DNA from: Tachypleus tridentatus
Taxonomy: Eukaryota; Arthropoda; Merostomata; Xiphosura; Limulidae
Assembly: GCF_004210375.1 (NCBI RefSeq)
Contig: NC_134833.1
Span: 46,060,782 to 46,124,781 of the forward strand
DNA: 64,000 nucleotides
Direction of reading: 5' to 3'
The translations under genes were made by a program, and so were the position numbers. Under the pieces are notes generated by a model. The model was not told where the DNA came from. It worked only from the letters and a program-made list of their open reading frames with translations, and did not search any database. Position 1 is the stretch's first letter, and each line of letters begins with the position of its first letter. This document shows positions 1-64,000 of this stretch, piece by piece.

Positions 1-505
1 CTATATTTAAAAAAGGACTGCATGCAAAATACAAATTATTTGTTCGGAACTACAGGTGATTGAAATGTATTACAGTTTGATTCGAAAACACAAAACGTGT
101 AATTAGATTGCTTTCAACATACACAATAAAAACTAGTGAGCTCTTCATAGCAGGTCTTCACAGACTAAGAATTAGGTAGTACCTTTGGTAGTTTCATATC
201 GAAACGATTTTAGTGAATAATGTAGTTCGCAAATATATTGATGAATACAGCCTGGATTGTCTTCTGTTGTAATGCTGGAACATATAGCTGAATTTAGTAC
301 ATGACCTATACTGAATTTCCAGAGTCCGAATTAGAACTTGAAAAAACATCACCTAAAGCGTTTATATCTGAGGCATAAATGTGACTATAGGAACGTCTTA
401 TTCCAAATATCGATTCAACAAATAACATGCCTTCTTAAGTTAGCCACCAGACTCATTTCTTTATTATTTTTTTACTCGACATGATTGCTAAAAACAACAG
501 CTATG
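1..505. other. AT-rich intergenic sequence, nothing recognised
   Basis: No long ORF, repeat family or RNA gene is visible before the left end of the mariner element. Stop codons are frequent in all frames. Confidence 0.5.
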
Positions 506-507
506 TA

Positions 508-1782
508 TCAGGTCATCCCTTAAGTAATGTACGATTTTAAGTTCAGAAAAAGAGAAAGGATTTCAAATGCTTTTATTGTTATTTAGTCAATAATATATGT
601 TCCATTGTTATTAATTACTTCCTGCCAACGATTCACAAGCTTCTGAATGCCACTTCTATAAAATTTTGGGGTTTGGAGGAAAAGAATGTTGAGAGGGTAG
701 TTTTGAAATCTTCATGTGTTCGAAGGTTTTTCCATCGAGATAGTTCTACAAACTTCGGAATAGATGATAGTCAGATGAGCCAAGGTCTGGAGAATAATAA
801 AGATATGGAAGTTTTTACCAGTCTAGCTCTTCAATCTTTGTAAATGTGATACTTGCTGTATGGGGCCATGCATTATCCTGGTGTAACACAACTCATATAC
901 ACCTGATCAAAGCATACCTCTTTTCTGTCAGTGCAACATGCAAGTGCTCTAACTGTTGACAATATAAGTCTGATATAATCGTTACATTGAGTGGCAGCAA
1001 CTCAAAGTGGATCACACCAATAATATTCCACCAAACGCTTAAGAAGACTTTCTTAGGGTGGAGATCCATTTTGAGCTGTGCTTTAGCCAGTGTATCTGTA
1101 CTGAACCATTGTCTACAGCGCTTAAGATTTTTTATAAAATATCCAATTTTTTATCTCCAGTCATTAACCTGTCCAATAAAGGTAAGTTACGTTCACGAGA
1201 TTGCAGAGAAGTGCAACTGTCCATTCTTGTTCTAAAATTAACTTCTGTCAAATTATCGGAGGACCCATTTTTCAAGTTTTGACACCTTTCTAAGCTGTTG
1301 CAGATGAACTGTTGAATGGGTTGAATTAAGCTTCTGTGCTAGTTCTTTAACTGTTATAGCACAATCTTCATCAAGTGTCAGCAACAAGTCATCATTAAAA
1401 TCAACACGACGACATGAACGTAGCGCATCACTTAAGCTGTAGTCACTTGATCTGAACTTCTGAAACCACCTTCGACATTTTCTTTCATTGAGACTCTGCA
1501 CCTTAAACACCTTAAATGTTTCGTGTAGTTTCTGCGGCACTATTGCCTTTTTCAAACTCATGAAACATTATATGCCTAATGTGCTCCTCAGACACATCCA
1601 TCTTCATAATGGTTTATTTGATAAAATATCTGAAAAAGCGGAGTTGGGTTAGTTTCTCTTATTTGTCTGAACATTTTATACACATCCTATTACATATTTT
1701 AGTCATTAAAGCCTTCTTCAAAGACAAATGATGATACACTTTCTGTATTAAATTTTCGGACATTACTTATGGGATGACCTGA
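508..1782 (-). mobile_element. mariner-family DNA transposon, decayed, both TIRs present
   Basis: A 1,275-bp element bounded by matching terminal inverted repeats. The left end begins TCAGGTCATCCC at 508 and the right end finishes with its reverse complement at 1782; about 30 of the outer 35 bases pair. Both ends are flanked by TA (506-507 and 1783-1784), the target duplication expected of Tc1/mariner elements. Length and internal gene order fit mariner, which is usually about 1.3 kb. The transposase inside, on the minus strand, is a pseudogene. Confidence 0.93.
583..1607 (-). pseudogene. mariner transposase pseudogene
   Basis: The reading runs from MKMDVSEEH near 1607 to a stop at 583-585, about the 345 codons usual for mariner. 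The best frame (1561-1253) has the N-terminal helix-turn-helix region with RRWFQKFRSSDYSLSD, and ends at KLEKWVL. All three catalytic positions of the D,D34D family are still readable in shifted frames: TGDKK near 1180, HQDNAWPHTA near 870 and SPDLGSSDYHLF near 775. Several frameshifts and stops separate them, including one near 1519, so no functional enzyme can be made. Family assignment rests on these motifs and the TIRs. Confidence 0.92.
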
Positions 1783-1983
1783 TACATTATTTAATTATTT
1801 TGTTTCACGGTGTGGACTTAATAAACTAAGTTGCTAAAATTGAAACAAAAATTATCGATTAGATTTCCTTACGGTTCAGAAATAATAATAAAGCTGTAAA
1901 CGTGCATGCTGTAGTGATTTTTAAGGACGGGATTGCGTTCATACTTAGGATTTATTATACAAGAAGTCATTAGATCGCTCTCT

Positions 1984-2107
1984 TTGTTTATTTAGAATTT
2001 AGTACAAAGCTACACAATGGGATATCTATGCTCTGCTCACCACGAGTACCAAAACTCGGTTTTTAGCCGTGGGAGTTTGCAGACACACCGCTCTGCCACT
2101 GGGAGGT
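1984..2107 (-). repeat. SINE-3 (tRNA-headed, third family)
   Basis: On the minus strand this reads as a tRNA-like head with a B-box-like TTTTGGTACTCG, then a tail containing AGATATCCC and GTAGCTTTGTAC. At least ten related copies occur in the window, which defines the family. No clear target duplication was found. Confidence 0.75.
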
Positions 2108-2340
2108 GAATGATTCTCCAATATTTAGATTTTGTTTTGATGTTGCCATAACAGCTAGATATTTATAGTTCATTATACCTGTACATAATTATGAAGCTTT
2201 GATAAATAAACATTATCAATTTCGGTTGCGAATCGAAAATATTTATTTAATTCTATTTTCAAGTTTTCTTTGTAATATAGCTGTTTAGGTAGGCAAGTAA
2301 TATATTTTATGACCACTGAATTCGGTGTATTTGTTTGAAA

Positions 2341-2450
2341 TTAAACAAGAAGCTGCGCAATAGGCTATCTGGGCTCTGCTCATCACAGGTATCGAAACCT
2401 GGCTTTTAGTGGTGAAAGTCCACAGACATATTGCTGTCCCACTGGGGAGA
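2341..2450 (-). repeat. SINE-3 copy
   Basis: Reverse strand matches the SINE-3 pattern: CCCCAGTGG head, GGTTTCGATACC B-box-like block, then AGATAGCC and a GCTTCTTG tail. It lies 233 bp from the previous copy in the same orientation and is clearly diverged from it. Confidence 0.75.
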
Positions 2451-3045
2451 GGATTCGGTGTAACAGTATTTTGTGCATGAGGAGTACGTTATATCAGAAC
2501 GATTTTTAATATGCAAATCAGTAAACAATGTGAAATTATCACAGATAAACACGAAGTGGAACTGAATGCGTGAAAATTACATTGTTTCCCGTTACGTAGG
2601 TGGTGTGGTGATACCGGACACTCATCACTTTCAGACGTAAAATATTCAAACACTTAAATCATAAAGATGTGTTCAGACATAGGCGTCCGCAGAGGACATT
2701 TGCTCCTTTGTATTATCAATTTTGTCCAGTTATAGCGTTCATGTAATTTATAATCTTACGGAAATCCATAGTTCATATCAAAGATTTAGAATTTACAAAA
2801 CAGAAATGCCTGTCGTACCTAAGACATCTTTAGAAATAAGAAAGGAAAATAATGTAGATTAAAGTAGGACACCATAACTAACCAGAAAGTGACCAGTAAT
2901 ACGTCATACTGTAAGGGGTCTAAAATGAACGCGCCATATAATCAATAGCTCAACAACAAAATCACTTAGAAATAAATTTAACACTTACGAAAATACAGTT
3001 AATAAACAAGTGCCAGGACTTCAAACCAATATTAATAAACAGTTT

Positions 3046-3190
3046 GGCCCGGCATGACCAGGTGGTTAATCTGAGGGTAGCGGGTTCGAATTCCCGTCAC
3101 ACTAAACATGCTCGTCCTTTCAGCCGTGGGGGTGTTAAAATATGATGGTCAATTCCACTATTCGTTGGTAAAAAGAGTATTAATGGTGTG
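3046..3190 (+). repeat. SINE-1 copy, 3' truncated
   Basis: Starts with the tRNA-like head GGCCCGGCATGACCAGG, has the B box GGTTCGAATTCCCG, then the linker up to CACTATTCGTTGGTAAAA. The conserved core and 3' tail are lost. The A-box part lacks about 15 bases compared with other copies. Confidence 0.85.
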
Positions 3191-3604
3191 TGTACGTCAC
3201 CGTTAGGGAAAATAGTATCATACTAATTACTAATTAATCACCTTAATCATACTAATTCGCTTACTTTAAATGTGTCTATGCATATATTATTCTTTTAGGC
3301 TTCTTCTTGTTGCTCTGAACGTTTTCAACGTTGGATCTTGTCTTCCACATGATATTTCATAATCCTGCTGTTTTTCCATCAGTGATTTCAAGTGCTGTTG
3401 AGTATTTCGTCAGTCACTTCCAAGGAAGGAAGATACCACGCCCCAAGTAATGTTTGGCTGGCATGTACCCTGTAGATTCACGAATAGAAGTTTTAATATC
3501 TAGCGAAAATTCAGATAAGTTATTATCCGAAGTTGGATTATGTTTTCTATATAAATAAGTATCATTCAACTAATATTTCTATTTACTATTTCAGTAATGC
3601 TAGA

Positions 3605-3817
3605 CTAAGGATGATATGGAGTTGTAAATATATGTTTAATTTCAATAATTTTACAAAATTTATCAAGGAAATGAGACACAAACTGTAGACCATTACCAGA
3701 TACAAGAGTCTTAGGAATATCATATCTACACAAGCATTTATTAAATAATGGATAAAATTGGTTTGAATTCACCATTTCTAACAACTTTTTTGTGTAATAA
3801 AGAACATTATCATTCAA
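3605..3817 (-). pseudogene. Ty3/gypsy integrase core fragment
   Basis: A 70-codon open stretch contains PKTLVSGNGLQFVSHF and then TTPYHP, the order found in the catalytic core of Ty3/gypsy integrases (SDNGxQF, then the PYHPQ block). The second catalytic Asp of the SDNG motif is Gly here. The frame stops just after TPYHP where functional elements continue with QGNGMVE-like sequence. No LTR or reverse transcriptase is visible nearby, so this is an isolated relic. Confidence 0.75.
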
Positions 3818-3888
3818 GGTGCAGTGTTTGAATATACTTACAGTATAGACGGTCTGGTAATATTATAGTTCTCAACTAAGTGCACATA

Positions 3889-4612
3889 CACTGCTGGCTA
3901 AAATCTTAAGGCCGATGAACATAAAGAAAAAAATATACATTTTACGTTGTTAGACTCAACCACTTATTTGAGTAGAGCTTCGAAAGATGAAAATAAGAAA
4001 AGGGGAAATAAAAATAAAAAACTTTTGCAGCATTTAATAGGAAAATGTGAACAAAATGAAATTAGCCTAAATACTAGCTGGTCAAAAGTTTAAGACCAAA
4101 CTGAAACAAAGCGTTAATAGGTAAACACGTAACGAAATCTAGTCATTTGTGTTCAAGCATTAGCGTTGTCAACGTATCCCACTGACATCTCCTGTGTTAC
4201 GTCAATTCCAAACAGTGCATGACCTTCGTGAAGCCATCTTCACCATTTGGAATAACATTCCAGCCAGCCTTAGGCAAACGATTATGTCGACCATGCCAAA
4301 GCGAATGTTTTCAGTTATTCGCAATGACGGCCGTGCAACACACCACTGAGACCTCTTGTTGGGCATTTCCTACCCTGTTTAGGACTTCTTTTTGGTACGG
4401 TCTTAAACTTTTGACCAGCTAGTATTTAGGCTAATTTCATAGTGTTCACATTTTCCCTATTAAATGCTAAAAAATGTTTTTTTTTGTTTTTATTTTCCCT
4501 TTTCTTATTTTCATCTTTTGAAGCTCTACTCAAATAAGTGGTTGAGTTTAACAACGCAAAATGCATATTTTTTTCTTAATGTTCATCGGCCTTAAGATTT
4601 TGGCTAGCTATG
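3889..4612 (+). mobile_element. Tc1-type element, internally deleted, long inverted repeats
   Basis: Two arms, 3889-4097 and 4399-4612, are inverted repeats of about 210 bp. They are flanked by TA at 3887-3888 and 4613-4614. Each arm has a motif at its outer end (AAAATCTTAAGGCC) and a related motif at its inner end (CAAAAGTTTAAGACC), the IR/DR arrangement known from Sleeping-Beauty-like Tc1 elements. Only the last part of the transposase remains between the arms. Confidence 0.88.
4197..4349 (+). pseudogene. Tc1 transposase C-terminal remnant
   Basis: About 50 in-frame codons ending at a stop read as the Tc1 transposase C-terminus: LREAIFTIWNNIP, then TIMSTMPKRMFSVIRNDG. This block follows the third catalytic residue in full-length Tc1 proteins, so the whole DNA-binding and catalytic part is missing. 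The frame is undamaged although it cannot work alone, which points to a fairly recent internal deletion. It belongs to a different Tc1 family from the element at 4693-6309. Confidence 0.8.
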
Positions 4613-4692
4613 TATGTCTATATTCATCATATGTAGCTTTTCGAGTAGCCAATTGTTTTGTAATATTAACATTGACAGTTACAATAAATTTA

Positions 4693-6309
4693 CAGTTACG
4701 ACAGAAAGTGTTCGTACCCCTGCGTCCCAAGTAGTTTTTTGCTCATAACTTAGAAAGTATCACGATTAGGCTAATAAACGTAAAATATATTATAAATATT
4801 ATATTAACACACATCCACATAATTTTATGTAAATTAAACGACAAATAAACTGTTTATAAACAAATAATCAAAAATAGAAGGAGCTGAAAGTGTTCGGACA
4901 TTTCAGAACGTGTGAAATAACTGATATCCCCGTAAAAGTTTTGTTTAGTTTGGCGAATAAACTACATTAAGCCATTTCAGAACTAGATACTGGGCTCATA
5001 ATTATTGGAATTTCGCCAGCAAAAAATTTACTTCCGGCAATTTAGCGCCGTCTCCGTCATTATCTGCTTGGTCATCATGGCGAACAGGAAACAACTGTCC
5101 AGTATTGTAAAAAACCGAATTATTGTAAAATACAAGTCTCGTATGTCTCTTTCCGGTACTGCTACACAACTTAATGTGCCGAAATCTACTGTTCAAAGCA
5201 TAATTGCCAAGTTTAAGCTAACAGGATCAAATGCTAACTTCCCTCGTTCCGGACGCCCCACCACAATTCCAGAGAGAACCAAGATGAAGGTTGTCAGAGA
5301 AGTTAGTAGGAACCCTCGTTTAACACGTAATGACATACAAAACTGGTAAGGGAAACTGGGGTTGAAGTAAGCACCTCTACAGTTACAAACATGTTACGCT
5401 TTTGGGGTTCAAAGCATGCCGTCTTTGTAGAACTCCATATTTAAAGCCTGTTCATTTAAAAGCATAATTGAGGTATGCAAAAAAGCATGTAGATAAACCT
5501 TTACTTATTGGAAGAGTTTTCTTTGGTCCGACGAGAGTAAAATAGAGCTTTTCGGCTGCAATGATGTTCGCTATATTTTCCGTAAGAAGGAGGAACGAAA
5601 TCTTCCAAATAACACCTTCCCTACAGTTACACACGGAGGTGGTTCGATCATGCTATGGGGCTCCTTCAGCTCTTTTGGTGTAGACAGCCTTCACCGCGTC
5701 AACGGAATCATGAAAAAAGAAGAGTACGTTGATATATTAGGCACTTAAATCAAGAATGATGCTCGGAACTTGCGACTTGGGCGTCACTGGATCTTCCAGC
5801 ACGGCAATGATTAAGCACGCATTGAAATATGTGCAATCCTGGTTGCAGAGAAACCATATAAGCGTTCTGGAGTGGTCATCGCAGTAACCCGATCTCAACC
5901 AAATTGAAAACGTTTGGCATGAGTTGAAGACCAGGGCTCATCAGCGTCATCCGAAAAACTTGCAAGAGTTGGAGGCATTCTGTGAAGAAGAATGAAAGAA
6001 AATACCAGTCGGGTACTGTCAAACAATCATGGAGAGCTATGAGGAGAGATTGCGCCAAGTAATTCACCTGAAAGGTTACACAACTCACCATTAAAGTAAA
6101 CGCACAAACACTTTCTGCCCCTCCTATGTTTGGTTATTTGTTTATAAAGTGTTTATTTGTCGTTCAATTTACATAAAAAATTATGTAGATGTGTGTTAGT
6201 ATAATATTTATAATATACTCTACTTTCATTGTCCTAATAATGATACTTTTTAAGTTATGAGGAAGAACTACTCACCACGCAGGGATACGAACATTTTGTG
6301 TCGTAACTG
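4693..6309 (+). mobile_element. Full-length Tc1-type transposon with IR/DR ends
   Basis: A 1,617-bp element flanked by TA at 4691-4692 and 6310-6311. The outer ends read CAGTTACGACA and its complement; the inverted repeats extend about 210 bp inward. The outer motif GAAAGTGTTCGTACC (about 4705) recurs as GAAAGTGTTCGGAC at the inner edge (about 4886), and the right arm mirrors this near 6103. Size and structure fit a complete Tc1 unit. Confidence 0.92.
5077..6094 (+). pseudogene. Tc1 transposase pseudogene
   Basis: Starts at MANRKQLSSIV and is open for 90 codons through a paired-type helix-turn-helix (MSLSGTATQLNVPKSTV) and the GRP box (RSGRPTTIP). After a frameshift near 5347 the catalytic part is readable in pieces: FLWSDESKIELFG with the first Asp near 5530, GGGSIMLWGSF near 5640, and DLNQIENVWHEL with the terminal Glu near 5905. 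The second-Asp block is corrupted (FQHGND followed by a stop, near 5805). It ends KGYTTHH then TAA at 6092-6094. Length matches the usual 340 residues, but several frame breaks make it inactive. Confidence 0.92.
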
Positions 6310-6311
6310 TA

Positions 6312-7274
6312 GGTGATGACTTATTGATATTCAAATCTGGAGTTTTTTCTGGGGGATCAGAAAGATGTCCAGACAAGGAATTAGGGAATTGGTTCTCTTT
6401 TCCTTTTCTGTGCAGTGTATGCTCAGTAACAAACATTTAATTTTTGGAACTTTCAGAATATTCGCATTCCATATTCAGCAAGCTATTTTGAACTTGGTAA
6501 ATTATTAGGTACAGACGTATTATAAAATCTAAAATCCAACATATTCCAAAATTTGGGCACGTAATGAAAACAATAACCATCCCTACTTGATTACGAATTT
6601 CAACATCATCTCATCTTGATTATCAAATCTGCGAGGTAAGGTTTTTGTTTAAAATATTGGTTTTAATTTTTCTTAATTATTACTCTTTAAATGTGAATAT
6701 TGCACTTCTTCAATCGGTATCTCCTCAGTCACAAAGTCATGCCTAACAGATTGCAAATTTAATTCAAGAACATTTGTGAAGAAATTAATGGTTTTCTAAT
6801 CCAATATGAAGAGATAGTCCAAGTTTTGTTGACAACAAAACATTAGTCATTAATGTTATTTGTAACTACTAGTTTTGTTTTAAAACATCATCACAGCTTA
6901 TACTTCGTCATTATTTTTGTAATACACATGTTACCTTTAATCCAAGGTTTGAGTTCAAGTATTGGATCATTTCTTTTGATTTGCTACCATATATTTTAAT
7001 TTAATAATTAATACTCCGATCCTATATTTATACAACCTATTACTTTCAAACCATTAATTTTTAAGGTTAGGTTCGACAGATCCGTTTCAGTTATTGATGA
7101 ATAGTTAATGACGGATTTTACTTTCACGAAACTCGGAACATCCTTCTTCGATTCCTGTTCTCCTTTACAAATCACCGTTCTTTGTTGCTATATACCCTGT
7201 TTACATATTTTCTTTTCTTTGGACAATGCACAGATAAATACACTATCTGATTATAAGTGGTGCACTGCACGAGT
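6312..7274. other. AT-rich sequence without recognisable features
   Basis: Nearly 1 kb between the Tc1 element and the next SINE. Reading both strands showed no protein family, tandem repeat or inverted repeat. Confidence 0.5.
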
Positions 7275-7288
7275 CTATTACGGCACTC

Positions 7289-7562
7289 GGCCTGGCATGG
7301 CCAAGCGCGTAAGGCGTGCGACTCGTAATCCGAGGGTCGCGGGTTCGCGCCCGCGTCGCGCTAAACATGCTCGCCCTCCCAGCCGTGAGGGCGTATAATA
7401 TGATGGTCAATCCCACTATTCGTTGGTAAAAGAGTAGCCCAAGAGTTGGCGTTGGGTGGTGATGACCAGCTGTCTTTCCTCTAGCCTTACACTGATAAAT
7501 TAGGGACGGGCTAGCACAGATAGCCCTCGAGTAGCTTTGTGCGAAATTCAAAAACAAACAAA
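7289..7562 (+). repeat. SINE-1, full length, 14-bp target duplication
   Basis: Complete copy: tRNA-like head (CCTGGCATGGCCAAGCGCG), B box GGGTTCGCGCCC, linker, conserved core with TGGGTGGTGATGA, then the tail ending in ACAAACAAAC. It is flanked by perfect CTATTACGGCACTC repeats (7275-7288 and 7563-7576), direct evidence of target-primed insertion. It belongs to the GCGCG-headed subtype. Confidence 0.95.
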
Positions 7563-7576
7563 CTATTACGGCACTC

Positions 7577-9390
7577 AATTTTAATTACTTCACTGTCAAA
7601 GTTTCTTGTTCCAGCAATGCTTGTATTGTTCTGTAAACAAAAGCACATCAGCAATAGGTATAACAAAGTCAAAATCCAAGTATATAAAGAACATACGGTT
7701 TTGATATTATACAGTTCACAATTTTTCTTTCTGTACCTTTAGAATTCCATAATTCACAAATTTTCGCTATTTTCCAAATAAATGTTCTCAACTGTCTCAC
7801 CTGAATTAGCTTGGCACTTCTTACGAAAGGGTTCCTTAGTCAATTCAATATTATTTAAAACCACTGGGTACAGACTAATCAACGTTTATTTAAATTTCCT
7901 CCAGTGTTTCAAAGTCGTCTGAAATACTTCCATCATTCAAGTGGCTCTCCCCTCAAACAAGAAGCCAAAGTTTCCACCCATTCATACTCAGGTGTTTGAT
8001 ACATATAAAAATGTCTTTTTAAACTCTTAAGAAACTCCAAGATATTAAATTCGACTTTCCGTCGAACTTCTCAGTAGTGGTAGTGGGTTGATTGCAGTGA
8101 CGTAAAACGATGTATTTTCCACAGATCTGTAGGTAGAATGTACTGTCGAAGTTTGGTTCAGGAGGGAAAGACGTAGGTTCTCTACCTGGTAGATCAGTCA
8201 CGGTGTAAGTTAAAATTTCTACTTGATCAGTCAGTACTGATAACTTTAAGATTTAATTGAACTTAAATTATTGCTGAATTAATCACTTAATATAAAGTTG
8301 AGAAACAAACAAATAAAAAGGAAAAGGTATTGCTTCTATACCATATGTAGGAAAATAATACCGACAGTTGAAAACTGGATGAAAGACCTAGCCAAAAAAT
8401 GACATTACGTGGTGACACTCGATACGTCGTACATTTGTATATGTACCTTGATAACTACAACAAGTCTCAGGCCTCTTTATATCTCTCAGTGTGTGAAACA
8501 AATTTCCAGTAGTTTACTAGCATGTTACAAAACACTTTTCAAGGATTTACGGTCATCACTCAAAGAGCAAGTTAGATATCAGAAGAGTGGATAAAAAGGT
8601 AAAGATAGACTCCTCTTGTATCGGATAAATGTTCTGAATCATTTGTACCACAGATTTGTTTGAGGTCAGTAGATATCACCAAGAGAGAAGGTTTCCAGTT
8701 GTACTTCATTTCAACAGTCGCATACTTCGAACAATCAGAAACGGGTATTCGTGTTATTCCATAAGAAAACACACCAATCATGTTGCTAGAAGCACCACCA
8801 ATGAATTTCCGAGCGATCAGACAGTTAAAATGGGCGCTGGAAAACCGTCATCCTTGTGCACTCGCTGAATTATATAAAGCCAGCAAGGACAAATGATGTT
8901 CTCTAGACACGACATCCTCATGAGAAAAAACAAACAAACTTTTTTTAAAATAGAAACTACGGCTATTGTCCAAATGCCCGGCCGTTGGGTAGAACATAAT
9001 AGATGTAACAACATCTACTGTAACTGCGTATTGAGGTCCCAAAATTGTTTGAGTGTAACGTAGTGAACCCCCTGTATAAGTGTTACTCACATAAGTGTAG
9101 CAAGTGTCATTTCCTAATTGTACTTTATTTTTTACTAGTAAACCAGTCGGTTTTAAAATAATTTGCTTCTATACGCATGTAAAAGAGGAGGGAAAGAAAT
9201 TAATGAGATAATGCTAATAATGTATACATTTTACTATCTCCACATCACTTTAGTAATGTGTGAAGATGTTTTTCAAAAAACAATACGTACACTTGCGAGT
9301 GTTGTCTCCTGCCTATATGTATAACAATGTAGAGAAATATAGACCTTCCCCCCCAAAAAAAAGAAGTCAGTTAGAGCAAATTTCCTATTG
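7577..9390. other. AT-rich sequence without recognisable features
   Basis: No family recognised. ORFs of 60-80 codons on both strands overlap and lack motifs, so I treat them as chance. Confidence 0.5.
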
Positions 9391-9503
9391 TTTGGTTGTT
9401 GTGAACTACACAAATGGCTATTTTTGCTCTGTTTAACACGGGTATCAAAACCTGGTTTCTAGCTGTGTAAGTCTGCAGAGATACTGCTATACACCTGGGG
9501 AGC
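9391..9503 (-). repeat. SINE-3 copy
   Basis: Minus strand shows CCCCAGGTG, the GGTTTTGATACCCG B-box-like block and a degraded tail. Substitutions are frequent, suggesting an old copy. Confidence 0.65.
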
Positions 9504-9979
9504 TACTGCTGGTAACCGAACATTGCAAAATCTATTCTGTATTACAATAATTTCTTAATTAAAAGATAAGTGCAAGTTTGAACACATAATTTGTTTATAA
9601 ACTATCGTGAGAAGAACAATATATTATATTTATTATTTGTTTTGTTTGCAGAAAGCTACTCGATCTGCCGTATCTATTATTCTTACATTTCAACTTAGAA
9701 GAAACAAACATGCAATTATTATGAAAGCATTGCATAACGATGATTTTGATAAAAATATTTTTTATGATACCAAGTTCAGGTTAGCTTCTCATACTTAAGT
9801 TTCGACCAATGAGGCTTTAAAAATCGATTTATCTTCCCTATTATGTTAGCACAGATATAAGGGTGAACTAACGAGTTTCAGATGATATTTCAAACCTAAA
9901 CGGCACCTATTGCAACCTGGGATCAGCCCCTGCCACCTATATAAAAAGCAGGATTGATAGCCACTTTTATAATAAATCT

Positions 9980-10074
9980 CAATGGTTGATTGACAAGTCT
10001 CCAGGCTTAAGACCTTAAAATCTGAGTTTCGATACCCGTAGTAGGCAGAACGCAGAGAGTAGATTGTGTAGCTG
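9980..10074 (+). repeat. SINE-3 copy, degenerate
   Basis: Plus-strand AAGTCT, GAGTTTCGATACCCGTAGT, GGCAGAACGCAGAGAGTAG and TGTGTAGCT follow the SINE-3 order, with a damaged head. Confidence 0.6.
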
Positions 10075-10282
10075 AAAGTGTGGATCGTGTTCAGTGATAT
10101 TTTGTAGGCTGGAACTTTGGACCACACGAAACGTAGCTTAGCGTTTAACCACCAGCTGCCCGTCTGAATTTGAAAATATTCTTGAAAATGAAGGAAGATA
10201 TGGCGACAAATAATATTCATAGCTTTTACGACCTTGGTTTCAATCTGTTTATTTTTCTTATTACAGCTCCCCCAAACCAATT

Positions 10283-10303
10283 AATATATATATATATATA
10301 TAA
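10283..10303. repeat. (TA)n microsatellite
   Basis: About ten TA units. Similar short TA runs occur near 26430, 33121-33150, 34972-34995 and 43408-43428. Confidence 0.9.
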
Positions 10304-10384
10304 ATATGGAAAATATACTCAAGAAATATCCACTCTAGCAGTAATTTAGCAGTGTTACACAGTAAACGAAAGGTAGCTAATCAA

Positions 10385-10557
10385 TACTACTCACCGCCAA
10401 CTCTTAGGCTACTTTTTAATCAACGAATAGTAGAATTGACGGTACACTATAACATCCCCACAGCTGAAAAGGTGAACGTGTTCTGTAACGGGGACTTCAA
10501 CTCGCGACCAACAGGTTGTGAATCGAACGCCCTAACTACTAGGCCATGTCATGTCCA
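10385..10557 (-). repeat. SINE-1 copy, 3' truncated
   Basis: Reverse strand begins in the tRNA-like head (GGCCTAGTAGTTAGGGCG), passes a decayed B-box region and ends in the GGCGGTGAGTAGT core. The tail is absent. It is one of only two minus-strand SINE-1 copies before 41 kb. Confidence 0.8.
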
Positions 10558-10610
10558 GTAGTAAGTCTGAGAGCTTATTGTACCAGAAATTTAGATTTTA
10601 ATACCAAAGG

Positions 10611-10662
10611 GGCACAGCACAGGCAGCCCATTGACTAGTTATGCACTTAACATCAAACAAAC
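10611..10662 (+). repeat. SINE-3 3' tail fragment
   Basis: GCACAGGCAGCCCATTGACT followed by a CACTTAACATCAAACAAAC tail matches the end of SINE-3. The head is missing. Confidence 0.55.
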
Positions 10663-10693
10663 ATAGAAATCCAATGCCTTAAAGATGTGATTC

Positions 10694-10795
10694 AGCCTCA
10701 TAGTGGTACAGCGGTATGGTTGCATATTCACACTGTTAGAAACTGGGTTTCGATATAGTGGTGGGCAGAGTTTTGCGTTTAATTTCAATCAACAA
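10694..10795 (+). repeat. SINE-3 copy
   Basis: TAGTGGTACAGCGGTATG is a well-preserved tRNA-like head. GGGTTTCGATA forms the B-box-like block, followed by GTGGTGGGCAGAG and a truncated tail. Confidence 0.75.
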
Positions 10796-11096
10796 CATGT
10801 GGCTCAATCAAATGAGAACAATTTTAATTGATAAAAACACACATATAAAATCACTCTATCATTAATTATTATCAATTCTTCCTGCTTGTGTGTGTTATTA
10901 TAAGCGATTTCATGTTATTTTTGTAAATGTTATTAATGTAAGACGGAGCTCTGCAATACAAGATTTAATAATAAGTTCTTAACCACATAAGAAGAACAAA
11001 CACGTGATTTCTTAAATTGTTATTGTATACGTTCGGTGGCGTTTTTCTTCTGATTTGTTGATCATAATTTATAACAGTCATTTCATTTACTTCAAG

Positions 11097-11219
11097 TCAC
11101 CCACTAGCACAGGGGTATTCTACAGACATACAACAATAGAATCCGCGTTTCGATAATCGTGGTGGGAAAAACATAGATAACCCAATATGATGCGCTGTGC
11201 TTAACTTCAAAGAAACAAA
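11097..11219 (+). repeat. SINE-3 copy
   Basis: Head CCCACTAGCACAGGGGTAT, then GCGTTTCGATAATCGTGGTGG, ATAACCC and the GTGCTTAACTTCAAAG tail. Full-length order is preserved. Confidence 0.75.
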
Positions 11220-14200
11220 ATTAAGTACAAATAAGTTATAAGCTGTATTTATATTAGGAACGCCGTCTTTATGCTAAACATCACTTACATTTTATATATA
11301 GTGAAGAAAAGTGAAAGTATCGAGAAAGGAGGTTTGTTTGTTGACAACGTCAAAAACGAGCTTTCGCTCCTTCTCAAGATTGCAAACAATAATCCAGCTG
11401 TAGGAACTTCCACACAGTAATGTATTGATCACCTAGTTACAGACTATGACAACGACAAAATTAATAGATTTACAAGCAACTGTGGAGATAACATAGATAC
11501 GTTGGGCTCATTTTAATTAATACGAATTTATTGAAAGGTCATCTTGTAAAAGATGTAGGCATAACAAACTTAAAGATAATTGTTGTTAAAATACGCTTAT
11601 ATATTTATTACACATTTATAAGATCCAATTCCTAAAAAAACTGCAGTGTAAACAGATAACTTGAAAGTTGTGTGGTTTTAAAATAGGATCTTTATTCAAT
11701 CTTTTAAAATAACATTATAACAACGAGGAGAAAAAAATCTTTAACTTAAATAACATAATATTTTAACTTAGTGCCACCTGTTGGTAAAACAGTAACTACT
11801 GAATCGAATTCTTTTTTAAAATTTGAAATTTACTGTGTGTGAAAACTAACTAACAGATTTATTTCAGCGTTTGAAATTGAGGCAATAGAAATGCGTATGT
11901 TTCAACTGTTTGTAACTTTTACAGAAAATTTAACATTTTGGCCGAAATATACCAATTCATTACCTGCATCATTTTATTGGAATTACGAAATCTGTGCTTT
12001 GATAAGAAATTTATCAGTTTGTGACTAATCAAGAGACGCTACTATGTTTGTTCTTCTCCTTACAAATGACAAGAACTTTATGGACAAAAACTTCCACATA
12101 TTAACAAAGTTACTTTCAGGCATCAAAAGAAATAGCCACCAGATCACGTTCTCAGAACACGCACAAGCATGATGTTTGTCTTTAAAGGAAGATATTAAGT
12201 TATTCATGGAAGTACGAGAATAAAATTTCATAATAAGAACAATAAATTCTATATTAGCTCATATGAAGTAAGAAGAGTTACATTTCTTACAGCCTACATA
12301 AGAAGTACAAAATTATATACTTTAATACCTTGTATGATCTCTGTACATTATAAATAATTGTCGAGCTCAGCGTTTTGTGGTTAAGTCATGCACCATGAAT
12401 ATTAGTTTATAACAAACATATATTTGATATAGAAAACTCATGTTTCATCATAATCCGATGTAAACGTGTTAATATATGTATGTAAAAATTACATATTTGG
12501 CAAGCATAACGAAACATTTGTGAGAACAACTTCAATACATACTAATATATTTTTTAAGAAAACTCCATAGTATATAAAATCTTACACAAACACCTCATTG
12601 TAATAATAGCTGAGATATGTACTTGTTTAAGTTGATTGCTATGAATGAAACAAAACAAAAGACGCAAGTAATAAACGTTTCTTCATATTAGAAACTTCAC
12701 AAAGCATTTTAAAACTAAATTTCTTGTCCTCTCGTCGTGCTGACCCTCACATACCACTATTCTACAGCTTAAAACTGACGTAAGTAAAAACTTGTAAAGT
12801 ATCACAAATACATAGGTTTACCGTCTAACGTTACAGAATAAACATTACAACTAAAAGAAATTGTAAGTTCACAATAAATTAACTCTAACAATGGTTTTGT
12901 AGCTAAACAAACACATATTATTACACCTCACATATTATTAATATATATATTCATACTATATGATGGTCCAACAGGAAGTTATTTTCTACTTCTAGGTTAT
13001 TAGTTTCTGTTTTTGATCGGGAGCTAATATATTTGCTGTTTAAACGTAACGCATAAAATCGTATACATAATCTTGAAGGTGTAATCATTTAAATATGTAA
13101 AGAATTATTAGTTTCATCCATCTTACAGTTTGAACAATTTTTATATGAAGGACAAATTTCTCTGATAGCATAATAATCTTTGATATTTAAAAATATATAT
13201 GGATTATATATATTAATTAGGTTTCATACAAGTTAGTGAATAATCCTTGTTATACTCTCTTCTTTACAATATTTAGTAAAGTTTAAGGTACTAACAAAAT
13301 TAAGTCATCATATCACACGGTTTTCCTTAAGTTACAGTTATACACTTCTTTATATTAAAGAATAAAGTATAACTGGTAGAGAAGGGGAACACTTTTTAAT
13401 AAGTTTTGTGATCATAGATATTTCTTAGCGGTAAATTGGTGGATGTACTGTCACTATAGCATTTTATTTTGCTGGTTAAAAGAAAAGTTATAGACTAGTT
13501 GACGATATCCTAGATATTTCAGACTAAGTGGAAGTAACATGTAAACACAGAGATAATTGAAGTTCACCCTCGAACAGATCTACAAAAACTTTAGGTTGAA
13601 TCTGAATACAACAACTTTCATAAGTCCGACATATAAGCCTATCATAATGTTCATTACCCTAACTGTTTTAAATAATTAGTGATAAACATCCTTCTTAAGG
13701 ATGATTTAATTAATTATACTTTTGTTGAAACATTGTACTGTATGAGTCATGACTGTTAGAAATATGTTCTCTGCTTCGTGGTAGGATGATTTAATTATGA
13801 ATCAATTAATTAATGAATTATCATTCATTGCCCTTTTTAACAAACTAATTAGTGTTAAGCGTTCTTTTAAAGATCGATTTAATTATTTAGTGATTAGTTA
13901 TTGATATGATGAGACATGCCTTTAACGAGTCATGACGGCCTAGCAACGCGTACCTTTGGAATTATGAACTCATCATATTCGATGATACCCCTCCCCCACG
14001 TCTCAAACTTCCGTCTTCATGCGTCATGTAAACTGCCGTTTGTGACGTAGTGGACATACCACTTACTATTAAGGATGAGGTGACTTGTACTGAGAGGTAA
14101 ACATATAAGTTTTGATACACGTTTGTGAGATTTATGTAACGAATTACAAACATATTAAGCACAAAAACAAACAAACAAACCTGGAAACAAGTTTAAACAC

Positions 14201-14314
14201 TTATGAAAAATATATTTTGTTAATTTTTAAATTTATAGATACAATTAACATAATTTATTAACACGTATCAAAATAAAAATGTGCAAGTATGTTTTTTTGT
14301 TTCGAACCAGACAA
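11220..14314. other. Long AT-rich stretch without recognisable genes
   Basis: About 3.1 kb. Read on both strands, it shows no transposon protein, tRNA-like head or tandem array. Around 13690-13880 TTAATTAA-type palindromes cluster (several TAAT cores within 200 bp), which could be homeodomain sites or simply AT-rich noise. Confidence 0.45.
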
Positions 14315-14317
14315 GGA

Positions 14318-14493
14318 ATTAAAAGTATATTATATTATTATGAATATGAAATGCTTTAGAAATTAAAAGTATATTACATTATTATGAATATGATATGCTT
14401 TAGGAAGTAAAAGTATATTATCTTATTATGAACATCATATGCTTTAGGGATTAAAAGTATATTACATTACTATGAACATGATATGCTTTAACA
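14318..14493. repeat. 44-bp tandem repeat, four copies
   Basis: Four successive units start ATTAAAAGTATATTA (variants AAGTAAAAG and GATTAAAAG) and end ATATGCTTTAG. Adjacent units differ by a few substitutions, so the array is not very recent. Confidence 0.9.
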
Positions 14494-14736
14494 TGAGTAC
14501 CTAAAATTTTGTCTTTCATCTTAGTTGATGGTTGTTATGAATCATAGTCATCCAGAAATATGTCACGGATTCAGGATATTCCTGTATGTACAAGGTTATT
14601 AATCATTTAGACATCAATAATGAAAATGGTATATAATATGAAAAAGTTAGACATTTCTGTGTATTTTCATAAGTTTTTAAAGCTAAATACAAAATATACT
14701 AGAAGGTGCTATGTAGAGAACATACCTCCACCACAG

Positions 14737-15025
14737 CGGCCTGGCATGGCCTAGCGCGTTAAGGCGTGCGCTTCGTAATCTGAGGGTCGCGGGTTCGCGC
14801 CCGAATCGCGCCAAACATGCTCGCCCTCCCAGCCGTGGGGGCGTTATAATGTGACGGTCAATCCCACTATTCGTTGGTAAAAGAGTAGCCCAAGAGTTGG
14901 CGGTGGGTGGTGATGACTAGCTGCCTTCCCTCTAGTCTTACACTTCTAAATTAGGGACGGCTAGCACAGATAGCCCTCGAGTAGCTTTGTGCGAAATTCC
15001 AAAACAAATGCAAAAAAATGCAAAA
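14737..15025 (+). repeat. SINE-1, full length, 10-bp target duplication
   Basis: Complete GCGCG-headed copy (GGCCTAGCGCGTTAAGGCG, GGGTTCGCGCCC, conserved core, CGAAATTCC tail). TCCACCACAG repeats at 14727-14736 and 15026-15035. The tail is extended by an A-rich run with two AAATGCAAAA-like motifs. Confidence 0.95.
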
Positions 15026-15035
15026 TCCACCACAG

Positions 15036-16028
15036 AGAGTTAATCATATCCAGCGTCAAAAAATACAAAAATGTGTCCGCTGGTCTATCGTTATCACTTT
15101 ACAGGCTATTTTTAGCACGACAATGAGGAATAATATTCTTCATACGTTCACCAAGTGTAATCAAACCTGATAATTTTTTGACTGAGTTATAGAGCAAAAA
15201 TGATGTCAAATAATGTCAAAATCTTTAACACTCCAAAAACAAATAAATTCTTAGCTTGGTCGTAATCCAAACATATATCAACTTTTGTCAAAATCCATTC
15301 AGCCATTTAGAGAAATCTTGTTGACACACAAACACACAAAGAGGTAAAACATAACCTCTGTGCATTTTCGGTGGTGGAAATAATTTAACTCATTAGGGTT
15401 TTAATGAAACAAGAGGAAAAACAGCATTTCTAACGAACTCCGAATTACTTATGTTACTGTATATAAGTACGAATTTTAACACTGGCATACAAAATTTTAG
15501 TTAAGAAAAATCTTAATTCAGTAAATTATGCCAGTGATTATTTATTTCAGGAAATCTGAAATATAAGTAGGTTGAATTTATCGGCCCCTACATGACACTA
15601 CTGTTGCTATCAAAAGTAGCAATATAAACCACCAGAGTTTTTAACAAAGCACCATAACATTATAAGTGTATGTATATAAACACACTTCTGTGGTCCCACG
15701 TATTTGTTAAAATTATTACATGGAGTCATTCATGAGTGATTTTTCAACAAATTCACTTCACTGAATGAGTCATACAAAATGTGCAATACTAAACAGAGAA
15801 ACAATGATGGCATGAAAACAAAGGAATTTATTTCGATGTTACAAATATGAGAGTGAGCTGTAAATACTGACTTGGGAAGTGTTGTTGAAAATACAACGTA
15901 TCTGTTCTTTTCATTGATGATAGTAAGGTATTGTTCCAACATTTGTATTGAAATATTTAACAGGTGAAACATTTTTCGTGAAATATATAAATATCAAAGA
16001 GTCTTACATTGTAGATGTAGAGAGAGCT
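15036..16028. other. Unique sequence, nothing recognised
   Basis: The minus-strand 80-codon ORF at 15730-15972 shows no motif. No repeat family member detected. Confidence 0.45.
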
Positions 16029-16085
16029 TGTTGTTTGTTTGGAGTTTAATAGCACAAAGCAACAATGGTATCTGCACCAGAGAGA
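16029..16085 (-). repeat. SINE-3 3' tail fragment
   Basis: TTGTTTGTTTGGAGTTTAAT followed by AGCACAAAGC and GGTATCTGC is the reverse of the SINE-3 tail. Only the tail survives, so this is tentative. Confidence 0.45.
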
Positions 16086-19000
16086 AAGAAAACTCAGCTT
16101 TGCCTGGTGTTTTAAAACCAGATTTATATGATGGTTTCAATAGAGTTTTGCGTGTTGTTTTTTCAAAATTATTTGTAAGAAATGTTTTAATCTAATCAAG
16201 TTGAAGTATTAATGAGAAGTATATAAAATTCACAGACAACTGTTTAGTTACCAGATACATACACGTGATGTATGCAGTTATTTATTTGGCTGTGGTAGAA
16301 ATACTTTAAGTCATACAGATTGAAATATTCCTATTTAGCAAATAGTTTTACTTGCATTTTCTATTATCGTTGTTTCATTATGAAATATGTGAAGAAACTT
16401 TGTAATTGATGCCAAAACCGTTGCACTGTTTACAATTACAAGAAAGTCAATAAAAGCATTGACAACACTAATAGTGAAAGGTGACGTCAGGACTACCTAA
16501 TGAGATTCAGCTCGACTTTGTAGGAGTAATGTAATTTCAATTCCTTTCTAACCTACTAGAACTGGGTTTTACCTATGTAACAACCAGATGGTAGGTTAGG
16601 AGAAAATATATTGTGTTGGACAGTGTGGAGACGTGTTTTTATTGTTCGACATGGAGGACAGAGAGCAGCACGACCACAAGATGGTTTTCAGAATGGATCA
16701 ATTAGGTATGAACCCATGTTAAATCTGTAGAGACGTGTAACTTGATCAGTTTATAGTTATCGGCATGTGTCACCACCTCTACTAACTTACACGCTCAGCT
16801 GAACTTCGACCAATTAGAATTCAGCCACCTTTCACTTTAATTCTATACTTTTCAGTTTAAGCCACACTAAGTCTCTTTCTTGATGGACTATCAATGATCT
16901 TCTTGTCTTGTTATATCCTAAGAAATCCACCCTGTTTAATTATTGAGATAAGTTCATCAAGCGTTTTCATCTAAAACGTGGCTGTCAATTCCTGCAGAAT
17001 ATGTGGGACATCTTATTCAGTGATGAAGCTTATGAATCCATCAAAGGTGGGATGGCATTGGAGAGCTTGCTTCATATATGATCAAATTACCCATGCAGTT
17101 TCCAAGATCTATATTACTACCTTCAGCGGTGAAAGATCCTATAAGAACTGAGGAAAGTAGCATCGCTATGTCTGGTGATACAATGATGGCAATGCCAGCC
17201 GTGAACTTGATGGAGCGAAGTCTTTAGGTTAACAAGCAGTCTCTGGCATTGTCATAAATAACGGCATTGAAAGAGGAAATGAAGTCTAGAGAGAGATGGA
17301 ATTCAGTGAACCCTCTTATTGTATGAAGCATAAATAACACAAAAAATGTCATCGGATGTGATCACATCTCTGATAGAACCACTACATCTCAAAGACAGAA
17401 ATATTCTGTCTGGAAATATATCTGTGTCAAATACATCCAAGGCTTATAAAGATAGAAGCAGAACAAACTCCAGGACAAATTCCATTCATAAGAACGTGAA
17501 GATGGGTATCCAGAAGATCCAGTCATCTGGTGGACAAAATCCATTCATTATCAAAGAAACGTGTATATTAAAGGCAAGTATCCACACAGTCATTGCCACC
17601 AAGAATCCACTATCAAAGAGACTTTAGAAGTCATTTTAGAGAACAGCAAGGATAACATTTACAACCTAACTACCAAAAGACCAGACTTCAGGTACCGTCA
17701 AAAATGTACAGTAAAGATAAAAGTCGGATGAGGAAGATAGTGATTCCTCTGACGCGTTATAAGAACGAGATATGATATATATTGGTTCAGACTTGCTTAT
17801 GCTGAAAAAAATCCTAGGGTTTGCTGGTTTTTTTTCCAAAACACGTACACATACGTCTACAAAATATGTGTATGTGTTTTTGTATTTAAATTTAAAAGAG
17901 TTCTCTGTCTTACACACTCACAAGTAGGTGTAGGGGGCATAAGATCTAATCAACAGTTTGTTAAATATAAGTTTTGTCTTTTTTTTGTTTTTCAGTAATG
18001 ATATTCTAAATCTTTCACCCATATGAGTATATGTAGAAGGAAGAGAAGGAAAAGGATATTTGTAATGCGCATTAATTTTGAATGTATACAGTATATCTTT
18101 TTCTTAGATATACGTATATCATATATATAAGTTAAAAATGTCATTTCCAACTTTTTCACATTGCAGTTGTATCTCAAACACTAAATAGTTTTCTTTTTTT
18201 TTTGTCAAAAGCTCACCTAGTTTGATTCAATTACTTTAGAATCCAATTAACAACACGAATTATATTTTTCTGTTTTTATCACAATAGTATCAGTGAATAA
18301 TTCACTTACGCTACCTTGTAACTCGAAAAACTAAACAATCATAAACATTAATAACACTCAGTAAACAGTCTTGTATATCCAACATTCAAATAACAACAAA
18401 TAACTATTTTACTCCTATACTTGTTATTTCTGCATTATTATTAGAGTTAATTTTATAATTTATAGTTTCATCTTCAGTACCTACTCAGAAATAATCAAAG
18501 CGCTTGAATATGAAAAAAATAATAGTTTATACTTCATTTATTTTAGTTTAACTTCTTATATAGTACAGCTCATGGTATACACATATGATTATCCATACAC
18601 TAGTTTAACTTCGAATATCCATTGAGGAATGTTTCCACGTTAACATGGATCATTAAATCTCCAGTTCTATATTATATAAAACATTAGCTAAAGATGTATG
18701 TTCTAACATAAATGAAAAGCACTACTGTGTATTCAATTCGTCATTTTTATCAATAAGAAACAAAGTAGTTTATTAAGTAGAATTAATATTTTGTTTAATC
18801 GAATTCCTTACAGTCTGATTATTGGTATAGTGTACTTGATTTATTAATGTACTTATATACACGTATTTGTGTAATTTTAAACTAACGCAGTCCCTGAAAA
18901 GAGCTCCTTTTCATACACATTTGTGCAAAAATATTCAAACTATACATATTTAATTTATTCGATGCATCATGCTCATATGATCGTTCATACACTGATTTAA

Positions 19001-19735
19001 CTTACAATCTACGTAGTTCTGTAAAATATTGCTTAGTGCTTATTTATTTTAACACATTTAAACTCTAAGTATGTTAATCTAAATCATATAAACTAAAACA
19101 TTATGTCCAAGCGAAAATGAGACAGTACCACTGTTAACATATTCAATCTATCATAACCTGTACAATCGTTATTGAGTCCTGTTAAACTCTAAATGACGAT
19201 TTTGCTTCAACTACATACAGAACATACTCCTTATAATGTTCTTTGTTATATGTTTTTCTAAGTGAATGATTTACTGAAAAAAAACGCAATGACATATGCA
19301 AACTTTCAACTTTTCATAAACAGACTTTTATGTCATATAGATATAATTCAGTAAGCGAAATAAGTAGAAACAATAATTTTATTTTGGGTAAACGATATCA
19401 TCCTATACAGGACCATAACTTTTATGTTATAAAACATATCGTTTTTCTCTAGAACATTTTTAACATCTTTTAATTACAAGTACAAAAGACAATAACTTTG
19501 CTATATTATCATGATTTATACTTTGTATGAACGTTTTGTGCTAAACATAAACAACTCATGCTACACATTTAGAGTTGACGAAACTTTGTGATCTTGGAGG
19601 GAAACTTTTTGTAGGTAGAGTTAGAACAAACTGTGATCACCACTAGTTTACAGTTCCAAAAGCGTTTGTGACAAGTGCATTTGGGATGGAAAAAATTATT
19701 TTGGTACTTTGTAGAGTAGGATTTTCCTTCTTATA
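16086..19735. other. Long stretch without an identified gene
   Basis: Composition rises slightly around 16450-17650, where several short open stretches occur (for example 17346-17627 on plus, 93 codons). I could not match them to a transposase, reverse transcriptase or host family. The rest is AT-rich and featureless. Confidence 0.4.
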
Positions 19736-19737
19736 GG

Positions 19738-19984
19738 AGGCCCTGCATGTCCAGATGGTTAAGGCACTCGACTTGTAATTCGAGGATCGCGGGTTAGACT
19801 CCCCGTCACACCAAAGATGCTCGACCTTTTAGCCCTGACGGTCAATCCCACTATTCGTTGGTAAAAAAGTAGCCCAAGAGCTGGTGGTGGGTGGTGATGA
19901 CTAGCTGCCTTCCCTCTAATCTTACACTGCTAAATTAGGGACGGCTAGCCATCGTGTAACTTTGCCCGAAATTCCAAACAAATC
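19738..19984 (+). repeat. SINE-1 copy with internal deletion
   Basis: Head CCCTGCATGTCCAGATGG, B box GGGTTAGACTCC, core GGTGGGTGGTGATGACTAG and a CGAAATTCC tail. About 20 bases around the GGGGGCGTTATAATG linker are missing, as is the GCGCAGATAGCC segment of the tail. Confidence 0.9.
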
Positions 19985-21375
19985 AAATGTTTGTATACGA
20001 TTTATTTATCTTTAATATTTTGTTTTCAGTTAAGCTCACAGAAGTACTGCTTTATATATTTATCTAGCATCATACAGTTGGGTAGTTTGTTTTATTTATT
20101 CTTGGTTAAATTAAAATTAATAAGTAATTTTATGACACGTATCTAATGTTAAAAAAAATATTTCAGGACATTCACTTTGTAATAATAATTATCAATATGT
20201 TTGTATTTTAATATGTACAAAATTACAAAATGTTTAGACAAATGTTTGGTGTGATCTAAATTATATTATTTATTTTATTTAACACAAAACTCTGCTTTTT
20301 CATATTACTTATAAATGTAGCAGTGTTTTAATCTATGTTACTGGTTATCCACTTTGTTCATAACTTACTGAATTGTTTATTTGATCGGTTATTGTCATCT
20401 GTAAATTGACTTTAATGATCTCCATTTATACACTTGTACGTTATATCAATATTGCAGACATTGGTTTGTTCATTCATACCTATTTAGAAATAATTTACGG
20501 ATGTACGTGACACAAGTTAAAATCAACTATTATAGTTATTATATTTCAAACATATGTATTATAGTAACATTGCTGACATAATAATTTTGTAAAAACCTTA
20601 TTTATGTTAAAAATTTGCCAACTTTGTACATTAAATGCAGAGATTATGTTTAACTTGTACCAGAAAATATATCGATTTAGTAAGAAAGACTTTAACAGTT
20701 TTTTAACTTACACAGATATCTCAGCAACGGTCACACCCAATAAGGAATAATATTTCACCAGGGTATTTTATGTGTTGAATCATAATCCAAAACCATTCTA
20801 CCCACGTGTTTCGTGGAAAAGTCGGACCTTAAAATCAAGAGCTTTCATCAGAATGCATAAGGAAATCCTCACCCTTCTTACAAGTGAGAAAGCAGACCTG
20901 GTGAAAAACACTAATATGTTTTGTTGTAAAAATCTTCCAGATCCGACATTTGTTCAATGAATTTATATAATTGTAATAGTACTTTCTATTATTTATCCAT
21001 TTCACTATTTCACCTCCTGTGAATGGATCTTCAAATCCAGTAGGAGGTCCATGTGGAAATGTATGCAAATTGTAGTTAAACGTTTTGTGTTCTACAGGTT
21101 TTATGGACTTTTTTTTACGATTACATAAATGAACCAACTTTTCATGTCCTACGATAACCTTTTATTAATCATGAATTTACGTAACTTTTGTTCAGGGAAC
21201 GGGTGCCCAGCTAGTTTCTTACAGATTTTTTTTGAAACAACGTAGTTTGAAACTTACTGACTATGTTTGTTAACATGGTTTTTAATTTAAAAGTTTTTTT
21301 GACATAGTTAAAACACATTTTGGATATTAAGGTTACCGAAGTATCTGTGTTAGCTTATAAATCATACAAGGTGAT
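19985..21375. other. AT-rich sequence, nothing recognised
   Basis: The minus frame around 20990-21080 contains a proline/glycine-rich stretch (FPHGPPTGFEDPFTGGE) that looks more protein-like than its surroundings. No start, splice pair or family supports it as an exon. Confidence 0.4.
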
Positions 21376-21504
21376 GGTCCCCCATTGAGACAGCGGCGAG
21401 TCTCCGGATTTACATCGCTAAAATCAGGGGTTCTATTCTACTCGGTGGACACAACGTATAGTTTGATGTGGCTTTGCTATAATAAAAACACACACACACA
21501 CAAG
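21376..21504 (+). repeat. SINE-2 (second tRNA-headed family), CA tail
   Basis: Head GAGACAGCGGCGAGTCTCCG, then GATTTACATCGCTAAAATC, the B-box-like GGGGTTCTATTC, CTCGGTGGAC, and GATGTGGCTTTGCTATAA before (CA)n. Three other copies share this layout. Confidence 0.82.
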
Positions 21505-22500
21505 GTTATGTACAAACTTTCTATCTCTATACGAAATTTATTGATTTCGGCAACTTTTAATATGTTTTGTAATGTATGGCTAGACATTTTATGCCAATTA
21601 GTTTAGCCTACTTACCCACAAATGAATTTTGTGTATTACTGAACTTTAACCTTAACGAACAGAGAAACAAGTTTATTGATTTTTTTTGGCAAAAAGAAGT
21701 TTCTATATTCCGTTTCAAAAGATAATTATCATGTTGAAAACTTTAGTGTATAACATGTTCTTTCCCACATCAGTAGATTTGACACTTTGTAATGTTAACG
21801 TCGATGAAATTATTTTAATAGTTAAGGAAATTAGTTATGCTCGTTTTAGTAACAGAAATACGATAAGGCTATAATGTGATGCATTTTTATTCATTGTAAT
21901 AATCTTCCATGGTTTGTAAATGACCATAAAGATCGTTAAATAATGATAATCATCAAGTATTCAAATTGTGTGAATTTATTACCCTACCGAGACATCATGT
22001 AATAAGTTTATTTCCAATAATTATACTTCTAAGAAGAATGACAGTTAGCTTTCACAGTAAGCTTATTGCGTCACTAATTATCTTTTTTTAATCTCATTAG
22101 TATTATGATTCTACTTAAATATACCACATGAGCTGTTTGTCTACGTTCCTAACAAGTTTATTTTAATCATCTATAGAATTCAATTGTCTATTAGATTTTC
22201 CATATTTGTTTAAGTAAAATATCATGTCATTCTAGTTAAAAATCATAAATGCATATATGTAAATTTAGGACTGATATCACACACATTAAACACTTATTGA
22301 GAAGACAAAACCTTAAAGTTTAGATAATGTTCTTAAATCAATTATTCAAAATTATATTTAATCATTTATAGTAAACCCGTATAAAAAAACGCAAAACAGT
22401 CAGTATGATAAATAATATGAAGAACTTTTTAACATTGAATGGTACTTAGATCAACGAGATAATACTGATGAATGAAGAATTAGTTATTTTTTCTAATCTA
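21505..22500. other. AT-rich sequence, nothing recognised
   Basis: No gene or repeat family found between SINE-2 and the 45-bp minisatellite. Confidence 0.45.
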
Positions 22501-22505
22501 CACGT

Positions 22506-22945
22506 TATTGTCATCCAAGACTAAATCATTTAGCGATAACTGCACCCTACTTATCATTTAAGACTTAATCACTTAGCGATAACTACACACTGCTCATCAT
22601 CCAAGACCCTAAATCATTTAGCAATAACTACACACTGCTCATCATCCAAGACCTTAAATCATTTAGCAATAACTACACACTGCTCATCATCCAAGACCTT
22701 AAATCATTTAGCAATAACTACACACTGCTCATCATCCAAGACCTTAAATCATTTAGCAATAACTACACACTGCTCATCATCCAAGATCTTAAATCATTTT
22801 GCAATAACTACACACTGCTCATCATCCAAGACCTTAAATCATTTAGCAATAACTACACACTGCTCATCATCCAAGACCTTAAATCATTTAGCAATAACTA
22901 CACACTGCTCATCATTCAAGACTCTAAATAATTTAGCAATAACTA
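22506..22945. repeat. 45-bp minisatellite, about ten copies
   Basis: Unit of 45 bp beginning CATCATCCAAGACCTTAAAT and ending ACACACTGCT. The central six copies are almost identical. The first two (TAAATCATTTAGCGATAACT variants) and the last are diverged, the edge-decay pattern expected of an array homogenised from its centre. Confidence 0.95.
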
Positions 22946-23358
22946 CTTCATCACGCTTTATTGGATGTAATCCAATCAGTAATGACTATAAAAGTCCCAA
23001 AAACTTTGTTCAACTGGGTAATTACAGTAAATTATGACATTATGATTTTAGAAAAATTAGTTTGGATTTGATTTTTCAAAATAGTGATTTGAAACGAGTT
23101 TGTGTTATTTATAGAATTTGATTTTGTTGTTTAATCACACACTTGAACATTTTAATATTCTACAGATATTATTATATTCGACTATCGAAGTTCCACGGAT
23201 GTTTTACAGATGGAGATTCGTCTTGAAGAAGGGAGAAGATGGTGGTTGTTTATTCTGTGAAGAAAATAAATTCATTTAATAATTCACTTATAATGAAAGA
23301 AATACTTCGAGAGAACAAAGTATAAATCAGTAAAATTGTTTTAACGGTGTATGTGATG

Positions 23359-23510
23359 TAGCCTCCAACTCTTGAGCTACTCTTTTACCAACGAATAGTG
23401 GGATTGACCGTATAATTATAACGCCCCCACTTGTTTAGTGCGATGGGGACTCGAAACCGCGACACTCAGAGTACGAGTCGAACGCTTTAACCCACCTGGC
23501 CATACCGGGA
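23359..23510 (-). repeat. SINE-1 copy, 3' truncated
   Basis: On the minus strand: TCCCGGTATGGCCAGGTGGG head, B box with GGTTTCGAGTCCCC, linker and GTTGGAGGC at the point of truncation. It is the second of two minus-strand SINE-1 copies before 41 kb. Confidence 0.85.
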
Positions 23511-24240
23511 CAATATAGATAGAGTTCAGGACCACGGATATTTTAAACTAAATTAATATACATAAAAACACTTGGGTAATCATGAAGTATGCTATATAAA
23601 TAACCAAACTGTAACAATGTGCAATGAAACGAATCAATTCAAGATCATACTGTCCGTTTACGTTTTATGAAATATGAATCTAGAGATTCAATATTTTGAT
23701 TTAGGATGGAAAACACTCCTCAATGTATATTGTTGGTTAAAGTAGTGTATGAATAGGGATATATGTAACCTATAAATTACACAATGCAAATAGTGAAACT
23801 GCAGTAAATGAAACATAAAATATTAAGTTTACGTATTTAAAGGCATTTCTTGTTAGTGAATATGTAGATAATGAAAATGAAATTATAAACTGGAAAGTTG
23901 ACCATAATGATAATATAAAAACAATATTATATTAATAAATTTAGAGAATGAAATAATAGTTTTTTTATTATTTAAAATAACATAACACATTTTGACAATC
24001 TTGTTCAGAAAAAGAAAATCAACAACACCCTGTGGTGGTTTGACACATAACAAAAGATCTCTTCGCTCAATTGACCGCACCGCATGGATGATCTCATAGT
24101 TTACCCCTAGTGGCACATTTTATGGCTAACTTCTCTTTGATGCCATTCTATGTAACTATAGTGTGATAGAGCGCAAAATCCTTCACTCTTGGACGGTATC
24201 CTTTAATCTACAGTAACCGACGACTTCATGAAGCGCTTCC
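23511..24240. other. AT-rich sequence, nothing recognised
   Basis: No family recognised. The minus-strand 77-codon ORF at 23883-24116 has no motif. Confidence 0.45.
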
Positions 24241-24249
24241 GTTTGGCGG

Positions 24250-24257
24250 TATATAAG
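24250..24257 (+). promoter_or_regulatory. Candidate TATA box
   Basis: TATATAAG lies in a locally GC-richer stretch (GTTTGGCGG just upstream), with CTCATG about 22 bases downstream as a possible start region. No ORF or transcript evidence follows it; only the sequence motif supports it. Confidence 0.25.
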
Positions 24258-24366
24258 AGTCCTAACTGTTATGCTCATGTTTTTGGTACTCTACCAACAG
24301 TTAGAATCAATATATATTTTCCTATAATTTTCAAGCCATAAACCATAAGCAATTTTTGTACAAAAT

Positions 24367-24437
24367 GCAGTCCTTCCTCATGATTTTGTTTATTCATTTA
24401 ACTTTATTTAGATATAATTATTTAATTTCACTAAAAT
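24367..24437. repeat. Diverged direct repeat of 25014-25083
   Basis: GCAGTCCTTCCTCATGAT and the next 55 bases recur 647 bp downstream with about 10 mismatches. Together with the 133-bp tandem pair in between, this indicates repeated local duplication. Confidence 0.8.
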
Positions 24438-24443
24438 GTATTA

Positions 24444-24709
24444 AATGTATGTGAATGATCGCTGACTATATTGAACCTTCCATTGCATTGTTCAAACTTT
24501 ATGAAGTTAAGTTTAATAGCCTTAACTAAACATATTAAATTAAAACTATAATTTAGCCTAGCAAGCTGGTTATAGTAATGTATGTGAATGATCGCTGACT
24601 ATATTGAACCTTCCATTGCATTGTTCAAACTTTATGAAGTTAAGTTTAATAGCCTTAACTAAACATATTAAATTAAAACTATAATTTAGCCTAGCAAGCT
24701 GGTTATAGT
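24444..24709. repeat. 133-bp tandem duplication, two copies
   Basis: The unit starting AATGTATGTGAATGATCGC at 24444 is repeated at 24577 essentially without change and ends with GGTTATAGTAAT. The near-identity implies a recent event or an assembly artefact. Confidence 0.95.
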
Positions 24710-25013
24710 AATTATCTGCTAATGTAATAACATGTAACAGCAAAATATGTCTCAAATGTTAAAAAGACTGATAGACGGTGTATTCCCACCGTAATTTGGG
24801 TTCTACTTTTCAGTCACCTCCAAAACATAGGATACATTTTATAATCTCACGTTGTAGCTTGTATCCTAGGAACTCTTTTTTAAAAAAAAATGTGCAGCAT
24901 ATTTTTAAAAAAGTTTGTAAAAATATTTCATGTTAATGTGTTTTGGTTTATGACTTAAAAGTTTATGGTTATAATATAATTAATCAGAGGTTAGGATTTA
25001 CTGTTTTTAACGC

Positions 25014-25083
25014 AGTCCTTCCTCATGATCTTGCTTATTCATTTAACAACACTGAGATATAATTACTTAATTTCACTAATACA
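25014..25083. repeat. Diverged direct repeat of 24367-24437
   Basis: Second copy of the GCAGTCCTTCCTCATGAT block. It diverges after CACTAAT. Confidence 0.8.
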
Positions 25084-25251
25084 TATATACATAGATATAT
25101 TATTAAAATTTTGGTCACCTTTTTACTAAATATTTCACCTAGAAGTGAACTATAAGTATTATGGTCATGTTTTATACACAGCTGAACATCCTCTTCCCTA
25201 TGCAGATCAAAATCTGATATGTCATTATTATCTTCTGTACGTTAAATTTGT

Positions 25252-25488
25252 GCCTGGTATGGGCTGGAAGTGTGAGCGGTCGACTCATAACCTGTGGTTG
25301 CTCTGATTACTCTTTCAGCCATGTGAATGTTATAATATTATGGTAAATCCACTTCTCGTTGGTAAAGAGTACCCGGAAACTTGGCGGTGGTTGATGTTGA
25401 CTATCTGCCTTCCCTCTAGTCTGTTAGTTCATAATTACAGACGACTTAGCGCAGATAGCCCTTGAGCAGTTTTTTTGCGAAATGAAAC
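25252..25488 (+). repeat. SINE-1 copy, diverged
   Basis: GCCTGGTATGGGCTGG head, a decayed B box, the linker ending CGTTGGTAAAGAGTA, then GGCGGTGGTTGATGTTGACTA and GCGCAGATAGCCCTTGAG. It has many substitutions and short deletions, consistent with an old insertion. Confidence 0.85.
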
Positions 25489-25616
25489 CAATAAACTTTA
25501 AAACAAAAGATAAATATAATGTAATAGGTTTTTATCATATTCTACCTTTATTATCACTTATTGCTTGTTTTCAATATCATTTCCTAATTAACATGCATAG
25601 TTCTTTTAATTATTGT

Positions 25617-25905
25617 AGAGTGCTTATTTTATTATTCTTATAGTGTATTTATTTTATTATTTTCATAGTGTGCTTATTTTATTATTCTTATAATGTATTT
25701 ATTTTATTATTTTCATAGTATGCTTATTTTATTATTCTTATAGTGTATTTATGTTATTATTCTCATAGTATGCTTATTTTATTATTCTTATAATGTATTT
25801 ATTTTATTATTTTCATAGTGTGCTTATTTTATTATTCTTATAATGTATTTATTTTATTATTTTCATAGTGTGCTTATTTTATTATTCTTGCAGAGTGATT
25901 ATTAT
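25617..25905. repeat. 50-bp tandem repeat (25-bp half units)
   Basis: About six copies of a unit built from two related halves, TGCTTATTTTATTATTCTTA and TGTATTTATTTTATTATTTT, each followed by a short TATAGTG or CATAGTG spacer. The dimer, not the half, is the homogenised unit. Confidence 0.9.
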
Positions 25906-26046
25906 TTTTACAATTCTTATAGAGTACTTATTATTTTAGACTTTTGAGCCATTTTTATCAGATATCAAAAATGTATATAGGATGAATTAATTTTTTCAGA
26001 ATTTAAAGCTGAAGCTTTTATTTCTGGTTTATGATTAGACGTAATT

Positions 26047-26162
26047 AAGCAAATAAAAGCTACACAATAAGCTATATGTGCTTCACTCAACAGGGATATT
26101 GAAACCTGATTTTTAGTATAGTAAGTCCGCAGACATAGTGTTGAGCTACTGTGGAAGCTGGT
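26047..26162 (-). repeat. SINE-3 copy
   Basis: Minus strand: CCACAGTAGCTCAACACTAT head, GGTTTCAATATCCCTG block, ATAGCTTATTGTGTAGCTT tail. Confidence 0.7.
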
Positions 26163-27345
26163 TTATAACTATGTTTAGTTAAAAATAGCAAAACATTTAC
26201 AGATTGTAGATTGCTCTCGTCACACCTACTTTTGAAAAGCTTTAAAGACATAAAATGTCGCTAAGCCGCCAATGTAATGCCTACATCGAAATAAAGACCT
26301 GTACTATAACATAGGCAGATGTTTAGCGTAAATGATGTACTTTGTCTGCTATGTTATTGGATGAATATCTATACTTTATACAAGTGGGTAATTATTTATG
26401 CCGATATGTTTATTTATAAAGTTGTATATATATATATATTACGGGATATTATAAATTATCAAATAACAAGCAAAAGTACATGTTCCTAGAGACAGAAACA
26501 TTTAAGTCAATTTATCTGTTAAATTATTTCATAGAGTTTAAAAAGATCATTGTTTTTGCATTCTTGGTTTCACTCCGAGTTAAAACTTTGAGCTACTTAT
26601 ACTACCAACCACGAAAAGTAATTGTCAAACATTTCACTCATCCCACAAGAAACTCAACAATAACATCTGTTAAATTTACACTTTTATTCTTTATTTTACG
26701 TCACATTTTCAAATGTGAGTAATTCTTAACAGCTGAATGTAGAATATCCTGACTGCGAAATAAAATTTGTCATCGACACTATTCATGCATGTAAAATTTT
26801 CCATCAACATTATTCATGCCTATAAAATTTGACATCCACATCATTCATGCCTGTAAAATTTGGCATCAATACTATTCATGAATGAAAAATTGGACATCAG
26901 CATTATTCATGCATGTAAAATTTGACATGAACACTATTCATATGTTTAAAATATGGCATCATCATTAATCATACCACTAAAAATTTGTCATCAACATATT
27001 CATACATGTAAAATTTGACATCAATATTATTCATGTCTATTAAATTTGGTATCATCGTTATTCAGCGCTGTAAAATTTGGCATCAACATTATTCATGCCT
27101 GTATAATCTTCCGACAACATTATTCACGCCTGTAAAATTTGTCGTCAATATAATTCATATCTGTAAAATTTGGAATCAGCATTATTCATGCATGTAAAAT
27201 TTGACATCCACATCATTCATGCCTGTATAATTTGGAATCAACATTATTCGTGCTTGTGAAATTTGACATGAAAACTATTCATATCTGTATAATTTGGCAT
27301 CAACATTATTCGTGCCTGTAAAATTTGACATCATCATTACTCATG

Positions 27346-27620
27346 AGCCGGCATGGCCAGGTGGTTAAGGCACTCAACTCGTAAACCGTGGATCGGAGAT
27401 TCGAATTCCTGTCACAACAAACATACTCGCCCTTTCAGCCGTGGGGGTGTTATAATGTGACGATCAATCCCATTATTCGTTGGTAAAAGAGTAGCCCAAG
27501 AGCTGGCGGCAGGTGGTGATGACTACTTGCCTTCCCTCTACCTTCACACCGCTAAATTAGGGATGGCTAGCACAGATAGCCCTCGTGTAGTTTTGCGCGA
27601 AATTCAAAACAAACAAAAAC
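27346..27620 (+). repeat. SINE-1, full length, inside the 31-bp array
   Basis: GCCGGCATGGCCAGGTGG head, B box AGATTCGAATTCCTG, core and the CAAAACAAACAAAAACC tail. Flanking array units (ATCATTACTCATG and ATCATTATTCATGG) may be the target duplication, but array periodicity makes this undecidable. Confidence 0.93.
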
Positions 27621-27892
27621 CAAATCATTATTCATGGCTGTAAAATATGACATCGACATTATTGATATCTGTAAAATTTGACATTAACATTATTCATATC
27701 TGTAAAATTTGACATGAACACTATTCATTACTGTAAAATCTTCCAACAACATTATTCTTGCCTGTTAAATTTGATATCAACATTATTTATGGATGTAAAA
27801 TTTGGCATAAGCATTATTCATGGCTGTAAGATTGGGAATCAACATTATTCATGCCTGTAAAATTTGACATCGACATTACTCGTGCATGTAAA

Positions 27893-28034
27893 ATCCCACT
27901 ATTGGTAAAAGAGTAGCTCAAGAGTTGGCGGTGGGTGGTGATGACCAGCTGTCTTTCCTTTACTCTTATACTGCTAAAATAGGGACGGCTGGCGCGCACA
28001 GCCTTCGTGTCGCTTCACGCGAAATTCAAAACAG
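27893..28034 (+). repeat. SINE-1, 5' truncated, inside the 31-bp array
   Basis: Begins at AATCCCACTATTGGTAAAAG and keeps the core and tail through CGCGAAATTCAAAACA. The tRNA head is absent, as expected for incomplete reverse transcription. Confidence 0.9.
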
Positions 28035-28566
28035 TACATGTCAATACTGTAAAATTTGGCATTTTCAGTATTCATGCCTGTAAAATTTGGCATCAACATT
28101 ATTCGTGCATGTAAAATTCGACATTAAAATTTGTTATGCCTGTAAAATTTGGCATCATCATTATTCATACTTGTAAACTTTGGCATCAATATTATTCATG
28201 TCTGTAAAATATGGCATGATAATATTTTACATTACTCATGCTTCTAATATTTCACACGAACACTATTCATATCTGTAAAATTTATTATCATCTTTATTCA
28301 TGCCTGTAAAAATTAACATTAACATTATTCACATCTGCAAAATTTTGCATCATCATTATTCATACCTGTAAAAGCTTCCAACAACATTATTCATGTTTGT
28401 ACAATTTGACATCAACATTATTTATGTGTATAAAATTTGGCATCATCATTATTCATGACCATAAAATGTGACATGAACACTATTCACATCTGTTAAATTT
28501 GGCATCATCATTATTCATGTGTGAAATTTTGGCGTCAACATTATTCATTAACGTAAAATTTGACAT

Positions 28567-28745
28567 CAACGTTATCCATGTATGTGAATTTGAAATAAAC
28601 GATATTCATGCCTGTAAAACCTGGAATCAACGTTATTCATGTATGTGAATTTGAAATAAACGATATTCATGCCTGTAAAACCTGGAATCAACGTTATTCA
28701 TGTATGTGAATTTGAAATAAACGATATTCATGCCTATAAAATGTG
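28567..28745. repeat. Higher-order repeat of 60 bp within the 31-bp array
   Basis: Three near-identical dimers: AACGTTATTCATGTATGTGA, then AAATAAACGATATTCATGCC. They differ from the array consensus but barely from each other, so they were amplified recently as a two-unit block. Confidence 0.88.
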
Positions 28746-29098
28746 ACATGAATACTGCTCATATCTGTAAAATCTGGCATCGTCATTATTCATACCTGTA
28801 ACATTTGGCATCAAAATTATTCATTTATGTAAAATTAACATAAAATTATTTATGACTGTAAAATCTTCCAACAATATAATTCACGCCTGTAAAATTTGTC
28901 ACCAACATTTTTCATGTCTATAAAATTTCGCATCATCATTATTCATATCTGTAAAATTTTCATCTTCAGTATTCATGCTTGTAAATGTTGGCATCAAGAT
29001 TATTCATGCATGTAAATTTGATATTAAAATTTGTCATGCCTGTAAAATTTCACATGAACACTATTCATATCTGTAAAGTTTGGGATCATCATTATTTA

Positions 29099-29147
29099 TG
29101 GCCTGGTGTGGCCAGGTGGTTAAGTCATTCGACTCGAAATCTAAGGT
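29099..29147 (+). repeat. SINE-1 tRNA-like head only, inside the 31-bp array
   Basis: GGCCTGGTGTGGCCAGGTGG and TCATTCGACTCGAAATCT, then the array resumes. Only the first 48 bp of the SINE remains. Confidence 0.85.
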
Positions 29148-29639
29148 TGTAAAATTTGGCATTTTCATCATTCATACATGTAAAATTTGACATCAACATT
29201 ATTCATGGTGGTAAAATTTGGAATCAACATTACTCATGGCTGTAAAACTTGACATTAACATTATTCATACCTGTGAGATCTTCTAATAACATTATTTACA
29301 CCTGTACTATTTGTCATCAACATTATTTATGGCTGTAAAATTTGGCATTTTCATCATTCATACATGTAAAATTTGACATCAACATTATTTATGTCTATAA
29401 AATTTAGCATCATCATTATTCATGGCTGTAGAATTTGGCATGAATATTATTCATATCTGTAAAATTGGACATCAACATTATTTACGCCTTTAAAATCTTT
29501 CAATAACATTATTGATACCTTTAAAATCTTTCAACAACATTATTCATGCCTTTAAAATCTTCCAACAACATTATTCACACCTATAGAATTTGTCACCAAC
29601 ATTACTCATGTCTATAAAATTTGGTATCATCATTAGTTA

Positions 29640-29850
29640 TGGCTGTAACATTTGGTATCAACACTATTCATATCTGTAAAATTTGGTATCAACACTATTC
29701 ATGTCTGTAAAATTTGGTATTATCATTAGTTATGGCTGTAAAATTTGGTATCAACACTATTCATGTCTGTAAAATTTGGTATCATTATTAGTTATGGCTG
29801 TAAAATTTGGTATCAACACTATTCATGTCTGTAAAATTTGACATCAACAT
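29640..29850. repeat. Second higher-order block (62-bp dimers) in the array
   Basis: Alternating units with TTAGTTATGGCTGTAAAAT and CACTATTCATGTCTGTAAAA form about three dimers with a shared GGTAT variant that is rare elsewhere in the array. Confidence 0.8.
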
Positions 29851-29888
29851 TATTACCGTCTGTAAAATTTGGCATCATCATTATTCTT

Positions 29889-30079
29889 GGCCTGGCTTGG
29901 ACAGGTGGGTAAGGCACTCGACTCCGAGGGTCGCGGGTTCGAATTTCCGTCACATCAAATATGCTCACCCTTTTAGACGTGTTGGCGTTATATTGTAATA
30001 GTCAATTATGCTTTTCATTGGTAAAACAGTAGCCGAAGAGCTGGCGGTGGGTGTTAATGAATTGCTGTCTTCCCTCTAG
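29889..30079 (+). repeat. SINE-1, 3' truncated, at the right edge of the array
   Basis: GGCCTGGCTTGGACAGGTGG, B box GGGTTCGAATTTCCG, linker and core up to CTTCCCTCTAG. It marks the point where the 31-bp array stops. Confidence 0.9.
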
Positions 30080-30483
30080 AAAGAAAGAGGTAACTGACGC
30101 AAAATTGAAGAAGCCTTACTTATACAACAACTCAAGCCCAAAATAAACCCAAACCCAAACCAGCCGTTTTTATGTATATATTAAACAAACTCTATACCAG
30201 AGAGAAAAAACTCCCAACTAGGTAAACGCCTACTTTGCTGTTTATGAAGTAGTTTTTTATTTTGAGTTTTATTTTTCCTGTGTTTTAACACCAAAAAAGT
30301 ATTTATTAAACTATACACTATAAGTCTATCCTAATATTACTGTGCGCATACAGCAATTATTTGTATAGTTTGGTGTTTTAAACGTCGTCTTGGTTTTGAT
30401 ATTTTAATATGTTTATGTATTAAATATTTATAGGTGTCTAATCTTGACAAATGCTTTGCAAAAGGACGTCTTTATCTCGAACA

Positions 30484-30755
30484 GGCCTGGCATGGCCAGG
30501 TGGTTAAAGACTCGATTCGTAATCTGACAGTCGCGGGTTCGAATCCCCGTCATACTAAAAATTATCGCTCTCTCAGCCTTGGTGGCATTATAATGTTATG
30601 GTCAATTCCACTATTTATTGGTAAAAGAGTAGCACAAGAGTTGACGGTGTGCGTTGATGACTAGCTGCCTTCCCTCTAGTCTTACACTCCTAAATTAGAG
30701 AGTTAACACAGATAGCCCTCGTGTGGCGCTACGCGAAATTAAAAACAAACAAACA
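30484..30755 (+). repeat. SINE-1, full length
   Basis: GGCCTGGCATGGCCAGGTGG head, GGGTTCGAATCCCCG B box, core with GTTGATGACTAGCTGCC, and a GCGAAATTAAAAACAAAC tail. No clear target duplication. Confidence 0.93.
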
Positions 30756-31452
30756 ATCTGGAAGACACTTCGTAGCAAACCATCTCAGCTTGACGATTGT
30801 TTCACAACAGGACATCTTATATTGATAAAAACTTCATAGTAGTCTGAATTGTCTACCGAATTCTAGTAGTAGGTTATTATTTCTTGTTAAATATGTCAAG
30901 ATAGGCCATTTTATCATAACTGATACTTATCTTTGAAAATAATTCACAGCAGACTAACATATATTGATACCTACTTCATTGGTAATGTCAGAAAACCTTG
31001 TAGATTCGAGATTCTATATACAAACGGATAAAAACCCTATAACACAAGCAATTACGAAAGATGGGTTTATCTTCTTCAGGGGTAAATGCGTTTCGTGGTA
31101 TGGAACAACATCTCAGTAAAAAATCCATACATTGTTCTCTTTTTCTTCGTTTATGGAAAGAGTTTCTTAGTCAGGAATGCTGTGCTGATGATAGATCATT
31201 TTTACATAATAAAGTCCTTACACTGGTGTTTAATACAGAGAGAACAAGCTACTTTGATATGTACCTTGCAGGAATTCTGTCAAATACACCATGTACACAA
31301 TCCTATATATTTGTAGCTATTTGATATGATTCGAACAATTAAAATAGTATCTAATTCTTCATTATAAAGTTGTAGGCACAGATAGCCTAGCTGCTTTGGG
31401 CCATAAAACATCAAATCAACCAACCAGCCAATTCATTATAAAGTCATAACAT

Positions 31453-31590
31453 AACACCCTCCAATGGTTCAACCGCGTGAAGGCTTATTGTGCTAAAAAA
31501 AACAAACAACAACCGGTTTTCAATACTCGTGGTGATCACAATACGTATAGCTTACTGTATAGCTTTACTCTTAACCATAAACAAACAAAC
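31453..31590 (+). repeat. SINE-3 copy, degenerate
   Basis: TCCAATGGTTCAACCGCGTG head, CGGTTTTCAATACTCGTGGTG, then TAGCTTACTGTATAGCTTTA and a CATAAACAAACAAAC tail. An A-rich insertion (about 31495-31510) splits it. A shorter tail piece lies just upstream near 31376-31412. Confidence 0.65.
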
Positions 31591-33610
31591 ATAATATAAC
31601 GCACTCACAGCCCGAAAGGGATAAGCACATTTTAGTGGTAACAGGCTGCGAGCCACGAACTCTTGGACTAATAGCCTGAACAAGATCATGGATAGGCCTT
31701 GCCAGAGCCTAAAAATTGATATTTGATAAAAACCTTAAAAGAACTAAGTTAGATTTATCAATATTCTAAGTCGGTGAAAGAGATAACACCTAAGTAACTT
31801 ATGTTTGTGTCGTGTTTTGTTAGTGAAGAGAGGATATTATGAAAAGTCCAATTTTTTGGATCTGCAATTTTTCTAAATATCATGGAGAACAGCGACAATT
31901 CTCTCCAGTATTCAGGCTGTAAGCAATACTTCGCTATGACAGTCAACTTGGCAACTTTAAAATGGAATAAAAATGAGAACACCACCAAGTCCTTTCAGCT
32001 ATGTCACTACCGATAATTTTAACCGAAGCAAAGCTAGTTTTTCAGTTAATAACGTGTCCCTGAAAACCGTTTCCAGAAGAACCTGGTGTACCCTTGTCGT
32101 TAGCGTGTTGTATGTACATCTGCGTTTCACACTTTGAGGCTGTGAGTACATATAAAGACTGCTGATCAAATCCCGCTATTCGATTGGAGCGCCCAAAAGT
32201 TGGCGATGGGCGTTGTTCACTTGATAGCTTCTAGTCTATCGAATTTTTAGTTTGCCTCTTACTCAGCGGACAACGATCATATTATGTTCTTTCTTTAAAT
32301 TTCGCAACTGAAGACGTAGTGGTATAGCAAACCAAAACCTATAACACCAAACACTGCCTAAAAGAATGTGATGCTGTGCCTATCTCTAGTTTAGCTACGT
32401 CATTGCATCTTACCATTAAACTAATATAGTTAGTTCATAAATAGAAAATTATCACATTATCACTACATATTCAGTTATGAACATTTAAAGAAGAGAACAG
32501 AACCTGAACATTGATCGCTCTCTTTTATAAGTTGAAAATTAAAGAACTTGCACAGAAGGCCCCGAATAAAGTTGTACAAATCTACCAGATTGTGACAGTA
32601 ATGATGAAGGCTAATTTCAGTGGATTTTATAGTGAGTAACTTCGTGTACGAAGCAGAGGCCCTGTGTCAAACAATAAAGACCATTCATTTTTGGACTCCT
32701 ATAAACGTAAAAGTTCATTTATACAGTTAACCAATACACATTATTCTTTTAATTACACAGATTGCACACCTACGTTTATCGTAATTAATGTTGGACTTTG
32801 AGTTGCGCATTTCTCAGTGGCGGGAAACTTCACGTTGGTTCTTAAGGTGCATGCAGTTCTTCAGTTTATTCCTTCCAAGGCGATACGGTTTGTGTTTATG
32901 GTATCTGACACAGCTCGAGAAAAACAAACAAAACTGTATGAGCCCGTTTAAATACTTACGTTAGACACTTTGAAAACCAACAACATGAAAATAAAGGGGA
33001 ATTCTACGCTAAAGGATTATCTCAAGTTTAATCCGAAATATAACTAATTTTTTCAAATCTCAAGTGTACAAAAATCTTTTTTTAAAGCAAAACTGTCATC
33101 CAAATGCTTAATTATTTATATGTATATATAAATATATATATACATGTATATATGGTCCACACATTTCAAAGTTTTTATTTTCTTATTGTTGGCTTATTCT
33201 AAGCGTGTTTACGTAAATACTCTTTTTGATACACTATACGGTAAACAACAAAATGATGAGTTATGTAGGTCTAGCTATAGGTAGCATATTGCTAAACTTA
33301 TATATTTAAAGATAAGAGGCACTTTGGCTTATTTCGTCATGTATGATACAACAATCTAATAAGCGTAATATTTTGTTTTTATGCAAGTTTTTTCTCGAAC
33401 TATGTGAATGATCTGCTTAGAAGTCTGTCATGTAGTGGTTGTATGTTCGCGTACTTATGTAGGAAGTCTGAGTTTGTTGAACAGGGAACTTTGTATTCAC
33501 CAGTGAGTGTTGCATGTATGTTTGTTTTTTTCGTAAATTAACTTTAGATTTACTTAAGTGCGACATTGAACCAAACTGGACAAGCGTATTCTGCAACAGG
33601 TGTATGTGTG
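31591..33610. other. Mostly unique sequence with one SINE-1 scrap
   Basis: At 32165-32242 AATCCCGCTATTCG and AAAAGTTGGCGATGGGC read as a decayed plus-strand SINE-1 core. Nothing else was recognised. Confidence 0.45.
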
Positions 33611-33720
33611 ATTACTTATAGCAAAGCCACATCGGACTATCTACTGAACCCACCGAGGGGAATCAAGCCCCTGATTTTAGCGTTACAAATCGTAGACTTA
33701 CGGCTGTACAAGAGGGGGGC
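33611..33720 (-). repeat. SINE-2 copy
   Basis: Minus strand: CCCCTCTTGTACAGCCGTAA head, CTAAAATCAGGGG, GATTCCCCTCGGTGGGTTC, then ATAGTCCGATGTGGCTTTGC. Much closer to a plausible full consensus than the 21376 copy. Confidence 0.85.
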
Positions 33721-36700
33721 TACGACAGGTCACATATATTGTTTGTATATTTTTAATATGTTAGTTGACGTAGTTCCTGTATCATTTCCAGACAGGTTTC
33801 TAATTTGGTTTATCTTTTGCCAGATTTGGTTAGAAATTTTATTTATTTTTTCTGTTAGTTTCAAGCGAGAAAAAGTTTTGTGAAATTTCAAAAGAGGTGG
33901 ATCTTTATACTAGCGCCCTCTAGTTTATATCATACTCGATAAATATATTTAAATTTTTTAGTCAGGCGCTGTTATCCAAAAATCATACCGTGATAAATAA
34001 TATTCGGTCAACCTTAACTACAAAACAGATTCACATATTTTGCAGTCAAAATTTGAATACTTAAGAAATGTTGAAATTCATTATGAAAGGAATTGTTTTT
34101 GTTTCCCATATGGGGCATTACGTTCCCACATTTCACTACAAACAGTCTTTTATATTCTGTGAAATGTTACAATGTGAGTCACTCTAGGAAGAGAAAAAGA
34201 AAATAAACACCTACTTGTGGTTGGGAAATTCCAGCTGAGAAAGGGCAAACTCAAACTCACTTTATTCAAATTGGCTTTATCGTAGAAGTATAAGTACAGG
34301 TGGATTAAAGCGCCGGCGACTAGTTTCCATCTTTTACATAGATAAATGATTCTAATGTACGTCCAATAGAAAACTCAATAAATTTATTTTTGATCGTGAG
34401 ATAAACATTAAAAGAGTATGTTTGTCAAATTGCTTGTTTAACAACGCTGTTACTTAAGATTATATTGGTGTCAATTCTGCATGAGAGACATATGAAATTA
34501 TATCAGTAAGACAATTATATATAAAGATTTTCGGTGGTCTTTTATGGACACAAAATGAAGTGATATAATTTCTCGTAAGTACCGGAAGGAAGAGACCAAT
34601 TATTTTTGACCCATGAACACAAAAGGACCATTTTAGTAAAGTAATGATAAATTTTGTCTTTTATAAAATTAAAATAATTCTTGGCATTCAATAAACAAGA
34701 CGATCATGTTAAAAATTAGAACACAGCAATTCTTTTCTTGAAATGACGTAGGTTTTCTACTGTAAAATTGCTAGTTAATGAAAATAATAGATACACAATT
34801 GACGACGTAAATATAGTTCTTACAGTTTTAGCTATCTATTTATGAAAATTATACTGCACTTTAATCTGTAGTGTTCACAATCTTTACATATAAGAGGTTA
34901 ATGTGCGCCTGTTCGCAAAAATTCTTCGATAGTTTCAGTCCGATTTAGACAAAACTTCCTTGGGTCTCTAATATATATATATATATATATATATAAAGAC
35001 GTTTAATTAGAGCAGGTACACAGTTTATTTAAGAAATAAATCAACAACAGCTTTATGCTACACCAAAATGAAAGATATTATAAACTAGATTCTCGCTAAA
35101 ATTTACAAAATAATAGGATCTTATTTTAGTCTATCTTTCCTTAAGTTGCTTTTTTTAATAAAACAAACAATATTTTTTTCTTTTTTAATAATGTAGATTA
35201 ATTTCTACATTTACTATTACTAACGAAATTATTTTTTTAATAAAACTAAAATTGTGGTAAAGTGAGTTTTTTCTTTTTATAAAATTTTGTTAATACATTA
35301 GGAAAAACTGTAAAACATTATTGGGAATGTTTTCCACTTATATTTGAGAACGTGATAATGTTGTGGAAGAATAAATAGCAAATCATATACAAACCTCTCT
35401 TTCAATAGCAAGACAGTACGTGGGATAAGTACTGCTCAAAGTAACAGAGCTACAACAAAGTTTTGATTCAACAAAAAATCATAAAATTTGGTAGACAGAA
35501 CTGAAAACTCCAAGCGTAGTACAATAATGACAGATTTCAAGAATTACTTTAACTGTTAGTATCCTTAGACTGTGCTAAGACGACAAATTTCAATCAGAGT
35601 AAAGAAAATCGATATTCTGCTAATTAACCAACCATATCAATCATTGATAAAATCACTTTACAAGAAAATCTAAATTGCAAATTTTACCCACTCTTAGGAT
35701 GTGTATTTATGTTATTGAAAACTACCATTTTTTATTTTATACGATACAACTATCATAATTTACATTGGAAAGGTGGCGTAAGCAAATTATTAAAATAAAA
35801 GCATCTAATTATGAAATGCGCAGAATTACTTGTCATCAGCTGAAAAGACCGTGAACGAACTAAACCATATGATATATAGGAAATAAACGAATAATACTCT
35901 TTCATACTACGAGACGCATTCAGTATATTTTCGTTCAATAAGTTGAAATACTAAAGAAAATTGATCTAGCAAAGAAACTATTTCATAAAATCTAGTATTT
36001 GTCGGATAAGTTGGGTTTTCTAATTTATTCATACCTCCCCTTCCCTTCGTGCAACTGAAATTGATAATGAAGTAACAGTTTGCTGCAAAACAAACAAATC
36101 ATCAAAGTAAAACTGCTGTTTACTGTTATTGGAAAAAAAATTTGCTTAACCAACTGCAACTGTTTGTATGGTATATTCTTATTCACCCTCAGAGTAAGTA
36201 TGTAGGATTCAGGAAAACATAAGGTTCAATGAATATAGCGTCATGGAGTAAAAGTTTGATTTTCCTTGACTCTCACTGAGTCTGACATAAAAAAAAGACT
36301 AAATAGACAATTGTACAAATCAAGAATCATTATTTGTTTCAATAGAAAGTCAACTAACAAGCACTGGCATATGTTTCGTGTGGTCGGTAAAAAATGGTTT
36401 AGACTAGCAGTTAACCTGTCATGGTGGTTTGGCAGACACTCTCTAGTTCTCACAAGAAACTTCAGACTCTGTGCAATATACTATCAGACATAGCACACTT
36501 ATTCTTCCAACTGTAAGAAGGATCTCGATACTTCAAAATCTTATCTTTCTCATGGTTATATTGCATCCAAGTCTCTGTCTATTTGGCTTTGTGCTCTTGG
36601 CAGTGATGCTTTAAACCCGTGATCTGCTGAAGCGTGAGTTGCTTTTTAATTCCAGTTGGGAGTCTGTTAAGCAGCTACAACTATAGTCCTGTGATCTTTA

Positions 36701-38044
36701 CAGGTTCGTTTCTTGAAGTCAATACTCCTATACTGATGCTGGCTGCCATCCTTACCCACTGTCGCTATTGCCCTTGGAGTGGTTTTTCTCAGTTAACTTT
36801 CCCATTTATTAGTATTTCTCTTAGTGGATTTCAGTTATGCGAAGATTCTACTTGGTCTGTAAATATAGGTGTTAGCACGGTAGATACATTTTTTGTTCTA
36901 GTTATTATCCCATGAAACACCCTCTGATGGGGAATTTTAAAATCTTCTCTTGATACTCTGACTTCACTTCGACCTTACCTCTAGGATCATAACTTTTGTG
37001 TTGTTGTTTATCTTCCATCTTAAACGCAGATTATCAAATTTTAATGCAATTAACAAAGAACAAGAAAAGGAAGAACAAAAGATAAACGAAAGGGTATAAA
37101 TATAATTTTAAGTATTAAACGTCAAGATTTAAAATCAAAGAAGCCACAATTCACCAGAAATATTTGGTCAAAAGCGGTATCAATGCTGTAACAGTTATAT
37201 CATAGCAACACCTTGCCTTGAAATGTCCTTTAGGAGCAAAGTAATAAAACCATTGTTATGGTAGATCACCATGTTTACAGGCCATTGTGTACTCATGTGT
37301 ATCTTACATTTAGAGCATTAATCCTACCATGTATGATCAATTTGGGTAACAGAGAAACCCTTGGGTCTTGCATTTGATATACATTACATGGTGATCCATT
37401 TGGCTGTCATATTAGTTACAATGTATTACCACTACCCAAGCATCCAGTCTCGTTTCGTTCGCTACGATCTAATTATTTAACTATGTTTGGTAACAAAAGA
37501 AGTGGGGATCAGACTGCACTAATAACCAAAATGGATTGCTCACTGTGTTGAAATTAGCCTAGATTGTTTTGGCAATGAAAATTAACTAACACTAACATTG
37601 ATTTCATTTTTAATGTTTTTCAGGTTCAAGTTTGGCAGAGAGATAAGCAATTGAATACCACACATAGAGGGTTTTGATTTTAGTTTCTAGCCATACTAAC
37701 ACAATTTACACTTTCATGGATTATAACTCTCTATTGTACTGAAATATTGAATCATAACGAAATAAAATGTTAAGCACTCCCATTTTACAAATGTAATATA
37801 GAGTGGTGCTGTTTTTGATTTTCACTTTATACAGATAATTTTGCTTACTTATCGGCATTTCAGCTCAAATTCAGTCAAAATAAAATTATGCCTAATGTTT
37901 ACAAACAACAGGTTAAACTGTGATTTTATCGTGCAAATGTAGCATGAATATAACCATGACTCTCATCATTTTCGTAAAATTCTCTACCTGACAAGCTAGT
38001 TGATTCATTCGCTTAAGTTGTCAACACAAAAGACATACAGGCTT
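33721..38044. other. Long AT-rich stretch without identified genes
   Basis: A (TA)n run lies at 34972-34995. ORFs of 60-93 codons, such as 36634-36915, have no recognised motif. Part of 36.5-38 kb could be further decayed sequence of the adjacent gypsy element, but I could not align any domain. Confidence 0.4.
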
Positions 38045-38165
38045 TGCTTGTTTGTTATGAAGCACAAAGCTATAAATGGGCTATCTGTAATGTGAACATT
38101 ATGAGCATTATATCCCTGTTTTTAACGGCATGAGTCCTCAGACTTACTGCTGAGCTATTCGGAGT
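38045..38165 (-). repeat. SINE-3 copy
   Basis: Starts with the reverse tail TTGCTTGTTTGTTATGAAGC, then AAGCTATAAATGGGCTATCTG and a decayed head ending GCTGAGCTATTCGGAG. Confidence 0.7.
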
Positions 38166-38299
38166 CTTTATAATACAACGAAATGAAATCCATTACCTTT
38201 AGGTTCACAGAAACCTAATCTATACACTATGCTGAGAAATAATTCAGCTTTTTCATTGTACTTGGAGAAATTATACAATTTTAAATATTATACAATCAG

Positions 38300-39900
38300 T
38301 TCCAGAGAATTTTGCTTCTTGGCCACTATTGTGTAAGATGTTCTCACAAAATGTCGGAATATTTTGCCAAGAAAAATCACTCAATACCTTGAAAGAAAGG
38401 GTCACAATGTCTGTTAGTCTAAATTTACAAACTTCTAGTCAACACAGTTCTTATTAGATTACATTTTAAAAGATCAAAACTAGACTACCTTGGTTGTCTT
38501 CAGTTCAGATAATTTTCTGTCTCAGAGCAATTGTGTTTACTAACAACAACACAGACTTAAAAACATGTGTAAGTGGTTGTTAATCGTAGTACAACGTGAT
38601 AATATGTCTTGTGCTCACTGAGTTTGATAAATTGCATTAACATAACTTTGTCCTTTAACTCATACTGGTCATGCTTCACCTTGCAGCATGGCAAGGAGTA
38701 TCCATTCTAGTTTCTGGATCCTTCAGTTACTCTTTCTGTAGTTTTTGAAACTTAACTGTTGGAATCAAGTCGTTAATGGATTCTCCTGCAGTAAAGCTCA
38801 GTATTGTTACATCTATAATAACTTTAACTCAAATGTGATGTTTTAGTTCAGGACATTCAACGGATGGACGGAGTTTCATTGTGTTTCAAGATAGTCCATT
38901 TGTGTTTTCATATTGAATACCGAGATGATAATATATAGCTATGCCATACTTCTGCAACGTTTTGATTCACAATGCTGTGGCCAGTTCCAAGTTTCTACAG
39001 TTTGTTAGTAGCCTCGAGTTAATGGTCTACCCAAAACTTGGATTTTTTATAATTCAAATGGTATCAGTAGTGTTATAAAAAAACCTACAAATGCAAACAA
39101 TTCTTTATGGAGTATCAATACTCAGAAGAAATGAGCATGAGATTCAGAAAGATGTTTTGCTCCTTCCTGTAACTATCATAACGCTGCTTTAATTTCATCA
39201 TCTCTGGCACGTATATCCAAGAAGAATTCACAGTCATATCATGCACATTCTAGCACAAAAACATTTCACTATGCAAAATTTGAAGAACATCATTACTTGT
39301 AATCCTTGGTCCTTCTAGAATTAATATCACCTGGTTGGCAATTTAGCTACAAAGCATCAATAATTAGTATAATATAATGCAAAACTTAGGAAAATGTAAA
39401 CTTCTCCTCTCACCATGAGTTAGAAAATTCCAAAATGTCATCAATATAGAGTGGCATCACTCCTACTGCATCCCTTTAAGTATAAACTCCATTAGCCTCT
39501 TGAAAGTGAAAAGTGTATTACTCTTGCTGAGTAGCACGTCTTGGAACTTGGACGTGCTCATACTAAAATTTTCATTGCTCATACTAAAATAAATTTTAAC
39601 TCTGCTTTAAGCATTTAGTTTTTTTTCAGCTTACATGGGCTAGGTATAAAGTGTTGAACCTCTGGGTATCTTTAAAAGCACCAGACATTCATATGTCTAT
39701 GCTAATTGGAAGACATCAATACATGTAGTGGTGTTCACCCAGAATAACTCAACGCAAAACCTGTTCATGTCATTCTTATTTCTGACAGTAATTACTAGAA
39801 AAAATCACGCATTCTCCAAAAGTTATATGATTTTGCCCTTTGATAGGCACTGTGAGTCGAAACTAGTTACATCTTTAGTGCTCTGGGAAAGCCTGCACGT
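38300..39900 (-). pseudogene. Ty3/gypsy pol remnant (RT, RNase H, integrase N-terminus)
   Basis: Read on the minus strand in broken frames, the domain order is that of Ty3/gypsy pol. Near 39760 NRFCVELFWVNTTT matches the RT block normally read as FCVDYRxLN. TFKRLMEFILKGMQ (about 39500) precedes YIDDILEFSNSW (catalytic YIDD at 39437-39448). RNase H follows, with KFWVDH near 39025 in the place of the usual TDH motif. QYELKDKVM near 38650 fits the region before the integrase zinc finger. Many stops and frameshifts make it long dead. No LTR pair was found. Confidence 0.78.
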
Positions 39901-40535
39901 TGCTTGTGTAATTGGAAGTACATCACTTGTATCTAGGTAGCCGAGTGTTTTCGTATCTAGTTGACTATTCAGTTACACAATTAAGTTAGACAACTTAATC
40001 CTTTTCAGGTTTTCAAAAGAGCGAAGTGGTGGTATAAAAATGAAGAAAAACCTTCAAGCTGAAATAATAAGATTTTACATCTTATTTTGAGGTAAGGTTT
40101 ACTTAGATTTGTTTGGATAAAGCATTTAACAAATTGAAAATCTAATTATCGAGTTTTGCCTCTGGTTGAAATTATTATTGAAATGATAGGAAGTTTTAAC
40201 TTTCTTATCTACATTGATACAACATTCCAAAGAATGAAACTGATTTATAAATAAGTAAACTTTGTCATTCCTTTGATATTAACTTCAGCTCAACTAGTTT
40301 AAAAATGAGAGAACATTTTAAGTCTGTGATATCGAAAATTGTAAAACTGAAATATTCGCATGTTTTGTTTTACAGTTTTCAAATTTATATTTGAAAAAAA
40401 TATAGCTTAAAAGTCTGAGATTATTTTATTTCTTGCAATGTATTTGCTGCAGTGCTCCATTTCTACTTTGCAAAATTACATTAAAGTTAAATTGTAAAAA
40501 ACGTTAAATTTCTTACGACGTTTCATTTCCAGATA

Positions 40536-40808
40536 GGCCCGCCATGGCCGGGTGGGTTAACGCTTCCGAGCAGTAATCTTAGGGTCGCGGGTTCGAATCT
40601 CCGTCACGTCAAACATGCTCGCCCTTTCAGCCATGCGGGCGTTATAATGTTACGGTCAATCCCACTATTCGTTTGTAAGAGAGTAGCTCAAAAGTTGGCG
40701 GTGGGTTGTGATATGTACCTGCTTTCCCTCTAATCTTACACTGCTAAATTAGGGACGGCTAGTACGGATAGCCCTCGTGTATCTTTGCGCGAAATTCAAA
40801 AACAAACA
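40536..40808 (+). repeat. SINE-1, full length
   Basis: GGCCCGCCATGGCCGGGTGG head, GGGTTCGAATCTCCG B box, core and the CGAAATTCAAAAACAAAC tail. It is the last plus-strand SINE-1 before the orientation switch described in the findings. Confidence 0.94.
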
Positions 40809-41032
40809 CTTCCAGCTACATTAACATTAAGCAGGACTTCTGTCTTGTTAGTTAGAATAATTTTCGTTTACTTTTAAACCATGAGGAGCTTATAACTTAC
40901 ACAGCACAACACAGTTTTTGCTTCTTAAACACTATTGGGTGTTCCTTATAGATTTTTGGCTGTTGATCTCGAAAATCACGTCCAAATTTGCCCATCACAT
41001 ACCGTTTTATCGAAATCTTCAATTTTGCTACA

Positions 41033-41155
41033 ATGGAAAAACGATATCAGGACAACTGGAATCCGTCAATGCTTGTTACCCACTGTTGGACACTGCAACG
41101 TGATGCACCGGACATTGAAATACAAACGAAAATCAGGAGCAAAACGGTTTTTATT
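41033..41155 (+). pseudogene. Relic of the 43-kb transposase family, C-terminal end
   Basis: An open stretch reads MEKRYQDNWNPSMLVTHCW, then TLQRDAPDIE, matching ENNYQGKWNPSMMGDFCW and MLLRDIPEAK at the C-terminus of the protein encoded at 43649-45355. After PDIE the continuation is in another frame (YKRKSGAKRF), so there is a frameshift near 41120. Everything upstream is gone or unreadable. The residues that differ show it comes from a distinct subfamily, not from the 43-kb copy itself. Confidence 0.8.
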
Positions 41156-41595
41156 ATGTTGAACTTAATAGCGCATTAGAAACATAAACGCAATTAAATA
41201 CGTTATTGCCGGTAAACAGTTAACTGTCTATTTCTCAGAGTTCCTACGTGATGAAGCAAACCCAAAACTATATTTGTGCATACACACCAGGTACCTGCCA
41301 CAATCAGCAAAAACTTTTCAGGAAGCAAAACTTTTCAAAAAATTGTTGTGCATTGTAATCTTAATGAGTTTCCTTTAGTGTTTATTTATTTATATGAAGT
41401 ATTTGCTTGGCAGTTAATTTTCAGTTAATAAGAGCTCTTAAATTTTGTAACTTGAGCCATCATTTAATTGATTAACATTAAACTTATAAATTTTTCTTGA
41501 GCAACAGTGAAGTGATCTTGGATCTCTTTTGAATGCATGCATATTAATTAATAAAAGAAGAACAAAGGAAAAATTTCTGTATAAAACAGAGAGTA

Positions 41596-41868
41596 TTTGT
41601 TTTGGAATTTCGCACAAAGTTACTCGAGGGCTATCTGTGTTAGCTGTCCCTAATTTAGCAGTGTAAGACTAGACGGAAGGCAGCTAGTCATCACCACCCA
41701 CCGCCAACTCTTGGGCTACACTTTTACCAACGAAAAATGGGATTGACCGTAACCTTATAACGCCCTCATGGCTGGGAGGGCGAGCATGCTTGGCGCGATT
41801 CGGGCACGAACCCACGACCCTCAGATTATGAAGCGCACGCCTTAACGCGCTAGGCCATGCCAGGCCTG
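41596..41868 (-). repeat. SINE-1, full length, 12-bp target duplication
   Basis: Complete minus-strand copy of the GCGCG-headed subtype. AAACAGAGAGTA repeats at 41584-41595 and 41869-41880. It is well preserved across core and B-box regions, suggesting a young insertion. Confidence 0.96.
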
Positions 41869-41880
41869 AAACAGAGAGTA

Positions 41881-43180
41881 AAGTAAATGACATATATGTA
41901 TGGTTCTTATTGCCTTATAAATCATAAGTTGATAAAAAAAATTAAACTTATTTTTCAAAAGGGTCTCATAGCTTTATGAAGTATTTCTGTTTCAGATATG
42001 GTGACTTTTAAGAGTTATTAATTTTTATTATTTTAAGATCAAAGATTTCAGTATACTCGCCAATAGACTGGAAAACGCTACTGAACAGGCCATTGAGAAT
42101 CTATTACTTTTTGAGTCGAGACTGCTTACAAAACCCTTAGCTAGCAGCTCATATAAGCTGACAGCTGAATATTCTCTTTCAGACATAATGAAAAGCAAAC
42201 AACACTAGTATTACTGTTAGAGTAACAAGTGTTTGTAAAAACAAAACAAAAAACTCATGTTCCATGTTTCTTAATAGAAGGATCACTGCCCAAATCAATG
42301 TTTATTATTTCTTGTACAGAGAAAAAAGCACATTTTGGGTACTTGCTTGATGAATGCATTACATGGTACCAATTCATACATTTAATTTGTAGTAAAACAC
42401 AGAACAGTGCTTGTGTACACACAGTTACTGCGAATCTCATTATATTCTGGCTGGAACTGGATGATTCTGGTCTTAGTTGGTAATTCCGCAACAAATTTGT
42501 CAAAGTATGCCTTTGAAATATGAAGATGCCACTTCAGGGCGATTTCCTATACGATCAGCACAGATGGTTGACCAAGGTATCCAAGATATCGAATGGACTA
42601 CTTCTTTAAGTCTGATGAACAACGTGATTACTCACGTTGACTGTATTACGTTACTCTCAACAGCTCAGATTTACACTTATACTAGAAACAAATGTAAAAA
42701 AAATAACAAATTATTTTCTCTAGGATGGAAACTATACATAAACTGGATCACAAAATAAGGTCTTAGAACTGCAAAAACCTAAAATACAAAGAACACCAAA
42801 TATGTTTGAAACATAAAACAAAATATAATATGTACAAAAGATTATCTTGCTCTCTTTGAGGGCAAACATTTTTCTCGTGACTGCGGCCACTCTCAACTCT
42901 TCAAGACATCACAAGAAACAACCATGATCTCTATTTATAATGTTTCATATCACATTCATCTTTCTTAATAGGGAAAATATGACATCTTTGGTGACTCATC
43001 CTGTTCTATAACTACCTCAAGGAAGAGAAAAATTAAGATTTTTTTTTGCTAATGTTCTAGCGTAAAACCAACACAGAGTACAGTGACATATTGAAAATTG
43101 TACTTATTATCTGAAGGTGTCAGAAAATATGTAATACGTTTCTTTGTCACGCGCTTAAACTACTGATGAATAAGTGCCGA
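41881..43180. other. Sequence without recognised genes
   Basis: Overlapping ORFs at 42229-42503 on both strands and 42477-42758 have no identifiable motif. Confidence 0.4.
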
Positions 43181-43391
43181 TTACACTGGTTTACAAAGAA
43201 ATTGAGGCAAGCACAAAAATAGCTGTTTTAACCTAATTTGGGGGTGCTGAATTCAGATTTGAAATCCGTTTTTGCTCATCACCTCTAGTTTTTTAGATAT
43301 GCATACTGTACATAAAGGCGTATATGCATTCAGGGTTAATTTCTAATATTGTGTGACTTATGTCTTCTTTTTTAGTTATTATGCAATAAAT

Positions 43392-43640
43392 GTAAGTGAT
43401 AGCATTACATTATATATATATATATATAGCTATATATCAAGACGGATTTTGGCAGTTAAGCGTAGCCAACACGTCTCAATCAACAGCCAGTAGTGCACTG
43501 GCAGTCAGCGCAGGAGGTTGGTGTCCCTCGACAATTGTGTTATACAATCTTTTGCGTATATATTTGTATTACAATTTCTAACGACGCACATAATTATTAT
43601 TGCCTTACATATGATTTAATTTTACTTTGTTTTTTTTCAG
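43392..43640 (+). other. Probable 5' leader intron of the transposon gene
   Basis: A strong donor GTAAGTG at 43392 and a polypyrimidine tract ending TTTTTTTTCAG at 43640 would define a 249-bp intron. The acceptor lies 8 bases before the chosen ATG. The frame happens to stay open upstream to 43493, but that stretch translates to hydrophobic, AT-driven residues unlike the rest of the protein. No transcript is available to confirm it. Confidence 0.5.
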
Positions 43641-43648
43641 ATTCTCCA

Positions 43649-45355
43649 ATGGCTTCAAGCTCGTCAAAACACCGAGGATGCCTCAACAAGGCCAATTCTT
43701 TCTGCTACGTGTGTGGGGACTTCACGACAGTTGCACAGCGTCGAACCATCACTTCCCTCCTCAGAACTGCCTACTTTCATTATTTTGACTGTAAAATTGG
43801 TGATCAGAACAAATCTTGGGCTCCACACATCTGTTGTAAGCTTTGCTACAATGGACTAACTGCTTGGTTTAATGGCAAGAAAGTAGCTTTCAACTTTGCA
43901 GTCCCGATGGTTTGGAGAGAGCCACGAAGCCATGCAGATGATTGTTATTTTTGTCTAACAAATATAACTGGTTTCAATTCATCTTCTAGAAAAAAGATCA
44001 AATATCCCAACCTTCCATCTGCTATGAGACCCGTTCCCCATTCAGATGATCTTCCTGTCCCAACACCTCCAGTAAATAAGGATCTTCTTTCCTCATCAGA
44101 TAAAGAAATGCCTCCAAGGGAAGATTCTGCCAAGTCAATCTCTTCCGAAGATATTGACTCTTCTTATTCAGGAACAAGTGGCAACGAGCCACACTGGATC
44201 ACGCAAGAAGACCTGAATGACCTTGCTCGTGATTTGTATCTGTCAAAACAGCAGTCAGAGCTCTTGGCTTCTCGGCTTAAACAGTGGAACCTAGTCCAGG
44301 AAGATGTAAGGATCACCAGTTTCAGGAATCGGAACAAAGACCTTGCTTCATTTTTCGACATGGAAAACAAGTTGTGCTACTGCACAAATGTACCTGGCTT
44401 GTTCACTTTCCTTGGTTTGCCACATAATCCTTCAGACTGGCGTCTTTTCATAGACTCTTCCAAGCGAAGTCTCAAGGCTGTGCTTCTGCACAACGGGAAT
44501 AAATATCCCAGCATTCCCACTGCACACTCTGTCCATCTAAAGGAGTCCTATGACAATATGGAGCTTCTTTTAGAAGCTGTTAAGTACAACCAGTACCAGT
44601 GGAGTCTGTGTGGGGACCTCAAGGTCATTGGTCTTCTTATGGGTATGCAAGCGGGCTTCACAAAGCACTGTTGCTTTCTCTGTCTCTGGGATAGTCGAGC
44701 TGTATCCCAGCATTACAAGCAGAAAGACTGGGGGTCTAGAAGCACTTTCGTTCCTGGCGAACACAGCGTCAAGGAGAATCCTCTGGTTGACATGAAGAAG
44801 GTGCTTCTTCCTCCTCTTCACATCAAGCTTGGTTTGATGAAGAATTTCGTGAAGGCCATGGACAAAAATGGTGCTGCCTTCCAACACTTGTCTACTGTGT
44901 TCCCAGGTCTCAGTGCTGCTAAGCTCAAAGAGGGCATCTTTGTCGGACCTCAAATCCAAGAAGTGCTGAAGGATACTGATTTTGAGGAGCTTCTTACCTT
45001 AAAGGAACTGAGAGCATGGGAAGCATTTAAGTCAGTCTGTAGTGGCTTCCTTGGTAACACACATGTACCAAATTACCAAGCCTGTATTGAGAAGTTGCTA
45101 AAGACTTATGAGGATATGGGATGCCGAATGTCACTCAAAATTCATTTTCTCCATTCCCACCTCAACTTCTTCCCTCCAAACCTTGGAGCAGTGAGTGATG
45201 AGCACGGAGAAAGATTCCACCAAGACATTACGAAGATAGAGAACAACTACCAAGGCAAGTGGAACCCCAGCATGATGGGAGACTTCTGCTGGATGCTCTT
45301 GCGTGACATCCCGGAGGCAAAATACACCAGATCATCTAAGAAAACACACTTCTAA
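43649..45355 (+). CDS. Transposase-like protein of the CACTG element, intact (568 aa)
   Basis: Starts at MASSSSKHRG, directly after a splice-acceptor-like site; the frame is open to TAA at 45353-45355. The N-terminus is Cys-rich, with pairs at C19/C22, C63/C66 and C99/C102, probably zinc-binding. Residues 130-180 are Ser/Pro/acidic linker. The remainder has the layout of an RNase-H-fold (DDE) enzyme: D269 in LFIDSSKRSLKAVLLHNG, D323 in CGDLKVIGLLMG, a CCFLC knuckle (C342/C345), LPPLHIKLGLMKNF with H391, and SDEHGERFHQ with E518 or E521. These catalytic assignments are inferred from position, not proven. From memory, similar proteins are multi-copy and unnamed in arthropod and cnidarian genomes. 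No stop or frameshift is seen, and codon use is far less AT-biased than the surroundings. It sits wholly between matching inverted repeats, so a transposition role is the natural reading. Confidence 0.88.
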   Translation: MASSSSKHRGCLNKANSFCYVCGDFTTVAQRRTITSLLRTAYFHYFDCKIGDQNKSWAPHICCKLCYNGLTAWFNGKKVAFNFAVPMVWREPRSHADDCYFCLTNITGFNSSSRKKIKYPNLPSAMRPVPHSDDLPVPTPPVNKDLLSSSDKEMPPREDSAKSISSEDIDSSYSGTSGNEPHWITQEDLNDLARDLYLSKQQSELLASRLKQWNLVQEDVRITSFRNRNKDLASFFDMENKLCYCTNVPGLFTFLGLPHNPSDWRLFIDSSKRSLKAVLLHNGNKYPSIPTAHSVHLKESYDNMELLLEAVKYNQYQWSLCGDLKVIGLLMGMQAGFTKHCCFLCLWDSRAVSQHYKQKDWGSRSTFVPGEHSVKENPLVDMKKVLLPPLHIKLGLMKNFVKAMDKNGAAFQHLSTVFPGLSAAKLKEGIFVGPQIQEVLKDTDFEELLTLKELRAWEAFKSVCSGFLGNTHVPNYQACIEKLLKTYEDMGCRMSLKIHFLHSHLNFFPPNLGAVSDEHGERFHQDITKIENNYQGKWNPSMMGDFCWMLLRDIPEAKYTRSSKKTHF

Positions 45356-45639
45356 CTGTCTGCGGTACTATGAATTGTGTACATTGTGTCATCCAAGTAT
45401 ATTTATTCCGTCAATGTTCTTTATCTATCCTGTTTTATCTGTAATAAGCTGCTGCAACTGTTGAAATAAGCACGTATATACTCTGTATATACTAAAATAA
45501 GACTATTTAAAAGCCAGAAAACTAGAGGAGATAGAGCAAAACTGTTTATTAAATTTGAATTCAGCACACCCAAATTAGTAAAAAACACCTATTCACATTC
45601 TTGCCTCAGACAAAAAATATTTTTTGTAAACCAGTGTTA

Positions 45640-46319
45640 TGTAACAGAAATAGTGCAAAGCTGAAACAAACTGCTACAGGAGTAAAATTAATGTCTGCTC
45701 TTTGAACATAAAGAATCACATTGAGTAGACAATTATTCAAGCTTTGAGGGAGCCTAAACAGTTTACTCATTTTTAGTGAAACAAATCAACTGAATATTCC
45801 GTGTAGAAGTGGTATGCAGCTGATGGGATCACAATTCTCCAATAAGAAGATAATATGTTTACGATAAAAAGTGCATTGCTTGAAGTACTGGTGAATACAA
45901 TTTACTACAGAATATGTGATTATTAGTATTATAATCTTTGTCTTTATGGTGATAAAACACATAAATATTACCTACTTCCACTTCTCGGAGATGTATTCAA
46001 ACATTATTTGAACTTGAAACAGATTTTAAATGTTATTCACTTCTGAAGTTGTTCGGAGAGGTAACACTGTAAAATAGTGACATTAGTCTGCCACAATAGA
46101 TAGCTTAAACAGAAAAATTATAAGTAATATTTTCTAATTAAAATGGGTGTGACTTTTTGGAGCACACTGCAGTGCACAAGGTTTCAGTAAAGAATGAATA
46201 CATGCGTGTAAGAAGTAAGCCGTCGTGGTTCCTGTTGTCACAAAAGGCAGCAAATGTTATTGAATGAGTGGGACTTAATATTAAGTGGTTCATGCAAAAA
46301 CTGTTTAAGAAAGGTTTTG
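45640..46319. other. AT-rich sequence, nothing recognised
   Basis: No gene or repeat family between the CACTG element and the following SINE. Confidence 0.45.
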
Positions 46320-46551
46320 GTTTCTTTTAAATTTCGCGCAAAGCTATACAAGAGCTATCTGCGCCTGCGCTAGCCGTCCCTAATTTAGAGATGTAAGACT
46401 AGAGGGAAAGCAGCTAGTCATCACCACCAACCGCCAACTCTTAGGCTACTCTTTTTCCAACGAATAGTGGGACTGACCGTCACATTATAACGCCCCACGG
46501 CTGAAAAGGTGAGCATGTTCGGTGCGACGGGGATTCGAACCCGCGACCCTA
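46320..46551 (-). repeat. SINE-1 copy lacking the extreme 5' head
   Basis: Minus-strand copy from the AAATTTAAAAGAAA-type tail to the B box (GGGTTCGAATCCCCG). The A-box part beyond it is missing. The tail carries a small duplication (GCGCCTGCGCTAGCC). Confidence 0.9.
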
Positions 46552-46772
46552 AATTGTATTTGAAGCTCTCTGTTTCTTATGCAATAGATTATTTTCTATA
46601 TCTTTTACCAGCCTTAAAACTTAAAACTTAATAAAGTTGTTAGTACTTTATCATTTGGTAGAAGTAGTGTTGTTGAAGCTCTTTTATATGTTTTTCCATG
46701 CTTTGTAATTTGTGCATGTCTGGGTTGCTTTACTATCAGAAAAGTATTATTCGTATCATGCTCTATAATAAT

Positions 46773-47052
46773 TTGTGTGTTTGGTTTTGAATTTTGCAAA
46801 AAGCTACACGAGCGCTATCTGAGCTAGCCGTCTCTAATTTAGCAGTGTAAAACCAGAGGGAAGACAGCTAGTCATCACCACCCACCTCCAATTTATGGAC
46901 TACTCCTTTACCAACAAATAGTGGGAATAACCGTCACGTTATTACGCTCCCACGGTTGAAAGGGCGAGAATGTGTGGTGTTACTGGGACTTAAACCCGAG
47001 ACACTCAGACTACGAGCCGAGTGCTTTAACTACCTGGTCATGCCGGGCCTCC
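46773..47052 (-). repeat. SINE-1, full length, 10-bp target duplication
   Basis: Complete minus-strand copy, moderately diverged in the B box (GGGTTTAAGTCCC). CTATAATAAT repeats at 46763-46772 and 47053-47062. Confidence 0.92.
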
Positions 47053-47639
47053 CTATAATAATATTAAAACTATTACACATATTTTTGATTTTCCAATAAA
47101 ACCAGTAGTCTCACAATTAAATTATTTTTTCTATGAATCAATAATATATAAATTATAGCAATAAAAAACACAACTATAAGAGCTTAGATATCGTAAGAAC
47201 TTAAAAACAAAAAGAACAGGACTATTTGTACTACGTAGCAATAAAAATAGTTTGAGTTTTTGTTTTCTAAATAATTCCAGTCATACACTTTCTCTTCAAT
47301 TGAAAATAATGCGCTGCTCGTGATTACAAATCTTCTTTATACATGTGTGATAATTCGATTATATCTCACGCCATGGCCGTTCTGCTTAAAAGTGTATATT
47401 CTATTTTTCAATTCAAATATTTTGTTTAGAACACGCGAAAATACTGAAATTCTGGTTATTATTATAAATAATATCAGTGTTTTAAACAGTTTCACTCACA
47501 CTCTCTCTCTTTTTAATTGAAACATAAAAGTACTTGAACAATAAAAATGTATCAGTTATACCGGATTTAACTCAAGGGAAAATACAACAATAACGGGTAA
47601 TTCAAATTGATTAAATAAGTTTGCTTTAAAAACTTCTCA

Positions 47640-47830
47640 CCCGAACGTTTATCTCGGCAGGTAAGAAGCTAAGCCTAACTTCCAAATGCTTCTACCATCA
47701 TATAGGTTGCTCAGCCGCTCACAACGGCTCGGCTGTTCTATACTCTACAGGGCGAGCAAAATCACATGTCAAACTTTACTTCCGCCTTCCGCTTTCTATA
47801 CAACTTTGAACACATTAGGCTTGAAATATT
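47640..47830. promoter_or_regulatory. GC-richer island with ETS-like sites and a splice-donor motif
   Basis: Within very AT-rich DNA this 190-bp stretch holds many CpGs, an ACTTCCGCCTTCCGC double ETS-type site at 47778-47792, an imperfect inverted pair (CAGCCGCTC and CGGCTCGGCTG), and a consensus donor CAG|GTAAG at 47658-47665 on plus. It could be a promoter or first exon of an unseen gene. No ORF supports this. Confidence 0.3.
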
Positions 47831-47911
47831 CAGAGCTATTAAACCGAATATATTTTTCTTTATAATATTATAAATTAAATTTAAAAATATATAGACTTAA
47901 TATAGACTCAC

Positions 47912-47963
47912 GGCCCCGGATCACTAGTCAAGCGCCTTAACCACCTGACTAGGCCAAGCCCTA
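47912..47963 (-). repeat. SINE-1 head fragment
   Basis: GGGCTTGGCCTAGTCAGG and GGTTAAGGCGCTTGACTAG on the minus strand match only the tRNA-like head of SINE-1. The remainder is absent. Confidence 0.7.
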
Positions 47964-48312
47964 ATGAAAAGAAGGTGGATGTAGAGTTAACTAAATTTTC
48001 AACGGAGTGAGGAAAACATAATGATTTGGGATTTTTCATTGCCAGTAACTGTGATAGAACTGTTATATACTTCTCTTGAGCAATAGCAAACAGTGACAGT
48101 TATTAGTGGAGTGTTTACACTAGCACCTTTGCTACAGTTTATTTCTCATGTTACAACCTATGTAATAAATGATCGAAATATAACAACTACCATCGTCAGT
48201 AAAATGGACTGCTGACTGAAAAGGCGGAAATTTTGATAACGTTTGTTAAAAACGTGAAAGTTTAAGTTCTGAAGGAAGAAACTTTGTGGATTAACAGTGT
48301 CACTTTTCTGGC

Positions 48313-48552
48313 TTGTTTTTGAATTTCGCGCAAAGCTACACGAAGGCTATCTGCGCTAGCTGTCCCTAATCTAGCAGTGTAAGGCTAGAGGGAAGGCAGT
48401 TGGTCATTACTACCCACCGCCAACCTATTTGACCGTAACATTATAACGCTCCCACGGCTGAAAGGGCGAGCATGTTTGATGCGACCGGGATTCAAATCCG
48501 CGACCCTTAGATTACGAGTCGAACGCCTTTACCCACCTGGCCATGCCAGGCC
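48313..48552 (-). repeat. SINE-1 with internal deletion, 13-bp target duplication
   Basis: Head, B box and tail are intact, but about 35 bases covering CCCACTATTCGTTGGTAAAA are deleted. TCACTTTTCTGGC repeats at 48300-48312 and 48553-48565, so the deletion is either inherited from the source RNA or later, not an insertion failure. Confidence 0.94.
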
Positions 48553-48565
48553 TCACTTTTCTGGC

Positions 48566-49414
48566 AAATTCATACTTTCTTGTGAACTGTATAAGGTAGA
48601 AACAATACTAATAAGAGAATTTATAATCCCAGATTTATTTGTAAGCAACAGCTTAAAGTAAATAATAAAGGTCTGGTAAAGAGTTAATAAATAATGGTGT
48701 TCTCCAGTTATTCATTATGAAGAGTTCAATTTTGGTGTTTTTTGGTGCTTAATCAAATCTGATTTTGATAACTTAATGATTGACGTAAGTTGCTTTACAT
48801 CATTAAGTATCCCCGTTGTTATAAATTTAAAATAATGGTTTTAGCTTATAATATAAAGTATTAACGAATAATTAGCTGAATAGTCTTCTCCAAATTAGGT
48901 AACTTGATCAATATGTCCAGCAATAGTAGTCATTATGTACAGTGGAAGTAAGTTTATTTAAGTTACATAAAAGAGTGAACGTTATTCACTTCAGGTAGTT
49001 TGAATGTGCTATTAACTCCTGTGAGGTGTGCTCAATGTGTGGTTCAGTGGATGTTTGCTTTAATGTGCATCAGTTGGATAAAACTTGCTCGTTGATTCTT
49101 CTATAAATTAGGAGAGAGTTATTTGCACCCGCAATTCAACATTTAAACGATTTCGTTAGTTGAGAATGGAACAGTAAATTATATTTATAGATAGGAAATG
49201 ATAAGATATATTACAATATTTTATCAAATAGTAGCAGGTTTAGAACATAATGTTGGTACCAAATGCTAGATGTAAAGATAAAAGACAATACCAACTGTAA
49301 AAGAACGAATGTGATTAACTATCTAAAGAAAGCAAATGCAAAATTTAAGAAGAAGACTATATAACATAAGTACTTAGCTGACCAACTCTCATTTTGGTAG
49401 CCTGTCTTCAAGAA
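48566..49414. other. Sequence without recognised features
   Basis: AT-rich, short ORFs only. Confidence 0.45.
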
Positions 49415-49526
49415 TAGTCTCCACGTGGAACAACGGCAAGTCAACATATTTATAACGCCAAAATCCCGATTTCGATTCCCCTCTGTGAACAGGGCAATGA
49501 GCTCAATGTGGCTTCGCTCTAAAAGG
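49415..49526 (+). repeat. SINE-2 copy, diverged
   Basis: AGTCTCCACGTGGAACAACG head, AACGCCAAAATCCCGATTTC, GATTCCCCTCTGTGAACAGG, then CAATGTGGCTTCGCTCTAA. The order matches SINE-2; the CA tail is lost. Confidence 0.72.
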
Positions 49527-49559
49527 TTTCAAAGAAAAAAGTGAATGTCCTGGAGTAGT

Positions 49560-49973
49560 CCAATTCAATGGAAAATTTATTGTGAGACTTAAGGAATTGC
49601 AGTTCATCAACGATCCCCAACGAAGTTCTCAGTATTAAAGTAATTTTGTCATAAAGAATGGGCAAAAATTACTTTTTTTCATAGTGCGAAACAAGTAAAA
49701 CCTATCCAAAAAGACTCATAGCAGTAATTGATGGCAAAGATGGTTCCACTAAATACTGACTTAGGGGTTTTAATATTTATGCAATCAATAAATTTCATTT
49801 TATATACTTTATTTGAAAGTTTTGTTGACATTCAACTCCTTCAAGCATAACAGTGTTAAGTTTGATCATTAGAAATTTGAATAAAAGCAAGTCCTATAAA
49901 AAATTGTTTTCATTATTTGTATTTTATCAAACTTGACATTAATGGTAGGAGTGAACACTTTTGCAAGGCACTG
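49560..49973 (+). mobile_element. 3' end of a Tc1-type transposon
   Basis: The right terminus reads GAACACTTTTGCAAGGCACTG followed by TA (49974-49975), a typical Tc1-family end. Inside, in broken frames, short peptide-like pieces such as KELQFINDPQRSSQ are visible but too decayed to place. No matching left terminus was found, so the element is truncated or its 5' part is unrecognisable. Confidence 0.65.
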
Positions 49974-49996
49974 TATGTGAATATGCAGAAAAGTTT

Positions 49997-50269
49997 GGTT
50001 TGTTTTGTTTTGAATTTCGCGCAAAGCTACATGAAGATTATCTGCGCTAGCCGTCCCTAATTTAGCAGTGTAAGGCTAGCAAGAAGGCAGCTAGTCATCA
50101 CCATCCATCGCCAACTCTTGGGCTACTCTTTTACCATCGAATAGTGGAAATGACCGTCACAGTATACTATCTCACGGCTGAAAGGGCGGCACGTTTGTAC
50201 GTGGGAGATTCGAACCCGCGACTCTCAGATTACGAGTCGAAAGCCTTAACCACCTGGCCATGCCCGGCC
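49997..50269 (-). repeat. SINE-1, full length
   Basis: Complete minus-strand copy from a TTTGTTTTGTTTTG tail to the GGCCGGGCATGGCCAGG head. About 15 bases around the CGCCCCCAC linker are missing. Confidence 0.93.
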
Positions 50270-51500
50270 TATACAGGAAAGTAGCAGCTGCGTACCAGAA
50301 GTGAACTAACATTATGCACGAGAAGTGATTACTTTTCAAATCAATGATGGTTGCACTTACATTGTTTTGATTATAGTGCATATAATTACTAATGATTGAA
50401 ATGATAATGTAGCAGTTACTAACCATATATAATGAAATGATGTTGAAAACGTTCGCATCTGCTCACAATCACACTAGGTGTATACATTGGATCTCCTTCG
50501 AGAACGTTATTTGAAAATCCTTATTCTATTCCTTCATCAAAAACGGGTGTAAACTGTTAAATTGGGATTATAGAATGCAGAATATCTTTTGTTCTCTTTA
50601 TTTTTAATTATTTTATGACAGTAATATAAAACAGCTTCTATACATTAGTGTGTGTTTTTTCTGTGATATAACACTAATTTGTCAATATAGTCATGTTCAC
50701 GATTTGTTTTTCATTAGCTTAACATGAAATTTACACTACAATGCAAAAAGTATCCGAACATCTTTTGAATATCTGACATGATACATTCAGTACGTTCTAT
50801 ATGTAAATCCATTAAGTAGAAATACACAACTGTTGTAAAAGGTAGGTAGATTATGAATGGTGAGCTGCATGCAAGATGTCAAAAGCTAAATTATAAGTTA
50901 TACTTAAGAGTATCGATAGTCAGTAAATCAGTGTTTCAGTTGGAATCCTCTTCACGAAACCTTTCAGCAGCATCAACACTTAAAAGCATAGTATTGAAAA
51001 ATACCAATGTCACTTACCCTGTTTTGTCGAACCTGTTGTGCAGACATACCTCAATTGCCTTATTCAGGCTCATCCAGTCCCCAACTGTTTAACGGCAGCT
51101 TTTATACCACTTCAAAAGAGTATCGATGGAAGACATCAATATCCATCAGGACAAATACTCTACCGCAACGTACAAAGTGACGCAGTGGTGTGTAAGTGCT
51201 TATGGTAGATTAACATATTCATCTGACAAGCTGTGATTAAACTCACCGCCAGAAAGAGGAAAAGTAAACCAACTTCACAGAGCTCAAATTAGGCTTACCC
51301 GTAGGGAGTAAGTGGCCATACTGTAACACAATCATCTCCAAAACTAAGTTTCCTCATTGGTGTAAGTAAGAAAGAAATGCCCAAATTTACAATACAACCA
51401 AGTCCTGGTTAATTATGTGCTGAAAGTATGTCTAATGTAAGTGTCACAGATACTAGAAGAACGGCTAAAAGTCCAGATACAGAAAGAGTGGAGAAGGAGA
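50270..51500. other. Sequence without confident features
   Basis: TTTACACTACAATGCAAAAA near 50730 resembles a Tc1 terminus, but no partner repeat or transposase was found. The open stretch at 50853-51092 has no recognised motif. Confidence 0.4.
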
Positions 51501-51540
51501 TAATTGTAGTATATGTAATGATAATGATAGTGGCGTTCAG

Positions 51541-52980
51541 ATGTTGAAATCTGACATTGAAAAACATAAACACTGCAGAACACAGGTACACCAAGCAACA
51601 CAGACACAGATACAAGTTACAATAACACTGGAGTCACTTACAGTCACACGTAAAAAGAAAAAAGAAAGTATATACAATTCGGGATGCACATTCAAACAAA
51701 CCAGCCCTAACACACAAATATCAACAACACCTAATTATGCTATTATTATACAAGACATAATGGACACATATAAAGAGCCAGACAGATTTTAAAAATCTTA
51801 CGCTGTAAACCAAATACATGCATAGTTTCAAGCAAACGATTCGCAAGGGGAGCAGAAGTTCTCGTTAAAGGTGACAAACTCAAAACCCTAAACAACTTGT
51901 ATTCTAAAGACGGCTAGTATGGGTATAATAAACGTTAATCAAAGTAAAGTACAGAAGAACGTTTCGACTTTCTTAAGTCATATTCAGATTAACAGTTTCC
52001 TACAAGAATGGTCACATGATGTCTTTAAGTCAGAAAGCACAAAACTCCACCGAGCCGGAAGTAAACCCTCCAGCCAAGGCTTTTTGTCATACGAGGGATT
52101 CATTACTCTATGCAGGTCAATTAAGTCACTAAGAAATGACCGAAATCAACCTACAGTACACAAAAAACAAAAAAACACCTACAAACATAATAAAAGTAAC
52201 AGTCAAGAACACAAACAAATATTATATAAGAGTTAATACCTCGGTATGAAAAATATCAGGTTCAGGTAGAAGAGGTTAAAATGTCGGTCAACGCAGAAAC
52301 ACAATGATACAATAGTTAGTCTGGCATGTATGTAGATGCAGCGGTTTCATGTAAATTACATCTATGGTATATAGCCTGTGGTTTAAACTATGAAACCAAA
52401 TGGTGCCCAAGAGGGCATGAAAAATCAAAGTGCTGTAGTTACGATGAAAACCAGTGTATAAATTACAAAAATTTAATAAATACAAAACTATCAAAAATAA
52501 ATATTCATAATGTAAGTCACAACATAAACACATACAAATAGTGCACAAAACCAGTAGCAAGCAAATACACAACAACCATTGCAAACACAAAGGACCACAG
52601 TACCCTTACCAGTATAAACTATCAAGAAATAACTTCTTCCAACACTAGTTGTAGCAGAACACAAACTTACAGTAATAACGGTTCCAGAACATCAGCAAAT
52701 AGAGACACAAATAAATTACTAAACACTAAAAACAACACATGAAAAAACATTAAACAAATTAGTTGAATTCATAACAAATGTTTTTGACTTTCTAGAAGAA
52801 ATGACCAAACCAAAACAGATAGCAGACTTTCTAATTCCTACATTCAAAATAGCAATAAGCACTTAATATCAACTGTGACATTCATTTAACGGTAATAACG
52901 AAGCTCCTAATCAGTCCAAATTCGTAATCTCCCTATTCTTCATGTTAACAGCTTACAAGCTACACCAGATTGAAAATCTT
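51541..52980 (+). pseudogene. Jockey-like LINE, ORF1 (gag-like) remnant
   Basis: Open stretches at 51541-51792, 51919-52236 and 52326-52541 are Lys/Asn/Gln-rich. In a shifted frame near 51850 RFARGAEVLVKGDKLKTLNN resembles the nucleic-acid-binding part of jockey ORF1. The stretch at 52400-52465 is Cys/His rich (WCPRGHEKSKCC, then NQCINYK) in the place of zinc knuckles. Several stops split it. The call leans on its position immediately before the endonuclease and RT relics. Confidence 0.5.
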
Positions 52981-54259
52981 GTAAGTCATACCAGGCTGTA
53001 TAGCCGTTTGAAATGTCTGAGGAAGCAAGAATGATCCTAAATTGGGAATACTAGCTTTGCATAAAGAATTTTTATCAGTATATACACTAACATTCCTATC
53101 CTAAAATGAAAATATATTCCCAAAACTGCAATTAGCAAATAACACTACTATTTATATTGGAATTGTATATTGTCCTCCACATTCAAAACTGGACATAAAT
53201 CTTTTACTTACTATTGTAGGTAGTAACTACATCAAAACAGGAGATGTAAATAGTAAACATTAGATGTTTGGGTGTACAAGCACATCATGAAACAGAGAAA
53301 AAACTGTCAGGCTTTATTGAGAAAACAGATACTATTATGCTAAACGATAACTTCTACACACTCAAACTATACGAACAACAGAAGCGAAATCCGGGATCTA
53401 GGTATATGTCCAACCCTATTACTTAATTCTTTCCTATCCAAGATACAATTAAGAAAAACATCTGAGCAAAATATCAGGAAATTTTTAGTTACCTTTGCCA
53501 GTTAATATCACTACCAATGTTATACAAATATCAGTTTTTATTGCAGTACCGTCACTGATTGTCTATTATACGCAACAGACACGTGATTACCAAAAATCAC
53601 GCAAAAAACTAACTCTCCCACAAGAAACCTCATGAAAAACTGATGAACAAAATCTAAGAACGCTGGAAAATTAATAAAACACAAAAAAAAACAGTTTAAC
53701 ACAGAAAAACTAAAACTGAACTCAGAGTGCGTAAAGCAGACAAATTGAACGATTGCTAAATCAAACTTAAATATATGCATAAAACCAACAGACTTCCAGT
53801 TACTTCTTAAACAACTTGCAGGAAATGCTTACATATAATAATACTCAGGTTTACACAAACACTTCCAAAGCGGAGGCTTTGAAAACATCTACAACACACA
53901 TTCACAACACTAAATGAATGATTAACAGCTATGTAAATTCACATACAATTTAGCACCAGTCTTCTCAGTCTCACTCGAGAGTGTTAAATTAAAACTACTT
54001 TCAAAAACATGATGTTGTATTAAAGACGCTCAGTAAACAATTACAACTACAGAAATACAAAAACACAATAAGAAAAGTTAACAATAAGGCCCCTGGTGCG
54101 GATCAAATAGAATACATACTCATCGAGAAAGGACTTTTGAGTTTATAAAAGTATTTGCCAGCAATGTTTAATGTCTCAGTATAACTTGTCTTTATACCAG
54201 CCGTATGAAAACTGGTAGATGTTTTACTTTTCTTGAAGGTAGGAGCTATCAATTTAGTT

Positions 54260-54531
54260 GGGTTTGTTTTGAATTTCTCGCAAAACTACACGACGGCTAT
54301 CTGCGCTAGCCATCCCTAATTTGGCAGTGTAAGACTAGATGAAAAGCAGTTAGTCATCGCCACCCACCGCTAACTCTTGGGCTACTCTTTTACCAACGAA
54401 TAGTGGGATTGGTCGTTACATTATAACAACCCCACAGCTGAAATGGCTAGCATGTTTGATGGGACGGGGATTCGAATTCGCGACCTTCCGATTACGAATC
54501 AAGCGCCTTAACTATCTGGCCATGCTGGGCC
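54260..54531 (-). repeat. SINE-1, full length, nested in the LINE
   Basis: Interrupts the RT domain between VGAIN and the SYRPISL-like block. Flanks GAGCTATCAATT and GAACTATCGACT may be a diverged target duplication, implying an old insertion. Confidence 0.93.
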
Positions 54532-54623
54532 GAGGGAACTATCGACTAAAATAGAAAGCTATAGGCTGACCAGTTTCCCTAACTTTATCGGAAAACTACG
54601 AAAAAAATTATTAATAGAGGATT

Positions 54624-54752
54624 GTTTTTGTTTAATTAGAATTGAGCACAAAGGTACACACTGAGCTATCTGTGCTCTACCCACCATGGTTTTTTAAACT
54701 CGGTTTTTAGCGGTGTGAGTCCACAGATATACCGCTGTGCTACTGGAAGGCT
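54624..54752 (-). repeat. SINE-3, nested in the LINE
   Basis: Starts with the reverse tail GTTTAATTAGAATTGAGC, then AAAGGTACACACTGAGCTAT and the head ending CGCTGTGCTACTGGAAGGC. It splits the RT segment a second time, less than 100 bp after the SINE-1. Confidence 0.82.
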
Positions 54753-55699
54753 AGTAAAGGATTATTGGCATACTAAAAACTGATATCAAATTATTTGATA
54801 TACAAAACAACTTCCGTAAGTTAAGGCAAACCATAAATCTGACGCAAATAGCTTTAATTAGAATGAATATACTCTTGCCTGCTTTATCAACATAAAGAAA
54901 GTATTCGATAGAATATGCCACACCAGACTGCACTTTAAAATATCTAATACGAAATTACCTAAGTAACTATTCGATGGTTTTCCAACGTTTTCGACTACAG
55001 AAAAATTAATATGTGGAGCACCTGCTCTGAATCTTTTAGTCTGGAGGTGTCCAGGAAGGAGGTATTTCCAGCATTATACAACTTATCATGGTATGTGAAT
55101 GAAATGTCCCTAACAAATCAAAATTCCTGCTTCCTATCCTAGTTGGCAGATGGTGTGGTTATATAGAAGAGTTTAAAACCCTCTATTATATTAGCAATTA
55201 ACTTACAAGCAGGTAAAAGCAAAATAGAAAATTATTGTAATACATGGAGAATAAAATTGAATGCCCTAAAAACATAAAAGGTATTATTCAAAAAATCTTT
55301 TGAAACAAGTGTACTGTTTACTAAACGGAACATTTTCGAGGTGCCTGCACCAGCTAAATTTATGAATTTAATTTAGGATTCAAAGTTAAACTGAGTTAAA
55401 AATACAAGTAAAATTATAAATAAACTATGACAAACAGTCAACTGTGGCTGACGTCTAATTGGCAACACTATGGGTGCAATAACAGAAAATCTAAAATACA
55501 TAATTTCGTCCACTGACATGTCCAAAATGGTTAAATGTAACAACATCACACACATAAGAAAACTACAACTAATTCAAAACATAATAATTATTAAAGTATA
55601 CGGTGTCCCACGAACCCGCAAACACAACATTCGTATACAATTATACAAACATCCCTATGTTATCAGATAGATCAAGACAATACTTTAGGAAAGATTTAA

Positions 55700-57045
55700 G
55701 TAAAATGCTCTATTAAACGCTAGAGAACTTTATCATATACATTTAACACAGATCAAAGTACCTTTCATCATTAAATCTAATTAATTCACCGTGCCTATTA
55801 CTGCCACTTAATACTGGGCAAACCAATAACCAGTAATTATATATATTATTAGTTTCATTTTGGAAAATGGTTATTATATGAACTAATCAAATTATAAGTA
55901 CAATTAGATCTTACTGTGAGGATAACTGATTTTGAGCAAATTGGTCGATAAGGTGAAAAACTAACAACATTTTGCTTTTTTACTTTTGGACATGACCAAA
56001 TAAACGTCATTAGGGTATGCGAAAAACTACGAAAATGCGTATCGCAAGCATGCAGTTGGTACCTGAATCCGAAAAGCAGTATTTTAGTAACTGGCGGTGA
56101 CAACTTTCTTGAACATTTTTAAACTATGCTACGAAGGGAAGAAGATGTTCACTGAAGATTTGAAGGAGCCAAATCTTATGACGAACACGTTCATACCCTG
56201 TACGTCAGCCAAATCAATGCTGGAACTTATAAAAACTGCATCTGCTGTGTAAGATGGTACCATCTGAGATTTATAGAGTTTAAGTTCCATAAACTTAGGT
56301 ACTCTGAAAAGGTAACTAAACATGTAGTGCGTCATATGTATGAATGTTTGAAACCATCATGCTTCTCTGAAACCTTCACATATGGTCTTCAGTAATTACT
56401 TTCCAAATATTCACATCTGTAGTTCTAAAAACACTGTATTCAAGTTCTTGTTAATTATCTTTTTAATGGTACTAAACATACATTCAGATTCACGATAATG
56501 TCTTTTTTTATGGTAGAAGGATCCTTTGTAAATATAGTTTTCACAGTACCAATCAGGGTGTTACATGTCAGCTTACTATTTGATTTTAAAAGATTTCTGT
56601 CCTGCAAGGTCTGTTGTTTCCATGAAGGACATTGTAGGTATCTTTCGTTGAAACTATGTAACATTTAACTCTTAGTTGTTAAAATTATTACCACAAAAAT
56701 AACTTTCCTTGAAAAGAAAAGAGATAAAACCATTTATATGTATCTTCTGTTATAAGTCTGTTCCGGAGAATGATTGGAAATTTGTCTTTAACAAAATGTA
56801 TCAGTACAAGAGCTACCGCTTGAATTTTTATTTAAAAACCCAAATAATTCTTTAGTGTGGTTAATGCTCTATTGAACATGAGTTGTCTTATTACATTCCT
56901 TATTACATTCTCTTTGCTCAGAAGTGAGCCTTAACACATCACCAGCGGTGTAATAGATGTAAATAAGACAAGATAAATAATATATAAATATAGAGATGTA
57001 AGATGTAGTATTTCTATACAATACATTGTTAACTCTTACCAAATT
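55700..57045. other. Sequence without confident features
   Basis: A plus frame around 55970-56100 reads LRKCVSQACSWYLNPKSSIL, faintly like an RT thumb motif, but it is too isolated to annotate. The rest is AT-rich. Confidence 0.4.
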
Positions 57046-57055
57046 CACTGTTGTG

Positions 57056-57256
57056 ATCGCCCTCCCAGCCGTGGGGGCGTTATAGTGTGACGGTCAATCC
57101 CACTATTCGTTGGTAAAAGAGTAACCCAAGACTTTGCGGTGGGTGGTGATGACTAGCTGCCTTCCCTCTAGTCTTACACTGCTAAATTAGGGACGGCTAG
57201 CAAAGATAGCCCTCGAGTAGCTTTGTGCGAAATTCCAAAACAAACAAACAAACAAA
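57056..57256 (+). repeat. SINE-1, 5' truncated, 10-bp target duplication
   Basis: Begins in the linker at ATCGCCCTCCCAGCCGTGGG and keeps core and tail to (AAAC)n. CACTGTTGTG repeats at 57046-57055 and 57257-57266. The tRNA-like head is missing, yet the duplication is perfect, so truncation happened at insertion. It is the only plus-strand SINE-1 after 41 kb. Confidence 0.95.
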
Positions 57257-57733
57257 CACTGTTGTGTAATAACTCTTATAAAGTCAATTCATCAGTCTAT
57301 TAACAGACGAATAATTCAGAAATAAAAATTTACAGGAAAATAAATGTTTATCGAATGGAACACTATTTCGGACCTACTATAATTTGAAAACTTTGAAATT
57401 AACAGATTTAGTTGTTAAGTTATATATATTTTACATCGTTCCAAAAAATCTAATCCAACTTATTTTAGTAATATTTAAAATATAACTTTCTATTTTCCAA
57501 AATACCGACTATATGAAACGATTATACTTGTTACCATTAATGGTAGCAATTGATTTATGTTTGGAAGTATAAATTTTAATATTAGAAGACCTACAAATCA
57601 TATATTAAAGTAAAGTTTAAAACACTAATCACATATATGCTTACTCTTTTTCTTTTTGAAACCATAAATTATGAGACTCTCATTGTGTAGGTTTTTGCTT
57701 AATTCTAAACAAACAACAAATATGGACATAAGT
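57257..57733. other. AT-rich sequence, nothing recognised
   Basis: No gene or repeat recognised between the truncated SINE-1 and SINE copy A. Confidence 0.45.
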
Positions 57734-57747
57734 TCATGCATATGGAG

Positions 57748-58077
57748 TCATCATCATTCACCACTCGATTCCATCAAGGAACATAGAGCCGCAATCACTT
57801 GCGGATTCTTCAACAGGTATTTAAGTGAGTAGGTTGTTAGCCCACTGCACCGAGCCGTCCCTAATTTAGCAGTGTAAGACTAGAGGGAAGGCAGCTAGTC
57901 ATCACCACCCACCGCAAAGTCTTGGGTTACTCTTTTACCAACGAATAGTGGGATTGACCGTCACATTATAACGCCCCCACGGCTGGGAGGGCGAGCATCT
58001 TTGGCGCGACGCGGGCGCGAACCCGCGACCCTCGGATTACGAGTCGCACACCTTAGCGCGCTTGGCCATGCCGGGCC
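57748..58077 (-). repeat. SINE copy A: SINE-1 head and core joined to an unrelated tail
   Basis: From 57848 rightwards this is minus-strand SINE-1 (GAGCCGTCCCTAATTTAG to GGCCCGGCATGGCCAAGC). To its left, where the usual tail should be, lies about 100 bp of other sequence (GGAACATAGAGCCGCAATC, CTTGCGGATTCTTCAACAGG). Nearly identical TCATGCATATGGAG / TCATGCATATAGAG flank the whole unit (57734-57747 and 58078-58091), suggesting it inserted as one chimeric element. Confidence 0.75.
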
Positions 58078-58554
58078 TCATGCATATAGAGTAGTGCCAT
58101 TAAATTTCCACATAACATTGCAGAAATGAATAACCTGGAAAGAAAAGAGAACATTAGGAAGAGGGTTTACGGTCGATAATGAACTCGAAATGGATATTAA
58201 AAGAAGAGAACATAAAATGGAAGTACGTTATGAAAGTTGCAATTGATTTACTTTCTTCTCTGCGGCTAATACTCAAGTAATCTGTTCTTGGAATTTTGGA
58301 ATATTTTTTGATTTTGTTAACCTGATAAGAAAGTACGATAAAGAAATTGGTGCTTACATTGAGAATATGAAGAAAGGGCTCACAATGGTAACCTACATTT
58401 CGTCCGATATTCAAAATTAAACGATATGTTACTGTTGTTTCTCAGGTGAAGAAATCCATATATTACACAGTATAGCTTAAGTATGCACTAAACATGACAC
58501 ATAAGGGAAAAGTGACACAAATAATTCGATATGCAAAGATCGATGAAAACTGTA

Positions 58555-58590
58555 CCCCCTCCCCAGTGGCACAGTGGTATGTCTGATACA
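58555..58590 (+). repeat. SINE-3 head fragment
   Basis: CCCCAGTGGCACAGTGGTAT and GTCTGATACA match the start of SINE-3. The rest is missing. The same fragment recurs at 60298-60333 in the duplicated copy. Confidence 0.7.
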
Positions 58591-59224
58591 TAGAATAACA
58601 AAAGATAGAAACGAATCGTTGGAGCATTATGTGACTAACCTTTTCAAGATCAGTGTATCGTGAAACTAATTACTTATACTTCTCTTTGTAGACAGGTTTT
58701 ATCTGTTCATGATTTCTCTGTAAAATAACAAAGTTTTATTAATCTTAAATGTATAACATGAGTTATTTATGTTTCAGGACAAAATCTATAATGACGAGAC
58801 GTCTCAATAATTTTACGAAGTTCTAGCGGTTAGTACTTATGTTTCAAAATTATTCAAAATCAAATCTTCTTTGTAAAATCATAGAAGCTGAGATACCCTA
58901 TTAAATTCTATTATTTTTGATGAAACATAAGATGGTTATGCTGTCTTTGTTAATCTTTATTAGTAATGTTTATGTAATAGAAAAATTTGCTTTTAAAAAG
59001 TTTATGTATGTGATTGGATTTTTCCTAGGGTAATTTATTCATTCAGGAAACTATTTAAAAAAGCATAATAAGAACGTTACATACTTCTCTGAATTTTGTT
59101 AGAGCAAAACGTTAACATAGAGTTTAATAACGTGTGTAAAATCAGTGGTATAAGAATATAGGAATGAAAACATGGTTATCTTGAATGAATTTTCCTGTGA
59201 TACTGATTCTGTTTCGTTTAGATT

Positions 59225-59498
59225 GTTTGTTTGTTTTTGAATTTCGCGCAAACCTACACAAGGGCTATCTGCGCTAGCCATCCCTAAGTTAACAGTGTAA
59301 GACTAGAGGGAAGGAAGAGTCCTTAACACCCACCGCCAACTCTTGGGCTACTCTTTTACTAACGAATAGTTGGATTGACCGTCACATTATAATGCCTCCA
59401 CGGCTAAAAGGGCGAGAATGTTTGGTGTGATGAGAATTCGAACCCGCAACCCTCGGGTTACGAGTCAAGCGCCTTAACCACCTGGCCATGGCGGGCCT
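59225..59498 (-). repeat. SINE-1 copy B, full length
   Basis: Complete minus-strand copy with GTTTGTTTGTTTTTGAATT tail and GGCCCGCCATGGCCAGG head. It lies inside the duplicated segment and therefore has a twin at 60970-61243. Confidence 0.95.
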
Positions 59499-59545
59499 TT
59501 TATTGGCTTTATCGAAACGAAACTTTAAACAGGTTTATTGTTAAA

Positions 59546-59820
59546 TTTGTTTGCTTTCGAATTTCGCACACAGCTACTCGATGGCTATCTGTGCTAGCCG
59601 TCCCTAATTTAGTAGTGTAAGACTAGAGGGAAAGCAGCTAGTCATCACCACCCACCGCCACCTCTTGGGCTACTCTTTTACCAACGAATAGTGGGATTGA
59701 CCGTCACATTATAACGCCCCCACGGCTGGGAGGGCGAGCATCTTTGGCGCGACGCGGGCGCGAACCCGCGACCCTCGGATTACGAGTCGCACACCTTAGC
59801 GCGCTTGGCCATGCCGGGCC
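59546..59820 (-). repeat. Hybrid SINE-1 at the duplication junction
   Basis: The left part up to 59704 matches copy C (61292-61564), including the CACCGCCACCTC variant. The right part from 59671 matches copy A, including CATCTTTGGCGCGACGCG and the flanking TCATGCATATAGAG. Its left flank carries the TTTATTGTTAAAT target sequence of copy C and its right flank that of copy A, so it has no target duplication of its own. Confidence 0.95.
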
Positions 59821-61415
59821 TCATGCATATAGAGTAGTGCCATTAAATTTCCACATAACATTGCAGAAATGAATAACCTGGAAAGAAAAGAGAACATTAG
59901 GAAGAGGGTTTACGGTCGATAATGAACTCGAAATGGATATTAAAAGAAGAGAACATAAAATGGAAGTACGTTATGAAAGTTGCAATTGATTTACTTTCTT
60001 CTCTGCGGCTAATACTCAAGTAATCTGTTCTTGGAATTTTGGAATATTTTTTGATTTTGTTAACCTGATAAGAAAGTACGATAAAGAAATTGGTGCTTAC
60101 ATTGAGAATATGAAGAAAGGGCTCACAATGGTAACCTACATTTCGTCCGATATTCAAAATTAAACGATATGTTACTGTTGTTTCTCAGGTGAAGAAATCC
60201 ATATATTACACAGTATAGCTTAAGTATGCACTAAACATGACACATAAGGGAAAAGTGACACAAATAATTCGATATGCAAAGATCGATGAAAACTGTACCC
60301 CCTCCCCAGTGGCACAGTGGTATGTCTGATACATAGAATAACAAAAGATAGAAACGAATCGTTGGAGCATTATGTGACTAACCTTTTCAAGATCAGTGTA
60401 TCGTGAAACTAATTACTTATACTTCTCTTTGTAGACAGGTTTTATCTGTTCATGAGTTCTCTGTAAAATAACAAAGTTTTATTAATCTTAAATGTATAAC
60501 ATGAGTTATTTATGTTTCAGGACAAAATCTATAATGACGAGACGTCTCAATAATTTTACGAAGTTCTAGCGGTTAGTACTTATGTTTCAAAATTATTCAA
60601 AAATCAAATCTTCTTTTGTAAAATCATAGAAGCTGAGATACCCTATTAAATTCTATTATTTTTGATGAAACATAAGATGGTTATGCTGTCTTTGTTAATC
60701 TTTATTAGTAATGTTTATGTAATAGAAAAATTTGCTTTTAAAAAGTTTATGTATGTGATTGGATTTTTCCTAGGGTAATTTATTCATTCAGGAAACTATT
60801 TAAAAAAGCATAATAAGAACGTTACATACTTCTCTGAATTTTGTTAGAGCAAAACGTTAACATAGAGTTTAATAACGTGTGTAAAATCAGTGGTATAAGA
60901 ATATAGGAATGAAAACATGGTTATCTTGAATGAATTTTCCTGTGATACTGATTCTGTTTCGTTTAGATTGTTTGTTTGTTTTTGAATTTCGCGCAAACCT
61001 ACACAAGGGCTATCTGCGCTAGCCATCCCTAATTTAACAGTGTAAGACTAGAGGGAAGGAAGAGTCCTTAACACCCACCGCCAACTCTTGGGCTACTCTT
61101 TTACTAACGAATAGTTGGATTGACCGTCACATTATAATGCCTCCACGGCTAAAAGGGCGAGAATGTTTGGTGTGATGAGAATTCGAACCCGCAACCCTCG
61201 GGTTACGAGTCAAGCGCCTTAACCACCTGGCCATGGCGGGCCTTTTATTGGCTTTATCGAAACGAAACTTTAAACAGGTTTATTGTTAAATTTGTTTGCT
61301 TTCGAATTTCGCACACAGCTACTCGATGGCTATCTGTGCTAGCCGTCCCTAATTTAGTAGTGTAAGACTAGAGGGAAAGCAGCTAGTCATCACCACCCAC
61401 CGCCACCTCTTGGGC
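59671..61415. repeat. Segmental tandem duplication, copy 2 (1,745 bp)
   Basis: Direct, adjacent repeat of 57928-59670, two bases longer because of single-base insertions in A and T runs near 60600-60616. It starts in the hybrid SINE and ends in copy C. Confidence 0.96.
60970..61243 (-). repeat. SINE-1 copy B, duplicated twin
   Basis: Twin of 59225-59498 with one visible difference (CCCTAATTTAACAG here, CCCTAAGTTAACAG there). Confidence 0.95.
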
Positions 61416-61564
61416 TACTCTTTTACCAACGAATAGTGGGATTGACCGTGCCATTATAACGTCCCCACGGCTGAAAGGGCGAGCATGTTTGGCACGACGG
61501 GGATGCGAACCTACGACCCTCAGATTACGAGTCGCACGCCTTAACACGCTTGGTCATGCCAGGC
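61292..61564 (-). repeat. SINE-1 copy C, 13-bp target duplication
   Basis: Complete minus-strand copy with TTTATTGTTAAAT at 61279-61291 and 61565-61577. It supplies the left half of the hybrid SINE and marks the right limit of the duplicated region. Confidence 0.95.
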
Positions 61565-61577
61565 TTTATTGTTAAAT

Positions 61578-62901
61578 ACAGGCATTAATAAGAACTTAAG
61601 AGGGTAATGCTATGATAATGGAGTGCTCAAAGAAATCATATTCAACTTACCAACTGGTAAAAATATAATGAGTTACTGCAAAATGAATAATGATAGCAAA
61701 TCGGCGTTCATATGGAGATTAAAATTTAAGTAATTTCACTGATATCTCCAAAATAAACTCCAGCGACAGAGAAATTTGTAAATTATCTAGACTTCACTAA
61801 CCACTAATACATAAAGATTAAGCAACTATGTAAACAGATTAAAATTACTTAATATTTTCTATCAGGCGCTCTTCTTGTCCAGTTATCATCAAGAAGCTCT
61901 TTGCATATTTAATAGCTACGGCCATAGTACTATACATTTTTATGATTTTGAGACGATTACTATTATTTTTATATTTTAAGTTAGGCTAAGATATAGCATT
62001 AGTTATGCGCATATGTAATATATGAAATTATTATATTGTAGATGTAACATCAAAGAGAGCTCTCTGTTCTATATGAGTATATATATTATTTATGAAAGTT
62101 CACATATACCTATACGTCTATAATTACATTTACAATCCAGCAAACAAGCTTACCTTTCAAACTTCAGCCATGTAAACTTTCTGGTAAGTAAATGTAGACT
62201 CTGAGCCTGCGTGATACAAAAAACGCTCAGTTTAACGACATTAATGGTATGCAGATACCTACCAGTTTAGTTAACTACAAACATATTCCACATTTTTACA
62301 AAGGATGCAATAAATAAGTAATTTATGCTCATTATTCAAATTAATATCCTTCAAATAAATTATGGAGTGTTAGAAAAACTAAATATATTACATATCTCCG
62401 GAAAACAAAACAACGAACATATAAAACAATCAAACAAGCTGTATCTTTGCTTGCACAGAAAAAGAAAAAATTAACATTAGATTAAACTGTATTTCCAATG
62501 CTATCATCACTGTTGTTCTGTGTTGTATTATTGAGATAAGTTTCAAGAAATAAGGCCCATTTAAACCTATATAATTCACATAAATTGCTACATCGATTCC
62601 AATTTACAAACGTCACAAAGGTTCTTTTATGTATCTACTATGCTTATGGTTTATAACATTACATCTTGTTGTTAGCAAAAATATAAAGTGAAGAAATCTG
62701 GAAATTAAATCTATTCAGCACTCATTAAAAATGACTGAAATACCTTAAGTTATTTTTAACTTCAAGCAATGCTGAAAGAGCTTCAATGGATTTGTTTGCA
62801 GAAAAAAAAAAGCTAGTATGTTTATTTTAATCTTTTCAAATTTATATTGTTTTAATTATATTAAGTTTTTAAAACTTTGCTAAATACAATTATCTTCTTA
62901 T
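61578..62901. other. AT-rich sequence, nothing recognised
   Basis: No gene or repeat family after the SINE cluster. Confidence 0.45.
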
Positions 62902-63035
62902 GGTCTCCCGCTGGAAGAGCAGTAAGTCTTCGGATTTACAACGCTAAAATCAAGAGTTCGATTCTCATCGGTGGACACAGCAGATAATCCGATGTGGCCT
63001 TACTATAAGACAAATACACAGAAACACATACACAC
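62902..63035 (+). repeat. SINE-2 copy, CA-rich tail
   Basis: GGTCTCCCGCTGGAAGAGCA head, GATTTACAACGCTAAAATC, GAGTTCGATTCTCATCGG, then AGATAATCCGATGTGGCC and a CACATACACAC tail. The best-preserved plus-strand member. Confidence 0.85.
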
Positions 63036-64000
63036 TCCATAAAAATAAAACTATATTCCAGTAATCAAATTTTCTTCTCGAGCCTTCATTACTCAACTGT
63101 TAATTATTTGAAATGGAGAATGACTTATACACATTCTGGTTTTGACTGTTGTTTAAATATAAAATATTTATTTTAGATTTCATACTCATCACTGCAGTTT
63201 AAAGATGTTGAAACCTTGTGGAAACTTAAGGGGTTTTTTAGACAACTTTTTTACACTAAGAGCACACTTGTAAAAGATCGTTACTTCAAGCAAGGCTTGC
63301 TCTTCTTTTTATTTTCAAATTTGACTCCGTGAGAACAAAAAGTTTCACCCATATCCGTTTCTTTTTAATACAGTCTCCAGTAGCGACATGACCTAAAAGT
63401 GTATAAAAATAACCTGACAGATAAAATACGCGATATAACAGGAAGTTGTGCAGACACACGTGCACATATGCAAAGCGCATGCTCAGTGTTTAATGATATA
63501 CACCCACGCATAATCACACCACGAGTAACATGCGAGTATTCAGGTGATTATTTATAGGATCTTAAACCGTCAGGTTTTACAAAAATAATCAAAAAATATA
63601 AACTTGGGTTTATTATCCTTTAAATATTTTTAATATCTAAGTAGATGGTTCGTGCATATGAACCAAAAATTCTTGTTTCACAACGGGATTGACACCTCTA
63701 ACTTTTTCTGTACTCAGAGTTATAGAATATTCTGAATTCAACTAACTTTTTTTTTTTTTCCTTTTTACTAAACTGGCATCACTTTACACTTTTACAGTTA
63801 CCACAATCCAACAAATTTATGTTTACGACTTCAAACGGTTAGAATTTGAAGACAAAATAATACTAATAGGTTAACATATTTGTAGAAACATCATATTAAG
63901 ACTTGTTACCTCAGAACCAATTCATTGAAATTCTAAACAAATATAATATTTTAAGCCTGTTTTCTGTATCTTATTTAATGGATTAGTAATTATCTTAAAA
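63036..64000. other. AT-rich sequence, nothing recognised
   Basis: The 64-codon minus-strand ORF at 63286-63480 shows no motif. No repeat family detected to the window end. Confidence 0.45.

Follow-up and report, generated by a model that had tools for sequence, protein, structure and literature searches.

We analyzed a window of 64,000 nucleotides from the horseshoe crab Tachypleus tridentatus (contig NC_134833.1), in which a 2,453 bp element is very probably a full-length representative of a cut-and-paste DNA transposon family of the Chapaev3 type (CMC/CMCT clade). The family-level evidence confirmed it as an ordinary, well-preserved member of an already known kind of transposon. The features located in and around the element were the following:

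43184..45636, + strand: whole transposon, 2,453 bp (exact ends; 34 of the 40 genomic places scored have the same boundaries)
43181..43183, no strand: left target-site duplication TTA, A before it (window sequence; same pattern at other copies)
45637..45639, no strand: right target-site duplication TTA, T after it (window sequence; same pattern at other copies)
43184..43292, + strand: left terminal inverted repeat, 109 bp (arm alignment, own-genome BLAST)
45518..45636, - strand: right terminal inverted repeat, 119 bp (arm alignment, own-genome BLAST)
43649..45355, + strand: transposase gene, one uninterrupted coding stretch of 568 aa (reading frame; starts of homologues)
43679..43954, + strand: N-terminal cysteine domain, residues 11-102, candidate 'Chapa' domain (conservation, structure model)
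44186..45346, + strand: predicted RAG1/Transib-like catalytic core, residues 180-566 (structure prediction and structural comparison)
44453..44455, + strand: D269, candidate first catalytic Asp at the end of the first core strand, 264-270 (at least 90% of 92 sequences)
44615..44617, + strand: D323, candidate second catalytic Asp directly after strand 319-322 (at least 90% of 92 sequences)
44672..44683, + strand: C342-x2-C345, C(2)C motif (invariant in 92 sequences)
44816..44821, + strand: L390-H391, LH motif (invariant in 92 sequences)
45143..45160, + strand: H499-x4-H504, H(4)H motif (H499 invariant, H504 in at least 90% of 92 sequences)
45200..45211, + strand: E518 and E521, either being the candidate catalytic Glu, at the start of helix 518-533 (both in at least 90% of 92 sequences)

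As read from the window sequence, the element starts with CACTGGTTTACAAA directly after one TTA and finishes with TTTGTAAACCAGTG, the reverse complement of CACTGGTTTACAAA, directly before the other. For the window copy, own-genome BLAST gave 76% identity between the inverted-repeat arms, and their gapped alignment scored 97 against a best score of 16 among 300 base shuffles of one arm. COX1 on the mitochondrial contig of the host genome was 100% identical to that of Tachypleus tridentatus, against 98% for Carcinoscorpius and 96% for Limulus as the next species, in line with this host. In a search of the 2.17-Gb host genome, 40 places were scored out of 910 first-look candidates; the element spanned base 1 or 2 to 2453 in 34 of these, and the other six were partial. 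A previous sequence-only reading of this DNA had described an apparently intact transposon with exact ends, a TTA duplication on both sides, one uninterrupted 568-codon gene and inverted repeats of 109 and 120 bp. The boundaries, the duplications, the frame and the 109 bp arm were all in agreement with this description, while the right arm was 119 bp long rather than 120 bp.

The exact pattern TWA+CACTGGTTTACAAA occurred 248 times in the host genome, compared with three occurrences of the reversed pattern, which at two ends per copy indicates at least about 120 copies. Among the 100 of these 248 places that were listed, 82 formed 41 pairs and 18 were partnerless and left out of the size count. 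The pairs measured 2.3-2.5 kb in 25 cases, 1.40-1.49 kb in nine and other sizes in seven.

The 30 best-scoring copies were fetched from the host genome and all turned to one orientation. Both the CAC and the GTG termini were kept in 27 of them, and imperfect outermost bases were found in L022 (starting with CAA), L023 (starting with TAC) and L025 (finishing with TTG). Identical 3-bp flanks were likewise present in 27 of the 30 (TTA 15, TAA 8, ATA 2, TAT 1, TAC 1), so the duplication first noticed at the window copy recurs at other copies, and TWA accounted for 23 of these 27. The duplication had A before it and T after it in 24 of the 27, the exceptions being two G..T and one A..C. Unequal flanks were seen in L007 (CAA/TAA), L017 (TAA/TAT) and L022 (AAT/TAA). 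Flanks were also equal in 18 of 20 further pairs, with the exceptions of L050 (TAA/TTA) and L039 (a mis-set end coordinate), although this is a biased test because the pairs were picked by the TWA pattern.

The search for empty sites that the sequence-only reading had proposed yielded paralogous ones for L045 and L048. The joined flanks of L045 with one TTA aligned to a related repeat adjoining L013 (71% over 387 columns), and the junction was free of gaps. L048 sits inside an interspersed repeat, several window copies of which (84-86%) are without the element and display CTA where L048 has TTA. For L019 and L035, the matches had too many gaps or were shifted, and they were left out.

Internally deleted copies have moved as well. 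The 20 further pairs were fetched from the TWA+CACTGGTTTACAAA list, of which 15 had been selected because their size was unusual, and ten shared a common internal breakpoint joining element position 442 to 1474 (nine of 1.40-1.48 kb, and L036 of 1.56 kb). The flanks of L039 and L040 were 97-98% identical; these two represent one insertion in a duplicated region, and therefore the 442/1474 derivatives amount to at most nine insertions. L037 and L044 had a common breakpoint at 450/1086, L037 with an extra duplication, while L038, L041 and L045 each displayed their own rearrangement and L046-L050 were full-length. Such derivatives would fit the usual picture of mobilisation in trans by a transposase. 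In L045, a piece of the transposase gene is tandemly repeated with an offset of 106 bp (element ~1200-1638; locus coordinates are obtained by adding 603).

The transposase frame runs uninterrupted from the ATG at 43649 to the stop at 45353-45355 and is the only open reading frame of at least 150 aa in the window. The full-length homologues that were read out have their start at a comparable position. An acceptor-like tract, TTTTTTTTCAG, is located just upstream of the ATG, so the gene may have a non-coding first exon. Of 7,988 sequences scored in a homologue search, 2,165 matched at E<=1e-3, and the few named ones among the matches listed were 'hypothetical' or 'uncharacterized'. The 568-aa protein matched no Pfam family at E<=10, and no family exceeded its Pfam cut-off among the homologues listed. 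A sequence search against solved structures returned nothing significant, and a scan of viral contigs for relatives gave 65 stretches fitting a pattern, none of which was confirmed.

The predicted fold of the core was RNase-H-like, as expected from the earlier proposal of a DDE transposase, and the nearest solved structures among the chains ranked by Foldseek were RAG1/Transib. The structural comparison covered these ranked chains, so that absence from it excludes no other transposase family. In the best RAG1/Transib rows the predicted core superposed over ~350-370 residues, the rows for RAG and HzTransib showing 9-13% sequence identity. The model predicts a transposase built like RAG1 of the vertebrate immune system, and the candidate DDE residues and the motifs C(2)C and H(4)H are shared with Transib (HzTransib), RAG1 and the lancelet RAG-like protein. 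The CxxC knuckle of the earlier proposal corresponds to C342-x2-C345, which lies between the candidate second Asp, D323, and the candidate Glu, E518/E521. There was no sign of a RAG2-like gene, since the element holds a single open reading frame of at least 150 aa.

The end binding, catalysis and cutting chemistry would presumably proceed as in the following scheme. The 568-aa transposase would bind the end repeats of ~110-120 bp, and its RAG1-like DDE core would cut at the CAC/GTG ends. The excised element would then integrate at a TWA target that lies between A and T, and the 3-bp duplication would arise when the staggered cut is repaired.

At the N-terminus, the conserved residues were C11, C19-x2-C22, H60, C63-x2-C66 and C99-x2-C102. 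A zinc domain termed Chapa is described in PMC4411706 from the N-terminus of Chapaev3 proteins and also from RAG1. PF12560 (RAG1_imp_bd) matched two of 42 homologues below its cut-off (residues ~40-116, E 0.32 and 0.54). The zf-AD (ZAD) family gave weak N-terminal sequence matches in ten of the 42 homologues, below the Pfam cut-off, and none in the window's own 568-aa protein; the predicted N-terminal fold also matched ZAD, with a Z below the tool's safe level. The N-terminal C-x2-C ... C-x2-C domain of the family weakly resembles the ZAD of arthropod zinc-finger transcription factors, in sequence among those ten homologues and in predicted fold; the conserved pair C99-x2-C102 would lie beyond the ZAD-like part as an extra. 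We tentatively raise the idea, which rests on weak matches and is rather unlikely to be correct, that the N-terminal domain has a ZAD fold and that arthropod ZAD and the RAG1 N-terminus go back to a Chapaev-type transposase or to an ancestor in common with one.

The CMC placement suggested by the sequence-only reading agrees with the data and can be refined to Chapaev3-like by the motifs C(2)C, LH and H(4)H and by TWA targets with A before and T after them, which are hallmarks of the group as described by Zhang et al. (2014; PMC4079192). In that description, Chapaev3 elements also have CAC..GTG ends, a TWA duplication always between A and T, a single coding exon in most cases and small elements that arose by deletion; PMC12730594 describes the wider CMCT clade. 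The horseshoe crab element resembles Merrow, Garfield and Conan (PMC4079192) in its ends, targets, motifs and internal-deletion derivatives, and its size (2,453 bp, 568 aa) can be compared with that of Garfield_BM (2,289 bp, 556 aa; PMC4079192). Most Chapaev3 transposases described there apparently have one coding exon, as here, whereas those of Merrow and Garfield have two. The horseshoe crab family is separate from all three and is likened to them by described features.

A true animal EnSpm/CACTA element is an improbable alternative. The CACTG termini fit the CACTA name and EnSpm duplications are also short, like the 3-bp one here; however, CACT ends with a 2-3 bp duplication are indecisive because they are common to EnSpm/CACTA and Chapaev3. 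The CMC motifs are shared too: fungal EnSpm families with C(2)C, H(3-4)H, CAC..GTG ends and 3-bp duplications are described in PMC12730594. On the other side, the TWA targets in an A..T context, LH, H(4)H, the size of 2.3-2.5 kb, the transposase of ~556-568 aa and the candidate N-terminal zinc-type domain correspond to the descriptions of Chapaev3 in PMC4079192 and PMC4411706, target preference and size in particular agreeing better with that group. The protein also has no recognisable Pfam sequence match to EnSpm/CACTA; CACTA-type Pfam families were found neither in the window protein, nor in seven homologues, nor among the 18 families listed for 42 homologues, which is weak evidence in the same direction.

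A narrow-sense Transib (of all groups the closest to RAG1) whose duplication is a 3-bp variant is a very unlikely alternative. Canonical Transib and RAG duplications are 5 bp long, whereas duplications of 3 bp were found here in 27 of 30 copies. The conserved N-terminal cysteine domain points the same way, as canonical Transib is described in PMC4411706 as lacking any identifiable domain besides the core.

Across the 30 copies of this Chapaev3-like family, divergence from the majority state averaged 1.05% (0.82% for the window copy) and pairwise divergence averaged 2.07% (1.18-3.53%). The variant states comprised 565 private to one copy and 96 common to at least two, indicating a star-like burst. 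A frame of 568-569 aa was open in six of the 30 (L001, L012, L015, L017, L026 and L028, the window copy among them), and the window's intact gene is therefore one of several survivors of decay. Within the gene, nonsynonymous changes numbered 388 (377 expected without selection), synonymous changes 156 (156 expected) and nonsense changes 21 (32 expected); the last were somewhat below expectation, perhaps because a sample of best-scoring copies leans to the least decayed. The same deficit and an intact frame, the window's only one of at least 150 aa, would suit a domesticated, host-useful gene in place of a mobile element, but this is most improbable in view of the 40 scored copies, the duplications and empty sites, the neutral nonsynonymous and synonymous counts, and a divergence of the window copy from the majority like that of other copies.

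As part of the overall explanation, we consider with high confidence that the 30 copies descend from one burst followed by near-neutral decay. The window copy had been proposed as the sole candidate for recent activity. This holds at most within the window, and genome-wide it fails, as five of the 29 other copies are open. The data show a past burst in place of recent activity; the closest two of the 30 copies differ by 1.18%, and a very recent jump is accordingly not in evidence.

Other features were observed in the window and genome. Positions 57853-59819 and 59596-61564 form a direct duplication (~1.97 kb, 98.6% identity, offset ~1,743-1,745 bp), which is recent or an assembly effect because two 300-bp stretches are 100% identical. 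A ~240-bp interspersed repeat has 23 matching stretches in the window, some partial and on both strands (for example 7319-7562, 14773-15014, 40573-40807, 46310-46550, 54258-54500 and 59226-59466), and also occurs in the flanks of many fetched loci. Tandem arrays are located at 22511-22946 (45-bp unit, 9.8 copies) and 26761-29894 (31-bp unit, ~100 copies, 64% matches). COX1-like stretches with stops on nuclear contigs (C9:118898281-118899402, C13:169799699-169800061 and C3:62898857-62899363) are probably nuclear copies of mitochondrial DNA.

The transposase belongs to a large protein family, yet one with no Pfam model above cut-off among the members listed. With its clean boundaries, RAG1-like predicted fold and six of 30 frames open, the horseshoe crab family is a candidate for transposition assays, and it is usable in studies of how RAG evolved. 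The single point that a specialist may wish to follow is the ZAD resemblance, which, if confirmed, would link transposases to a major transcription-factor domain of arthropods.
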